Below are positions 1-64,000 of a DNA stretch of 64,000 nucleotides, piece by piece. The position numbers and the translations under genes were made by a program. Under the pieces are notes generated by a model that made no database searches, was not told where the DNA came from, and was given only the letters and a program-made list of their open reading frames with translations. This stretch comes from Capsaspora owczarzaki ATCC 30864 (lineage: Eukaryota > Opisthokonta > Filasterea): NCBI RefSeq assembly GCF_000151315.2, contig NW_011887308.1:403222-467221 (forward strand). Direction: 5' to 3'. Position 1 is the stretch's first letter; each line of letters starts with the position of its first letter.

Positions 1-161
1 CGGACGTCCATGCCCAGCAGCACTGCGACCGCCTCGTACAATGGCACTGACGCAGCAGACCCAGTCGTCGCACTCGCTTGACTCTGACGGCTCGACAGGG
101 AGCCAGTGACGGCGGCCTGAAACCCAGGCGGCAAGATGGTCGGGGTGCTCGGCGTTGTCAT
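1..161 (-). CDS. 5' end of an unknown gene, cut by the window edge
   Basis: On the minus strand an ATG at 161 opens a frame that stays open to base 1 (53 codons). It starts MTTPSTPTILPPGF and is rich in Ser, Ala and Thr, ending in a more structured stretch (PLYEAVAVLLGMDV). The codons are GC-rich at the third position like the other genes here, and the ATG faces a long non-coding stretch, as expected for a gene start. I do not recognise the family; too little is present to assign a function. Confidence 0.45.
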   Translation of the reverse strand, partial: MTTPSTPTILPPGFQAAVTGSLSSRQSQASATTGSAASVPLYEAVAVLLGMDV

Positions 162-1193
162 CCTTTGGTTCTTGGCTCTTTCGCGCTCAAACGGTTTGAT
201 GTTTTTTTTGTGGTTTTTGGATTTGTGTCTTGAACCCTGCAGCAAAACAGCAAAACGTCAAAGGTACGCAGTCCAACACTGACAAGGGGGCGCAGGAACA
301 AAGAACAAAGACTGAGATGAATGGGTGATTGAATCCTAAATGGGTTGAGCGGAGCATTCGGCGGCAAGTCACCTGAATTGTGCCGACTGGTCGGTCGCGT
401 CGGCTTGGCCTTTTTGGAGTGCTGCGGCTGTGCGAGCGAGCAGCAGTGCAGCATCACCGAGCAAGCAACAAACCGAAGCAGCAACAGAAGAAGCAGAAGC
501 AGCAGCAGAAGCAGAGGAGGAAGCAGCAGCGACGCAAGCGTGGTTTTGAGGTGGGTCAAATTGGGTTTACACCCCACACACATCATCACATACGGCTCGC
601 TCGGCTGCTCACTGCTCAGTGTACAGTGCTCCTGCATCTCACCAACCTGTGCTACGTCCTCCAATCGCATCTCTGCTGCTGGACTGGTCTGGAGTGCTCA
701 GTGCAATTCGCATCCATCCATTTCCCTCGCTTTTTTTTTTTTTTTCGAGCGCAGCCATTTTCCTCCGCGTGTCGAATGTCAAATGCAATCTCATCTTCGG
801 AAGGTCAGCTGAATCTGGCCGACCGGTCGGTCGTGGTCGGCAGGTCAAGCAGCAAGATTTGCTTTGAAGATGAAACGCTTTCTCTGAGTTTTGTGAGCTG
901 TTTATGAAAAAAATCAAGGGCGGGGCCTTCGAGCTGCTTTTGCAATATACTGTTGTTGTTGGTCGCGTCGTTACAGTTGTTTTGTACACCATTTCCGACG
1001 ACGAGGACAGACAAGAGGCGACTTTGCGTTTTCGTATGGCGCAAAGATTGTCAACAGCTTTTGTTTTTATTTGTTCGTCGTTCAATTCACCAATTCACAG
1101 GCACAGCAATCAAACACCATACCTCAGTTCTCTCTTCTATTACTTTGTCGTGACTTGGTTTCATTCTCAGAAAAACAGAATCAACAGTGACAG
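162..1193. other. Intergenic region between two divergent genes
   Basis: About 1 kb between the divergent start at 161 (minus) and the start at 1194 (plus). It contains a CAG/AAG-rich stretch near 471-535 and T tracts near 731-745. Open frames here are low-complexity (poly-Leu or poly-Gln/Lys) and I do not support any as a gene. It probably holds both promoters and 5' UTRs. Confidence 0.5.
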
Positions 1194-1694
1194 ATGATGA
1201 CAATCACTGGGAACCGCATGCTGATGCTCGCACGCGTGTCGGCATTGAGCTCGACCGCACGCTCGCTCCACACTGCGCCGCGGCTTGCACGGCAGCAAGG
1301 GACACTGAGCACAACGGCGGTGCCATTGCGCGCGACGCAACCACCACAGACACAGCCACTGCTGGCGACGCGTAGCATGAGCACGCTGTTCAGCAGCAAG
1401 ACGCCCGTCGCCTTCTCAAAGAGCGCCGCGGCACGCGCAGAGCTGAAGGACACTTTTGAAGGCACGCCGACATCGGCCTATCCACGGCTGGTCGTGGTGG
1501 GCGGAGTGCTCATCGTCGGGTTTATGGTCGCCAACATGGTCTTTGGCGAGCGGACCGAGTGGCCCGACAGTCCCATTCTCACACCGCTGCGAGCCAAGCT
1601 TGATCAAGTAGATGAGCACCATCGCTACCTGGTGGAACGGCAGCAGCAGCAGCAGACATCAGCGGCCCAGCGACCATCAGAGCCGCCAAAGTAA
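1194..1694 (+). CDS. Small predicted mitochondrial single-pass membrane protein
   Basis: The frame encodes 166 residues. The first ~65 residues are rich in Arg, Ser, Thr and Leu with almost no acidic residues, typical of a mitochondrial presequence. A hydrophobic segment around residues 98-116 (LVVVGGVLIVGFMVANMVF) should span a membrane once and is followed by a short polar tail with a Gln run. The layout (presequence, one membrane span, short C-terminal domain) resembles small mitochondrial inner-membrane assembly or complex subunits, but I cannot name the family. The start could be either of the two adjacent Met codons. A possible 5' UTR splice acceptor (CTCAG) lies just upstream near 1170. 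An AATAAA element follows the stop by about 70 nt. Confidence 0.65.
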   Translation: MMTITGNRMLMLARVSALSSTARSLHTAPRLARQQGTLSTTAVPLRATQPPQTQPLLATRSMSTLFSSKTPVAFSKSAAARAELKDTFEGTPTSAYPRLVVVGGVLIVGFMVANMVFGERTEWPDSPILTPLRAKLDQVDEHHRYLVERQQQQQTSAAQRPSEPPK

Positions 1695-1763
1695 CAGCAA
1701 CAACCAAAATGCTCAGACATTTCAAAAACCTAACACGAAAGTGCTTTGCAAACAAATCCTATT

Positions 1764-1769
1764 AATAAA
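1764..1769 (+). promoter_or_regulatory. Candidate poly(A) signal AATAAA
   Basis: A canonical AATAAA lies about 70 nt after the stop of the small mitochondrial-type protein gene and before the convergent ZNF598 gene. The position is right for 3' end formation; this is motif evidence only. Confidence 0.45.
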
Positions 1770-1828
1770 AGTACATCTTTTGGCATTTCGCGCCAATGCC
1801 AACATCAAAACAAATCTTGGATTGGTTT

Positions 1829-4800
1829 TTACTTGCCCCAGGCGTTGGTGGACGGCGCTGGCGGAGGACCAAAGCTCGAGTGAATGGGCGCAGGGGTGTT
1901 CTTCACCTTGGCAGAGGAAATGCGCAGCGGGGCATTGCTGCTACTTTTGCTACTACTGCCACTGCTGCTTGCGGCCGAACCAGACCACGCTGCGGCAGGA
2001 CGGTTGTTGCTGGACTGGCGCGCAGCTGTCGCGTCGTGGTGAGCCGCGCGCAGTTGCTGCTGCTTGTCAAGATCAGGCAGCAGAGCCACTAGCTCGGGGA
2101 AAATCTTGTGCATTTGCGCACCAAGCAGCGAGGCAAACTTGGCATAGTACTCGGCGGGTGTGATTTCGTTTTTCTTGAACGACATGGAGATTTGTTTAAA
2201 CTCGGTAAACTTGGCCTCGTCGTTGTTCAGAGCGGTTTTGATGCTTTGGGCCAGCGCGGCGTTCCGCTCGGCAAAGTTGGACGGCGGCACAAAGACCGGC
2301 TTGGCCAGCGAGGGAAAATCGTTCGCGTCAACAGGAGTCGCCTCGCCCTGGCCAAAGGTCTCGAGCACACGATCATGGCGGCGTTGCTCCTTGCGCTGCT
2401 TCTTGTCCTGAGCAGCAGACGCAGTGGAAGAAGAAGAAGAAGCCAAAGCCGTCGATGAGCCTCCCCAGGAGCCGCTCGGCTGGCCCGCGCCGGCCTTGCG
2501 ACCACCACCGCTGTCGAGCTGAGGAAACTCGTCGAGCGAGTTGGCAACGGGCGCACGGGAGGATCCGGCGTACTGGGCAGTGTCAAAAACAGGGGCGGAG
2601 ACGACGCTGACCTTGGACATTGGAGCAGCGCCAGTCACAGAGCTAAACCCGCCTGATGCGACGGACGCCGAGGGCGCAGCGTTGCGGGCCAAGCTCATCT
2701 CGTATGCTCCTTGCTCGTCGTAGGAAAAGTCGTCGTCCTCGTAGGGGTTGAAAGCCTTTCCACGCGATTGTGAAGTCTTGCCCTTCACCGACAGCGTGGC
2801 GAATTGCGATGACACGTCACTGTGCGGGTCGGCCACCACGCGAGTGGTGTGAACCGAGGCCGTGGGGGCAACCGCAGTCGGATTTTTGCGCAGCGCCTGA
2901 GCAAAGCCGGCAGCGGGCTGAGCAGCGGCCTTGTTCTTGCCCTTTTTGCCCGTCGAGGCAGGCAACGATGGGAAGGCGGACTGCTGCATCAAATTGCCTG
3001 CGGAAGAGGACAAAGCTGACGACGACGACGACGATGATGATGATACAGGACCAGTTCGCTGTCCGCCTGAAAGTCCAGTTGCATAGTTACCTGATGAAAA
3101 TGAAGAAGAAGAAGAAGAAGAAGCAGAAGACGAGCTGCCCAGCGATGGGAAGTGCTGATCGTCGCGCAAGGTAGACGAGCCGAATGCTGTCGCACGCGAA
3201 TAGATGGCTGCAGAGCCAAGTGTCATATTCGTGGCGGGAGCGGCGGCGGCGGCGGCGGCGGCGGCGGCTGGGGTGGGCTGTGCAGGGCCAAGCGCTGGGA
3301 ACTGCTCAACCCCGAGCTGGAAGCTGCTTGGCTGGTCGTCATCACCATCGCTGTCGCCGGCACGACTGGCAGACTTGCTGTGCCCTTGAGGACCTCGCAG
3401 CCCAGAAACTGACACAACCATGGCTCGCTGACGGTCGCGGCGCGACGAGTCTGCCATGTGCTTTTCGGCAATATGCGCGCGCAAATCCATCTCGTTGCTA
3501 AACACGGCGGTTAGTTGTTCCTCTCTGCTTGCGCAGCTGGGATGATCGCATCGGTAGTGGGAGGCGGCAAAATGCTTGACGAGCTCGTCAAAGTTGTCAT
3601 AGTACACGTTCTTGTCGCCTGCTGCGTGGCAGACAAAGCAGTTCTCATGGCGCTCGCGCAAGTGGACAAAGAGGGCGTCTGCATCAAAAACGCCGATTCG
3701 GCAAAACTCGCAGACAGGATGGCCCTTGGAACCCGTGGGTGGGACGGCTTTGCCGCGTCCCTCCAGCGAGAATGGCACGCCCGTGCCGTTTTTGCGATGG
3801 GCCAGCAGCTGCGAGCGTGTGTAGACGAGCTGCTCGACCATGAATTTGGCCTGAGACTTGACGCAGATATCGCAATAGGCCAGCTCGTTGTGGTCGTTCT
3901 TGAGGTGAGCTTTGAGGGATTGAAGATTGGGGAATTCTCGGACGCGAGGGCATGCCGGGCACAGAAAGGCAAACAAGGCGTGGCACAAGTCCCGAATTCG
4001 TCGATCCGAGTAGTGGAAGCCCGTCTCGTTAACAAAGATGGTGGGCAACTCGGTGCTGGAGACGACGGCAACCAAGACCCGCTGCAACGCTTCGCCCGAG
4101 TACGCCACCGACGCGACTGACTGCACGGCAGCAAGGGCATCGTACGACGCCTGTAATCCGCGCGGAACAAGATACACGTCGGTGATTGGGGATCGGCAGA
4201 CTGCGCAATCCGTCTTCCTGAGCAGGTCGCGCAGACGCACCGAGCACACATGGCACACGGGGTGGTTGCAGGCACCCACGGCAGCGTACTCCATTTCGCC
4301 AGAGCACACATCGCAGCGCGCAGCCTCGTCATGGTGCGGTTGCAGTGTCGCCGACTGTGATGAGGTAACCTGCAGCGCACGCTGACGCGAGCTGGCTGGC
4401 GACGCCGAGCTGCTCTCTGGACCAGTTGCCTCGGCACCAGCAGCAGTATGAGTAGCAGCAGTAGCACCATTCACATCACTCGAGGCCGACGCAGATGCGC
4501 CGCCCTTGCCGCCCCGGTGGCGACCCGACTGAGATCTCGCGCCAGAACGAGCGGCTTCGGTCGCAGCAGCGGGACTCTCGCCCGCATCCGCCGCCGCCGC
4601 CGCAGCAGCAGCAGCAGCAGCAGCAGTATTCGCAGCAGCAGCACCAGCAGCTCGATGACCATCCTCGCGGGGCTGCCGCGGTGCCGCGTTCGATGCGCCT
4701 GCACGGCCGCCACGCGATCCACTCGCGCCTCCGCCTCGCTTAGCTCCACCACCGCCGCCGCTACGTCCGCCATTGGTGTTTGTATTGTTACTGTTGTTGG

Positions 4801-4867
4801 TGTTATTGGAACGGCCGCCGCGCTGGGCAGGCGCCTGTCCCTCCATCGCTGGTGGCTGATCGGCCAT
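1829..4867 (-). CDS. ZNF598: ZNF598/Hel2-type RING E3 ubiquitin ligase (ribosome collision sensor)
   Basis: A single-exon minus-strand gene of 1012 residues. An N-terminal low-complexity region rich in Gly, Ala and Arg is followed at about residue 185 by a C3HC4-type RING (CDVCSGEMEYA ... CNHPVCHVC ... CAVCRSPI) and then a block of C2H2-like fingers to about residue 460, including LKAHLKNDHNELAYCDIC. This RING plus C2H2 order is the hallmark of ZNF598 and yeast Hel2. The long middle is Ser/Ala-rich. A conserved C-terminal helix region near residues 890-945 (KNEITPAEYYAKFASLLG) is also found in the family. Family members bind collided ribosomes and ubiquitinate 40S proteins eS10 and uS10, starting ribosome-associated quality control. 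Poly-Ala and poly-Ser runs are unusually long for the family. The gene is convergent with the mitochondrial-type protein gene. Confidence 0.92.
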   Translation of the reverse strand: MADQPPAMEGQAPAQRGGRSNNTNNSNNTNTNGGRSGGGGGAKRGGGASGSRGGRAGASNAAPRQPREDGHRAAGAAAANTAAAAAAAAAAAADAGESPAAATEAARSGARSQSGRHRGGKGGASASASSDVNGATAATHTAAGAEATGPESSSASPASSRQRALQVTSSQSATLQPHHDEAARCDVCSGEMEYAAVGACNHPVCHVCSVRLRDLLRKTDCAVCRSPITDVYLVPRGLQASYDALAAVQSVASVAYSGEALQRVLVAVVSSTELPTIFVNETGFHYSDRRIRDLCHALFAFLCPACPRVREFPNLQSLKAHLKNDHNELAYCDICVKSQAKFMVEQLVYTRSQLLAHRKNGTGVPFSLEGRGKAVPPTGSKGHPVCEFCRIGVFDADALFVHLRERHENCFVCHAAGDKNVYYDNFDELVKHFAASHYRCDHPSCASREEQLTAVFSNEMDLRAHIAEKHMADSSRRDRQRAMVVSVSGLRGPQGHSKSASRAGDSDGDDDQPSSFQLGVEQFPALGPAQPTPAAAAAAAAAAPATNMTLGSAAIYSRATAFGSSTLRDDQHFPSLGSSSSASSSSSSSFSSGNYATGLSGGQRTGPVSSSSSSSSSALSSSAGNLMQQSAFPSLPASTGKKGKNKAAAQPAAGFAQALRKNPTAVAPTASVHTTRVVADPHSDVSSQFATLSVKGKTSQSRGKAFNPYEDDDFSYDEQGAYEMSLARNAAPSASVASGGFSSVTGAAPMSKVSVVSAPVFDTAQYAGSSRAPVANSLDEFPQLDSGGGRKAGAGQPSGSWGGSSTALASSSSSTASAAQDKKQRKEQRRHDRVLETFGQGEATPVDANDFPSLAKPVFVPPSNFAERNAALAQSIKTALNNDEAKFTEFKQISMSFKKNEITPAEYYAKFASLLGAQMHKIFPELVALLPDLDKQQQLRAAHHDATAARQSSNNRPAAAWSGSAASSSGSSSKSSSNAPLRISSAKVKNTPAPIHSSFGPPPAPSTNAWGK

Positions 4868-5321
4868 AGTGTAATCGTGTTGTGTAATAAAAAAAAAGAA
4901 AGAGTGAAAGCAAAGTCATGCTTAGTCGGCTCAGACTTGATCAATGTTACAAACACAATCTCGAAAACATAACATGTCAGCTTTGTTGGGGGTTCAGGCG
5001 TTGTTGGAATTGAGTTTGTGATTGGCGACGTCGATTACACCAAGTTTGGTTTTTGCTTTCGACCCCTGCATCGTTTGAACTGTGTTACACCCGAGAGGGA
5101 GGAATAGGTAGATACAAAGTATCTTGAGCACTGAGCGAACAGATATGGGTTGGGATGTATATATTCTCACCAACCTTTGAGGAGCGCACCAAAACAAGCA
5201 ACGGTTCTACAGCTCAAAAGAAGCAGGAAGGCCAGATCGACAACCAAACACGCCCGACAACAAAACACACGCACGACAACGAAACACACGCCATACGCAC
5301 ATTTAAACGCACCTCCACACC
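4868..5321. other. Upstream region of ZNF598
   Basis: About 450 nt between the ZNF598 start and the end of the next minus-strand gene. It is moderately AT-rich and I see no gene or RNA structure in it. It should contain the ZNF598 promoter. Confidence 0.4.
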
Positions 5322-5752
5322 TTAACGGTGCACATGGCAGCGCTTTGACGTGTGAGACGTGCGGTTGCGACACTGCCGCGATCCATCCTTGACACTCGCA
5401 ATGCATTGGACGGTATAGACAAAGGATACCAATTGACGAGGCACTTTGCCATGACGCGGGCAGGTTGGGTGGGTGTAGAGAGCTCCCAGGACGGGTCGGT
5501 CGATCCTGGTCGAGGAGGTTGGTATCGTCTGGCCCTGCCAGAACAGTGGGCCAAAAAGTGAGCTCCATCTTTGCGTGTCACCCGAACGAGCAGCCACTTA
5601 CAAAACTGAAAGTCCATCGTTGATGGGTCCACCACGTAGTCACCGATTTGGACATTCATACCATCACCGGGCGGAGGGATGAGACGATGAAAGAAGGTCT
5701 TGGCTTTGAACGGCTGTGCTGTGGAGTTTTGCTCGTCGAACTCGTCCGACAT
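5322..5752 (-). CDS. Short unknown gene, exon 1 clear, downstream exons uncertain
   Basis: Exon 1 (5752 down to 5602) encodes MSDEFDEQNSTAQPFKAK followed by FFHRLIPPPGDG and a segment with IGDYVVDPSTMDF. It ends at a consensus donor (GTAAGT at 5601-5596). A matching acceptor (CTGGCAG) ends at 5535, giving a 67-nt intron and a downstream frame that stays open. A different frame over the same DNA ends at 5322 and is also open, and retaining the intron would also keep a frame. I therefore trust exon 1 and the gene's existence, but not the C-terminus or the exact 3' limit. I do not recognise the family. Confidence 0.5.
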
Positions 5753-5787
5753 TGTTTCGGCGAAAAGAAGCAAAGACAGCAAATGAC

Positions 5788-5908
5788 CAAGAAAAGAAAA
5801 CGAAAAAGAAAACGAAAAAGAAAACGAAAAAGACAAGAAAAAAGAAATAGCAAATGAAAAAGGAGAAGAATTGAGGAAAAAGGAAAAAGGAAAACGAAAA
5901 CAGAAACC
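5788..5908. repeat. Purine-rich AAAACGAAAAAG tandem tract
   Basis: A run of GAAAAC/GAAAAAG units on the plus strand, i.e. a long pyrimidine tract just upstream of the minus-strand ATG at 5752. It is probably in the 5' UTR or promoter of that gene. Confidence 0.7.
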
Positions 5909-8186
5909 AAAAGACCATTTCGAATCGATGGCTAATGTGATCATATACCCGTTTGCGTGATGAAGCAAGGTTCAAACAAAGCCAGCAATCGGAATTCGTA
6001 CGAGGTCCCCAAAAACGGTGCAAAATCTGTGAAATCGCGATTCGAGCACAACTTCATCAGCTGGGCCCATTTACGGCTGTGTGGCGTGTGCAGCCCACGT
6101 CGAGTGCAGAGGACTTCCAAAATTTGAATATTTAGGACGTTATTATTCATCAACTCTGAGTCAAACCGCGGATGCTCATTTGTTGCGCTCTTTTAAGGTA
6201 CAGAATCAGAGGAGTCACGACCAGGTGGAAGGCTTTCCGCCCCCCTCGCAACATCAACTCACGGCAGTACGCTCGAGCGCTGAGGGCTTGGCGTTTCGAA
6301 CATAACGCCATCTTGCGGGTTCTCCCCAAGATCGTAATCTAAATCAAGGCGCGTGCGGTTAATGCCGAATCTTGACAACGCATTTGGGTTTTTTCAGCGA
6401 TGTTGGCAACGCGCATCCTATGCTCACGCGCCATCGCGCTCGCGACTGCACTTTTGGGATTTGCCCCCCCCCTCCATCAGGAGATGCTTTTGGCTTGCAC
6501 TGCTGCGCTCCAGACACACCAGCACCCCCAGAGGAAGCGAAGGTGGGTCACGCATCAACATTGGAGACCCAGACCGAAAATTGCGTCTTTTGAAATTACC
6601 GCACCAATTTTGGAGACCAGTCCCCAATCCACATTATTCTGCTTTGCCATTCCCCATTCGGGTTTGTGATTTTTTTTGCATCCCCGTACTCTCAATTCGC
6701 ATTTAGCTTTGAACGCGCGAGAGTACCGCACACACTTGGTCGACAATCTTCCTTCTCACACTTTTGGTACGTATGTCGCTTTCTCCCCACTTCCCAGCAT
6801 GCTGTCGGCCCTTGCACATAAGGGTCGAAGCCAGTTTGCTTCCTATTGTATTCTTTCTATTGGTTCTCGATTGACCGACACCTCGATCGAGCACTGGTCT
6901 CGCGCGCGTTTCTTCTTGATCGATTTCCATCGCTCTCCTAAATTCGCAGCGGCCTTTCCTTTTCTCAGAGTGATCACTGTGGATGACTAAGCATGCCACA
7001 TCCTCCGTGAGGGTAGATCAGCGGTTGCGAGCCGTTGCATTTTGTTTGTTGGCGAAAAAAAAAAAAAAAAAAAAGAGGAGAAAAAAAAAAAAAAAAGGTG
7101 TCGGTCTCTAAGGACCTTCTCGCGTGGATGCGTAATAGGGTCTGCAATCCCTCTGGCTCGTCCCTCCCCTTCTGCGCGATTGCCGGGATGCGTGCTGTTG
7201 GATGGGTTGTATTTTCCCGCTTTTGAGAGAGAGAGTGAGGCGGCGATGCTGACCAGCCGCATCCTTTAATTGGTGTTGAGGTGGTGCGCGTGCGACGCCA
7301 ACACTTGAGCTGGGAAGGCTCGCTCAGATGTCTGCTCGTTTCGATTTCGCATCAAAAAAACCGCTATTCGCTCATTCCTACCTGCCGACCGCCCGCTCGC
7401 CCAGCTACTGCTCCTCCTACTTCTTGGTTTCTTGGTTTCTTTCACCACGTTAAGAGGCGTGGCACGTCATGCATCCACCACTCCTCGATTGGAAGTGTCT
7501 GAATGGCCAGATGCCGGGTAGGACGGGTTCAAAAAAAAAAAAAAATAAAATTCAAAAAACAAGACAAAAAACAAGACAAAAAACAATTCATCTCGACACC
7601 TCTTTCAGATCTGGATTGTTGGCTTTTCGCAATGCGGTCAAATCTGCACAACACGCAGTCCCGATTTATTCTTCCATCTTGTAATTGACGGCAACGTCTT
7701 TCCATCTACAAAGCTCTTTCCTGCTTTTTTCCCCCATTGCTTTCTTTTGTTGGTCCAAAGGTGAGCGAGTGTGTTTTGGGGCGGTTTGGTGCGGGGCTTG
7801 GATTCCGTGGGTCGCGTCCCTAGCGACAAGCTGCATTTGCTCCAAACCATCGTTTTGAGGAATTGCATTTTTCAAAAAACAAAAGCCACAGCGGACAAAA
7901 CCCGATCACAAATACGCAGTGTCGAACAAAAAAACAAAAAAACATTTGACGTGCATTACTCATCGCTTTTTTTTTTCATATTTTTCTCTTCTCGTTCTCC
8001 TTCTGTCTCCGCTCACTCTGATGCTTGCCACTCAACAAGGTTTTTTCTCTTTTCAAACTCACTGATTTTGAACTGCTTGTTGGTACTCTGCAGCTTCGAC
8101 CGTGATATATTTCTTCCGTTTTTTCCCCATACAACTTGAGCAATTTTTTTTGGCGCTGCGCAATTACCGACGTGCCACAGGTTGTC
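5909..8186. other. Intergenic region upstream of the first receptor kinase
   Basis: About 2.3 kb with no gene I can support. It holds poly-A runs (about 7055-7096 and 7530-7590), C runs (about 6467-6475) and T runs. Short open frames here have no recognisable domains or splice-consistent extensions. A CCACAG at 8175-8180, just before the kinase start, could be a 5' UTR splice acceptor. Confidence 0.45.
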
Positions 8187-11100
8187 ATGAAGCCCACTAT
8201 CAAGTTCGCATTGCTGTGCGTTGTGGCGCTTCTTGCTACCGCCACCCGTGTCCCGTATGCCCAAGCGGCAACGTGTGCCACCGATGATTATGATGTATGC
8301 GGAAACTGCCAACAGGGCGACTCGGAAACAGCTCAAGGCAGCTGCTGCGTACCTATTCTTTTACTATTGTGCGGAGCGTACGACCGCTCGTGCCGGAAAC
8401 CTTCCCCCAATTGCTGCTCGGGCTTCTGGGGCTCGCAGTGCACCGACTGTCCCGCTGGCTCGCAGTGCCCGGGAGGCATCAATGGCATTTCCCAACCGTG
8501 CGCGCCGGGCACCTTCTCCACTGGCTTTGCTGCTGCATGCAGTGCTTGCCCGGCCAACCAGTACCAACCCAAGTCAGGAGCTACATCGTGCGTCGCCTGC
8601 CCAAGCTTCTCGACCAGCACCGAAGGCTCTGCCAAATGCACGTGCAACGCAGGGCGGTATGGCATCAACACCAACACCACGAACATGTCCTGCTCGGTGT
8701 GTGAGCCTGGTTTCCAATGCAGCAACAGCATCCGCACCGCTTGCCCGGCAGGTTCGGTCCAGCCCTCCAGCGCGGGCTCGAGCTGCACGGCTTGCCTCGT
8801 CAACCAGTACCAAAATGCCACGGGACAGACAAGCTGCAAGCCTTGCCCTACTTTCTCAACCTCATCCAGCGGCGCTGCTCGCTGCACCTGCGATGCCGGC
8901 CGCTACATGGTCCAAGATACGTGCCAAGCTTGCGAACCAGGCTTTTATTGCCCCGGCGACAACACCCGCTACGCTTGCCCCGCAAACACGTACCAGGCCT
9001 CTTCGGGCAGCTCGTCGTGCCCTGCATGCCCGGACTTTTCGACCTCCTTTGCCAATTCCGTTGTGTGCACGTGCGATTCAGGCCGGTACCTCGACGTCGA
9101 CTCTGGCATGTGCGTGACCTGCCCCGCTGGCAGTCGCTGCGCCACAAACAGCAACACCCGCACTCTGTGCTCTGCCGGTCAGTACCAGGACGAAGTGGGC
9201 CAAACGAGCTGCAAGGTCTGCCCAGACTCGAGCTGGTCGACCGCCAATGCCACCGGCTGCACCTGCAATGTCGGACTCTGGATGGACGGTTCCTCCTGCT
9301 CCAGCTGCGCTGCCGGCAATCGGTGCATCGGAGACAACTTGCAGCATTCATGCGACATTGACACGTACCAGGACCAGGCTCAGCAGTCTACGTGTGCCAG
9401 CTGCCCCGTTGGCTCGACCGCAACCAGTGGCTCCTCTGGATGCACATGCGGCGCCAATTATGCAAGCTCTGGTGCTGGCAGCACACTGCACTGCACACTC
9501 CTCGGCGCCCTGAGCGTTGCTCCAATGTCACGACTTGTCTATGCCAACGAGGGCGATTTCATCACCTTGGTCTTTTCCAGCACTGTCACAGAGTCCGACG
9601 CCAACTGCACCGTGCTTGTCCTCGGTACCAGCTCTGCCCTCGCCGGTCACGACTACAACTTTGAGTCGTCTCTCACGCTCTTCTTTGACCGAGCAAGTGG
9701 CAACGGTGCAACTCTCAACCTGACCATCCCCGCCAACAACCTCGCTCGCCCGCGCACGAATCTCTACTTGCGACTGGCAAATCCCAACGGTGCAATCTTG
9801 GACACGTTCACCGATGTGCACATTGCCATTCAGGCCGCCAACATTCCGAGCGGAGCCTTCGAGTTTTCAGCGTCCAATCGCACCATGACCGTGGCCCCCT
9901 TGGGATCGGTCGTCCTGACTCTTGAGCGGATTGGTGGAAGCGACGGCACTGCGCAAGTGTCTGTGGCGCGCTCTGACTCGCAGCCCAACCTCGTCTTCAA
10001 CTTTGCCAGCGGACAGACTGTGTGCCGAATTTCGATGCCAATCTCCTCCAATGACCAGCCTGCGCTCGGCTACAACATTCAGCTCAGTATTGCGTCCGTG
10101 GTCACGAGTGTTCTGCCAAGCGAAATGGGAACCTTCTCTAGTGCCGAGCTTGTGGTTCAGGACACTGTGGATGCCCATGGTGTGCTGGCCTTTTCTGCCG
10201 CGTCCTTCACGGGATCGGAGGAATCGGGTGCTGTGGTTGTGACAATCACTCGCGCTCGAGGGCTCTTTGGCTCTGTCTCTGTTCGCTTGACGACCTCTTC
10301 CGGAACGGCGCTCGAAGGATCCGACTTTGTTGGGCTCGACACAACTATCGTGTTTGACGCCGGTGTCAGCTCTGTTTCGACCGCCATTACAGTGATCGAC
10401 GACACCATTCCCGAGCTGGCAGAAAACTTTGTTGTCGCCTTATCGTCACCCACTGGCGGCGCGATTCTCTCGAGCAGCAACCCAATCCAGACCGTCTGCA
10501 CCATTAGCGAAAACGACGACGCCCGAGGCGTCCTTTCGTTCGAGAGGGCATCGCTGACTGTCGACGAAAATGTCGGCCAAGCGGTTCTCACCGTGCTTCG
10601 AACCGGCGGCGCCTTTGGATCGGTCACGGGCTTTGTCTTGACGGTCTCTGGCACGGCTACCGCAGGTACTGACTTTGTAGCACTCCCGTCCTTGCCTGTT
10701 GTCTTTCCTGAAAATGTCACAGCCGTCAACGTGAGTGTGACCATTCTCAACGACGACCTTCCCGAGCTGGATGAGAGCTTTGTTGTGTCGCTCAGCAGCA
10801 ACGGTCTTGGCGGCGTGCGCATTGGAGCGCAGGCTTCCACCACTGTCACCATTCGAGCCAACGACAACTATGCCGGCCTGTTCTCGTTCGACACGGCCGG
10901 GGCTTCCGCTGACGTGGCTGCACGAACGACCCTTTTTGAAGGCTCCTCCTTCAACATCACCGTACTGCGCAACGCTGGGTTGTTTGGCGCCCAGTCCCTG
11001 ACCGTCAAGTCGGTGTATCCATACCCAGAGACCTCGGCCGCAGATGTTCTCATTGACAGCCAGCTGGACTTTGCCGACGGAGAGCGCATCAAGGTGGTGA

Positions 11101-13406
11101 CAATCACAGTGCCAGACCAAGGCGCGGGCGAGCGACCTGCACGCCGATTTGACTTGCAGCTCAGCCTTGCAGTGGGCAGTCTTGCTACGTTGAGCGGCGC
11201 ATCTGCGTACATGGTCATCGAGCCCGTCTCCACCGTCGGGGGCGTCGTTGGCATCACCGTGAACGGATCATCCCTCATTGCCGAGGGCTCGAATGTGACG
11301 TTGACCATTGCCCGCACGCCCAACCCAGTCACAGGCACGTTGCCCGTTTCCGTGTACTACCGAACCGTTTTTGGAAATCCTTCCTCGGTTGCGGATGGCA
11401 CGGACGCCGATGATCTCCAAGTACAGCAAGGGCTGGTCACATTCCAACCAAACCAGTACAGCACCACCATTCAAGTCACAACCATCCAGGACTCGCGCCC
11501 AGAGCAAGACGAAATTTTCTATGTTGAGCTGTTCGACGTTTCTGGCATGTTCATTTCTCAAGCCCACGGCCGTGTGGCTGTCACGATTGCCGCCAATGAC
11601 AACGCCTACGGCGTGGTCTCGTTTGCGAATCACACGCTAACGGCCGTGTTCGCGCAGGGCTGGTTGCGCATTCCAGTCGTCCGTACCGGCGGAGTGTTCC
11701 GTGATACGCAGGTGACGATTGAACAAAACGCCTACGCTATTCGCAGCGCAGATGATCAAGGCCGAGAGGGCTCAGCGCGCGACAATCGCCAGTTCGTGAT
11801 GACGGAGACCTCCGTCACAATCCCGGCCGGCTCGAGCGAGGCGAATTTCAACCTTTGGCTTTTGAACCCGACCGACCTCCAGCATACCGTCTACTCGTTT
11901 ACTTTGAACATCACTGGCGCGACGAACGGCACCGTTCTGAGCAATGGCGAGGACGAACTGATTGTCACTGTCGATCTCGTTGTGCCCGAAGCGGCCAGCT
12001 CCCAACCAGTTGCACTGATCATGGGTGCAACTCTGGGCTCGTTGCTGGTGCTGTTGGCCCTCGGCCTTCTCTTGATCGCATACTGCCGTCGTCGCGAACC
12101 GAAGATTACAAACAAGTCTTCCGGCAGCCTCACGCACACGCTGGACACGAGCTCGACAATCTTGGACTTCCAGGCTACGTTTGACCCCGTGTACGCCGTG
12201 GCCGTTCGTCAACCCGTCCTCCATTCCACCAACGAGATGATTTCCACACTGCCTGCCTACGCTATGGCGATTCGCAAGGCCGACCGCTCCGTTCCAGTTG
12301 GCTATGATGTGTTACAGCCCGTGCCGGCCCACGCGGCCTCCCCTTCCGCAGCTGGCTACGCCCTCTTGCAAGGGGCTACGGAGGTTGGCGGCTATGCCAT
12401 CTTGCAGAACTCCAAGGTGGCCAACGGTCCCCAGCGTACCATCAGCGAGCGACTGTACGGTGTCGCCAGTTCTGAAACTGGCGCAGCGAGCACCATCCGC
12501 GAAAATCTCGTTCTGGGCAACCCCATCGGCGACGGATTCTTTGGTCAGGTGGTGGCTGGCGTGCTCCCCATCGTGTATGCCTCGCGAGACCTCCACCTCA
12601 ATCCCATTGTCGACAGCCCCGAGCACGTTGCTGTTGCTGTCAAGCTGCTCAAGGTCACCGCCAATGAGAAGGACCAACGCGACTTCCGTTCGGAAGCCTC
12701 CATGATGGTCCAATTCAACCATGCCAACATTGTGACTGCGATCGGAGCCCTGCTCGAGCAGCAGCCCAACATGCTCGTCCTCGAGTTTATGCCTTACGGC
12801 GACCTTCAAACCCTTCTTGTCAAGTGCAGCGTTGGCAACATCACCTGGACTCCGCGCGAAGTGGCGCATGCCATGCGACAGGTTGCCTCGGCAATGGACT
12901 ACCTTGCGCGCCAGCAGTTTGTGCACCGCGACCTCGCCGCCCGCAACTGCCTGGTTGGCCCAAACCTGACCGTCAAGCTCGCCGATTTCGGCCTCGCTCG
13001 CCGTGTTGACAGCGGATGCTACCAGCTGCAGACTCGAGGCCGCTTGCCTGTGCGCTGGCTTGCCATCGAATCGATCGGCTACCTCACGTTCACCACCGAG
13101 TCAGACGTTTGGTCGTACGGCGTCCTGGGATGGGAAGTCATGTCCTACGGCCTCAATCCGTATGCCAACCTGCCCTTCGAAGAGATGCTCCGACACCTCG
13201 AATCGGGAGCTCGCTTGCCGCAGCCCGATACGTGCCCCGTGCACATTTGGTCGTTGCTGCGCAGCTGCTGGGAGCCCAATCCCGCCGACCGCCCCATCTT
13301 CCCGGATATTCTCACCTTCTGGGAAGAAGAGGCCAGTGCCACTGTTCATCAAGAGCTGCGTGATCTCGGGAAGATGGTTGCGCAGCAGCAGCAACAGCAG
13401 CAGTAG
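8187..13406 (+). CDS. Receptor tyrosine kinase with GCC2/GCC3 Cys repeats and Calx-beta repeats
   Basis: Intronless coding sequence of 1739 residues. I chose the ATG at 8187 because it opens a classic signal peptide (FALLCVVALLATA, cleavage near residue 27); an upstream in-frame ATG at 8136 would bury it. Residues ~60-430 are about five Cys-rich repeats of the ephrin-receptor-like GCC2/GCC3 type (NQYQ...G.TSC..CP and CTCDAGRY motifs). Residues ~435-1270 form about seven Calx-beta-like repeats (for example ARGVLSFERASLTVDENVG and ILNDDLPELDESF). A membrane span lies at ~1275-1297, followed by CRRR. The kinase domain begins near 1443: GDGFFGQV loop, VAVKLLK lysine, HRDLAARN catalytic loop near 1578, DFGLA near 1600, then PVRWLAIES. 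All catalytic residues are present, so it should be active. The juxtamembrane segment carries repeated tyrosine motifs (Y1373, Y1391, Y1403). It should sense an extracellular ligand or matrix, possibly with Ca2+; the ligand is unknown. Confidence 0.93.
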   Translation: MKPTIKFALLCVVALLATATRVPYAQAATCATDDYDVCGNCQQGDSETAQGSCCVPILLLLCGAYDRSCRKPSPNCCSGFWGSQCTDCPAGSQCPGGINGISQPCAPGTFSTGFAAACSACPANQYQPKSGATSCVACPSFSTSTEGSAKCTCNAGRYGINTNTTNMSCSVCEPGFQCSNSIRTACPAGSVQPSSAGSSCTACLVNQYQNATGQTSCKPCPTFSTSSSGAARCTCDAGRYMVQDTCQACEPGFYCPGDNTRYACPANTYQASSGSSSCPACPDFSTSFANSVVCTCDSGRYLDVDSGMCVTCPAGSRCATNSNTRTLCSAGQYQDEVGQTSCKVCPDSSWSTANATGCTCNVGLWMDGSSCSSCAAGNRCIGDNLQHSCDIDTYQDQAQQSTCASCPVGSTATSGSSGCTCGANYASSGAGSTLHCTLLGALSVAPMSRLVYANEGDFITLVFSSTVTESDANCTVLVLGTSSALAGHDYNFESSLTLFFDRASGNGATLNLTIPANNLARPRTNLYLRLANPNGAILDTFTDVHIAIQAANIPSGAFEFSASNRTMTVAPLGSVVLTLERIGGSDGTAQVSVARSDSQPNLVFNFASGQTVCRISMPISSNDQPALGYNIQLSIASVVTSVLPSEMGTFSSAELVVQDTVDAHGVLAFSAASFTGSEESGAVVVTITRARGLFGSVSVRLTTSSGTALEGSDFVGLDTTIVFDAGVSSVSTAITVIDDTIPELAENFVVALSSPTGGAILSSSNPIQTVCTISENDDARGVLSFERASLTVDENVGQAVLTVLRTGGAFGSVTGFVLTVSGTATAGTDFVALPSLPVVFPENVTAVNVSVTILNDDLPELDESFVVSLSSNGLGGVRIGAQASTTVTIRANDNYAGLFSFDTAGASADVAARTTLFEGSSFNITVLRNAGLFGAQSLTVKSVYPYPETSAADVLIDSQLDFADGERIKVVTITVPDQGAGERPARRFDLQLSLAVGSLATLSGASAYMVIEPVSTVGGVVGITVNGSSLIAEGSNVTLTIARTPNPVTGTLPVSVYYRTVFGNPSSVADGTDADDLQVQQGLVTFQPNQYSTTIQVTTIQDSRPEQDEIFYVELFDVSGMFISQAHGRVAVTIAANDNAYGVVSFANHTLTAVFAQGWLRIPVVRTGGVFRDTQVTIEQNAYAIRSADDQGREGSARDNRQFVMTETSVTIPAGSSEANFNLWLLNPTDLQHTVYSFTLNITGATNGTVLSNGEDELIVTVDLVVPEAASSQPVALIMGATLGSLLVLLALGLLLIAYCRRREPKITNKSSGSLTHTLDTSSTILDFQATFDPVYAVAVRQPVLHSTNEMISTLPAYAMAIRKADRSVPVGYDVLQPVPAHAASPSAAGYALLQGATEVGGYAILQNSKVANGPQRTISERLYGVASSETGAASTIRENLVLGNPIGDGFFGQVVAGVLPIVYASRDLHLNPIVDSPEHVAVAVKLLKVTANEKDQRDFRSEASMMVQFNHANIVTAIGALLEQQPNMLVLEFMPYGDLQTLLVKCSVGNITWTPREVAHAMRQVASAMDYLARQQFVHRDLAARNCLVGPNLTVKLADFGLARRVDSGCYQLQTRGRLPVRWLAIESIGYLTFTTESDVWSYGVLGWEVMSYGLNPYANLPFEEMLRHLESGARLPQPDTCPVHIWSLLRSCWEPNPADRPIFPDILTFWEEEASATVHQELRDLGKMVAQQQQQQQ

Positions 13407-13740
13407 AAGCGAGTGTTTCTAGCTGCTTTCGTTTTTTGCTTTATTTACAGCCTTTTCGTGGATAGTTTGTGAATTCTTTTTTCGATCGTGATTTGCGTTT
13501 TCCAAGTACTTTTGAGAGTTTGTTTTGTTTTTCGTTTTTACCCCCGGACTAAGCGTTTGATGCCTTTGCATTATTATTCGAACATGAACATGTAGACTAG
13601 AACTTATCGATATTACCCATTAAACCATCATTCTTTTCTCACCCTTGCATGTTTGTTCAATCGGGTATTATGAACTAGAAGTTGTCGATATTACATCTAC
13701 GAGGATGGAAAAGGAACAACAACAACAAAAAGATTCACAG
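13407..13740. other. Convergent 3' region between the kinase and TSR3
   Basis: About 330 nt of AT-rich sequence between two stop codons on opposite strands. It contains the 3' UTRs of both genes and two copies of a short motif (GAACT..TCGATATTAC, about 13600-13617 and 13675-13693). No gene is visible. Confidence 0.45.
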
Positions 13741-15687
13741 TCATCGACGTCCCCGACCGCGTGCTCCTCGGGCAGATTTGCCGCGAGCTGAGCCTCCGCG
13801 ACCTCCGCGAGCAGCGTGCCCTCGACCTTCGCGACCACCAAGAGAAAGTGCAGCTGTTTGCCCAACCAAGTCGTCGCTGTTGTCTTGACTCTCTTCATCG
13901 CTGCTGTCGGCGTCGCTGTCCTCTTGGCTGGCTTCATCTTTGTCGTCGTCGTCGCTGTCGTCGTTATCGTCATCTTCAGCATCATCGTCATCAGAATTCT
14001 CATCCTCATTATCTTCTTCGTCGCTGTCGTCGCCCATTTGCGGTCGTCTGTTGCAGATCAAAACAAATTAAAAAAATCGACAAACTAAAAAAAAAATCGC
14101 AGTTCCATCAGAGAGGCAAACAGGTCACATCTAAAAGCCTCACCGGTTTGGGTTGTGAGGAGTCATCATGTCGTCATCGCTATCTTCCTCTCCTGAGCTG
14201 GTTGCTGGGCACAGGAACGACGCGACGGTCAGCCAACCGCCATCTCAAGAGCTGCTCCGAGCCACGATAGCACAAAACGCGTGCGTTCAAATCCTCGACA
14301 CTCATACTTACGCGGAAGATCAAAGCCGTCATCTTCAAGTGGAGCGCTGGCCTCTTTCAACCATTGCTCCTGTGCGGCAATCACCTCTGTGCTGTTGGCG
14401 CATGCCACGTACCGTTCCAGCAATTCGCTGAACAAGTGCAATCGAGAGGGTGGTGTCAAGGTGAGTGAAAATGCGCCGAGAACCTTGTTCGGGGAACTGT
14501 CACATACAAATTCAGCGAGAAAAACTGCGAGCCCCATTTGAACTTGGCAAGAAGCTGCGAGCCAAGCTCCTTCAAGCCTGCATGTTTGAACGAAAAGGGC
14601 GGTCAATCCAAGCATTGTCTTTGAGACATCTCTTGCCCAAACATAGAGCGCGAAGGCTTCCGCGTACCGACAATGTAAAACGCAGCTGCAAACGCTTCAG
14701 CGCACGTCAACTTGCACGGTTTTCCATAGTTGACAGGATTCGCAGCGACCAGATAAGGCACTGCACAACAAAATGGCCAACTCTTGTGAGGATGTTGCTC
14801 ATCAAGGATGCGCCGATCGAGGAAGCGGGGGGGGGGGCAAAGGATGGACTTACAAAGACAGAGGCGCGCATGACCCGCTTTCATCTTGTTGAAGGGTACC
14901 GCGTCTAGCTGCGCCCAGGAGCAATCCACGACGGCGATGCCGGACTTGACCACAAGGTCTTTGTCTTCGGGTGAGAGGGTTCGGGTTCCGATCGGGCTGT
15001 GTGTGGGACGTGGCATGCATGATGTTTGTTTTTTGGGGAACGAGTTTGAGCGAGAGTTCGATCTGGGCCTGTCGTTCAAAGCCTCCCTCGTTGGTACGGC
15101 GTGAGCGTCTTGACAATACAGTACCTCAAAATGATGCCATGGAACTTGTCCTGCAGGCGCAGCGAGCGTACAAACCCAAATCGTTCCAACTTTTTGCCAG
15201 AGCACCGCTTCGGATCGCATTGAGCAAAGTCCTAATCCTCGTTCAAACACAATAGCACGAACGATGCAACCCAAAGCAAAGTGAGGACACAATGAGAGCC
15301 ATGATTGAAAGATGGCGCCGCTGTTGATGACGGCGCATTGGGCCGAGTCACTCACCCACATGCCTAGATCGACCGGGAAGGGCTCTGGCTCGTCCTCGTC
15401 CAGGCGGTCTCGTTGAGCTCGACTTGTCGGCGCGTTGTCCGCTTTGTCCCACAGAAGCCAACAAACAAGAGCCCCAGAGCCACAAACAGCGCGCAGTGAG
15501 CAAACCGAGCACGTAATCGAGTTCTCGTCTTCCTCCTCCAGCCCAGGTCTTCAGCTCTTCAGGCTTGGATGGCTTGCATCATCGCAAAAGTAGCTCGCGT
15601 CTTTTGCCTTGGGTCGTCGAGTTGGAGTAAGTCTGGTTGGTGTCTTGGTTTACCTGCAATCTGGGCGTCGTCGCGTGGAATCGCCAT
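13741..15687 (-). CDS. TSR3: TSR3, 18S rRNA aminocarboxypropyltransferase
   Basis: A minus-strand gene whose exons keep phase throughout. Exons: 15687-15654 (candidate start), 15441-15356, 15231-15125, 14996-14854, 14760-14668, 14577-14508, 14427-14312, 14204-14144 and 14047-13741, giving about 338 residues. Conserved TSR3 motifs appear in order: FPVDLGMW then DFAQCDPKRCSGKKLERFG, TLSPEDKDLV, VVDCSWAQLD, LLPYLVAANPVNYG, FKWGSQFFSLN. The C-terminus is an acidic Asp/Glu/Ser tail followed by a Gly/Arg-rich tail ending RGARGRGRR. TSR3 transfers the aminocarboxypropyl group from S-adenosylmethionine to the hypermodified pseudouridine of 18S rRNA late in 40S maturation. The first exon is phase-compatible but less certain than the rest. 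The gene is head-to-head with WDR75. Confidence 0.93.
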
Positions 15688-16359
15688 GTGCCTGCCATAC
15701 AAAAACACCCATCCCCCAGGTCAGTCTCACCTCACACTCCACCTCAAACGTCAAAACTCCCATTCTAAGTGATTGTGCAACTTCAAGCGATGACGCGGGG
15801 TCGGGTGTGTTCATGGGCATTTTCACCTCATTCGATGACCGCCGCCGCTGTTCCCGCCTCGGTAACTGCTATTGCGGCCCATTGTTGCTCGAGTTCTTGT
15901 CAATGGTAAACAAGGAGTGATGCTCTAGTTTTGTTTTAACAATATGTTCCATCAAAAAGCCAATCACAACCAGTCAACATCGCAGAACAAAACAAAAAAA
16001 CCAAACAAAAAGCAAACAAAAGCAAAACAGCTCAGACTTGTGACCAAAACGCAGACCAAACTCAGACTCGACCATTGCTTTTTCATCATTCGCTCATTCA
16101 AACAACAGACAATCACAAAAAGTCAAACGTCGCACAACACCAACAGCAACAAAACTCGGAGTTTGAACAAACTCAGAAAGGACGGTCCCGTACAAAAGTC
16201 AATGTAAAGGTCCATACAAAAGGCAATAGAAGCTCAATCCAAACGCAATGTACAGTCCATACAAAACTCAATGCAAAGTCCATACAAAAGTCAATGCAAA
16301 ATCCATTCAATCTTTTTTTTTTTTTCCTTCCTTTTGTTTTTTTCTTTCTTCTTGCATTG
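15688..16359. other. Divergent intergenic region between TSR3 and WDR75
   Basis: About 670 nt between two outward-facing ribosome biogenesis genes. It includes CAAA-rich sequence, a short tandem repeat (16192-16316) and a pyrimidine tract just before the WDR75 ATG. It probably acts as a shared promoter region; no gene is seen. Confidence 0.5.
16192..16316 (+). repeat. Degenerate ~23-bp tandem repeat upstream of WDR75
   Basis: About five imperfect copies of a unit close to CAAAAGTCAATGCAAAGTCC plus AT(A). The copies vary at several positions. They lie 45-170 nt before the WDR75 ATG, in the promoter or 5' UTR. Confidence 0.65.
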
Positions 16360-19300
16360 ATGGCTGGGTCAAAGACGGCGACGCCTGGCCGACCAGCCAA
16401 CGGCGCACCGCAGACGCCCGCCAAGCCACAGCCGCCGCCGCAAGCACCAAGCACGCCCACTGCTGCTGCTGCTGCTGCACCATCGAAGGGGGCTGCTGCT
16501 GCTGGACTGCAGACGCCAACGACGACGACGACGCCGGGCAAGAAGAAGCAGGCGGCGACTCGTCCACATGGATCGCCAGCCGTCACTGCGACTCCGCTTG
16601 CTGCTGCTGCTGCTGCTGCTCCTATGACCACTACGACTACGACTACTGCTGCTGAGCACGATGCAAATGGACACACAAAGACGCCCGCTGGACGACGCGG
16701 CGCAGACAGCACGCCAGCCAAGGCAGCCAAGGCAGCAAAGGCGGCCGCTCCGCACGTGGAAGAGGATGGCAGCGGCGCGGCAGGACCGGCGACCAGCGCA
16801 GGCGGCCGCGGCCACACGCAGCCCACGACGGCTCGGAACAGCAGCCACAAGAAGGCCAATGCCGGAAAGGGCGGCGCGAGGGACGCGAGCGACGAGGACA
16901 GCGAGAGCGACGAGGACTCGGCCGCAGCAATGCAGATTGACGACGACGACGACGACGACAGCAACGCACAACAGAGCCAGCCACGCCGCAACAAGAGCAC
17001 CAAGGCAAGCAACCACAGCAGCGGCACGACGGGTGCTGTTGCATCCGACGCGACGACGGAGTACGTTACACGCCTCGGCGGCGGCAACATTACTCGCTTC
17101 CCTGCAGTCTTCTCGAAGGACGGCAAGTTCATGTTCGCCGCAGCTGGCGATCTGGTCAACGTATACAGCGTAAACTCGGGTGAGCGTGTGCGATGTCTCC
17201 AAACCTGGTCCTCGTTCAACGCAGCGTCCACAGATAGTGAGTCATCCTCATCATCGACTGCGCCCAAGCGCGCGTCCGGCTCTGGCGCGCCTGCGATTGC
17301 GCTCTGGCTCAACCCCGCTAATGCACTGCAACTGTTCTCGGTCACGAGCGATGCCCGGTTGCTCGTGTGGGACATCAACGATGGCGTCTTGTTGCAGCAA
17401 TTGCAGCTGGCGCTGCCCGCTCCATTCCCTAAACGACGTGTTATTGCTGCCGTCCCTCTGCCAGACTCCCCGTATGCTATGGTCTACATTGTTTACACTC
17501 CTCCCAAGCATCTCGGTATGCTCGGTGATACACAGCTCACATCCGCCGCCAAGGCGACTGCCTACTTTCAAGATTTGGCGCAACCCACCTCCACTACTGC
17601 CGCAACATTATCAACAACAACAACAACAACACCAACTGATGCACCCTCCAAGCCGGCGACACTGGCTGCTCGAAAGATCTTCAAGTCCAAGGCGCTCACA
17701 AAGCTCGCCATCAGCGGAGACGGCGTCACGGTGGCAGCCATTGGCGGCCGCTACCTGCACGTTTACAATCTTCGCACAGAGACTGGACACAAGTTCAAGC
17801 ATGCGCGCGACCTTACTTGCGTTGCCATTCATCCGACAGAGGCCTATATTGCAACCGGCGACAGCCGCGGTGAGATTGTATTGTGGTACCTGCAATCCGA
17901 ATCGATGCAACAGCAAGGCGCCTCGCGCACCCCGGCTACGAGCGTCATGCACTGGCACGCCAACGCCGTTGCGCACATGTGCTTCTCGTCCGACGGCGTG
18001 TATCTGATCTCGGGCGGTCTCGAGTCTGTGCTTGTCATGTGGCAGCTGCAGACCGGTCACCGCCAATACTTGCCACGTCTTGGCGCTGCCATCACTGCCG
18101 TCGCGACCTCTGCCGACGACACCCTCTATGCTGTTTCTCACGCCGACAACTCGATTCGCATCGTCTCGGCTGTCTCCCTGAAAACCCTACGCATTGTCCA
18201 GAGCCTCAAGCTCGGTGAGCGTGACTCGGCGCCAGTGACTGGCCTCGTCGTCGAGCCTCGCACCAACATGCTCGTCTTGAACAGCACGCTGCCTGGTACC
18301 ATTCAATTCTTTGATGCGCACCACGACCGTCACGTCACGGACATTGAAATCGTGCCCCGGCACCACGTCACGTCCACGCCGGTTGTGCACGTGGCATTCG
18401 GACGCGGTGGCGAGTGGATGGCCACGATTGAGCGCCGTGAAGACATCCCCTCGTTGCCAAAGACCGCCGCTCGCCAATTCCCGGGCTCGACCCTTTCCTC
18501 GCCCGCACACTACTCCATGTCTGCCGAGGCCCAGTCGTCTCATGCCGCATCGCTCTCCGTGCTTGCCACCCCCGACGCGACGTTTGAGACCCGTCTGCGC
18601 TTTTGGCACTACAACAAGTCCGCCCAGCGATACGTCCTGAGCACTTGCGCCGAATCTCCCCACGGCATTTCTGCCGTCTCGTCCATCCAGTTCCACCCCA
18701 AGCTTGATCTTGCTGTCACCTGTGGTCTCGACAAGAAATTCCGCGTCTGGGCACTCGCATCGCCCGCCAGCACCGATTCGTACGTGGCATCGACGGCTGC
18801 GGCCGCGGCAGCAGCTGCAGCAGCAGCATCCGCGTCGTCTGGCACCACCGCTGGCGCTACTGCACCCGCAGTGGTCGAAGAGGATGTCGCTGGCTCGTGG
18901 TTTTGCCGCTCTGTCGGTTTCTACCGCGACTACCATTGCAAGAGTCTCGCCTTCTCGGCCGACGGTTCGGTGCTCGCCATTGCTTACGGCTCCAGCGTCA
19001 CTCTCTGGGATGTCGATACCAGCATTTTGCAAATCACCCTTTCCTATCCGCCACCGCAAGAGCACATCCAACAAGTGGCTTTTATCAATGATACTCCTTA
19101 CCTTGTTGCACGTTCATCGACTTCAATTTACGTGTGGAATCTTCTCACATGCTCTGGTATGTTTTTTTTTTCGACTTGGGTCTGTCCGATGGGTGTTCAG
19201 TTGGTTTGCTCTGACTTGTCGCTTTGTTTTTTTTTTTTGATTCGTCCAGTCTGGTGGTCATGCAAGTTGAATACTTCTGCTCTTGTGCTCGATGCTTCCT

Positions 19301-20296
19301 CTGATCGGTTTATGGTGTTTACGACTGTTCAAGGTGAGCATTGTTTGATGCTGGACGCGGGCGAATCGAAACCGAAAAAGTTCAAAAGCTCAAACAAACT
19401 CGTTTCTATTGTGCAGATCCGGCAAATCGCAAGGCACAACAACAGCGCGTCCTCCTTTTCCGACCAATGTCGGCCGTTCCCGTGTCCATTTTCCACATTC
19501 AAGACTCGCGACGTGTGACGGCAGCCGCCTTTGTGCCGACGCGCAAAGGAGGGTTGGCTTCAGTGGTCTACCTTGGTGACGAGAATGATCTCAAAATGCT
19601 GCACACCAGCGGCCCCGTGGCTCGCAAGGCGTCGGTACGTGTTTGTGAGAGCCTTGGGCAGTTCTTGGGGGCGGGCACGTTTGAACTCACGCAAATTTTG
19701 ATTTCCCTTTCGTGTAGGCTTTGGTTCCACTTGCCGCCAACAAGCCCACCGTGCAGCAGACAAGCTACGCGCAATTGTTTGGCTCCACTCCGTCCACAGA
19801 CGCTGCGCCGGCCGCTGCTACTGCCGCTGCTTCGTCGTCCACGAGCGCTGCAGCTGCATTCTCGGGCAAGTCGCTCTCCGCGACCATCTTCAGCGGACCC
19901 GCCCATGTCATCCCGCCTGTTTCCCAGCTGGTCGGTCCCTTCATGGGATTGCTGCTTGATCGCGTCACTGGCAAGGTTGCCACCGCCGAATCGACGACAA
20001 GCTCTGCAATGGATACTGCGGAAGACGTTCCGGCACCTGCGCAGCCTCAGACAGCTGCTGTTGCACCTCGATCACTGGTATGCAACCATCCTCGTTCTCG
20101 TCATCGTTTCTGCGTGTACTTTGATGACTCACGTTCTCGTTTCGTTTGCTCGTGTTTCCCTGCTCCACAGCTTGCGATTGCCGCTTCAGTCGGAGAGCGA
20201 GAATTCGACTTTTTGGCCGACTGCTTCAAGGTTGGAGCAACACTCACCGATGCAGCACCTGTGGCATCGCGCAAAGTGCGCAAAGACAAGAGCTAA
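16360..20296 (+). CDS. WDR75: WDR75/UTP17, WD40 subunit of the SSU processome
   Basis: Five exons (16360-19156, 19250-19333, 19417-19634, 19718-20077, 20171-20296) join in frame to 1194 residues. The N-terminal ~220 residues are low-complexity (Ala, Thr, Lys, acidic run). The WD40 region starts with VFSKDGKFMFAAAGDLVNVY, then continues with several WD repeats (RLLVWDIND, VLVMWQLQTG, FRVWAL, VTLWDVD) and the family-specific junction LLTCS/VWWSCKLN. This matches WDR75 (yeast Utp17/Nan1), a U3 snoRNP t-UTP subunit needed for pre-rRNA transcription and early 18S processing in the nucleolus. I chose the ATG after the long pyrimidine tract; the frame is open further upstream but reads repeat and homopolymer sequence. 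The protein is longer than the usual ~830 residues because of the N-terminal extension and poly-Ala/Thr insertions. It is divergent from TSR3 and convergent with the PITP gene. Confidence 0.9.
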
Positions 20297-20479
20297 ACCA
20301 CGCGCCCAAACAAACGTGATACTTTGATAAGGCGAATGATTTTGTTGCTGTTTTTTTTTTTTTTGTATTAACACAGTTTTGTTGAAATCAATTCAAGCAA
20401 TAACAAAGGAGCTAATGAGGTGATACATGTACAAGTGACGGCTTGCCGTCGTCCGTTTCGTTGGCCGATGGCCTATCTT

Positions 20480-22238
<1,759 letters not shown>

Positions 22239-22405
22239 TTGGACTCTGGAGGGGGGACAACAATGCAACAATTCAAAATCAAAAAGACTGAGGGGGAAGA
22301 ACGAAATAATATTAAAACTACAATGGAACAAATCAAACAAAGCACAAAGGGTTCGAGGGTTCGCAAATCCGAAAAGCACAGGTTCGACAACCAGCGACAG
22401 TGCAT

Positions 22406-24461
22406 TCAGTCAGAGGCCGCGTTGCTATTCAAGTGCTGTCGCCAGTCAGATACAATCGCTTGTCCGGTTGATGGCGGGGCGGTTGTACTGCTTGTGGTCC
22501 TCATTCTGAACTGCCCAATTCGAGGGCCAGTCGCGGTACTACTAGCGGCACTACTGGAGTCGGACGAGGCCGCTTGGCCACCGTGGAGCGAGCTCGGCGC
22601 AAGGAGTGCGACGGGATGTAGACTAGCACCGCTGATGGTGGTGGCTGCGCTGGCTGCGCCTGTGCTTGACGAGCTGGAAACGGGAAGCGTGTCGTGTCGA
22701 TCAAAAGCAGAGGCAATGTCGAACGTTGCGGCTGTCTTGGCAGTGGACGCAGACCGAACGGGTGGCGCAGTCGAAACACTTGTCTTTGAAGCACCTTTGA
22801 CTGCATCTGGCGTGAACGGCTGGTGGAAGGCTTCATAAATACGGCGGACCTGAACGTGACAAAAACAACACGCAACCGACAGAATGAGAATTAAATTGCA
22901 ACGGCTGAGACAGAAGAGCTGCCTTCTTCAACATGCCTTATGTTCGCCAATGCCAGGACAGCGCGACAGTTGCTCGGGAGTCGCATTCGCAATATTTTTA
23001 AGAGACTGAACAAAGCGCAGGACAATTCGCACAAGTGGTGAGCCACCAGCAGGTCGACTCTCGTTCAAGTGATCTTGAGCTCGTAGCTTACCCCAAAGGT
23101 CGATAAAAGCGTAATGACATCCGTCTTGTTGACGGATTTGATGGAGGTTAGAATATCCGTGACTCGAGAGAGAAAATCGGTATCGATGCGTTCCTTGAGC
23201 GCGTCCGCGGGCTTGGACTCGTACATTTTGTACGTTTCTAAATAGCGCGCCGCTTCATCCTCACTGGTTCAGGTTATGAGTGGACAGGGAAAGGAGGCGG
23301 GGAGGTCGAGGAGGGAAAACAACACAACCAGGTTGCAAAAACGGATACTGTACCTCCAAGCGAGAACGACTGTAAATTTGAATCGCACCGTGACAGTCGT
23401 CAACTCACGTAAAACACGTTGTGTATCTTTCTGCCAACGTTCAACAATATAACAGCTTGAGCGCATTGAGCGCAAACGAAAATCCACGACAAACCCAAAA
23501 ACCATCACGGCCAATCCCGAAACCTTACAATATCGACCAAGATCAGCAATATTCGAAGCTCGTACATGTTGCGCAGCTCTCGCATTCGCTGCCACAGATA
23601 CTCTGGGTGGAGCAAGTGATATCTTAGACTGCAAGACCCCCCCGAGCAGAATGAGTCTTTTTGGAACAGGCACTCAAGCAAATCAAACTGGCCTGCTCCT
23701 TGAGCCTACCGTACCTCAAGTACAAGGCGCACACAGACCGACCCATGACAAAGTCTGGGACCATTTCGACAATCTCATACGGCACAGTGCCGCTGATGCA
23801 TTTGAGCATCGGATTGTGTTCCTGTCGCTTGTTCACTTGGAGACAAGTGGCGCCTCCACCTCGCGTTAGCGTTGGCGTACTTGATGCTCGTTTCCTACAG
23901 CATGGTCAGATTGTATACCAGGGTGAGATTGGACATGCCAAATCCACTGCACATGTCGGCGCGACAAACTGACACTTGAGCTGATGATGCGCCAACGCCA
24001 ACGCCAGCATTGCTACTACTCGAGCTGCCTGGACGGCCCACTCCGGATCCAGATCCAGCGGGTTCGGTGGCTGCGGTGCGCAGGTGGCCAAAGTGTGCCT
24101 CGAGTAACGAGCCAGGAGCGTGCAACCGACCTGGAGCGTCGCCACCGCCGAGGATCATCGGATGGCCACCCGGCGCAGCGACGAGGAGCTCTTGGCTGAG
24201 CACCCACGGTGTTGCTGACGACGCCGTGGACGTCGATCCCGCGACGGACGACGACAACGACGACGACGACGACGACGAGTGATGACCAGAGCCAGTCCCA
24301 GCCCCAGCCCCAGCCCCAGCTCGAGTCCCAGCCCGAGTCCCAGTCATCTGTGCTTCGGCCATCTGAGCAGCAGCTGCGAACGCTTGCATGTCGTCGTGGG
24401 TGTCTGCGAACGCGTCAAACTCGGACGCGTCGGACTCGACAATCTTGCGCTTGCTCGCCAT
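22406..24461 (-). CDS. ERCC1: ERCC1/Rad10 DNA excision repair protein
   Basis: Seven minus-strand exons (24461-23953, 23894-23715, 23628-23529, 23430-23354, 23263-23092, 23005-22937, 22849-22406) give 516 residues in phase. The N-terminal ~165 residues are low-complexity. The central domain is typical of ERCC1: [68 protein letters not shown]. The C-terminal helix-hairpin-helix domain follows: [51 protein letters not shown]1 is the non-catalytic partner of XPF in the 5' nuclease of nucleotide excision repair and crosslink repair. The sixth intron must use a GC donor (AAG/GCATGT), because no GT site keeps the HhH frame. The exon 1 donor is the least certain boundary. The C-terminus has an extra ~130-residue Ser/Thr/Ala tail. 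Confidence 0.92.
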
Positions 24462-24948
24462 TTTGAGATGTTTCTGAGATTTGAAGAGTGAGGTCGTGGT
24501 ATTTTGGATTGCGCTACACAAGTAAAGCTCGAACATGTTTCCAATAGTCTGGCTTTGATACGATCGACATCTCTGGACAGGCAGGCAGAGCATTTGCATT
24601 GAATTGAATTGGAATATTTCCATTGTGTTCAACTCGAGCATTGTTCAGTTGTGTGTGAGTTGATTGAGCTTCCGGCTTTGGTCCACGCTTCGGAGTAATC
24701 CACAGGTTGATCACAGCACCTTCATTCAAGCATGCACGGTTTCATGATGGAAAGGTTAACACTCAAAAGCACATTAAAGCAAGTGTTAAAAAAAAAACAA
24801 CAACAAAACAAACAAAACAAACTACCAAACTACGTCTACCAAACTACCCGAACTCAAACACAATCTGCTCCCTCGAAGTGAGCAAAGTCATCATCAGAAG
24901 AAAACACAGCATCACACCACCAGAGAGAGGGAAGCGAGCGTTCTTTGG
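24462..24948. other. Region between ERCC1 and the LRR gene
   Basis: About 490 nt, AT-rich, with an A/CA-rich stretch near 24788-24825. It lies between two same-strand genes, so it should hold the LRR gene 3' end and the ERCC1 promoter. Nothing else is visible. Confidence 0.4.
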
Positions 24949-27900
24949 TTAATTCGGCGGTTGATTCTCGTTCAAGCTGTTTGAAGTGAGAAAGCCATAC
25001 CGTCAAACAGTAAGTACCACACACAAACACGACAGAATCAGCATCAGCGAAAGGGACCATACTTGAGCCAGTCAAGTGCAGAATTCTGGTCGAGTGCGTT
25101 GTCCAACGCAAGCTCTCCAGCTTCCCCGATTTCGTTATACCACAAACTGTTTGCATAGGAGTGAGCAAAAGCACTGCAGAGCAGCACGTACACACATTCA
25201 TCGTTGATCTCAATCTGCAAAATAATGGTCACGTACTCGAGTACTTTAAGCGTGGTGTTTCGCAAGAGCGCTTCTGCCAACCTTTCGGCGCCAGCATCGC
25301 CAATGTGATTCATTCCAAGACTGTGTACAATGCAGTGAGTAACATGCAGCTTGTTTAATGACCAGTGCGACACGAAGCAGCAGAAAAGCGAGAGGAACAT
25401 ACTCGAGGGTTGTCAGTGTTGTGTTCTGCGAGATCACTGCCGCCATCGCATTTGCACCACTATCGCGAATAGAATTGCGGGACAGGCTGCTCTCAAAAGG
25501 TAAGTGTAAGTATCGTTGCTCATCAAGCGACATGCTCAGCATGCAAGGTAGCAAGGAAAGGAAACGTACTCGAACGAAGTCAATCCCACGTTTTGCTTCA
25601 ATTCCTCCGCCAGCGCCATTGCTCCTGTACTGCCAATCCAACACTCGCGCAGGCTGCTCAAAGCGTCAGTATCATCAACGTAGTGCAGCAGCAAAAGGGC
25701 GCAATAAGCAAGGGCAGAAATAGCCATTTCGTACTTTAGCGTGGTCAGTGTCGTGTTTACCCTGAGTGCCTTGGAAATCGCTTCCGCTCCTGCATCTCCG
25801 AGCTGAGTGGAACTCAGACTAGAATCGTGTCGTGATTGAACAAACCCCCGACATGATCAAGCAGCGATTAGTTGACAACGCCAAGAACGACAACAATCAG
25901 CAAGCCAGCGCGATGGAAAGACAACATACTTGAGTATAGTGAGCTTGGTGTTCTGCATCAGCGCCTCTGCAATCGCTTGGGCTCCAATCGGGCCAATCTT
26001 ATTGGAATTCAGACTGTTTGTTGTCACGCGGTGAGTACTTGCATCAACGTGTCCACCGCCTCTCCCCCGAACGAAGCAAATCAGCGAGAGAAGCAAACAT
26101 ACTCGAGCTCGGTCATCCAAGAGTTCTGCTTGAGCGATGTTGCAATGACTTGCGCTCCAAAGTCGTCAAGGCCAAATCGAATCCTAAACAGTGTCGTGAA
26201 CAACAATCAATGTGAGTTGCAATGAAAGTCACAACACCAACCGAACACGAGAACTTACTCAAGCTTGCTTGGTTTGGTCAAACTCAGAACCTCTTGAATC
26301 ACTTGCACTCCAGCAGAGTCAACAATGTTCTCACGCAAGCTGTCCGCATAAACTGAGTGACTTATATCCATCGAAAGAAGCATCACATGCGTCGACGTCA
26401 TAGAAGGGGAACGACAGGAGAAGGGAGAAGGAACATACAAAAGCCTGGAAACCCGCGACAGGGCTTTTTCGAGTCCAAAATCATGCGGATTACGCACCTG
26501 CGGCAGCAGACTGTGACCACACGGTGACAAGTTGCGTGAGCGACCACCTCTGGCCACTTCAGAGTGAATGTCAACTGCAGGACAACATACCGCTCTGTGG
26601 TCAATGGTTCTGACATTTCACGCTCGAATTCAGGGTCGTAGTCGTTCAAATCTCGCAATCTGGAATCACGCCGTGAGAAATCGCAGCAGAAAGAATCATT
26701 TTATGCGCACAAGTGAGACTTTGACCGGCACGAGGGAGTATAACCTACTTGAACGTGGTCAGCGTAGTGTTGTGTTTGAGTGCGGCTGCGATTGTTTGCA
26801 CTGCACAGGTAATAAAGCTAGCCGACAGCCTGATGTCATCACGATGAAGAACACGAACAACCAAACAAACAAACGAACAATGAATCATCAATTAGCACTT
26901 TGGTATCACTTTCGGAGCATCAAACGACACACAATGAAAGGTGACCGTACTCGAGGGTGGTGAGTGTGGCGTTTTGCTTCAGCACAGTGGCAATCGCGTG
27001 AGCTCCAGCTTTGCCAAGCACGTCGTTCCCTAGTCTAATCCCAGAAATAGTGTCAGTTTCAGTGAATCAAGCATCGAGGCTGTTCGGCATGCGACTTGTT
27101 ACATACTTGAGCGAGGTTAGAGTCGTGTTCTGAACAAGTGCGGGTGCAATTGCCTGCGTCTCAGCATCGCCAATGGAATTGCCATCCAACCTGCTCCCAC
27201 ATAACAAGCAAAGTGATTACAGTGAGGCATGACACCAATCACCACGTATGGTTGAACATACTCGAGCGTGGTCAGCGCAGTGTTCACTTTGAGCGCCTCG
27301 GCAATAGGTTTCACACCAGCAGTGCCAATGTGATTTTCATTCAAACTGCAACCACGTGTTATGTAAGAATACCACCAAGTAGGACGTCCGCCTACAGGTG
27401 TGACATTGAGCAACGAGCAAGGCACGTACCGGAGCGTGGTCAGAGTCTTGTTCTGCTTCAGAGCCTCGGAAATGATCTGCGCTCCAACAGCGCCAATAAC
27501 ATTGCGAGATACACTGAATGCGCAAAGCCGTAAGTAATAGAACAATAAACGAGTGTTTGGGAGTGACAAAAAGTTGGTAGAAAGCCTTACTCGAGTGTCG
27601 TCAGCGTCGTGTTCTGCTTGAGTGCTTCGGCAATCTCGTGCACTTTAAAACAAAGCTCACTGCAACTCAGACTGTTGGCTGATCGTGAGTAAATGCAGCA
27701 ACAACCAGTTCCACAACAACAGGAGCATAGAACGTACTCGAGAGTGGTCAAACTTGTGTTCGACTTCAGCATTTCGGCAATGCTGTTGGCACCAGCATCG
27801 TCAATCGGATTCATTGAAAGACTGCGTTTTCAAGTGGTAAGAAAATGTATCACCAAAATAAAGCCTCGCTCTCTACAACATCGTTCCCAAACATACTTGA

Positions 27901-30898
27901 GCGTGGTCAACGTGTTGTTCTGCGCGAGTGCTCCACCGATCTCTTGGAGTCCAGCGGTGCCAATACTGCAGTGCTTGAGACTTGACACGTGACAAGCAAT
28001 ACAAGCAAGGTTAATCTTTGGCCTTTGCAGACGAGAAACGGGCCAATGCGGCTGAAAACATACTGCAGAGTGGTAAGCGTCTTGTTCCGCCGAAGAGCAT
28101 CTGCAATGGCTTGCGCACCGGCATCACCAAATCGACTGTGATCCAGACTGTATCCGATTGTGAGAATTCCAAAGCACCCCGATAAACAAGAGTGATAGCG
28201 TCGAACCGGCATGACAGATTGCAAACATACTCGAGTGTGGTCAGTGTGGTGTTGCTCTTGAGTGTTGTAGCAATCGCCTGCGCTCCGGCTACTTCCATTG
28301 CGTTTCCCATAAGTCTACTCCCAAGCGATGAGCCATACCATCGAATACCACAACAAAGCACGGCATTCATCAACACAAAGCGAGGAGCTCGTACGAGAGT
28401 GTCGTGAGAGAAGTGTTTCGCGCGAGCGCTTCTGCAATTGCTTGGAATCCAACGCTGTTCAATCTATTGTCGCCCAGACTATAATCAACGTGTGAGCATG
28501 CGGTATTAGGCAGCCGTGATTGCCTCGATTTTCGTTCTCTTCATCTTTCTGCTTTTTGTTTGGGGTAGGGGGATAAAGGTAGGAGCTGTCACGTACTCAA
28601 GTTCAGTCAGCGTCGTGTTCACTTGAAGCATCCGTGGTATCGCCGCCTGCGTGCCACAACCGAGAGTGATATTGTGGTTCAAACTGCGAGCATTGCAGTG
28701 AGCGACAGGGCAAATGATCCATCGCTTGCAGTTACAAAAACATGGATTCAGTCAAAATGAGAAGGGAGGATCATACTTGAGGGAGGTCAACGTCGTGTTC
28801 TGCTCGAGCGCGTGAACAATCGCTTCAACTCCAGCATCTCCAATCGAACACCAATACAGCCTGTGGCAATTGATGTCAGCGATGGCATAACAACGCAGCA
28901 GTGGAACCAAGAGTCACAACATCAATCCGGCAGAACGTACGAAAGCGTAGTCAACGTCTTGTTGCACACCAGAGCATCAGCGATCGCAAGTCCGCCAGCT
29001 TCGCCAATCTTGTTTTTATCCAAACTATTACAATGAAGTGAGCAACACACATCACTGCGCTTCTCGCATGACCTCAAGCAATGATTCAGCATGAGAGTGA
29101 CACTGACACAAGCGTAGTCAATGTGGAGTTGCTCTTGAGTGCCTCTCCAATCGCTTGCGCTCCAGCGCTGCCAATGGCGTTGCCGAGCAAGCTGGTGACC
29201 ATGCAATGAGAATCAATAATTCAATATATAAATCAATTAACTTCTGAGCGCAAAGTCAACTAGCAGACGAGGAAGAGAGTGGTGGAATCCTTACCGGAGT
29301 GCAGTCAAAGTGGTGTTTGATTTCAGCGCTTCTCCAATCGCTTGAGCTCCAAAGTCTCCAATCTGAGGACCAAACGCCCTGGCCCCGACATACAAATATG
29401 GTTATATTAATGTTCGCAATCAGACGCGGTAGTGGTCAGCATGAGAGGAAAGAAGCATACTCTAGGGTGGTCAGTGTCGAGTTTTGCTTTAGTGTGGCGG
29501 CAATCGCGTGTGCTTCTGCCGAGCCGAATTCACCCGAGTCCACACTGTTACCACACAATGAGCGACGCCATCGAAACAAACCGGAGCATTTGCAATGACA
29601 AACTAGAATGCAATCAAAATGCGAAAGCGGTGCGTACTAGAGCGTGGTCAACGTGGCGTTCTGCGTCAGTGCCTTTGCCATCGCTCGCGCTCCATTGGCA
29701 TCGAGGTAAGCCCTGTCGTCACACGGTGAGCCAATTACCTCGCACAAAGCAACACGGGCAAATGGTGCCAAAACAACGTACGAGAGTTCAGTCAGTGTGG
29801 TGTTTTGCGTCAGTGCATCGGCAATCACTGCGTCAGTGTAGTTTCGAGTCCTGTTATCATGAAGCAAAGTAGTGAGCGAGTGAGCTTTGTACAGCTGTCA
29901 TTACCATGGCATCGGCAAATGGATCTGGCGTTGCATACCGGAGTGTCGTCAGCGTTTTGTTCTGCACTAACGCTGCCGCAATCGGCTGCATTCTAGCATT
30001 CTTGAAGTCAATCACACAGTCGCCCAAGCTGATACCATACGGTGAGTCAAGGCATCAAACAAACATGGAGTTAGCAGAAGCCGACAAGTACATACTCGAG
30101 CGTAGTCAGTGTGGTGTTTTGCAGGAGTGCTTCACCGATCGCTTCCTCCCTGCTGAGCTTCTTGCTGTCCTGGTTGTCGTCGCCGTCGCCAGCAGTGTCG
30201 TCGTCGCAGTCCTCGTAATCGCCGTCGTCAGCATCGTCAGCATCCGTTTGACGAGCCTTCTTCTTGTTCTTCTTGGATGTTGAGGTGTTCTCCCCGGCCA
30301 TTTCAGCAGCCCGACGCTTGCTGCGGATGGTCGTGAGAGCGCCACTACTGGAAGTTGAACTCGTCTTGCTAGTACGCGCAACTGCAACCTGAATGGGTTT
30401 GCGAGCACGAAGATGGTAGCTCACAGTCTGAGATCCTTGGTTGGTTGGTGCAGTGGCCTTCTTCTGAGCGGTCTGGCGTTATGTGAAAAATCAAACAGTA
30501 GGAATCACAAACGAAGCAAACAAGATGTCAGCGACGAGTTAGTGGACTGGCATTACGCCTCACAACTCTTGGGCAGGAGCAGCACCTTGCTGAGCGGCGC
30601 TGAGATTGAAGTGGCAGGGACAGGTGCGGCTGCCTTGCTGGTCCTGCCTCGCGGAGCAGCAATAGTAGTAGCACTGGCAGCAGTAGCAGCACTTGCAACA
30701 GCAGCAGTGGCAGCAGCACGGGCAGCAGCTCGCTTCGGTTTGGGTGGATCGACCTCCATTTCCGCGACCACACGATCGTCCTCCGCTGCGTCGGTGCTAC
30801 CGAGGCTGCCACCAGTCTTTGGCTTGGTGGCTCTTGTAGTGCGCATGGGAGTAGGAGTGGGAGCAGGAGCAGCCGAGGGTACCGCCTTCTTTGCCATT
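24949..30898 (-). CDS. RNI-type leucine-rich repeat protein built from ~30 one-repeat exons
   Basis: The minus-strand gene probably starts at the ATG at 30898 (MAKKAVPSAAPAPTPTP). The N-terminal exon is Ala/Pro/Lys-rich; the next exon, read through YHLRARKPIQ and an acidic DDADDGDYEDC stretch, ends in the first repeat half (LLQNTTLTTL). After this come about 30 short exons spaced roughly every 165 nt down to 25062. A worked example is 27345-27262: exactly 84 nt, phase 2 at both ends, encoding one 28-residue ribonuclease-inhibitor-type repeat (LNENHIGTAG..PIAEAL..NTALTTL). Most donors read GTATGT or GTACGT. A final short exon from 24976 ends with NENQPPN and a stop at 24949. Such LRRs form curved protein-binding scaffolds, as in NLRC3 and RNH1. 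No NACHT or other catalytic domain is visible, so the role is unknown. Two diverged exons near 26400-26680 interrupt the array. Confidence 0.85.
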
Positions 30899-31539
30899 TG
30901 AGAACCGCAAAGATTTTTACACAATAAACAATCCACAAGAAGATCAAAAACCAAGACTGATTGTTTCGAATACAATGCCATCGTCGAGCCAGCTCTAGCG
31001 TGCTTGACCCTGCTTTCCTTCTGGTTTCTTTGTTTGTTTGTTTGCTTGTGTGGTTGTTTGTTTCATTTTGTGCTTGACCCTTGCTTTCTTTTGTTGTTAG
31101 TTTGTGATTTTCTTTTGTTTGTTTGTTTGTCTGTCGTTTTGTGTTGCTGTCCTCTTGACTGTCAAGCACCTGTCTCTATACAATTATCTTGCGCGCGCGA
31201 CTTGAGCTTGTCGATGAGACTTTACTGTACATTGCGGTGGTGGTATTCACCTTACCGTCTGACGAAACGAGGTGTCGAGACACGCCACAGAGAAACTCTG
31301 CAGGGTCAAATGCAAGTGGCAATCATTGGAGCATTCGCTCAAAAGGGCAATTCACAATACTTATTCGTCTCTGTGACAACCATTGACATTTGGAAAGGCA
31401 ACGATTCGAACTAAACATTTGATGTGGACTTTGCATTTGACTGGACTGTTTGCATTGAATTGAAATGAATTGACGTTCTGCAATCGTTCTTTTTCATTTG
31501 TGATTTCACTCTTTGACTCTGAGATTTTCACTCTTTTCA
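30899..31539. other. Intergenic region left of the assembly gap
   Basis: About 640 nt with TTTG-rich sequence near 31025-31130 and no supported gene. It should contain the LRR gene promoter. It runs into the gap, so elements of the FIP1 promoter may be missing. Confidence 0.4.
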
Positions 31540-31732
31540 NNNNNNNNNNNNNNNNNNNNNNNNNNNNNNNNNNNNNNNNNNNNNNNNNNNNNNNNNNNNN
31601 NNNNNNNNNNNNNNNNNNNNNNNNNNNNNNNNNNNNNNNNNNNNNNNNNNNNNNNNNNNNNNNNNNNNNNNNNNNNNNNNNNNNNNNNNNNNNNNNNNNN
31701 NNNNNNNNNNNNNNNNNNNNNNNNNNNNNNNN
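31540..31732. other. Assembly gap (193 Ns)
   Basis: A run of 193 undetermined bases. It lies about 85 nt before the FIP1 start codon, so the FIP1 promoter or 5' UTR may be incomplete. Open frames crossing it are meaningless. Confidence 0.99.
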
Positions 31733-31816
31733 GGGGATCTCGCGTTTTGGCTGGTTTAGGACGCCGCTTCAGCGAACAGAGCAGCGTCAGAGACAACGAC
31801 GAGCAGTAGTAAGGCA

Positions 31817-33674
31817 ATGTCAATCGAGCAGGACGGGGTCGGTGGCGGCGAGGCAGGTCGGGTTGCTGGCGACTTGGACGACAAGGACGACGACAAGGAC
31901 GACCAAGACCAAGACCAAGACCAAGACGACGATGAAGACGAAGACGAAGACGATGATGATGATGATGATGATGATGTCGAGCTTAACATGGCCACGTCGT
32001 AAGTGCTGGGAGGCTGAACGACCCAAACCGAACTCTGCCAGGTCTCTCTGACTACAAACTCGAACTGTGAACTCAATTGTAGAGCACCGGGAACGCGACC
32101 GACACCGGCATTCACACGCCCAGGTGCTGCACCAGTGACACACACGCCAACGACAATCCCGACGGGAGGTGTACTGCCGCCCATTCAACCAGTACAACCG
32201 CGAATCGCTGCGTCACAATTGGCAGCTCAGGCAACAAGTATGACAACCAAAAGTTTGGATTGTTCTTTGTTGCTGAGAACTCTGCGAACAGCGCATGGGG
32301 TGGTGGTGGTGGGACCTGTTTGTTCTCCCCGTGATCTCTAAACCCTGTGTCACAACAGGTAATCGACTGGACATCAATGCTGTCGGCCAATATAACGACA
32401 AGTCTATCTTTGAGTTTGATCTTGACGGAGCTGAAGACAAGCCGTGGCGCAAACCAGGTAGGCAGTCAGCTTTCCAAGTCCCGGTTTGGTCGACTTGCGG
32501 CAAGTCGACGTCTCTCTCACGTCATCTCGCAATTTGCCATCTCCACAAACAGGCGCTGATATCTCTGATTACTTCAATTATGGCTTCAACGAGGAGACAT
32601 GGCAAATTTATTGCGAGAAACAAAAATCCATGCGTGCTTCGGTTGGCAGCTCCGGAATTGGTGTAAGTGCTGGCAACTGCTCGAGTGCACCATCCTGGAC
32701 GTAGTTGCCGAGGTTGTTTTGGAGGTTGCATTTGCATTTTGTTGCGCATCCATTGATGAATGCTTAACTGTTTTTTTTTTCTTTTTTTTTTTTGTTTGGG
32801 ACCTGCCCGCAATCTTGCCCGATCCAGCGCACCGTGCCCCCTCTGATTCCGCAGCTTGCCGGAGGAAGCGATAGTATGTATTGTTTCAAGAGTTTGGTTG
32901 TACCGCGTGCTGGTTTTTTTTGTGCGTCTCACTAGCCGCGTTCTTGTTTTTGTACTCTACTCAGTCAAACCACTGCGACCCGCTGGTTACACTGACTCCA
33001 ACCGCATTTCAATAGGACGAGGTTGGTGTGACTGACATGTTGTCTAATGCTGTCTTTCTTTTCTCAAAAACGCAACTTGAACGAATCACGAATTTGCTTT
33101 TTCGGATTGGCACAGCAACGCGAAGGGCGGACGAAAGTGCTCTTCAAGTTCTTGGCGGCGATCCTTCGGGCAGCTCAATTCAGTCGCTGGTAAATCTGGA
33201 CGCCTCGTCCGTGCCAGCACTCCTTCCGCTCGCTCGAAATATGCCCCCTGTGGCGCCTCCGCTCGCGCCTCCTGCGGCAGCGGCGCCCGCACCACTGCAG
33301 CCGCTGCGACCCGCATATCCCGTGCCTGCTCCCGGCATGGTGCACCCTGCCATGATGCAAGGCAAGATGCCTCCTCCGCTCATGATGCCCATGATGCCCG
33401 GAATGATGCCGCCAGGCATGATGCCTCCAGGCATGGTGCCCGGCATGATGCCCCCAGGAATGCCACGACCACCATGGGCTGCGCAATCGCACGGTAGCAG
33501 CAGCCACAGCAGCCACAACAGTGATGATAGCGATCGGTAAGCCTGTTCAAAGGATTGTTTCGATTTTGAGATTGCAGTCACTCATGCTGCAATTCCTCCT
33601 CCTGCCACAGGTCTTCCAGCAAACGCTCATCCTCGTCCGAAGACGATTCCTCGCGCAAGCGATCACGTCGCTGA
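31817..33674 (+). CDS. FIP1L1: FIP1, subunit of the cleavage and polyadenylation factor
   Basis: Eight exons (31817-31998, 32083-32237, 32359-32457, 32553-32662, 32828-32873, 32965-33021, 33116-33536, 33611-33674) join in phase to 377 residues. The N-terminus is strongly acidic (long Asp/Glu run). The diagnostic FIP1 motif spans exons 3 and 4: [20 protein letters not shown] then FNYGFNEETWQIYCEKQ. The C-terminal half is Pro/Met-rich (repeated GMMPPGM) and ends in a short Ser/Lys/Arg tail (SSSKRSSSSEDDSSRKRSRR). FIP1 bridges poly(A) polymerase to CPSF and binds U-rich RNA through its basic tail. The acidic start, central motif and basic tail match the family order. It is followed in the same direction by ZNF207, 190 nt downstream. 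Confidence 0.92.
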
Positions 33675-33864
33675 ATGTTCATCTGGTTGATTGGACCTTT
33701 GGGTGTTGGCGCAAATGTTCGTTTTTTTTTTTCACAATCTATTTCCGAATCCACTTGTTTGAGTCATACTCCTCTTGCGCATCATTTCCATGCATGCATT
33801 AACGAGCGCTTGTTCCATGTTTGGCTGCAGTCTTTGAATTTTTTTTTTCTGGGTTGAACACAAC

Positions 33865-34107
33865 ATGGGAAAAAAGCGACGAAAGGTGGAGGACGCCCTG
33901 TTGTCGTGTGTGTGCTGGTGAGTGTTTTTGCTTGGACGAGCGCGGGATTCTCGCCAATAGACATGAAATCCACCAATTTGACTTTCCAGTCGGGTTGCGT
34001 GGAGGAGGCGAGCGCGCTAAGATGAGCACTAAGACGAGCACACGAAACAAGCAGCTGGGATTTGATTCACAGTCGAACCCCCACCCTGCTCTTTTGCGCT
34101 TGCGGAT

Positions 34108-34139
<32 letters not shown>

Positions 34140-35079
34140 ATACACTCTGCTCTGACGCTCGAATGGTCGACATGTTGGGGGGGGGGGGCGCTTGTTTTCC
34201 AGGTACTGCGAGCGAGGCTTCCAAGACGAGACGGCGCTCATCGCACACCAGCGCAACACACACTTTCAATGCAAGAACTGCCGGAAGCGACTGACAACCG
34301 TCCCAGGCTTGGTGCGCCATTGCAAGATCGTGCATGGATACACGCTCGGACATGTGGAGAACGCTCTTCCGCACAAGAGTCGACAGGTCGGATTGAACAT
34401 CACGGGCATGGCGGGCGTCCCTCCAAACGACTCGGACACTGGCAATCAGCAAGATGCGCCATCGGGTGTTCCGTTTGGCGCAAGCGGCTATGGTTATGAC
34501 TACGAGCACGACCACGACGCGCTGCATGACGATGAGGACGAGCTCAGTCATGAAAAGAGCAACGAAATTTCAAAGCGATTCGCACAGTTTGACCCGCCAG
34601 CGTTTGCTGCTGTCGTGGCGCCAGAGCGCCCCCAAATATATACCCGACAGCCAAACGATGGTCTAGTCGCCGACGAAGAGCGAAACTGGTGGGCCGCAGC
34701 AGGCGCCCAGCTTCTTCCATTCATGGTTAATGCTTTTGATGCTCATCAACATCAGCAGCATTACCAAGAACCAGGCCCTCCATCGTTTCCGTTGGAGAGA
34801 CAGCACCAGCAAGGCGAGAGCTCCACCGTCGGACTCGCAATTGCAGAGCTGAAGCTCGCCGCACCGTTCTCTGAAGCGCAGTCTTCCGATACGCTGCTGG
34901 TTTACAGCACCCAGCCAACTTCGATGGTAAGGCCGCGGTGTTTCCCAAACAACATGGTGCATTGTTTACAAAAATCGTGACTTGCTGACACTGTTTGGAT
35001 TACATGGCAGGAGGAGCGCCGTGCATTGCTGCCCAAGTATGGTCGAATGCCAAGCCATCAGCAAGTTGCCGCAAATTGA
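33865..35079 (+). CDS. ZNF207: ZNF207/BuGZ zinc finger protein with Bub3-binding motif
   Basis: Three exons (33865-33917, 34203-34926, 35011-35079) join in phase to 281 residues. The start MGKKRRKVEDALLSCVCWYC leads into two conserved C2H2 fingers (WYCERGFQDETALIAHQ, then CKNCRKRLTTVPGLVRHC), followed by HVENALPHKSRQV and ITGMAGVP, all as in BuGZ. The last exon begins EERRALLPKYGRM after SM, matching the paired-Glu core of the GLEBS motif through which BuGZ binds Bub3. BuGZ stabilises Bub3, promotes kinetochore function and spindle assembly, and is also linked to splicing. The middle is low-complexity and rich in Gln and His. The 285-nt first intron has a G run near 34177-34187. Confidence 0.88.
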
Positions 35080-35475
35080 TTGGTGCGGGTTTTTTGTTTT
35101 TGTTTTGGCAGGATTGGAGTATTTATTTTGAATATTGGTGTCTCAAATGTAACAACACTCAAATTGAAAAGCATCCCAAAAAAGACAGAGTCGACCACAC
35201 CCACGCGCGAATAGAAATCCATCAAACACGACAACAGAATGAGAAAGTATTCAACAAAGCCGAAAAGTGGGAAATTGAGGGAGGTGGAAATGCATCGGGC
35301 AGCTTTAAAGGAGGGGGCGAGGGGAGAGGGATGGGAGCACGAGGAAGATGTAGAAGAAGAAGAGAGCGAGCGAGGGACAGAACGAAACAACAACAATCGA
35401 ACGAAAGAGCAACCGAATTGATAGCAAAGATTACACCAAAGATGACAGAAGAAAACATGGAGATAACGTGGTGAA
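35080..35475. other. Convergent 3' region between ZNF207 and PP2Ac
   Basis: About 400 nt between two facing stop codons, purine-rich on the plus strand (35260-35420). It contains both 3' UTRs; no gene is seen. Confidence 0.45.
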
Positions 35476-37585
<2,110 letters not shown>

Positions 37586-38044
37586 GGCGTGTCAAATTAT
37601 ACAAACTAAAAAAAAAAAAAAAGCTTTTGATAAGACTGGGACTGAGCTTCTGAGAAAGGCAGCGGGGTGACGCAAACGCCAGCAAACAAATGCATGAGAT
37701 TTACATTTTGGTGATACAATGCATGCTCTCGAGCGCCAGCACCGGCCCTGCCACAGCGAAAGGTGAGCGAGCCTCAAATTTCTCCAATTTCAGATGCTTT
37801 CCTCTGTTCTCTCTCCCGTTTTTTTTTGGGCGTTTTCATCGAGCTTGCTGAGGATTCTTCACCAAGTACAAATCGGCCACACACATCCCTCCCATAGACA
37901 TGAATGCTGGACAACAATCTTGGGCGTTTCACTCTTTTTTTTTTTTTTTTTTTTTGTCTTTACAAAATTTTTCCTGGTTGACAGGCCCAGCACCACTCAG
38001 ACGCGCAATTCAGCACACATCAGCAAACCCAAAAGCATACAGCC
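37586..38044. other. Divergent promoter region of PP2Ac and PSMD12
   Basis: About 460 nt between two outward-facing start codons. It contains T runs (near 37936-37957) and no gene. It should hold both promoters. Confidence 0.5.
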
Positions 38045-40307
38045 ATGGCGGACGAAGAGCGTGCGGTCAAGATGGAGGAGGACTTGAGCGGCGTCGTTGA
38101 TGCTCGCCTGCCCGAAATCCAATCGCTCTCCGAGGTGCGTTCACTTCTCTCCCCCCCCCTCAGTCAGGCTCCCTGTCACACTGCACACAAAGCAACAAGC
38201 ACCCTTCCCCACAGGAGAGACGAGCGTGACGAATGGAAGTCGCGTTCAGCACCTTGTCAATGAGAAGCCATTGAGCAACACTCGAACAGCCGAGATCGCG
38301 AAACTCTTTCTTCCTCTCTGTTTGACATTGAACCAATTCTTTCGACTGACTCTCTGCGGCCCTGTCTGTCATGTACCCCAACCCTGACTCATCATCACAC
38401 ACGTTTGCTTTTGGGTCTCCGTTTTGCTCTCGCTGGTGATGTGCAGAGCGGCAAGGTGAACGAGGCCGTCGACCAGCTGCTTGCGCTCGAGAAGCAGACG
38501 CGCGTTGTAAGTTGCTGCTGCCGAGCGTTCTCGCTGTCATGCATTCATATTGTATTATTGTTGGAGCGGAATCAAAACTCACTGCGGTGCTTGGCGGTGG
38601 GACGCGGGCGATCGTCGATAGGCTTGCGATGCGTTGTCGACTGGCCGCGTTCTGGTCGCGATTGTCAGCACTCTGTTCAAAGCCAAGGATCTGAAATCGC
38701 TCAACGAGCAAATCATCTTCCTGTCAAAGCGTCGCGGCCTGCTCAAGGGCGTACGTTTCTTTTGTTTTTTCGTGTTCCGGATGCCTTGTGTGGCGGAAAT
38801 CAGGTTTGCGCTCAACTCTTCTATTGTCATCACTTTTTTTTGTGGTGGTGCAGGCCATCGCAAAGATGGTCCAAGAAGCCAGCACCTATGTGGAGCAGAT
38901 CTCAGACATGGAGCAAAAGCTCTCCTTGATCGAGACGTTGCGAACAGTCACGGCTGGCAAGGTGAGAGATTTTTTTTTTTTTTTTTTTTGTTTCTGCAAA
39001 TTTTTGTACGATTGGGCATTCTCTCACCGCGACTCCTCTTTCCTCCCCCTTATCTTCATCTCCATCTCCACAGATCTACGTCGAAATCGAACGCGCTCGT
39101 CTCACGCGCACGCTTGCCCAAATCCGAGAGGCGGAGGGCAAGATTGGCGAGGCGGCCGAAGTGCTGCAAGAGCTGCAGGTGGAGACGTTCGGCAGCATGG
39201 ATCGCAAGGAAAAGGTCGACTTTATTCTCGAGCAGATGCGCTTGTGCCTGGCCAAGCAAGACTTTATTCGCACACAAATCATCTCCAAGAAGATCAGCCC
39301 CAAGTTCTTTGACAATCCCGACCACCAGGAGCTCCGCATTCGATTCAACCAACTCATGATCCAAGTCGAGCAGCACGACCGCGACCACATGGCCACGAGC
39401 AAGCTCTACCGTGGCATCTATGCCACGTCTGCCGTCCAGAGCGACCCGGCCCAGTGGCACGCTGCGCTCCAGGCCGCTGTTCTCTACCTCATTCTTGCGC
39501 CATTCGACAACGAGCAGTCCGACCTCTTGCATCGCACCCAGGCAGACAAGCGTCTGAAGCAGTTGCCCCAGCTCGAGTAAGTAGTGTGAAAGTCAGCCTT
39601 TGACAGATTTTTTGTTTGTTTTTTGGAAAGCGAATGTTCATCCCCTTCTCCAATTCGTATTTCGATCCAGATCCTTGCTCAAACTCTTCACGACGGCCGA
39701 GCTCATCAACTGGGTTGACCTCGAGGCGACTTACGGTGCCGAACTTCGAAACGGCGACGTGTTTGCAGCAACCGAGGCTGGTGCTCAACGTTGGGAGGAT
39801 TTGAAGAAGCGTGTTATCGAGCACGTAAGTCTGGCCTTGTGGACAACCCCCCTTTTTTGAGACAGGGAGGGAAGATTTTTGGCTGATTTTGTTTATTTTT
39901 TTTTTTACTCAGAACATTCGCGTCATTTCCAAGTACTACACTCGCATTGACGCTGCTCGACTGGCCGAGTTGCTCAACCTGTCTGTCTTGGTAAGGCGTG
40001 CACTTGGGTTTGCCTTGTTTTCTCCCTGCTTTGCTCTTTCCCCGCGACTCACTCGTCACTCTCATCGTCACTCTCATCGTCACTTCCAAAGGAATCCGAG
40101 AAGCGTCTTTCAGAGCTAGTGGTCGCCAAAACCGTCTGGGCACGCATCGATCGTCCGTCCGGAATTGTCACTTTCAAGGAGGTCAAGGACCCTGCCGAGC
40201 GTCTGAACCAGTGGTCTCGCAACATTGACTCGCTCATGCACCTCGTGGACAAGACCACACACCTGATTGTGAAGGAGGAGATGGTGCACCGCATTGCTGC
40301 CAAGTAA
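38045..40307 (+). CDS. PSMD12: 26S proteasome non-ATPase subunit PSMD12/RPN5
   Basis: Eight exons (38045-38134, 38447-38506, 38622-38750, 38854-38961, 39074-39576, 39671-39824, 39913-39990, 40092-40307) join in phase to 445 residues, near the human 456. Family motifs: [72 protein letters not shown], then the PCI domain at the C-terminus ([40 protein letters not shown]). RPN5 is a scaffold PCI subunit of the 19S lid, needed for lid assembly and for the RPN11 deubiquitinase. Two introns contain long T runs near their donor side (for example 38969-38989). No missing segment is evident. Confidence 0.95.
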
Positions 40308-40702
40308 ACAGAACAAAAACAACAAGCCAAATCAAGTTGGTTCTTTTTTTTTTTTTTTGCGGGCAGTTTGTTTCGAGTGTATCTTGGTTGTTTTGTTTTG
40401 TGGCAAATGAAGCGAGTAGTCTCTCATCATTTGTATCAAGCCTTTGAGATCCACGCGCCAATTTGTTTGCTTGAAGCAAGCGAGCGGCACAGAACAAGAT
40501 GCGAGCTGCAAACGAATATCTTCGCCGCTTCTGCCTCTCTGCTTGCTTCCAAACCAAAATTCCCGAGCACTGCATACTGTCATCTCGTACATCCTCACCA
40601 CTCTCAGACACCCTGACACACTCTGGAACATTGAATGAGAAAAACACACTTCGAGGTGTTTTTTTTTCTCTTCACTCTTTTTTTTTCAAACAAACTCAAA
40701 CC
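40308..40702. other. Region between PSMD12 and the synaptogyrin gene
   Basis: About 395 nt between two plus-strand genes, with T runs near 40343-40358 and 40660-40690 (the latter just before the synaptogyrin start). No gene is seen. Confidence 0.4.
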
Positions 40703-42290
40703 ATGGACGGATCTCAATCTGGTTCCCCCGCCGACGCTGTCAAGCGCCCCACTTTCATCCTCAGCGCCCTCAACTGGGTACGCCCCCCCCCCACTGCTCT
40801 CTCTTGTTCGCTCGCTCGGTCGGTCTCTTGCTCTGCTTCCCCAGCCACACGAGGCACAGTCAATGGAAAAAAAACAGCAAACAAAAACTTTTTTTTTTTT
40901 TTTTCGCTTCCTCCCTTTCAGCCGTTCTTCTTTTGCGTGCTGCTGCTGCCATCGCGACTGCCAGCGGCCATCGCTGCGCCAACCGCGCTCTTGCCTTGCC
41001 CACTCGCTTGCCTGCCACGCCACGCGTGTCTGCGTCGCCGTTCTCGTCGTCGCTCGCCCGTGCAGCGAAAGCGAACGAAAGCACGAGATCACCTCTTTTT
41101 TTTTTTTTTTGTATTTTATTTTATTTTATTTTCCCGCCTCCTTCCGTCTCTTCCTTTCTCCGTTCTCTTTTGCTGCCATCGTCGCCAATGCACGTCCTTC
41201 GTCATCTCGTCGACGACCAGGCAACACGCGCGCTGCCCTTCCACCTCGCTCTGCGCCTGCCATCGGCTGCCCAAAGCGACAATGACGCACGGCTCGTGTG
41301 AGCGTTTGTTTGCTCATCGATCACAAGCTTTTTTTTTCTTTTCTTTTTCTTTCTCTTTTGCTATTGTTTTTCAATATTGGATTTTTGAAAAAGCGACAAT
41401 TTCGTCACACTCGGGGAAAAAAAAAAAAAAAATTCAAAAAAAAAAAAACACTTTTTTTCAAGTTTGATTTATTTCTGTTTGGAAACAAACAACCATCGTC
41501 TTGTTTCGAGACGTTTGAGAACTGCATATTGTCACCCGTCACGTAGAAGCGTGAGAGAGACAGAGACAGAGAGAGAGCGAGGGAGAGAGAGAGAGAGAGA
41601 GAGCGCGTCGACTTCAAGCAGTCTGCCCAAGAAACTCAGAAAAACCATCAACACTGATGCTCTACGTTGCGATGTCCTCTGAACTTCTACAAATCTCACT
41701 TTATGCTTGTTTTCGGTTATCGTTATTATTATTGTTATTTTTTTTTGTAGCTCTTCGCCATCATCGTCTTCGGATGCATCGCCGACAAGGTCAAGGTCTC
41801 TGGCGGCTGCTACTATGACCTCGACGACAACGCGTGCGGCTACGGCATTGCGATTGGCGTTATTGCATTCATTGCTGCCTCGCTGTTCATGCTCTTTGAG
41901 TTTGTCGGCGACCGTTTCGGTGCCCTCCAAAAGTTCCTGACCCTCTTCACCCTCGGCTTCTCTGTTCTCTGGACTTTCCTCTGGTTTGTCGGCTTCTGCT
42001 ACCTCACCGACAAGTGGGTCAAGTTCGACTTCAAGGACCAGGTCGAGTCGGACGTCAAGAACAACGCCCAGGCTGCCATTGCCTTCTCCTTCTTCTCCAT
42101 CATCACCTGGGCTGCCTTCTCCTTCCTCACCCTCAAGAAGTGGCGTCTTGGTGGCCAGGCCGTCGACAACAGTGCCCCCGCCCCCTACACCAACTACCAG
42201 GCCGACACTGGCAACAACTTTGCTCCCCCGCCGTTCCAAGGCGACCAGAGCGGCTATGCCCAGCCATCGACCGGCTACGGTCAGGCCTAA
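40703..42290 (+). CDS. Synaptogyrin-like MARVEL-domain membrane protein
   Basis: Two exons (40703-40777 and 41751-42290) join in phase to 204 residues. The sequence KRPTFILSALNW/LFAIIVFG, then DDNACGYGIAIGVIAFIA, FLWFVGFCYLTDKW and AAIAFSFFSIITWAAFSFL follow the synaptogyrin pattern, including the family's FLWFVGFCYL signature. Four membrane spans lie near residues 19-38, 56-77, 87-110 and 130-150, with both ends cytosolic. The tail is rich in Pro, Gly, Gln and Tyr (QSGYAQPSTGYGQA), as in animal synaptogyrins. In animals these proteins sit in small secretory and synaptic-like vesicles; here a general vesicle traffic role is inferred. The 973-nt intron holds long T and A runs and a GA repeat (41554-41605) and is unusually long for this window. 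Confidence 0.85.
41554..41605 (+). repeat. (GA)n-rich microsatellite
   Basis: An imperfect GAGAGA/GACAGA tract within the intron of the synaptogyrin-like gene. Confidence 0.85.
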
Positions 42291-42689
42291 AACCCGCAGC
42301 ACTGTGCGACAGCTCGAGTGTGCCAGAGCATCACAAACAAATCCAAAAAAACAAAAAAAAAAAAGGAGGGAACGGAAGAGAGAGCGTGGCGCGGTTGCTG
42401 GGCGATGCGGTCGTTCTTTGATTGTCGCTTCTTTTTGCCAGTTTGTGTCTTCCTGTAGTATTTCCGAACGGTTGTTTTCTTTTTTTGCCTGTTGTCGTGA
42501 ATGGCCTGTGTTTTTCTGCCCCTTTTTGTTCGCCTCGCATTAAAGCAACCAGCACTTTTTGAAAAGCTACAAGAATTTCGCCGCTTCCCATTCATTCCAG
42601 TTCCAATTGATGGTTGTTCTGATGCACGTCACGTCTTTGAGTATTTTTCTCGGCATTGTCAATGTTTCCTGCACCATCGCAACACATAG
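42291..42689. other. Convergent 3' region between synaptogyrin and the LCL2-like gene
   Basis: About 400 nt between two facing stop codons, with an A run near 42340-42364 and T-rich sequence. It holds both 3' UTRs; no gene is visible. Confidence 0.4.
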
Positions 42690-43133
42690 CTACAAGCGCT
42701 TCTTGCAGGGCGAACCGGCAGCGAGGCAGGTGTACCAGTCGCCAACCGCGCACTTGACTTCCTTGAGCGACGCGTCGCATGGACAGTCGATTGCACGAGG
42801 AACGCAGTGCTTGTTGTCCTTGCACCGGAAGCAGTCTGGCAATGAGGCGGGGGAACGGCAAGTCATCAAAAGCCAAAAAGTCAGCAGAGATCTCCACTCA
42901 CATCCGCATCGCCTCGTTGCTCACTCACCATTGTCAAACTGGGGCTGTTGTTGCTGTTGTTGCTGTTGCTGTTGCTGCTGCTGCTGCTGCTGGTCGCCGC
43001 CAAAGAAGCCGCCGCCGTCGCCGCCAAAGTTGAACTGGAACTGCGCGGCCGCCGGCTGCGACCCGCCAAGCACGAGCACGACCGCCACAATCGCAAGCAG
43101 CGCAAGCGTCAATGGCCGAACAATCATCTTCAT
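42690..43133 (-). CDS. Small secreted Cys-rich protein, LCL2-like
   Basis: Two minus-strand exons (43133-42929 and 42835-42690) join in phase to 116 residues. The start is MKMIVRPLTLALLAIVAV, an evident signal peptide, then QFQFNFGGDGGGFFGG, a run of about 16 Gln, and PQFDNG. Exon 2 encodes a Cys-rich module (CFRCKDNKHCVPRAIDCPCD ... VKCAVGDWYTC). The order signal peptide, QF/FFGG segment, poly-Gln and a CVP..DCPC module matches the fungal LCL2 family, linked to ER-associated degradation and lifespan in yeast. The protein is short, so similarity rests on few residues and the assignment is moderate. A second in-frame Met follows two residues later. The start is 130 nt from the divergent endonuclease V start. 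Confidence 0.65.
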
Positions 43134-43263
43134 AACAAACGAGGGTTTTCTGTTTTGTTGAGTGTTTTGGGGTTGTTGGAGGTTCAACGAAAAAAGTAAG
43201 ACTGAAACGAAACTGAGAAGCTGAGCTTGTGCGCTCGATTTGGACTGTTCAGTCTTTTGGTCA
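43134..43263. promoter_or_regulatory. Short bidirectional promoter region
   Basis: Only 130 nt separate the divergent start codons of the LCL2-like gene (minus) and the endonuclease V gene (plus), so both promoters must overlap here. No specific element is recognised. Confidence 0.55.
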
Positions 43264-44813
43264 ATGTCAACATCGAGTCAAATGTCTGCTGCTGCTGCTG
43301 CTCCAGCACCGAACGAGGAAAACCGTCTCGTGAGCCCTTCTGAAGTCGACGAGCAAGTGCTCAGCAGCTGGACAGAGTGAGTGGGAGAGAGAGAGAGCGA
43401 GAGAGAGCTATCAACAAAGCTCAATCAAGTCTGAGCTTTTTGGATGCCGCATTTCAGCGACTCACTGCGAAACTCAACAATCCTTGCAACAGCGAGCAGA
43501 ACAGACTGAAAGAGCGCCTGGACACGACAGACAATGCCACTGGGTTTGCGCCCGTCGGTCAAGGCGAAGCGGGTGAGTTGCTGATGATGATGATGCGAAT
43601 CTGTGTGCGCGTTGCGTCACTGCGCAGCACTCGGCCCTGGTCGTTGGACCCGGTTGCGCACTTTTGATGGATGGATCGCTTCTGGAGTGTCTCAACCCCC
43701 TTTGTTTGTGGGGAACAGAGTCGGCGACGGATGGACTTGGATTGCCGCCGCTGCGTCTCGTTGGTGGAGTGGACATTAGCTTTGTCAAGGGCGATCCGAA
43801 GGCTGCATGCGCATCGCTTGTCGTGCTGTCCTTCCCGGAAATGAAAGTCAGTCTGATGATGCAATTTCTGAATGTTCAAAACAAAAAAAAAGGTTGTATG
43901 AGGGTTTGTTGGAGCAAACAAACACCTCAACCCGCCTCGTTTTTGGCAGGTTGTTTACGAGAATTTCGAGATGGTCGAGCTCACGCTCCCGTACATCCCG
44001 GGGTTTCTTGCATTCCGCGAAGTCAACTTTCTGGTAGCGCTGTTGGATCGTTTGAGAGCCCAGCAGCCAGAGCTTCTTCCACAGGTAAGGGTTTGCATTG
44101 AAAGATGTTGATGGCCAGTTTTCCTGGAGCATGCACTTGCTCACTTGGCTGCGTTTCTGTGGCATCGCCATCAACCGATCCAGCTGATCTTTGTCGATGG
44201 GAATGGCGTCTTGCACCAAAGAGGTAAGGGCGAAATGATGGTTGTTGGGTTGATTTTCTCTTTTGGAAAGCAGTGTCAGCCTCGATGCATTTCGGCGGTC
44301 CAACGACTATATATTGACCGTGCTTGCTCGACATTCACAGGATTTGGTCTGGCAAGTCACCTCGGTGTGTTGGTCGACATCCCAACAATCGGCATTGGCA
44401 AGACCATTTTCCACGTCGACGGCATTGACATGAATCACGTCAAGACTATGGTGGTACCCAAGCTTAGTCACAGTGGGGCGACAGCCAAGCTAGTGGGCAT
44501 TTCAGGTCGAGAATGGGGAGCGGTATGCACTTTGTTTTTTCTGGGGGATTCAGCCGCATGAATCGATCGGACTTGCACTTCTTTTCAACGCACTCATTGA
44601 ACTGCTCGACTTCTATCATAGGCGCTTCGAAGTACCGAGGACTCGACAAACCCAGTGTTCATTTCTGTTGGCCATCGCATCTCCCTCGACCATGCCATCC
44701 GAATCACCAAAACGAGTTGTCTCCATCGCATCCCAGAGCCTGTTCGTCAAGCCGACTTGCGATCAAGGCAGTATCTTCGAGATCATCCTTATAGCAGCGG
44801 GGTTGCGAAATGA
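43264..44813 (+). CDS. ENDOV: Endonuclease V
   Basis: Seven exons (43264-43376, 43493-43572, 43719-43846, 43950-44084, 44130-44223, 44341-44522, 44622-44813) join in phase to 307 residues. Catalytic motifs are intact: LVGGVDISFVKGD (first Asp), LPYIPGFLAFREV (Glu), IFVDGNGVLHQRG (Asp), IPTIGIGKT (Lys). The C-terminus has NPVFISVGHRISLDHA and CLHRIPEPVRQAD, both conserved in the family. ENDOV cuts nucleic acid one phosphodiester 3' of inosine; eukaryotic forms act mainly on inosine-containing RNA. Some acceptors were chosen because nearer CAG sites lead to a stop (for example exon 2 starts at 43493 and exon 5 at 44130). The N-terminus is a short Ala/Ser-rich extension. The gene is convergent with the ABCC transporter across a CA microsatellite. 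Confidence 0.93.
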
Positions 44814-44903
44814 TCCTGCCGCTGCGAATAATGCGACATGTTGTCTGTTGATTTTGTTGATTTTGCTCATTTTGTTGATTTTGTAAAAATTGTAATTGTC
44901 TGA

Positions 44904-45153
<250 letters not shown>

Positions 45154-45195
45154 AACGACACAAACTTCGTTCGATTGAAATCACCACAAAGCTGT

Positions 45196-48100
45196 TCACA
45201 ACGAGGCACTGGCGACGACTCCTTCAGACTTGGCCATGCCGAAAAACACGGTGGAGGGATTGGCGAGCAGCTTTGCTGGCGTATCAAACTCGACAATGCG
45301 TCCAGCGTCCAGCACCATGATTCTGTCGACACAAACAAGAAACCAACCACCACAAAAAGTGAGAAAAAAGTGAAATGAAAACCAACAGAGGAAAAAAAAA
45401 AAAAAAAAAAACAATCGCTACATCGTCATCTCAAAACCCTTTATACCTGTCACTGTCCAAAATGGTGTTGAGACGATGGGCAATGGTCAGAACAGTGCAG
45501 TGGGAAAACTCGGTGCGAATGGCCTGCTGGATGAGCGCATCGCTCTCGACATCGAGCGCGCTGGTGGCTTCGTCGAGAACGAGAATGCGCGTTCGTCGGA
45601 GGAGCGCACGAGCCAAGCACATGAGCTGGCGTTGACCAACACTAAAGTTGTCGCCGCCTTCGTTGACAGGAGCGTCCAGCCTGAGGTCGAGGGCTTGGAT
45701 GGCCGGCTTGAGATGCGCACGCTCGAGCGCCTCCCACAGACGCGAGTCCTCGTACTGGTTGAGGGGGTCGAGGTTGCTGCGCACTGTGCCCGAAAACAGG
45801 ACGGGGTCTTGCGGGATGATGTTGAGATTGCGGCGCAAGTCGTCCAGTCCAATCGTTGAAATGTTGATTCCGTCAATGACAATGCTGCCGCCAGCAGCCT
45901 CCAGCAGGCGGAACAGGGCGAGCGTCAACGAGGTTTTGCCGGCGCCAGTGCGACCGCAGATGCCAATCTTCTCGCCGGGCTGGATCTCGGCATTGATGCC
46001 GCGCAGCACAAGGTCCAAGCCTGGACGGTAGCGCACAGCATAGTCCTTGAAGGAGATGGCGCCTCGATCGGGCCAACCGATGGAGGGACGCGCAGTGTCA
46101 ACAACGCGCTCAGCCTCCGAGTCAATCTCGGCGTACTCCTTGATGCGCTCCACGGCAACAATGTTCGTCTCCAACTCGCTGGACATGCGGACCATCCAGT
46201 TGAGCGTCTGGGTGACTTGCAACGCGTAGCTGATGGACAGACCCACGAGACCAGGATTGACAGAGTCGCGGCCGAGCACGGCAAAGAGAGCGGCAAGGAG
46301 AACAATCAGATTGCCGATAAACTCGAGCCGGATGGCGAGCCAACGGTTGGAGGCAATGGACGGGTAGTAGGCACGCTGGTTTTCGTCAATCTTGGTGGAG
46401 TTGTCCTGCATAAACCGCCTGCGCTGGGAATAGGCGCGAATGGAGCTGACGCCCGTCAAAGTTTCCGAAAAGTGCGCATAGATGGGCGAGCGCGAGACAG
46501 AGTCGAGACGCTTGAGCTGGCGCGAGGTTGCGACATAGAACCGCTGAATGGCGACATACAGCACGGCCAGCGGCAGCACAGCAGCCAAGAAGAGTGGGGT
46601 CGAATAGGCAATGACAATGACAATGGACGCAACACGGAAAATCATGCCCAAGAACGATCGCAGCGAGGACGGGATGGTTTCGTCCAAAATGTAGACATCC
46701 TTGCTGAAGCGGTTGACAATGCGACCCATGGGCGTCGTGTCAAAGAAGGCCATCGGGGAGCGCAAAACACGGTAGAGCATGGACTGGTGCATCATCTCGG
46801 ACGCGTGGATGGAGCTGAGCGCTTGGACAAAGGTGGCGAAAAACACGGTGATGGCGTTTCCGATGCCGAGCGCCGCATAGATGCCGAGATAGTAAGGGTT
46901 GTCATTGCTGGTGGCGACAGGGTCCTCGTCGGACGAGTCGCTCCAGTGGGAGAGCCACAGGTTGGAGCCCACTTGCAGAGCCTGGCCCACAATGTACATG
47001 CCGCAGATGATGGCGCACAGCCAAAATCCGTTGGCGCGCATATAGTCCTTGTAGACGCTCATCTTGACGCTGCCAGCCTCCATGCCTTCCTTGGCAACGA
47101 GCTGGTTGCCGGCTGGCTCTGTTGTCTTGGCCGCCTTTGTCGGGGCTGCGTCCACTGCCTTGCCGTCGGGCGCCTTGGCATCGCCAGGCTTGGCCTCGTC
47201 GGCGCCTGCTTCCGCGTCGGCGGCATGCTTCCGCTGGGATTCGGCCTCGGCCTCAGCGGCATACTCGGCCAAAAAGCGCGAAAAGTCCTGGCCGTCCTCC
47301 TTGAGACGCGAGTACGAGCCCGACTCGGTGATGCAACCATCGCGCACCACAACAATCTTGTCCATTTGCGGCAAAAACCTCACGGAATGCGTGACAAGAA
47401 TGCGAACCTTGTCGCGAAGGATGGAACGCGAGCCCAGGACGTTGTCGAAAATGTGCTTGCCAACGTGCGCGTCGACTGCGCTGAGCGGGTCATCCAGAAT
47501 ATAAATGTCACAGTTTTGGTACACGGCGCGGGCAATGCTGACGCGCTGCTTTTGGCCACCACTGAGATTGATGCCCTTCTCGCCAATTTCCGTCAAATCG
47601 CCACCAGGAAGCATGTCCAGATCCTGCTTGAGCGCGCACGCATCAATCACACGTGCGTAGCGATCGGGGTCGTAGCGCTGGCCAAACAGAATGTTGTCGC
47701 GCAAGGTGCCGTTCTGAATCCACGGTTGCTGCGGGACGTACGCGACCGACCCAGTCACATAGACGTCGCCGCCGGTCTTTTCCATGTCGCCCAACAAGGC
47801 AGCGACGAGCGAGGACTTGCCGCAGCCCACACGGCCGACAACGGCGGTGAGCGTGTTGTCGACTGCCTCAAAGTGAATGTTCCGGAGGACTGGCTCGGGC
47901 GACTCGGTCGTCCATTTGAACTGGCCATTGCGGACGAGCACGCGCACCTTGCGCGCAACAGAGACACCCGCAGCGCCATTGTTCGACGAGGTGCCATGGG
48001 GGTCGACGGGTACCATGCGCGTATCGTCCATGTCGCGGGGCAGCGCGCGCATCACGTTGGAGGACTTGAGCTCGTCGAGCATGAGGAACTTGATCAGGCG

Positions 48101-51003
48101 CTTGTTGGAGACGCTTGCCTCGACGACCGAGCTGAGCAAGAAGGGCAGCATGGACAAGGGGAATTGGAGCAGGTTGAACAGCGCAAGTGCCACAAAGGCC
48201 TTCTCGGCTGTCAGGTCGTTGCCGGTCGTGGTGTAGGTGATGAATGTGGCGAGCGAGACGAGGAAAGGCGTGCACGTCCAGGCAAACGCCGCAAAGGCAT
48301 TCAGGTAGCTGGTGGTCTTGAGCACCTTGAGCTCGCGGTCGCGGACAACCTTGACCATGAGCATGAACGGCGACTCCCACGCGTACAGCTTGAGGACCTT
48401 GATGCCCGCGAGGATTTCCGACATGAGCTTGATGCGCGAGTCCTTGTTCTTCATCTGGACCTTCTGCAGACCACGCATGCGCACGGCAATCAGCGCGTTG
48501 ATCGGGATCATGAGAATCATGACGGCCACTCCGGCAAGGATCGAAAGGCCCATCGCATCGTACAAAAAGTACAGACACAAGGCAATCTGGTACGGGCCCG
48601 ACCAGAGAATGTGCAGGTAGGTGGTGAGGTCTTGGAAGCGCTGCGAGTCCACGCTCATGAGGTTGACAATCTCGCCAACGGTGGCAGACTGGCGGCTCGT
48701 GTTGCTCAGCACCAGCGCCTTGCGGTAGACGGCGGCAGTGAGACCGCTGCGGATTTGCATGCCGGAACGCATGCATCGGTGGAAGTACTGGTGCAGGATG
48801 AGGGACTGCAGAATGGCAGTCACAAACATGCCAGCGCCGTACGCGTAGCCCTGCCAAACGGGCGCGTTCGTGTCCTTGATGAACAGAATCATGCTATCCA
48901 GCAGCTGCGGCGACACAAACCCCAGCGAGTCTTGCGCAATCTTGAACAGACCAGCAAAGAAAAAGGTCTTGCCGAACGCGCGGCCAAGGGCGCGGTACAT
49001 GGACGGGTTTTTGTAGTTTCGCTCGATGTTCCACGAATGCTCAAACTGGTCGGCCAGCACATCAGCGTGGTCCTGTTTGTTCAAGCTCCACAAATCCTCC
49101 TGCTGCAAGTCGCGTTTGTAGCCCAAGCGGACCAGCCCGTTGACCCACCAGAATGTCAAGTTGGAGAAGAGAGAGGCCTTGGCTTCCGGGCAAGCGTTCT
49201 GCGGCAGCAGGTTTTCAAAGAGGGAGGGTGGATGAGAAACGAACCAAAAATTACAACAAAAAAATACGAAAAACCACCCCCAAAAAAAAAGTGTTGTACT
49301 CACCGCATCCTCGTCAATCGAGCTGTACTCGCTCTCACGCTCCGGCAAGACGGTGGTAATCACGGCCAAGAGCATGAACGCATAGTAGACAAAGAATGAG
49401 ACGAGTCGGAAGTGGTCGGCCGTGTCTGCAATGAGCACCAGGGTTCGGAACTTGACAGCACCAGCCGCGACCGAGCACAGCCAAAAGATGGAGATGGTCG
49501 ACGACATGTGCTGCCCGTGGTTGCGCTCATTCCAGAGCACAAACGGCACAATGAGTTGGCCCAAGAACATGCAAATGACGTAAAACAGGTGGTAGTCGGC
49601 CTGGACGGCGGGATCGCCAATGCGCACTTCATGGGCGACCTTGATCATCTCGACCAGGGTGACAATGATGAGGGCAAAGGACACGAGCTGTTCGTGTGGG
49701 GGGGAGTACAAACAACCATTGGTCAAGGAGGAGAGTTAACAAATTTTTTGGTGAGTAAGAAGGCGACAAGCTCAACAATGGGGGAAAGCTGGTTGGTTCC
49801 AAAGTACAGACATCAATGTACAATGGACGCAATACTCTCTGCACAACAGTAACAACCGTTGTTGTCAAGAAGGCTGAACGTTGCCACCTCAGCTTCAATT
49901 TTGATGCCAAGAGTCTCCTTTCTTCCGCCCTTCCTGGTGCCTTCCTGGTGCGTTCCTTAGATTCCTTGACCAGGTTGGTTGGTCGAGGTGCATTGGAATA
50001 ATCCACAACCACAAACCACGACCAGGATGTTGCTTGCTCGGAGCGGCAACTTGCTCGCCTTTTCCTTCTCAGACCTCCACCCTCCACCCCTCAAATCCAG
50101 CGCGGCTTGCTTCACTGATGTGCAACTATGCACCACGAGCTTGGAGCCAAACGTACCAGCTGGGAGCGATAGACCCACGAGATGGAGAGCTCGTCTGTTC
50201 GCGGGAAGCAGCGCACGAGGTAGTACCAGCGCAGCAGGCCGATGACCAGGACGAACGCGACTGGCGTCAGCATGATGACCACGTCTTCAAAGCACGGTGT
50301 AAAGTCCACGCGCGTGGCATTGTCTGGCAGCGCAGGGCCCTGTCAAGAAGAAGAAGAAGTCGAACGCAACCAAACGGTCAGTTCAAAAGCGCACCACCGC
50401 ATCGAGCAGAGTCACGGTCGCGGAGCACACACACACACACACACTCATACACTCATTACGCACTCACTACGCAACCCGTGCACAGCGAAGAAGGGCGTGA
50501 AAAATCAACCAGCAGCAGCAAGAACAAAGACCAGGATGCAGTGCGGAAAATTTTGCCAAGAACGGAGGTTTTTGGGGCAGTTTATGGGAAACGAAAATGC
50601 GGCGCAGCAGTGAACGGAGCCAAAAGCACGGAGCAAAAAGACGTAGATCTCACAAGCACGAAAAGAAGACAAAACGCAGAGACAAGAGCAAGAGAGAGGG
50701 AGAAGAAGAGAAGAAGAAGAAGGGGAAGAAGGGGAGAACGGAGGCAAAAAAAAAAAAAAAAAAATCGAAAGAAGAACAGGTCCATGCGGCTCGCTGCTGT
50801 GATGTAACAGTGACGCCTCGAGCAAAACACACCCAAACACACTGATGCACACACTGATACACACACATCTACACACTCGAATATGACGAGAGGGAGAGAG
50901 AGAGGGAGAGAGAGAGGGAGAGAGAAAGGACGGCAGATTTGGTTGCTTTTGAGCCAACTTCATCACTCACCCAGGTGCCAGGACCGCCGCAGAACGAGTC
51001 CAT
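45196..51003 (-). CDS. ABCC/MRP-type full ABC transporter
   Basis: Five minus-strand exons (51003-50971, 50339-50157, 49687-49304, 49198-45447, 45322-45196) join in phase to 1492 residues, the length of MRP1-like proteins. The N-terminus (MDSFCGGPGTW, then DFTPCFEDVV) leads into a TMD0-like block of membrane spans to about residue 200, typical of long ABCCs. NBD1: Walker A GRVGCGKSSL (~653), signature LSGGQKQRVSIARA (~742), Walker B IYILDDPLSAVD. NBD2: Walker A GRTGAGKTSL (~1281), signature FSVGQRQLMCLARALL (~1384), Walker B ILVLDEATSALD. The Asp in place of catalytic Glu in NBD1 is normal for ABCC. Such proteins export glutathione conjugates and other organic anions across plasma or vacuolar membranes; the substrate is not predictable here. 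The third intron (49303-49199) is 105 nt with no stop, so retaining it would keep the frame. Confidence 0.93.
50884..50935 (+). repeat. GA-rich microsatellite
   Basis: An imperfect GAGAGAGG/GAGAGAGAGGGA tract within the first intron of the ABCC gene. Confidence 0.8.
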
Positions 51004-51985
51004 ACAGAAAAAGACAGCAACGGAAAAAAAAAAAAAAAGAAGGAGTGATGTGTGAATTATTATTGTTCTTAAATCGAGGATTTGGCTGCTGAGCGCAAAG
51101 TGTTGTGAGCTCAAAGTCAATGGTGGCTGACTCAACAATAACACAGCCAGCCACTCACACACTCTCAACCCGAACTGACATTCAGGATACTGTACATCTA
51201 CTTTGACAACTAACTTCTACTGCGACTCTATGATTTCACACTTGAACGCTCCAGTTCCGACTCTGACTCAGACAGTCCAAGTTTCTTTTTGGATTTTGGT
51301 TTGTCCACCTCCAACTCGTTCCCTTCCACTTGACTTTGCACTTGGCTTTCCATCTGAGTGCGTTCGTATCTGAGTGTGTGTGCGTGCGTGCGTCGGTGAT
51401 TTTGCAGCAACGTCGACTGTGGACCTGTCAACTCAGCCACTACCCAACCCCCGTTTTCGCGCCAAAATGGCGACCCAGCTGGGGACGTCCACTTCCACCT
51501 GCGTCGTTCTGAGCGTCCCTGCGTTCCAGCTCCAGATTGCATGGTGGCAAGCGTAGGACAGGGTTGGGGTTGATGAGGGGAGGTCGAACCAAGGGAGGTT
51601 CGATGGTGAGATCTCTGCAGTCAAAGGACAGCCGGACACGCCACAGCCAGCCGATGCACGCACATGGCTTGGATTTAGAACGCAACAAACGACGCTGTGA
51701 ACGCCCGTCCGAGCGGGAGTCGGTGGTGATGGCGGTGGCTTCAACATTGGACTTTCCAAACAGCCAGCTCGGTCTCCAATGCAAAGGCCCAGCAAGTCTC
51801 CAACTCACAACCCAGGGTTCCAATGCGCGCGTGTTGCGACGTGGACTTGTTGCTCACTCTTATGATTGTTTGTATTGGTCGATCATCCGTGGACATTAGA
51901 ATCTTCGCCCGCCCCACAAGCACTCAACGACGCGAGCCAGACAATCACTCACTCGGTGTGCGCCTGCTCCTCCTCCTCGTGCCCA
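51004..51985. other. Divergent intergenic region between ABCC and the AF10-like gene
   Basis: About 980 nt between outward-facing starts. Open frames here lack domains and I support none. The region should contain both promoters. Confidence 0.45.
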
Positions 51986-54900
51986 ATGCCGAACGTTATC
52001 GAGCATTTGGTAGGCGGCGGCAAGCAGTGCAACATCTGCTTGCTGAAAAGTCCGAGCTCCTGGGACGACAACGAGGACGAGCCAGACTATTACGACTCGG
52101 ATTCGTCTGTGGAGGCCGATCGCGACGTGTCGATTGACTTTGTCACTTGCGCCGCGCCATCATGCAAGCTCGTTGTGCACCGCGGATGCTACGGCGTGGC
52201 CACGTACGATAGCTCGCGGCCGTGGTATTGTGATCCGTGCGCTGAAGAACTCGCATGGAATCGGTTTATCAGCGCAACATCCCCGTCCTGTGCCCCCGTG
52301 AGTACGACTAGCGAACATTCAGAAGCAGCAGCAGCAACAGCAACAACATCAGCAGCATCAGCAACATCAGAATCATCCCCGCCCGCCCCTACCTCGGCTG
52401 GAACGGATGCAGTGTCAAATTTGCTCGGCATGTTCGAACAGGCAACCCCGTTCCCAAAACCAAAGTGTCTGCTTTGTCCCAACAGCGGAGGCGCCTTCAA
52501 GCGCACCGTGGTAGGGGACTCGTGGGTCCACGTCATTTGCGCCCTGTGGGAGCGCCAAGTCACCTTCTCGGACAAGCGCAACATGCTGGGCGTCGACACG
52601 GACGGCGTCGATGATTGGCGATGGGGTTTGCCTTGCTCCGTGTGCCAATTGTATGGCCGCCCACAGCAGGCGTGCTGTGCCGGGTTGTGTGTGGACTGCG
52701 AGGTGCCTGGTTGCGAAACCCGGTTTCACGCCACCTGCGGCCAAAATTACAACTTGCTCACACTTGTCGAAGTCAACAACTCGGCCGGTGAGCTCAAAAC
52801 TGCGTTTCTCGCGTTTTGCGAAAAGCACAACTCGCGGTCGCGGCACCAGCAGCACGCTCTTGCCGCGTTGAAGGAGTCGGAAACCGCTGCCGCCTTGGAC
52901 GATGCGTCGCTCCCGCGGAACATGTTGGCCTTGCAGCAATGGCAGCAACGAGGTCGAGGCGCCGCTGACAAGGCCGGCCGACGCACTGCCGCGAAAGCAC
53001 CACGCCGAAGCACGCCGTCCGCCCAGTCCGGGCCGCGGCGGTCGAGACTTGCCTCAACATCGTCGCTCCACCGCGAATCTTCCGCTTCCTCGTCGGACGG
53101 CTCGTCGTCCTCTGGCGATGACGAGGAAACCGCCGAGCACCCGTCCCAACGAGACCGCAAGCCAACAGCAACAACAACAACAACAGCAACAACAACAACA
53201 ACGCACGCGCCTTCCGCGAGCACGGCAGCGAAAGGAGGGCCGCCCGGTGCCTCTCGCAAGCGACCGTCAGCCAAGGACTCTGCCACCACTCCAGACGCAG
53301 AGGCTGCGGCTGCACCCCTTCCCCCATCCATTACAGCTGCCATTCAGGCCCTTGTCGCCGCCTCGGCGGCCCAAAATGCCGCAGCCGCCAGTTCCAATGC
53401 CGCGAGCGCAAACGCTTCTGCATCCTCTGCCTCCGCATCACCTGCCCCAACAGCCAAACTGCTGCCCGCGTCGAAAAAGAAGCGGCCAGCGGTCATGCCA
53501 TTGCCGCCAGGCCTGCTGCCCGCCATGAGCGACAATGCAGCAGCAAAGGCCGCGACCCCAGCTCCCGCTCCCATGGAAGGAATCGAGTCCACCACCAGCC
53601 GAGCACTAGCGCAGCCAGGTGAGGCCAGTGCCATCCCGCAGAAGCGCGCACTCGACACGGATTCGTCTGCAGCTGCCACCGACAGCAAGCAGTCCAAGCG
53701 CCCGCGAACAGAGAAGGGCGAGGATTCTGCTGGCCTTGTCGCTCCCGATCAGGGCGAGTCAGCAACCTTTTTGGTGCCACCTCGTGCGCGGTCGTCCTCC
53801 AGCACAGGCAGCGTCGATCCTGCTTCTCTTCTCATGTCACTCGCCACCACGAGTTCGACCGAGGCCGTCTCTTCCGCTCCCAAGGAGAATCAACCTGATG
53901 TAAATCGCGCGACCACTGGCTCCAAGACTGAGCGCCGTTCGAGCGTGTAAGAATTGTGTTTGCAATTTGATTGCCACTAGTTTGACCGATTTGTCCTGAC
54001 ATTTCTCTTTTTTTTTTTGGTTTCTGCTTGCTTGCCTCAGAAATGCATCGGAGCTGGCCCCTGGCACAGCCATGACGGTAGAGCCTGCCGGCGCGACCAA
54101 CCCGTCCCGCGCATCCTCGTTTCCAGAGCAACTGCGCACCTTTTTCATTCGCCAAATGCAAGAAACGCTGCGGTTTGTGTCCACCCATTTAGAAACGGAC
54201 AATGAGGCGCGGATGACCATGCTGAAGGCGCGTTTGGCGGCGCTGGCATCCAACACCAGCGAGCTCAAGCAGCAAATCACCGCACAGCAGCAGCACGTCC
54301 AATGGCTGCGCGACTTGCGTGATGCGTTGCAAGCCGAGGTTGGCGAGCGTCAGCACGCCTCGGCAGTCTTGCGTCGCCACCGCACCGACTTGCTCGTCAT
54401 GTACGGCTTGCTTGATCGATCGGCGCTCGCCACGCTGGCGCCCGACCAGTTGGGTGCTGCTGTGGATTTGGCTTGTCAAGCTGTTTTGCGCACGGACGAG
54501 TCCACCTCCACGTCGCCACACGACCTGCGCGTCGCGATTCGGGACGCGCTTGTTCGAGCCGCGCAAGTCGAAGTTCCGCTGCCTTCGCTCCCTGCGAGTG
54601 GGTTTCCTGGTTCTCTTGGTGCCACAGCTGCGAGCTCGTCAACAACTGCGCTCACGCCTGGTGGTGGTCAGCCAACCGAGGCGACGACAACCCCGCACTT
54701 GACGCTGACTCTGAACGCCAGTGGAGCTCGAATGAATGTTGGAGGACCAGCGGCGTCTCCATCAAGCCACTCGAACAAGGCAGCGAAGCGCATGGCTGCA
54801 GCTGCGGCCGCCGCAGCTTCCGCCTCTGCACCATCAGTAGGAGCCGGAGTTCCTACGGCGTCAACGAGCGCGCCCACTGCAAACCCTTCGGCTGCTCCCT

Positions 54901-55612
54901 TGACTGTGCTCCTTCCGCAACAGCCATCTGGCACAGGCATTCTCACCCCGAACGCGAATGTGCACTACATTCTGAACATGCCTGCGGGAGGCACTTTGGG
55001 GACTCCGATCGCTTCGCCGCGAGATGCAGGGACCATGTCCCTTCTTGGCGTCCCGCTGGCAAAAACTTCTTCGTATGCGACAATGGCTGATTCTGCCACG
55101 ACTACTTCGGCAGCAGGGCAACACGGAATGTTGACTCAGGGCCAGCATGTCTCTCCACCAAAGGCTGTTCATTCTCAGGTCCTGCCGCAAGGCGGTTATT
55201 CCCTGACTGTTCAGCAGCAGCAGCATCTGCAGCAACAACTTCAGCAGCAGTTGCAACAGCAACAGCAACAGCAACATCAGCAACAACAGCAACAGCAGCA
55301 GCAACCTCCGCAGCAGCAGCAACCACCGCAGCAGCAGCAGCCTGCCATGCTGATGCAACAGCACCAACCCATCCACGGCTTCCCACCAGGTCAAGGCCAT
55401 TCGCAAATTCCTCCACAGGTCTACCAGACACAGGCCCCGGCGCAAGTAATGCAGTCGCAGCCGTATGTAGTTTATGGAAATCGCCTTGTTCAAGGACCTC
55501 CACGAACCATGTCACCCGTGCTTGGTCAACAGCTCCACGAGCGACAGTATTCTTTGCAGCCAGCTCAGCCAGCGATGCAGCCCCAGCTTGTGCAGGCAAC
55601 CATGCAGCCGCA

Positions 55613-55643
<31 letters not shown>

Positions 55644-55835
55644 TTGATTCAAGCACAACAACAACAGCAACAACAACACCAACAGGTACATCTGCAGCAA
55701 ATTCAGCAGCTGCAGCAGTTGCAGCAGCAGCTGCAATCCCAGCGGCATCTGGTCATGGAACAGCAACAACTCCAGCAACAGCATCAGCAGCAGCAGCAAC
55801 AACAGCAGGCACACCAAGGTGCTCCACGAATGTAG
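51986..55835 (+). CDS. AF10/AF17-like protein with PHD-zinc knuckle-ePHD module and polyQ tail
   Basis: Two exons (51986-53946 and 54041-55835) join in phase to 1251 residues. An N-terminal PHD finger (CNICLLKS at ~15, VVHRGCYGVATYD, WYCDPCAEE at ~83) is followed by a low-complexity insert, a zinc knuckle (CLLCPNSGGAFKRT at ~161, WVHVICALWE) and an extended PHD (CSVCQLYGR at ~217, CETRFHATCGQNYNLL, FCEKH at ~277). This PZP module is the histone H3 reader of AF10/AF17, BRPF and JADE proteins; the wording here is nearest AF10/AF17. Exon 2 starts with a helical region (~704-760, QETLRFVSTHLETDNEARM) that may be a coiled coil like the leucine zipper that binds DOT1L in AF10. The C-terminal half is Ser/Ala/Pro-rich and ends in long Gln runs (55214-55350 and 55605-55810). 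A chromatin role is inferred. The chosen ATG immediately precedes the PHD finger; the frame is open further upstream but without domains. Confidence 0.85.
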
Positions 55836-56928
55836 ACCCCATCAGGTTTAGGAGGAATTGTCTCCTAACCAAAGCATTTGTTTCATATCTCGTATCTCGC
55901 TTTTTTGAAAACTTGTCATTGCGTTCTTTGTTTCTTTCCTTTTCATTTTCGGGCATTTCTTTTTGTACACCACAATCATCACGTTTTCCTCGTTTTCGCA
56001 CACTTTTGATGCTTCGTGTTGGCGTTGATTTACCATTGCTCATCAACAGCACGTACTACTCGACAAATTTTCAACCATTGCTGAGAACGCGGTTTGTTTT
56101 TTTCAGTCTGTTTTTTTTTTTTTTTTTTTTTTTTTTTGTATTCCGTCGCAACCGCTTCAAGGTGAGTTCATTGTTGCACGCGCATGAGGAACGCTCAGCA
56201 CGCGCGTCTATGCTCGCAGCACAAATGCGTGCAATGCACAATGCCAGAGAGCAGTGAAGGGGGCGGAGGTTGCCACTCGGCGAATTCTTTGCAACCGTGG
56301 GAAAAAAGGATTGACGAGACATGTCGCCCGCGCCCGGCTTTCTCACTACACGCACTCCACCACCGTGTCTCAGCATCAGAGACATGGAATCTGCCTGCTT
56401 CATTGCAACATGCATGCTTCGTCATTGTCGACAAACTGGCTTGCGTGGAAGTGGTCGATGTCCGAGGGGGGTCGTTAGGATTGTTTTGGAGAAAACAAAA
56501 ACACACCATCTTAATAAGGACCGAATCCCACAGAATCACAACCTCACCTGCGCCGCCTGCAGCTCGACACACAGCCAGCTCGACACGAAAAGAGGGGTTA
56601 AATACAAGGCATTGCATGTTTGGGCCCCTTGGAGGGGGCCGGAAATGCTGGCTCGAGTTGAACGCGACAAACTCAGGGGTTCAGATGATTTTGCTGACGC
56701 CTCCATGTCGACGCTGCTGCACCGACGCACAACTCAGCATTCACTTGTGGCCAGACAGACGCTTTGAGGGACAGGGGTTTGTTCGATGGAAAACAAAAAC
56801 GAGCAAAGGGGATTTGGCGACAGCGATGCAAAGAGTTTGACAAGTCCTGTTGCTGCGATGCATTACAACTCGTTGTGATCACTGACGCTTTGGTGCTCCA
56901 GTACAGCATGCGACATTGGAATGCCTCA
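55836..56928. other. Intergenic region upstream of the second receptor kinase
   Basis: About 1.1 kb between two plus-strand genes. It has a T run near 56106-56138 and no gene I can support. It should contain the kinase promoter and 5' UTR. Confidence 0.45.
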
Positions 56929-59900
56929 ATGGCAAAGCAATTCTGGAGCATTTTCGTGCTCGTTGGCTTTTTGGTCGGATCTGCGCACGCCGTCCAATAC
57001 CGTGCAACATGCTTTGCACGCGCGTTGTATTTCACCCAAGCTTCTGGCTGCGCAGATGGAATCTGTACGTGCCGGTCCTTGGTTTGTTGTGAAATGCGTT
57101 TCCATATTCGTCCTGTGACGCTCATTGATTCTGTTTGCGAACATAAAGGCGACCCTTACTGCACTGGTTGGGTGAAATTTGCGCCAAATGGCAACGCCAA
57201 CTGGAATGCGGCTGCCATTTGGCAACGCCAACTGGAATGCGGCTGAACAAGAATCCCACAACCCTCGTTGGAACATTGACATCAACTATGGCGCTGTGAG
57301 CAACTGGGCAGGGACGGTGCAATGGTATGTCGACTGCGACGACAACGATCCTTGGCCCGCTCCCGACGATGACATGGGATGGAAGACGTTCGATCCCATC
57401 ACCCTGAACGGCAATGAAGAGCAAGGCAGCTTGGCGGCCAGTCCTTGGCAAGGTGTCAATCTTGGTAGCACGGCTGATGGCGAGTTCAACATTCCTGCAG
57501 TCTACGTCTACCATCGCGCCATGTGCGACCAATACTGGTACGGTGCTCGTTGCGGCGAGTACTGCAGAGTCAGCGATCCTCCGGCGTGCACCGCTTGCAA
57601 TCCCTCGTCAGGCGTGTGCACTTGCAACGTTGGTTACCAGGACAAGGACTGCGGCACTTGCCAGTCAAACTACTGGCCAGTTGGCACGTCGGGACAAGCC
57701 GGCTTCCAATGCGTGTACTGTGTGGATACGAACACTGCCTCTGCGTGCTACACGTGCCAAGCTGGTGGTGTCAAGAGCTGCTGCACTGGCTGGAAGAGCA
57801 CCAATTGCAACGTCAAGAAGAACTGCAACTCGTTCGTCGCGCCTCCTGCCAACTCTGTGGCCGTCGGCAGCACCTGTGTCTGCACAACGTACGGCTGCAC
57901 CTGTCAGTACTCGTGCAAGTCTGGCTTTTCTGGTGGCTCTGCTACCACGACGTGCCAAAACGACGAAACCTGGCGCTGGAGCTCGACGCTTACGTGCACG
58001 GACAGAGACGAATGCGCTCCGGGCGGCGGCAACCAGTGCGCTCAAATCTGCACAAACACCATTGGCGACTATACCTGCTCTTGCAACTCGGGATACAGCA
58101 TCAGCAACGCTGGCCGCGGTCCGAGCGGATGCACAGACCTTGACGAGTGCTCGACAAACAATGGCAACTGTGGCCAGAGTTGCAACAATACGCCTGGATC
58201 GTACTACTGCACGTGCCAGCCTGGTTGGCGTCTTCAACCAGACGGCAAAACCTGCCTGGAGATTGACGAATGCCAAGAAGGCTTGGACAATTGCGACGGG
58301 AATGCCACCTGCACCAACACCATTGGCAGCTTTGAATGCGCGTGTTATGCCGGATTCGTGGGCAATAGCACTGTTTGCACGGACGTCGACGAGTGCGCCA
58401 CTTTGCCTTGCAGTGAGTTTGCTGACTGCGCCAACTTTCCCGGCAACTTCACTTGCACCTGCCAAATCGGCTATGCGGGCAACGGCGTCCAGTGCGTGTT
58501 TGGAAATTCAGCGGCTTTTGCGGAAAGCTCGCGGTTTGTACTCCTTTCTGACGGCGCATCGAGCGCCACCTCGCCCATCCAGTTGCGCGTTGAAATGGTT
58601 CCTGAATTTGACGGTACTCTTGTCCCCTTTAACGTGTCTTCGCTGGATCTCATCCTCGGCGTTGATTACACTGTGGAGACCCCATCTCCGCTGGTCTTCA
58701 ATCTCGGCGACACATTCAAGTCCATTACGATTGTGGTGATAGGCAATGACGACCCCGAGCCTCTTCGGAGCCTCTTTGTTCAACTGCAAGATTCAGTCAG
58801 CGCGTTTAACAAGTCGACAATTGCCGTGGACGCCAATGACAATCCAAACGCAGTGGTACGCTTTTCCGCGGCGTCGCGCGCGTTTCGGGTGGACATTACC
58901 GCTGGCACCTACCCTCTCACGATTGAGCGGTACTCGTATGCATCACTCGTGAATGCCATCAATGTCACTGTGTGGTGCGATTTCCCAGTGCCCCAAAACA
59001 TTTCGATCGTGATTCCCGCAAATCAAGTCGCAGCAACAAAGGTCATTCAGCTGCCATTCTCGTCTGTGCCTACTCTTGATGTCGAGCACACGTATACCAT
59101 CGTAGATGCAACGGTAACTGGCAGTGGATCTGCCGCAGCTATCGGCTACTATTCGACTTCTCGCGTGACCGTGAACGCACACGACGACCCTTATGGTGTG
59201 TTTGGATTCAGCTTGACTCAAATGTCAGTGGCGGAGAGCTCTACGGGCTTTGTGCAGTTAAAGCGACTCAAGGGCACTCTGGGAACTACGGTCGTCCGCG
59301 TGCGAAGTTTGACTTTGAGCTCAAGTCAAGCCAATGGTGTGGGAATCGCATCCCCAAGCGACTATGCCGCTGTTTCCCAGCTTGTCACTTTCAGCGAAAA
59401 CGATGTCGAGGCCCAAGTCTCTATTGCAGTGCTTGCCGATGGTGTCCCTGAGCTTGATGAAATGTTTGGTCTGCTCTTGGAGTATGTGTCCGGACCTGGC
59501 CGTGTCGATGCGACATTGGCACTGGCGTTGGTCACCATACCCGAGAACGACAATGCGCGTGGTGTTCTCTCAATCACGCGGGCGTCCAGTTGCTTTGAAG
59601 AGTCGCCCCTTGTTGGTGGAGTTCCTCAGCCGAACAACACGGTGGCGATCGAAGTCATCCGCTCTGGTGGTCTGTATGGTGCCATTTCATTTTCCTGGTC
59701 AATGCACAGCGGAAGGTTCAAGAACACGACGCTGTCCGCCGACAATCGAGCATCAGCACCCGAAGATTACACGGCCTCGTCAAGTCAAACAGTGACCATC
59801 GCTGCTGGTGTGGACCGTGCACAGATTCAAGTGATGCTGCTGGACGATGAAATCCCGGAGTTGGACGAGTACTTTTGGGTGCAGCTGGATTCGGCAAGCT

Positions 59901-62583
59901 CCGGCGTGACCATTGACCCAGTCAGCAACTTTACAGACGTTTGCATCGGCATGAACGACAATCCATTCGGATCTTTGGCGTTCGAGAGTGTCAGTCTCAC
60001 GCCGAGTGCGACGGGCGAGAGCCGTCTGCTTGTTCGCGAGAGCGATGTTGTGACTGTCGCAGTTTCGCGTGTCGGTGGCACGTTTCACCGAGTGTCCGGA
60101 GTTGTCTCCATCGCGCATGAAACAACCAGCTCGGCTGATTTTGCTGACAGCTCCGCTCGCACTTTCACGTTTGAACCTGGACAAAGTACTGCGTTGGCAT
60201 CATGGACGATCAGCGCAGACAGCGGAGAGGAGCCGACCGAGCTGTTCAAGCTTGTTTTGACGGCGAACGGAGCCAGCGCTGGTCAGGAAGCAACTTTTCT
60301 TGTTGGCGCGACGTCGTTGGACTCTACCATCCCGTGCGCTATTGAAGCCCACGATGATGTAAACGGCGTTTTGTCTTTTGTTCAACCGACGGTTTCTGTC
60401 GTCGAAGATACTGGCAAGGTCACTCTGACAGTGCAACGTGTCGGCGGAAGTGCCACAGAAGTCAGCTTCCAGACCAACGCAGTGCCTCTTTCTGCATCCG
60501 GCGACGACTTTGACGCGTCAAATCAAAACAACATGCACATCATGGCACCTTCGCAGACGAGTGTCTCGTTTGACATTGAGGTTTCAAAGGACAGTGCTTC
60601 TGAACTCGACGAGACCTTTACTGTGACGCTCGTCAACGTGACTGGTGCGACCTTGTCGTGGATGTCAGTGGCGACTGTGACCATTCTGAGGAATGACGAC
60701 GTCAACGGCGTGATTGAGTTTGCTCCCTCTTCGGGACAAAATCCACTTGTGACAACTGTTTTCGAGGACACTGGCTTTATTCGGCTCCCTCTGTGGCGCG
60801 AGCTTTCACAAGTTGGTGTCGTCACATTGAGCTTTGTCGTGACAACCGACCTCTCGTTCGATCCCGCGTGCGCGTCTCTGTCGGGTTTGGGTCTGTCCTC
60901 AGCCCCAGCAAACCTGACACGAGATGTGGACGCGGCGCCGTTTGTGGTGACATTTGGAAACGGTCAAAGCGAGGCTGAGCTCGCGATACTGCTGCACGAC
61001 AACAGCTTGACGGATGGCAGTCGAGCCATGTTCATCTGCCTGAAAGATCTGCAAGGAGGAGCGCGCTTTGGTGCCTCTCAAGCGATGGCAATTGTCATTC
61101 AAGACGACGAGCATGATACCAACGAATCAAGCTCCGCTCCAGTAGCTGCAGCTGCTGCAGGCGCAGCAGCGGGAGGCGTTGTTGTGATTCTGATCGTCCT
61201 GCTGGTTGTCGGATTGAGACGTCGTCGAGGACGTTCGAACTTCTCTGGAGCCTCCAAGGGCAAGCAGCTTTCCGGTGCAAGTGATCCAACTTACGAGGCG
61301 GTATCTCGTAATCGAATGTATGACAACACTTTACGAGTGCCAGATGATACCTACCAACCGGTACAGCAGACTGTGGTGCAAGAAGACCCCTACGAATCAC
61401 TGCCACAACCAACGGCTCCCGATGAATCGTTGTTCAACACCGTTAATCCAGCTTGTGAGAAAGTCACCGAGGACAATCCCGATTTTGATGCAATGCGCGC
61501 GAGTTTCCGACCTTCGGTGCCCGTTGACAATTATGAAGACCTGTATATTGCGAGTGTCACCGCGTTCCAACAGCACCAGCGCTTCTCGAGGCATGAGCTG
61601 AAGCTCTCAACACAGCTTGGCTCGGGCAATTTCGGTGAGGTCTGGCTGGCGCATGTGCCCTCCCGATGGCTCGAAAAGAAGTCACGTCAATCTCTTTCCG
61701 TCAGCGCAACGACTGTTGCCACTGTTGCCGTTGCCGTCAAGACTCTGAAAGCCGGTGCCAGCGACAAGAGCAAGAGTGACTTTGCCAGTGAAGCCCAGAT
61801 CATGCGCCGCTTCAACCATTCCAGCATTGTTTCCGTTGTCGAAGTGTTTGTCGAGGAAGAGCCCTGGATGCTCGTGCTCGAGTTGCTCCCGTACGGTGAC
61901 TTGCGCAAGGTCATCCAGTCGTGCCACGCTCGTGGGTTGACACCAACTGCAGGAGAGTGCCTGCACATGTTTTCGCAAGTGGCGAGCGGCTTGTCATACC
62001 TTGCTGGGCTGCGCTTTGTGCATCGCGATATCGCAGCACGAAATTGTCTTGTGGGAGCGGACTTGGTGGTCAAGATCTCTGATTTTGGTCTGTCTCGCGA
62101 GCTTGAGGAGCAGAACTACTACCGCATGCAGACGCGTGGAGCGCTACCAGTTCGCGTAAGATGCTCGTCTTGGAAAGTTCGTTGTTGGTGCGTTTCTCAC
62201 TCGGCTTGGTTGGATGTGCTTTGATGTGTGTTGTGTTTCTGCAAATTCAGTGGATGGCGCCCGAGTTTTTGCTCTTCCGCAAGTCGTCGCCTGCATCAGA
62301 TGTCTGGGCGTTTGGAGTTCTCATGTGGGAGGTCATGTCAGCGGGCGCGTTGCCATACAAGGGCGTCGATTCCAAAGCCATCGTGCAGTTCCTCGAAAGC
62401 GGCCAGCGGCTGTCTCGTCCACCGCTTTGCAACGACAAGCTTTGGGCGTTAGTCTCGAGTTGCTGGACTTGGGAGGTGACCGACCGTGTTGATGCCGCAC
62501 AGCTCTATGCTGCGTTTACGCGAATGGCATTCGACAACCCTGAATTGGATTCCGTTCGCGATCTCGGCGCGCTGCTTGCTTGA
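56929..62583 (+). CDS. Receptor tyrosine kinase with Notch-ligand-like N-terminus, Sushi, EGF and Calx-beta repeats; frame broken by a duplication
   Basis: The gene has a signal peptide (MAKQFWSIFVLVGFLVGSA), exon 1 to 62155, a 95-nt intron and exon 2 (62251-62583). A 31-bp tandem duplication at 57184-57245 shifts the frame; counting one copy, the product is 1842 residues. After a Cys-containing N-terminal region there is a DSL-like module (~189-233: CDQYWYGARCGEYCR ... CTCNVGYQDKDC), a Sushi-like module (CKSGFSGGSATTTC ... WRWSSTLTC), four calcium-binding EGF repeats (~348-513: DRDECAPGG, DLDECSTNN, EIDECQEG, DVDECATLP), about seven Calx-beta-like repeats, and a membrane span (~1393-1418) followed by RRRRGR. 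The kinase (from ~1552) has GSGNFGEV, VAVKTLKA, HRDIAARN, DFGLSRE, NYYRMQTRG and PVR/WMAPEF, all intact. Juxtamembrane tyrosines include MYDNT (Grb2-type YxN) and DNYEDLY. Whether the cell makes a full product depends on whether the duplication is real. Confidence 0.9.
57184..57245 (+). repeat. 31-bp tandem duplication causing a frameshift
   Basis: Two adjacent 31-bp copies (57184-57214 and 57215-57245) differ at only two positions. Both contain GGCAACGCCAACTGGAATGC. Because 31 is not a multiple of 3, the frame of the signal peptide (ending in a stop at 57246) and that of the kinase differ by one; removing either copy joins them exactly. There is no GT...AG pair that could remove one copy as an intron. 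Confidence 0.9.
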
Positions 62584-64000
62584 GTTGTTTTTTGATTGGA
62601 CTCGAGTCTTGCCCCGTTCTATTTGTGCATGTTGTCTGAGGACTCGAGTCTTGCCCCGTTCTGTTTGTGCATGTTGTCTGAAATGTTGAGAAGAAGAACT
62701 GTTTGTGCCGTGATGCGCGAGTATGCCTTTCTCCACGAACAATTCACACACTTCTTCTCAACGACTCAACGACTGAGGGACACACATGGAAACGACAACA
62801 AACTCGCACACTCGGTCGCTCAATCACTGCAGCGACGAGCGAGATTGAATCTCGACTTTTTTTGAGCGTCGCCCCTTCGCTTCCCTTCTTCTCGTGCCAA
62901 CCACCCCCCTCCCTTCATACGCAGTGAGTTGCAGTGCAGTCACACGATGGAAGTGGAAATGACTGACGGCAGCAGCCGGGGAGAGGCAGCACAAGTCGCC
63001 GTTGCTTCTCCTTAGAATCTTAATCGTCCAAACAACCAAATTCACCAGGAAATTTGCGGGTATACATTTTGCAATGGGAATTTTTCCCCGGTTCACTGAG
63101 GCTACTGTGCACCATCGCCCGCCGCCCTGACCCCATCAGGTTTGTACATGACCTGACAGCACCCCGTGGCTGCATGGGCGAGGACGGGGGACACCTGCAT
63201 CGTCGGGTACGGATACCCCCTTTTTGTGTGTCGCAGCTGGTGACGAGGTCCCTCAAAACGGCACTGCAGCCCCTTCTACTGTACACCAGTGGAATGAGCC
63301 GATTTTTTAGATATAGAATCATGTGCGAGACGGCCAGGAGCGAAGCGCTGGAGGCCGCACCAGGTTTCGGGTCCGTCGCGGCCAAGCCGACCGCTCGATC
63401 TCGGCCTAGACCGCACCCACCGCCGATATTATGGTCTCTAAAAATCTAGTAGATGGGTCTGGTACCTCCATTGAACGGGCGGGCCTGGGGAATTGTCCGA
63501 CTGCTGGATATGGACAGCCGTCCACGAGGCCTCAGGGCGCCGACTAGGACAGCCCGTTAGCGCCACCTCTAGTATAGAAAGTTAGCGCTTGGCATGGTGT
63601 ATATGAATCCGGGATCGGTCGGGCGGTAGCGCTCGATAGCACGAAGAAGGACTGAATCGGACTTTCGAATTTCGTCCAAAACCTGCTAGCCCCGAGATCG
63701 ATGCCTTTCACCAGCTCTGTCCGTGTAATCCATACATATTCCGATTGTTCAATGTCTGATGAGTTGGAAACCGTTATGGCGAGTGAGGTGCCGCACGATG
63801 CGTCCGACTTGGCTTCGCACTCGTATCCAGCCATGTAGACACCTAGGAGCTTGACCAGCCATATATCAATGTACTCTATACACTCTATAGTATCCGCTCT
63901 ATATCGCGCGTGGACAGTGATCGTTGGTTTCTAGTTGATGCACCTGACCAAACATTCGACGGGCTTTAACTTGCGATTTCCGAGTCGCATCCATGAAATA
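62584..64000. other. Right-end region without a supported gene
   Basis: About 1.4 kb after the kinase stop. The first part holds a 42-bp tandem duplication and A/C-rich sequence. From about 63000 the composition changes: fewer homopolymer runs, more CpG and many short TATA-like steps near 63850-63910. A 96-codon minus-strand frame (63834-63544, starting MAGYECEAKSDASCG) has no family I can name. It may be degenerate repeat or the upstream region of an unseen gene. Confidence 0.4.
62598..62681 (+). repeat. 42-bp tandem duplication in the 3' flank of the kinase gene
   Basis: Two adjacent 42-bp copies (62598-62639 and 62640-62681), each starting GGACTCGAGTCTTGCCCCGT, with one mismatch between them. 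They start 15 nt after the kinase stop codon, in the probable 3' UTR. Confidence 0.9.

Follow-up and report, generated by a model that had tools for sequence, protein, structure and literature searches.

A C2 domain joined to an apparently interrupted DSL domain at the predicted tip of a Capsaspora owczarzaki receptor tyrosine kinase family

A family of predicted receptors in the filasterean Capsaspora owczarzaki ATCC 30864 appears to carry a C2 domain fused without a linker to an interrupted DSL domain. We put at roughly two in three the probability that this tip is a homologue of the corresponding C2(MNNL)-DSL tip in Notch ligands of animals, that a kinase accompanies it in at least 11 loci, and that the proteins are receptors and not Notch ligands. 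The domains, their order, the insert, the kinase motifs and the tails are evident in the predicted proteins. The window (the whole stretch of DNA analyzed, 64,000 nucleotides) lies on one contig (C17) of the 29 that make up the 27.46-Mb genome searched.

Results

Gene organization

The gene spans 56929–62583 and has two introns (Table 1). Its product shows the features of a receptor tyrosine kinase, namely a signal peptide, a membrane span and a kinase domain with complete catalytic motifs (motifs and span by eye), with the two kinase exons matching PF07714 at E values of 1.6e-45 and 7.3e-26. It also has EGF repeats followed by a membrane span (by eye), as Notch ligands do.

The original prediction, made from the sequence alone, had described a signal peptide from 56929 with EGF, Calx-beta and tyrosine kinase regions downstream; the signal peptide was recognized by eye and the other regions by Pfam, and the quoted strings SNWAGTVQWYVD, YHRAMCDQYWYGARCGEYCR and CTCNVGYQDKDC were all found in the genomic translation at the place given for them. 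The Cys-containing stretch assigned to the ectodomain was correct in part: GCADGIC is kept and CRSLVCC...CEHKG is removed because intron 1 is spliced out, so that the protein reads SGCADGI-C-DPYCTGWVKF. Intron 1 is supported by the paralogue L002, which has an in-frame stop at the same place, and by the paralogue L012, which has a stronger acceptor (CCAACAG/GCGACCC).

Two further observations concern the window at large. A second receptor tyrosine kinase (8136–13403) combines five ephrin-receptor-like stretches, three Calx-beta stretches and a kinase, and a tandem duplication (about 43 nt; 62589–62680, by eye) lies directly 3' of the stop codon.

Table 1. Predicted features of the receptor tyrosine kinase gene, in window coordinates
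Feature	Coordinates	Strand	Basis
Exon 1: signal peptide (56929–56991, by eye) and first C2 strand	56929–57064	+	Translation, splice
Intron 1, 84 nt, GTACGT...AAAG	57065–57148	+	Paralogues, splice coordinates
C2 (MNNL-like) domain, split by intron 1; CDPYxxxxVKF, NPRWN, DxDx..DDMG	56992–57523	+	Family-level profiles
31-nt tandem duplication, copy 1	57183–57213	+	Sequence
31-nt tandem duplication, copy 2, frame-shifting, 29/31 identical to copy 1	57214–57244	+	Sequence; one copy in paralogues
DSL N-terminal half, Cys1–Cys3, CDQYWYGARCGEYC	57524–57565	+	Half-profile comparisons
Laminin-type EGF insert, 52 aa, 8 Cys	57566–57721	+	Pfam EGF_laminin 20.3 bits (cut-off 21), sliding deletion
DSL C-terminal half, Cys4–Cys6	57722–57808	+	Half-profile comparisons, Pfam
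Sushi-like module	57818–57997	+	By eye, approximate limits
Calcium-binding EGF repeats, four	58003–58499	+	Pfam EGF_CA, four stretches; approximate limits
Calx-beta repeats, six stretches	58500–61110	+	Pfam Calx-beta; approximate limits
Membrane span	61163–61216	+	By eye
Tyrosine kinase part 1: GSGNFG, VAVK, HRDIAARN, DFG	61598–62155	+	Motifs, Pfam
Intron within kinase, 95 nt	62156–62250	+	Splice coordinates
Tyrosine kinase part 2, up to stop	62251–62583	+	Pfam

The window copy has a disrupted reading frame. A 31-nt tandem duplication (57183–57244) shifts the frame and leads to a stop at 57244–57246, and the paralogues inspected (L002, L009, L010 and L012) have a single copy of the unit. These observations would fit a pseudogene broken by the duplication, with function confined to the paralogues, which we regard as a serious possibility but would not bet on. 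Against it, the 1681-codon frame downstream of the duplication is entirely open, and kinase residues 1–191 are 99% identical to those of the paralogue at C11:81092; the duplication is therefore either very recent or an assembly error. Template switching or misassembly may account for it. By eye, copy 2 opens with ten bases that are the reverse complement of those opening copy 1. Another member, L005 (C12:515080), has about 20 nt fewer than L004 in the C2 region, with a shifted frame (by eye), and is possibly a second broken copy.

Family members

With two family proteins as queries, the Capsaspora genome yielded 16 and 18 hits (E ≤ 0.01), which represent at least 19 distinct loci: nine of group A (window-like), four of group B, four of group C (C2-DSL-sushi architecture, by eye), and C8:1362164 and C5:976608. 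In the group B paralogues and in L030 (group C), the intron lies elsewhere, ahead of the GxFxxxxDxD strand. Among viral contigs, 48 pattern matches yielded no relative by tblastn.

A same-strand kinase was found downstream in at least 11 of the 19 loci with the window kinase as query (153 matches listed, 150 of 284 candidates scored). Reading of the 3' ends of the other eight loci showed long sushi/EGF-rich frames in C8:1357836 and C8:1362164. The six remaining loci (L049–L054; C14:153800–157300, C1:38500–41800, C1:23800–27000, C1:63600–66800, C1:1134800–1138000 and C1:2164500–2167800) are apparently kinase-less, with a membrane span (by eye) and then a tail containing 7–18 Tyr (4.7–7.3 per 100 residues). 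A motif search of the flanks of the eight non-kinase loci found no HRD-type motif and one out-of-frame DFGL, a kinase on a far exon being still conceivable. Four of the six kinase-less tails contain ITAM-spaced YxxL/I pairs (1, 4, 3 and 1 pairs; none in the other two), and these counts were reached by 25, 0, 0 and 22 of 5000 shuffles. SH2 domains were found at 34 places, including a tandem pair in one frame at C2:2311766 and 2312075; no kinase lies near this pair among the kinase matches listed, and no Syk-type kinase was established. L052 also contains, in the frame from base 1979, an ORF resembling a Tc1/mariner transposase (by eye), downstream of the C1:60190 paralogue.

For the comparisons below, the C2 domain and first Cys-rich module of 12 loci were aligned, the window in part (alignment A3). 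The window is a row of alignments A2, A3, A5 and A8 and is absent from A4 and A9. The 34-aa exon of L005 appears in A1 and in no later alignment; L007 was included in A2 but dropped from A3. L009 and L010 entered only the half-joining test, and no alignment contains L032 or L034 (group C).

The DSL domain and its insert

Pfam analysis of the whole 1681-aa frame (E ≤ 10, HMMER filters on) gave no DSL, C2 or MNNL match. This null prompted the reading that no DSL is present, which was overturned by trimmed modules, paralogues and profiles. When trimmed, the first Cys-rich module of the window (DSL1) matched Pfam DSL with 18.8 bits (E 0.0019) and the second (DSL2) with 18.1 bits, so that neither contiguous module reached the cut-off of 24.2; the predicted DSL likeness thus failed in the whole-frame search and held in the family profiles, which put Notch ligands first. 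Across the genome, outside the window, Pfam DSL exceeded its cut-off at seven places, which by coordinates comprise six second modules and one first module (C13). All 13 first modules examined matched Pfam DSL at E ≤ 10 (lowest E 1.7e-5), and six of them matched EGF_laminin.

A first-module profile matched 18 PDB chains: 12 Notch ligands, three TIE2, one SCARF1 and two laminin chains, with TIE2 at the top by total score. These matches, and those of several EGF-type Pfam families to the first module, would suit convergence, in which an ordinary C2 domain was fused in this lineage to tandem laminin/TIE-type EGF modules and the likeness is that of small Cys-rich modules. Per module, however, the best match shown was the DSL of Drosophila Delta (24.9 bits, vs 19.7 for SCARF1 and 17.5 for TIE2), and a second-module profile matched Notch ligands only (10 of 10 chains at E ≤ 1), so the proteins do not fall into the TIE/SCARF/MEGF-type class with EGF modules and no DSL. 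The first module gave 96.7% with TIE2/SCARF1 EGF modules and 97.1% with Notch-ligand DSL domains, and genuine Notch-ligand DSL domains themselves gave 95.2% with the TIE2/SCARF1 modules; the second module gave 61% and 98%, respectively.

Cutting both modules at the third Cys revealed complementary halves. Compared with Notch-ligand DSL domains, the N-terminal half of DSL1 gave 97.8% and its C-terminal half 74%, vs 39% and 98.0% for the N- and C-terminal halves of DSL2. When the Cys columns were fixed and the rest permuted, no control out of 150 scored as high in three of the half comparisons; in the fourth, that of the first-module C-terminal half, 1 of 150 did. Joining the DSL1 N-terminal half to the DSL2 C-terminal half gave 29.3–53.1 bits against the Notch-ligand profile, above either single module (13.4–24.8 and 10.6–30.7 bits) in 13 of 13 members, which as paralogues represent far fewer independent cases. 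The reverse join reached at most 6.6 bits. Among 52 control joins to EGF_CA halves taken from the same members, the highest score was 26.2 (mean 17.0), and the seven ligands that built the profile score 93–98 on it.

The split had been spotted in the data before these tests. In a sliding deletion applied to eight of the 13 half-join members, the best start was residue 17–27 (21 in five members), that is, from 3 residues before to 7 after the third Cys (residue 20) in all eight. Removing the insert in silico raised Pfam DSL to 34.6 bits for the window and to 45.2 and 57.3 bits for two paralogues, and none of three reverse joins matched. With the insert left out, the six DSL Cys and both halves are present, and DSL is matched by all eight rows of A9. 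Between the halves lie 48–53 residues, for which EGF_laminin was the best Pfam match in all ten members tested (four at or above the cut-off; the window 20.3 vs 21). The interruption between Cys3 and Cys4 occurs in all 13 members examined, window included.

The joined-half, deletion and insert scores therefore lead us to read the region as a single DSL domain into which a laminin-type EGF module is set, between Cys3 and Cys4. The module, half and joining comparisons led us to reject DSL1 as a whole DSL, and two full DSL domains are disfavored by the low score of the reverse join. The original prediction had seen a contiguous DSL with two extra Cys: its N-terminal half stands, the C-terminal half lies downstream of the insert, and the extra Cys belong to the inserted module. 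Several of these results also speak against convergence, namely that the joined halves outscore all 52 control joins and that the deletion start coincides with the third Cys.

The C2 domain and the joined tip

The N-terminal domain is well supported as a predicted C2 domain. The family alignment shows motifs typical of C2 domains (DPYxxxxV, NPxWN and DxDx..DDMG), and a profile of the C2 part only matched 33 PDB chains at E ≤ 10 (best E 0.1), of which 31 are C2 proteins and two are A20 zinc fingers. No Notch ligand was among the 33; this match of the C2 part to generic C2 domains is what convergence would lead one to expect. Pfam C2 was found in three of 12 members and MNNL in one of 12 (E 0.057), all below cut-off, and a Pfam MNNL search of the whole genome at E ≤ 1 gave no match, as did its control.

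Kinship of the C2 domain to MNNL is suggestive. With hhalign, the C2 part alone aligned to seven Notch-ligand rows (MNNL) with a probability of 21.8%, in the same register as the joined alignment. The score of 26.8 was reached by none of 200 column-permuted controls (maximum 17.7) and none of 200 block-shuffled controls (maximum 24.7, which is near), and the single reversed control gave 13.7. MAFFT aligned the Cys pair around the first C2 loop with a Notch-ligand Cys pair; hhalign differed, placing the second Cys on the neighboring Cys of Jagged-1. Of the predicted MNNL-like domain, then, the family-level profiles sustain a C2 domain at the N terminus, and the specific match to MNNL remains weak. 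Acidic C2 loop residues occur in many members (by eye) and suggest that the domain may bind lipid in a Ca2+-dependent manner.

Profiles spanning both domains favored Notch ligands. A 7-row C2-DSL profile matched 38 PDB chains, comprising 12 Notch ligands (including ranks 1–9), 23 C2 domains and three others. A 13-row profile of C2 and DSL1, which keeps the first half of the insert, placed Notch ligands at ranks 1–8 of 29 (best 3.1e-7), with alignments that extend back into the C2 domain; the other 21 matches were 19 C2 domains and two cadherins. With the insert removed, an 8-row profile that does not include the window placed Notch ligands at ranks 1–12 of 34 (best E 6e-13), the other 22 being C2 domains. 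The hhalign probability of C2-DSL against the seven Notch-ligand rows was 96.7% with the insert and 98.9% without it. These profile figures are not independent trials, because the reading was formed on the same data and the members are paralogues. AlphaFold runs on a single sequence gave pLDDT values of 43.2 and 42.9.

In the family, the last C2 strand meets Cys1 directly, giving the (Y)R-x-x-C junction of Notch ligands, which likewise argues against convergence. The matches to Notch ligands across this junction bear out the predicted placement of a C2 domain next to a DSL domain on a receptor tyrosine kinase. Weighing both sides, we consider convergence unlikely and infer that the tip shares common ancestry with that of Notch ligands.

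Candidate Notch-type partners

The DxFGH loop is invariant in the seven aligned Notch ligands and was absent, by eye, from the 12 family rows of one alignment and the 13 of another; Notch binding is therefore not predicted, and the proposed function as a Notch-ligand recognition module finds no support. Animal Notch binds its ligands via EGF repeats. The Capsaspora genome gave seven LNR matches at three loci, two of them with ankyrin repeats and a membrane span by eye (L042, L044, L045 and L048 at C10:722023–722661; L043 at C1:1118516). LNR proteins are thus present, and no EGF family matched the LNR-ankyrin proteins at E ≤ 0.1 in the scanned parts (625 and 590 residues). The third locus is an LNR pair (L046–L047, C1:437017–437286) inside an apparent GNPTAB/Stealth-type phosphotransferase (by eye).

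The two LNR-ankyrin loci, together with DSL and EGF repeats on the proteins described here, might be taken to indicate that the latter work as Notch-type ligands and bind the LNR-ankyrin proteins in trans. The missing DxFGH loop, the scanned parts free of EGF families and the kinase that the protein itself carries make this highly improbable, and on the first two grounds we think that the C2-DSL tip would not bind animal-type Notch.

Discussion

The predicted tip resembles Delta, Serrate and Jagged in having a signal peptide and a linkerless C2-DSL unit, then EGF repeats and a membrane span. It differs in the laminin-type EGF module inside the DSL domain, the lack of the DxFGH loop, a C2 domain closer to generic C2 domains, a Calx-beta stalk and an intracellular tyrosine kinase. 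TIE2, SCARF1 and MEGF-type receptors have EGF modules that the first module alone matches, and TIE2 too is a receptor kinase, but the second module fits them poorly (61% vs 98%, as above). To our knowledge, these receptors have no C2 domain in front.

That a receptor kinase of Capsaspora carries DSL has been published before, and the combination is therefore not new: according to a review of Notch evolution (PMC4810162), Suga et al. (2013) found a 'Delta-like' receptor kinase with two DSL domains in Capsaspora, MNNL having been added later; the review places the invention of MNNL on the way to animals. That kinase very probably belongs to the present C2-DSL family. As cited there, it has two DSL domains and no C2 domain, whereas we describe a C2 domain and one DSL domain split by an EGF module. 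In the choanoflagellate Salpingoeca dolichothecata, MNNL and DSL occur on one protein (Richter et al. 2018, PMC6040629), as C2/MNNL and DSL do here on a non-animal protein; the account of that protein differs in making no mention of a kinase. The same survey gives DSL in two ichthyosporeans and otherwise holds MNNL and DSL to have been deemed animal-specific before it, which conflicts with the Capsaspora DSL kinase of PMC4810162, so that published accounts do not agree. An open-licence literature search found no report of a C2 domain before the Capsaspora DSL domain, of an interrupted DSL domain or of ITAM-like tails.

Most likely, these proteins would act as surface or prey receptors that signal by clustering. 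The C2-DSL tip may bind a partner located on another cell, on prey or in the matrix, with the C2 domain perhaps engaging Ca2+ and membrane lipid; clustering would then allow the kinases to phosphorylate each other, and the paralogues that share the tip, apparently lack a kinase and end in tyrosine-rich tails could serve as co-clustered docking partners.

The family suggests that a C2-DSL tip existed before Notch signaling. Taken together, the data give close to even odds, on the lower side, that the tip predates the divergence of Filasterea from the choanoflagellate and animal lineages, that it began as a sensing tip of receptors and only afterwards took on the role of a ligand, and that contiguous and interrupted DSL domains are two forms of one domain. 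In its early role it may have formed the sensing end of receptor kinases of adhesion type and of ITAM-like receptors that lack a kinase. The insert may have been lost in animals or gained in the filasterean line, or the two half-domains may have arisen by complementary degeneration of a tandem duplicate.

If a filasterean family has a C2-DSL unit, the origin of the unit would move further back, and the unit would be seen on receptors, not ligands. The split DSL domain would offer a concrete case for an older proposal, as told in PMC2725086, that DSL arose from tandem EGF domains by truncation. The kinase-less sisters with ITAM-spaced tyrosines, if real, would provide a pre-animal model for the division of work between receptor kinases and docking receptors.
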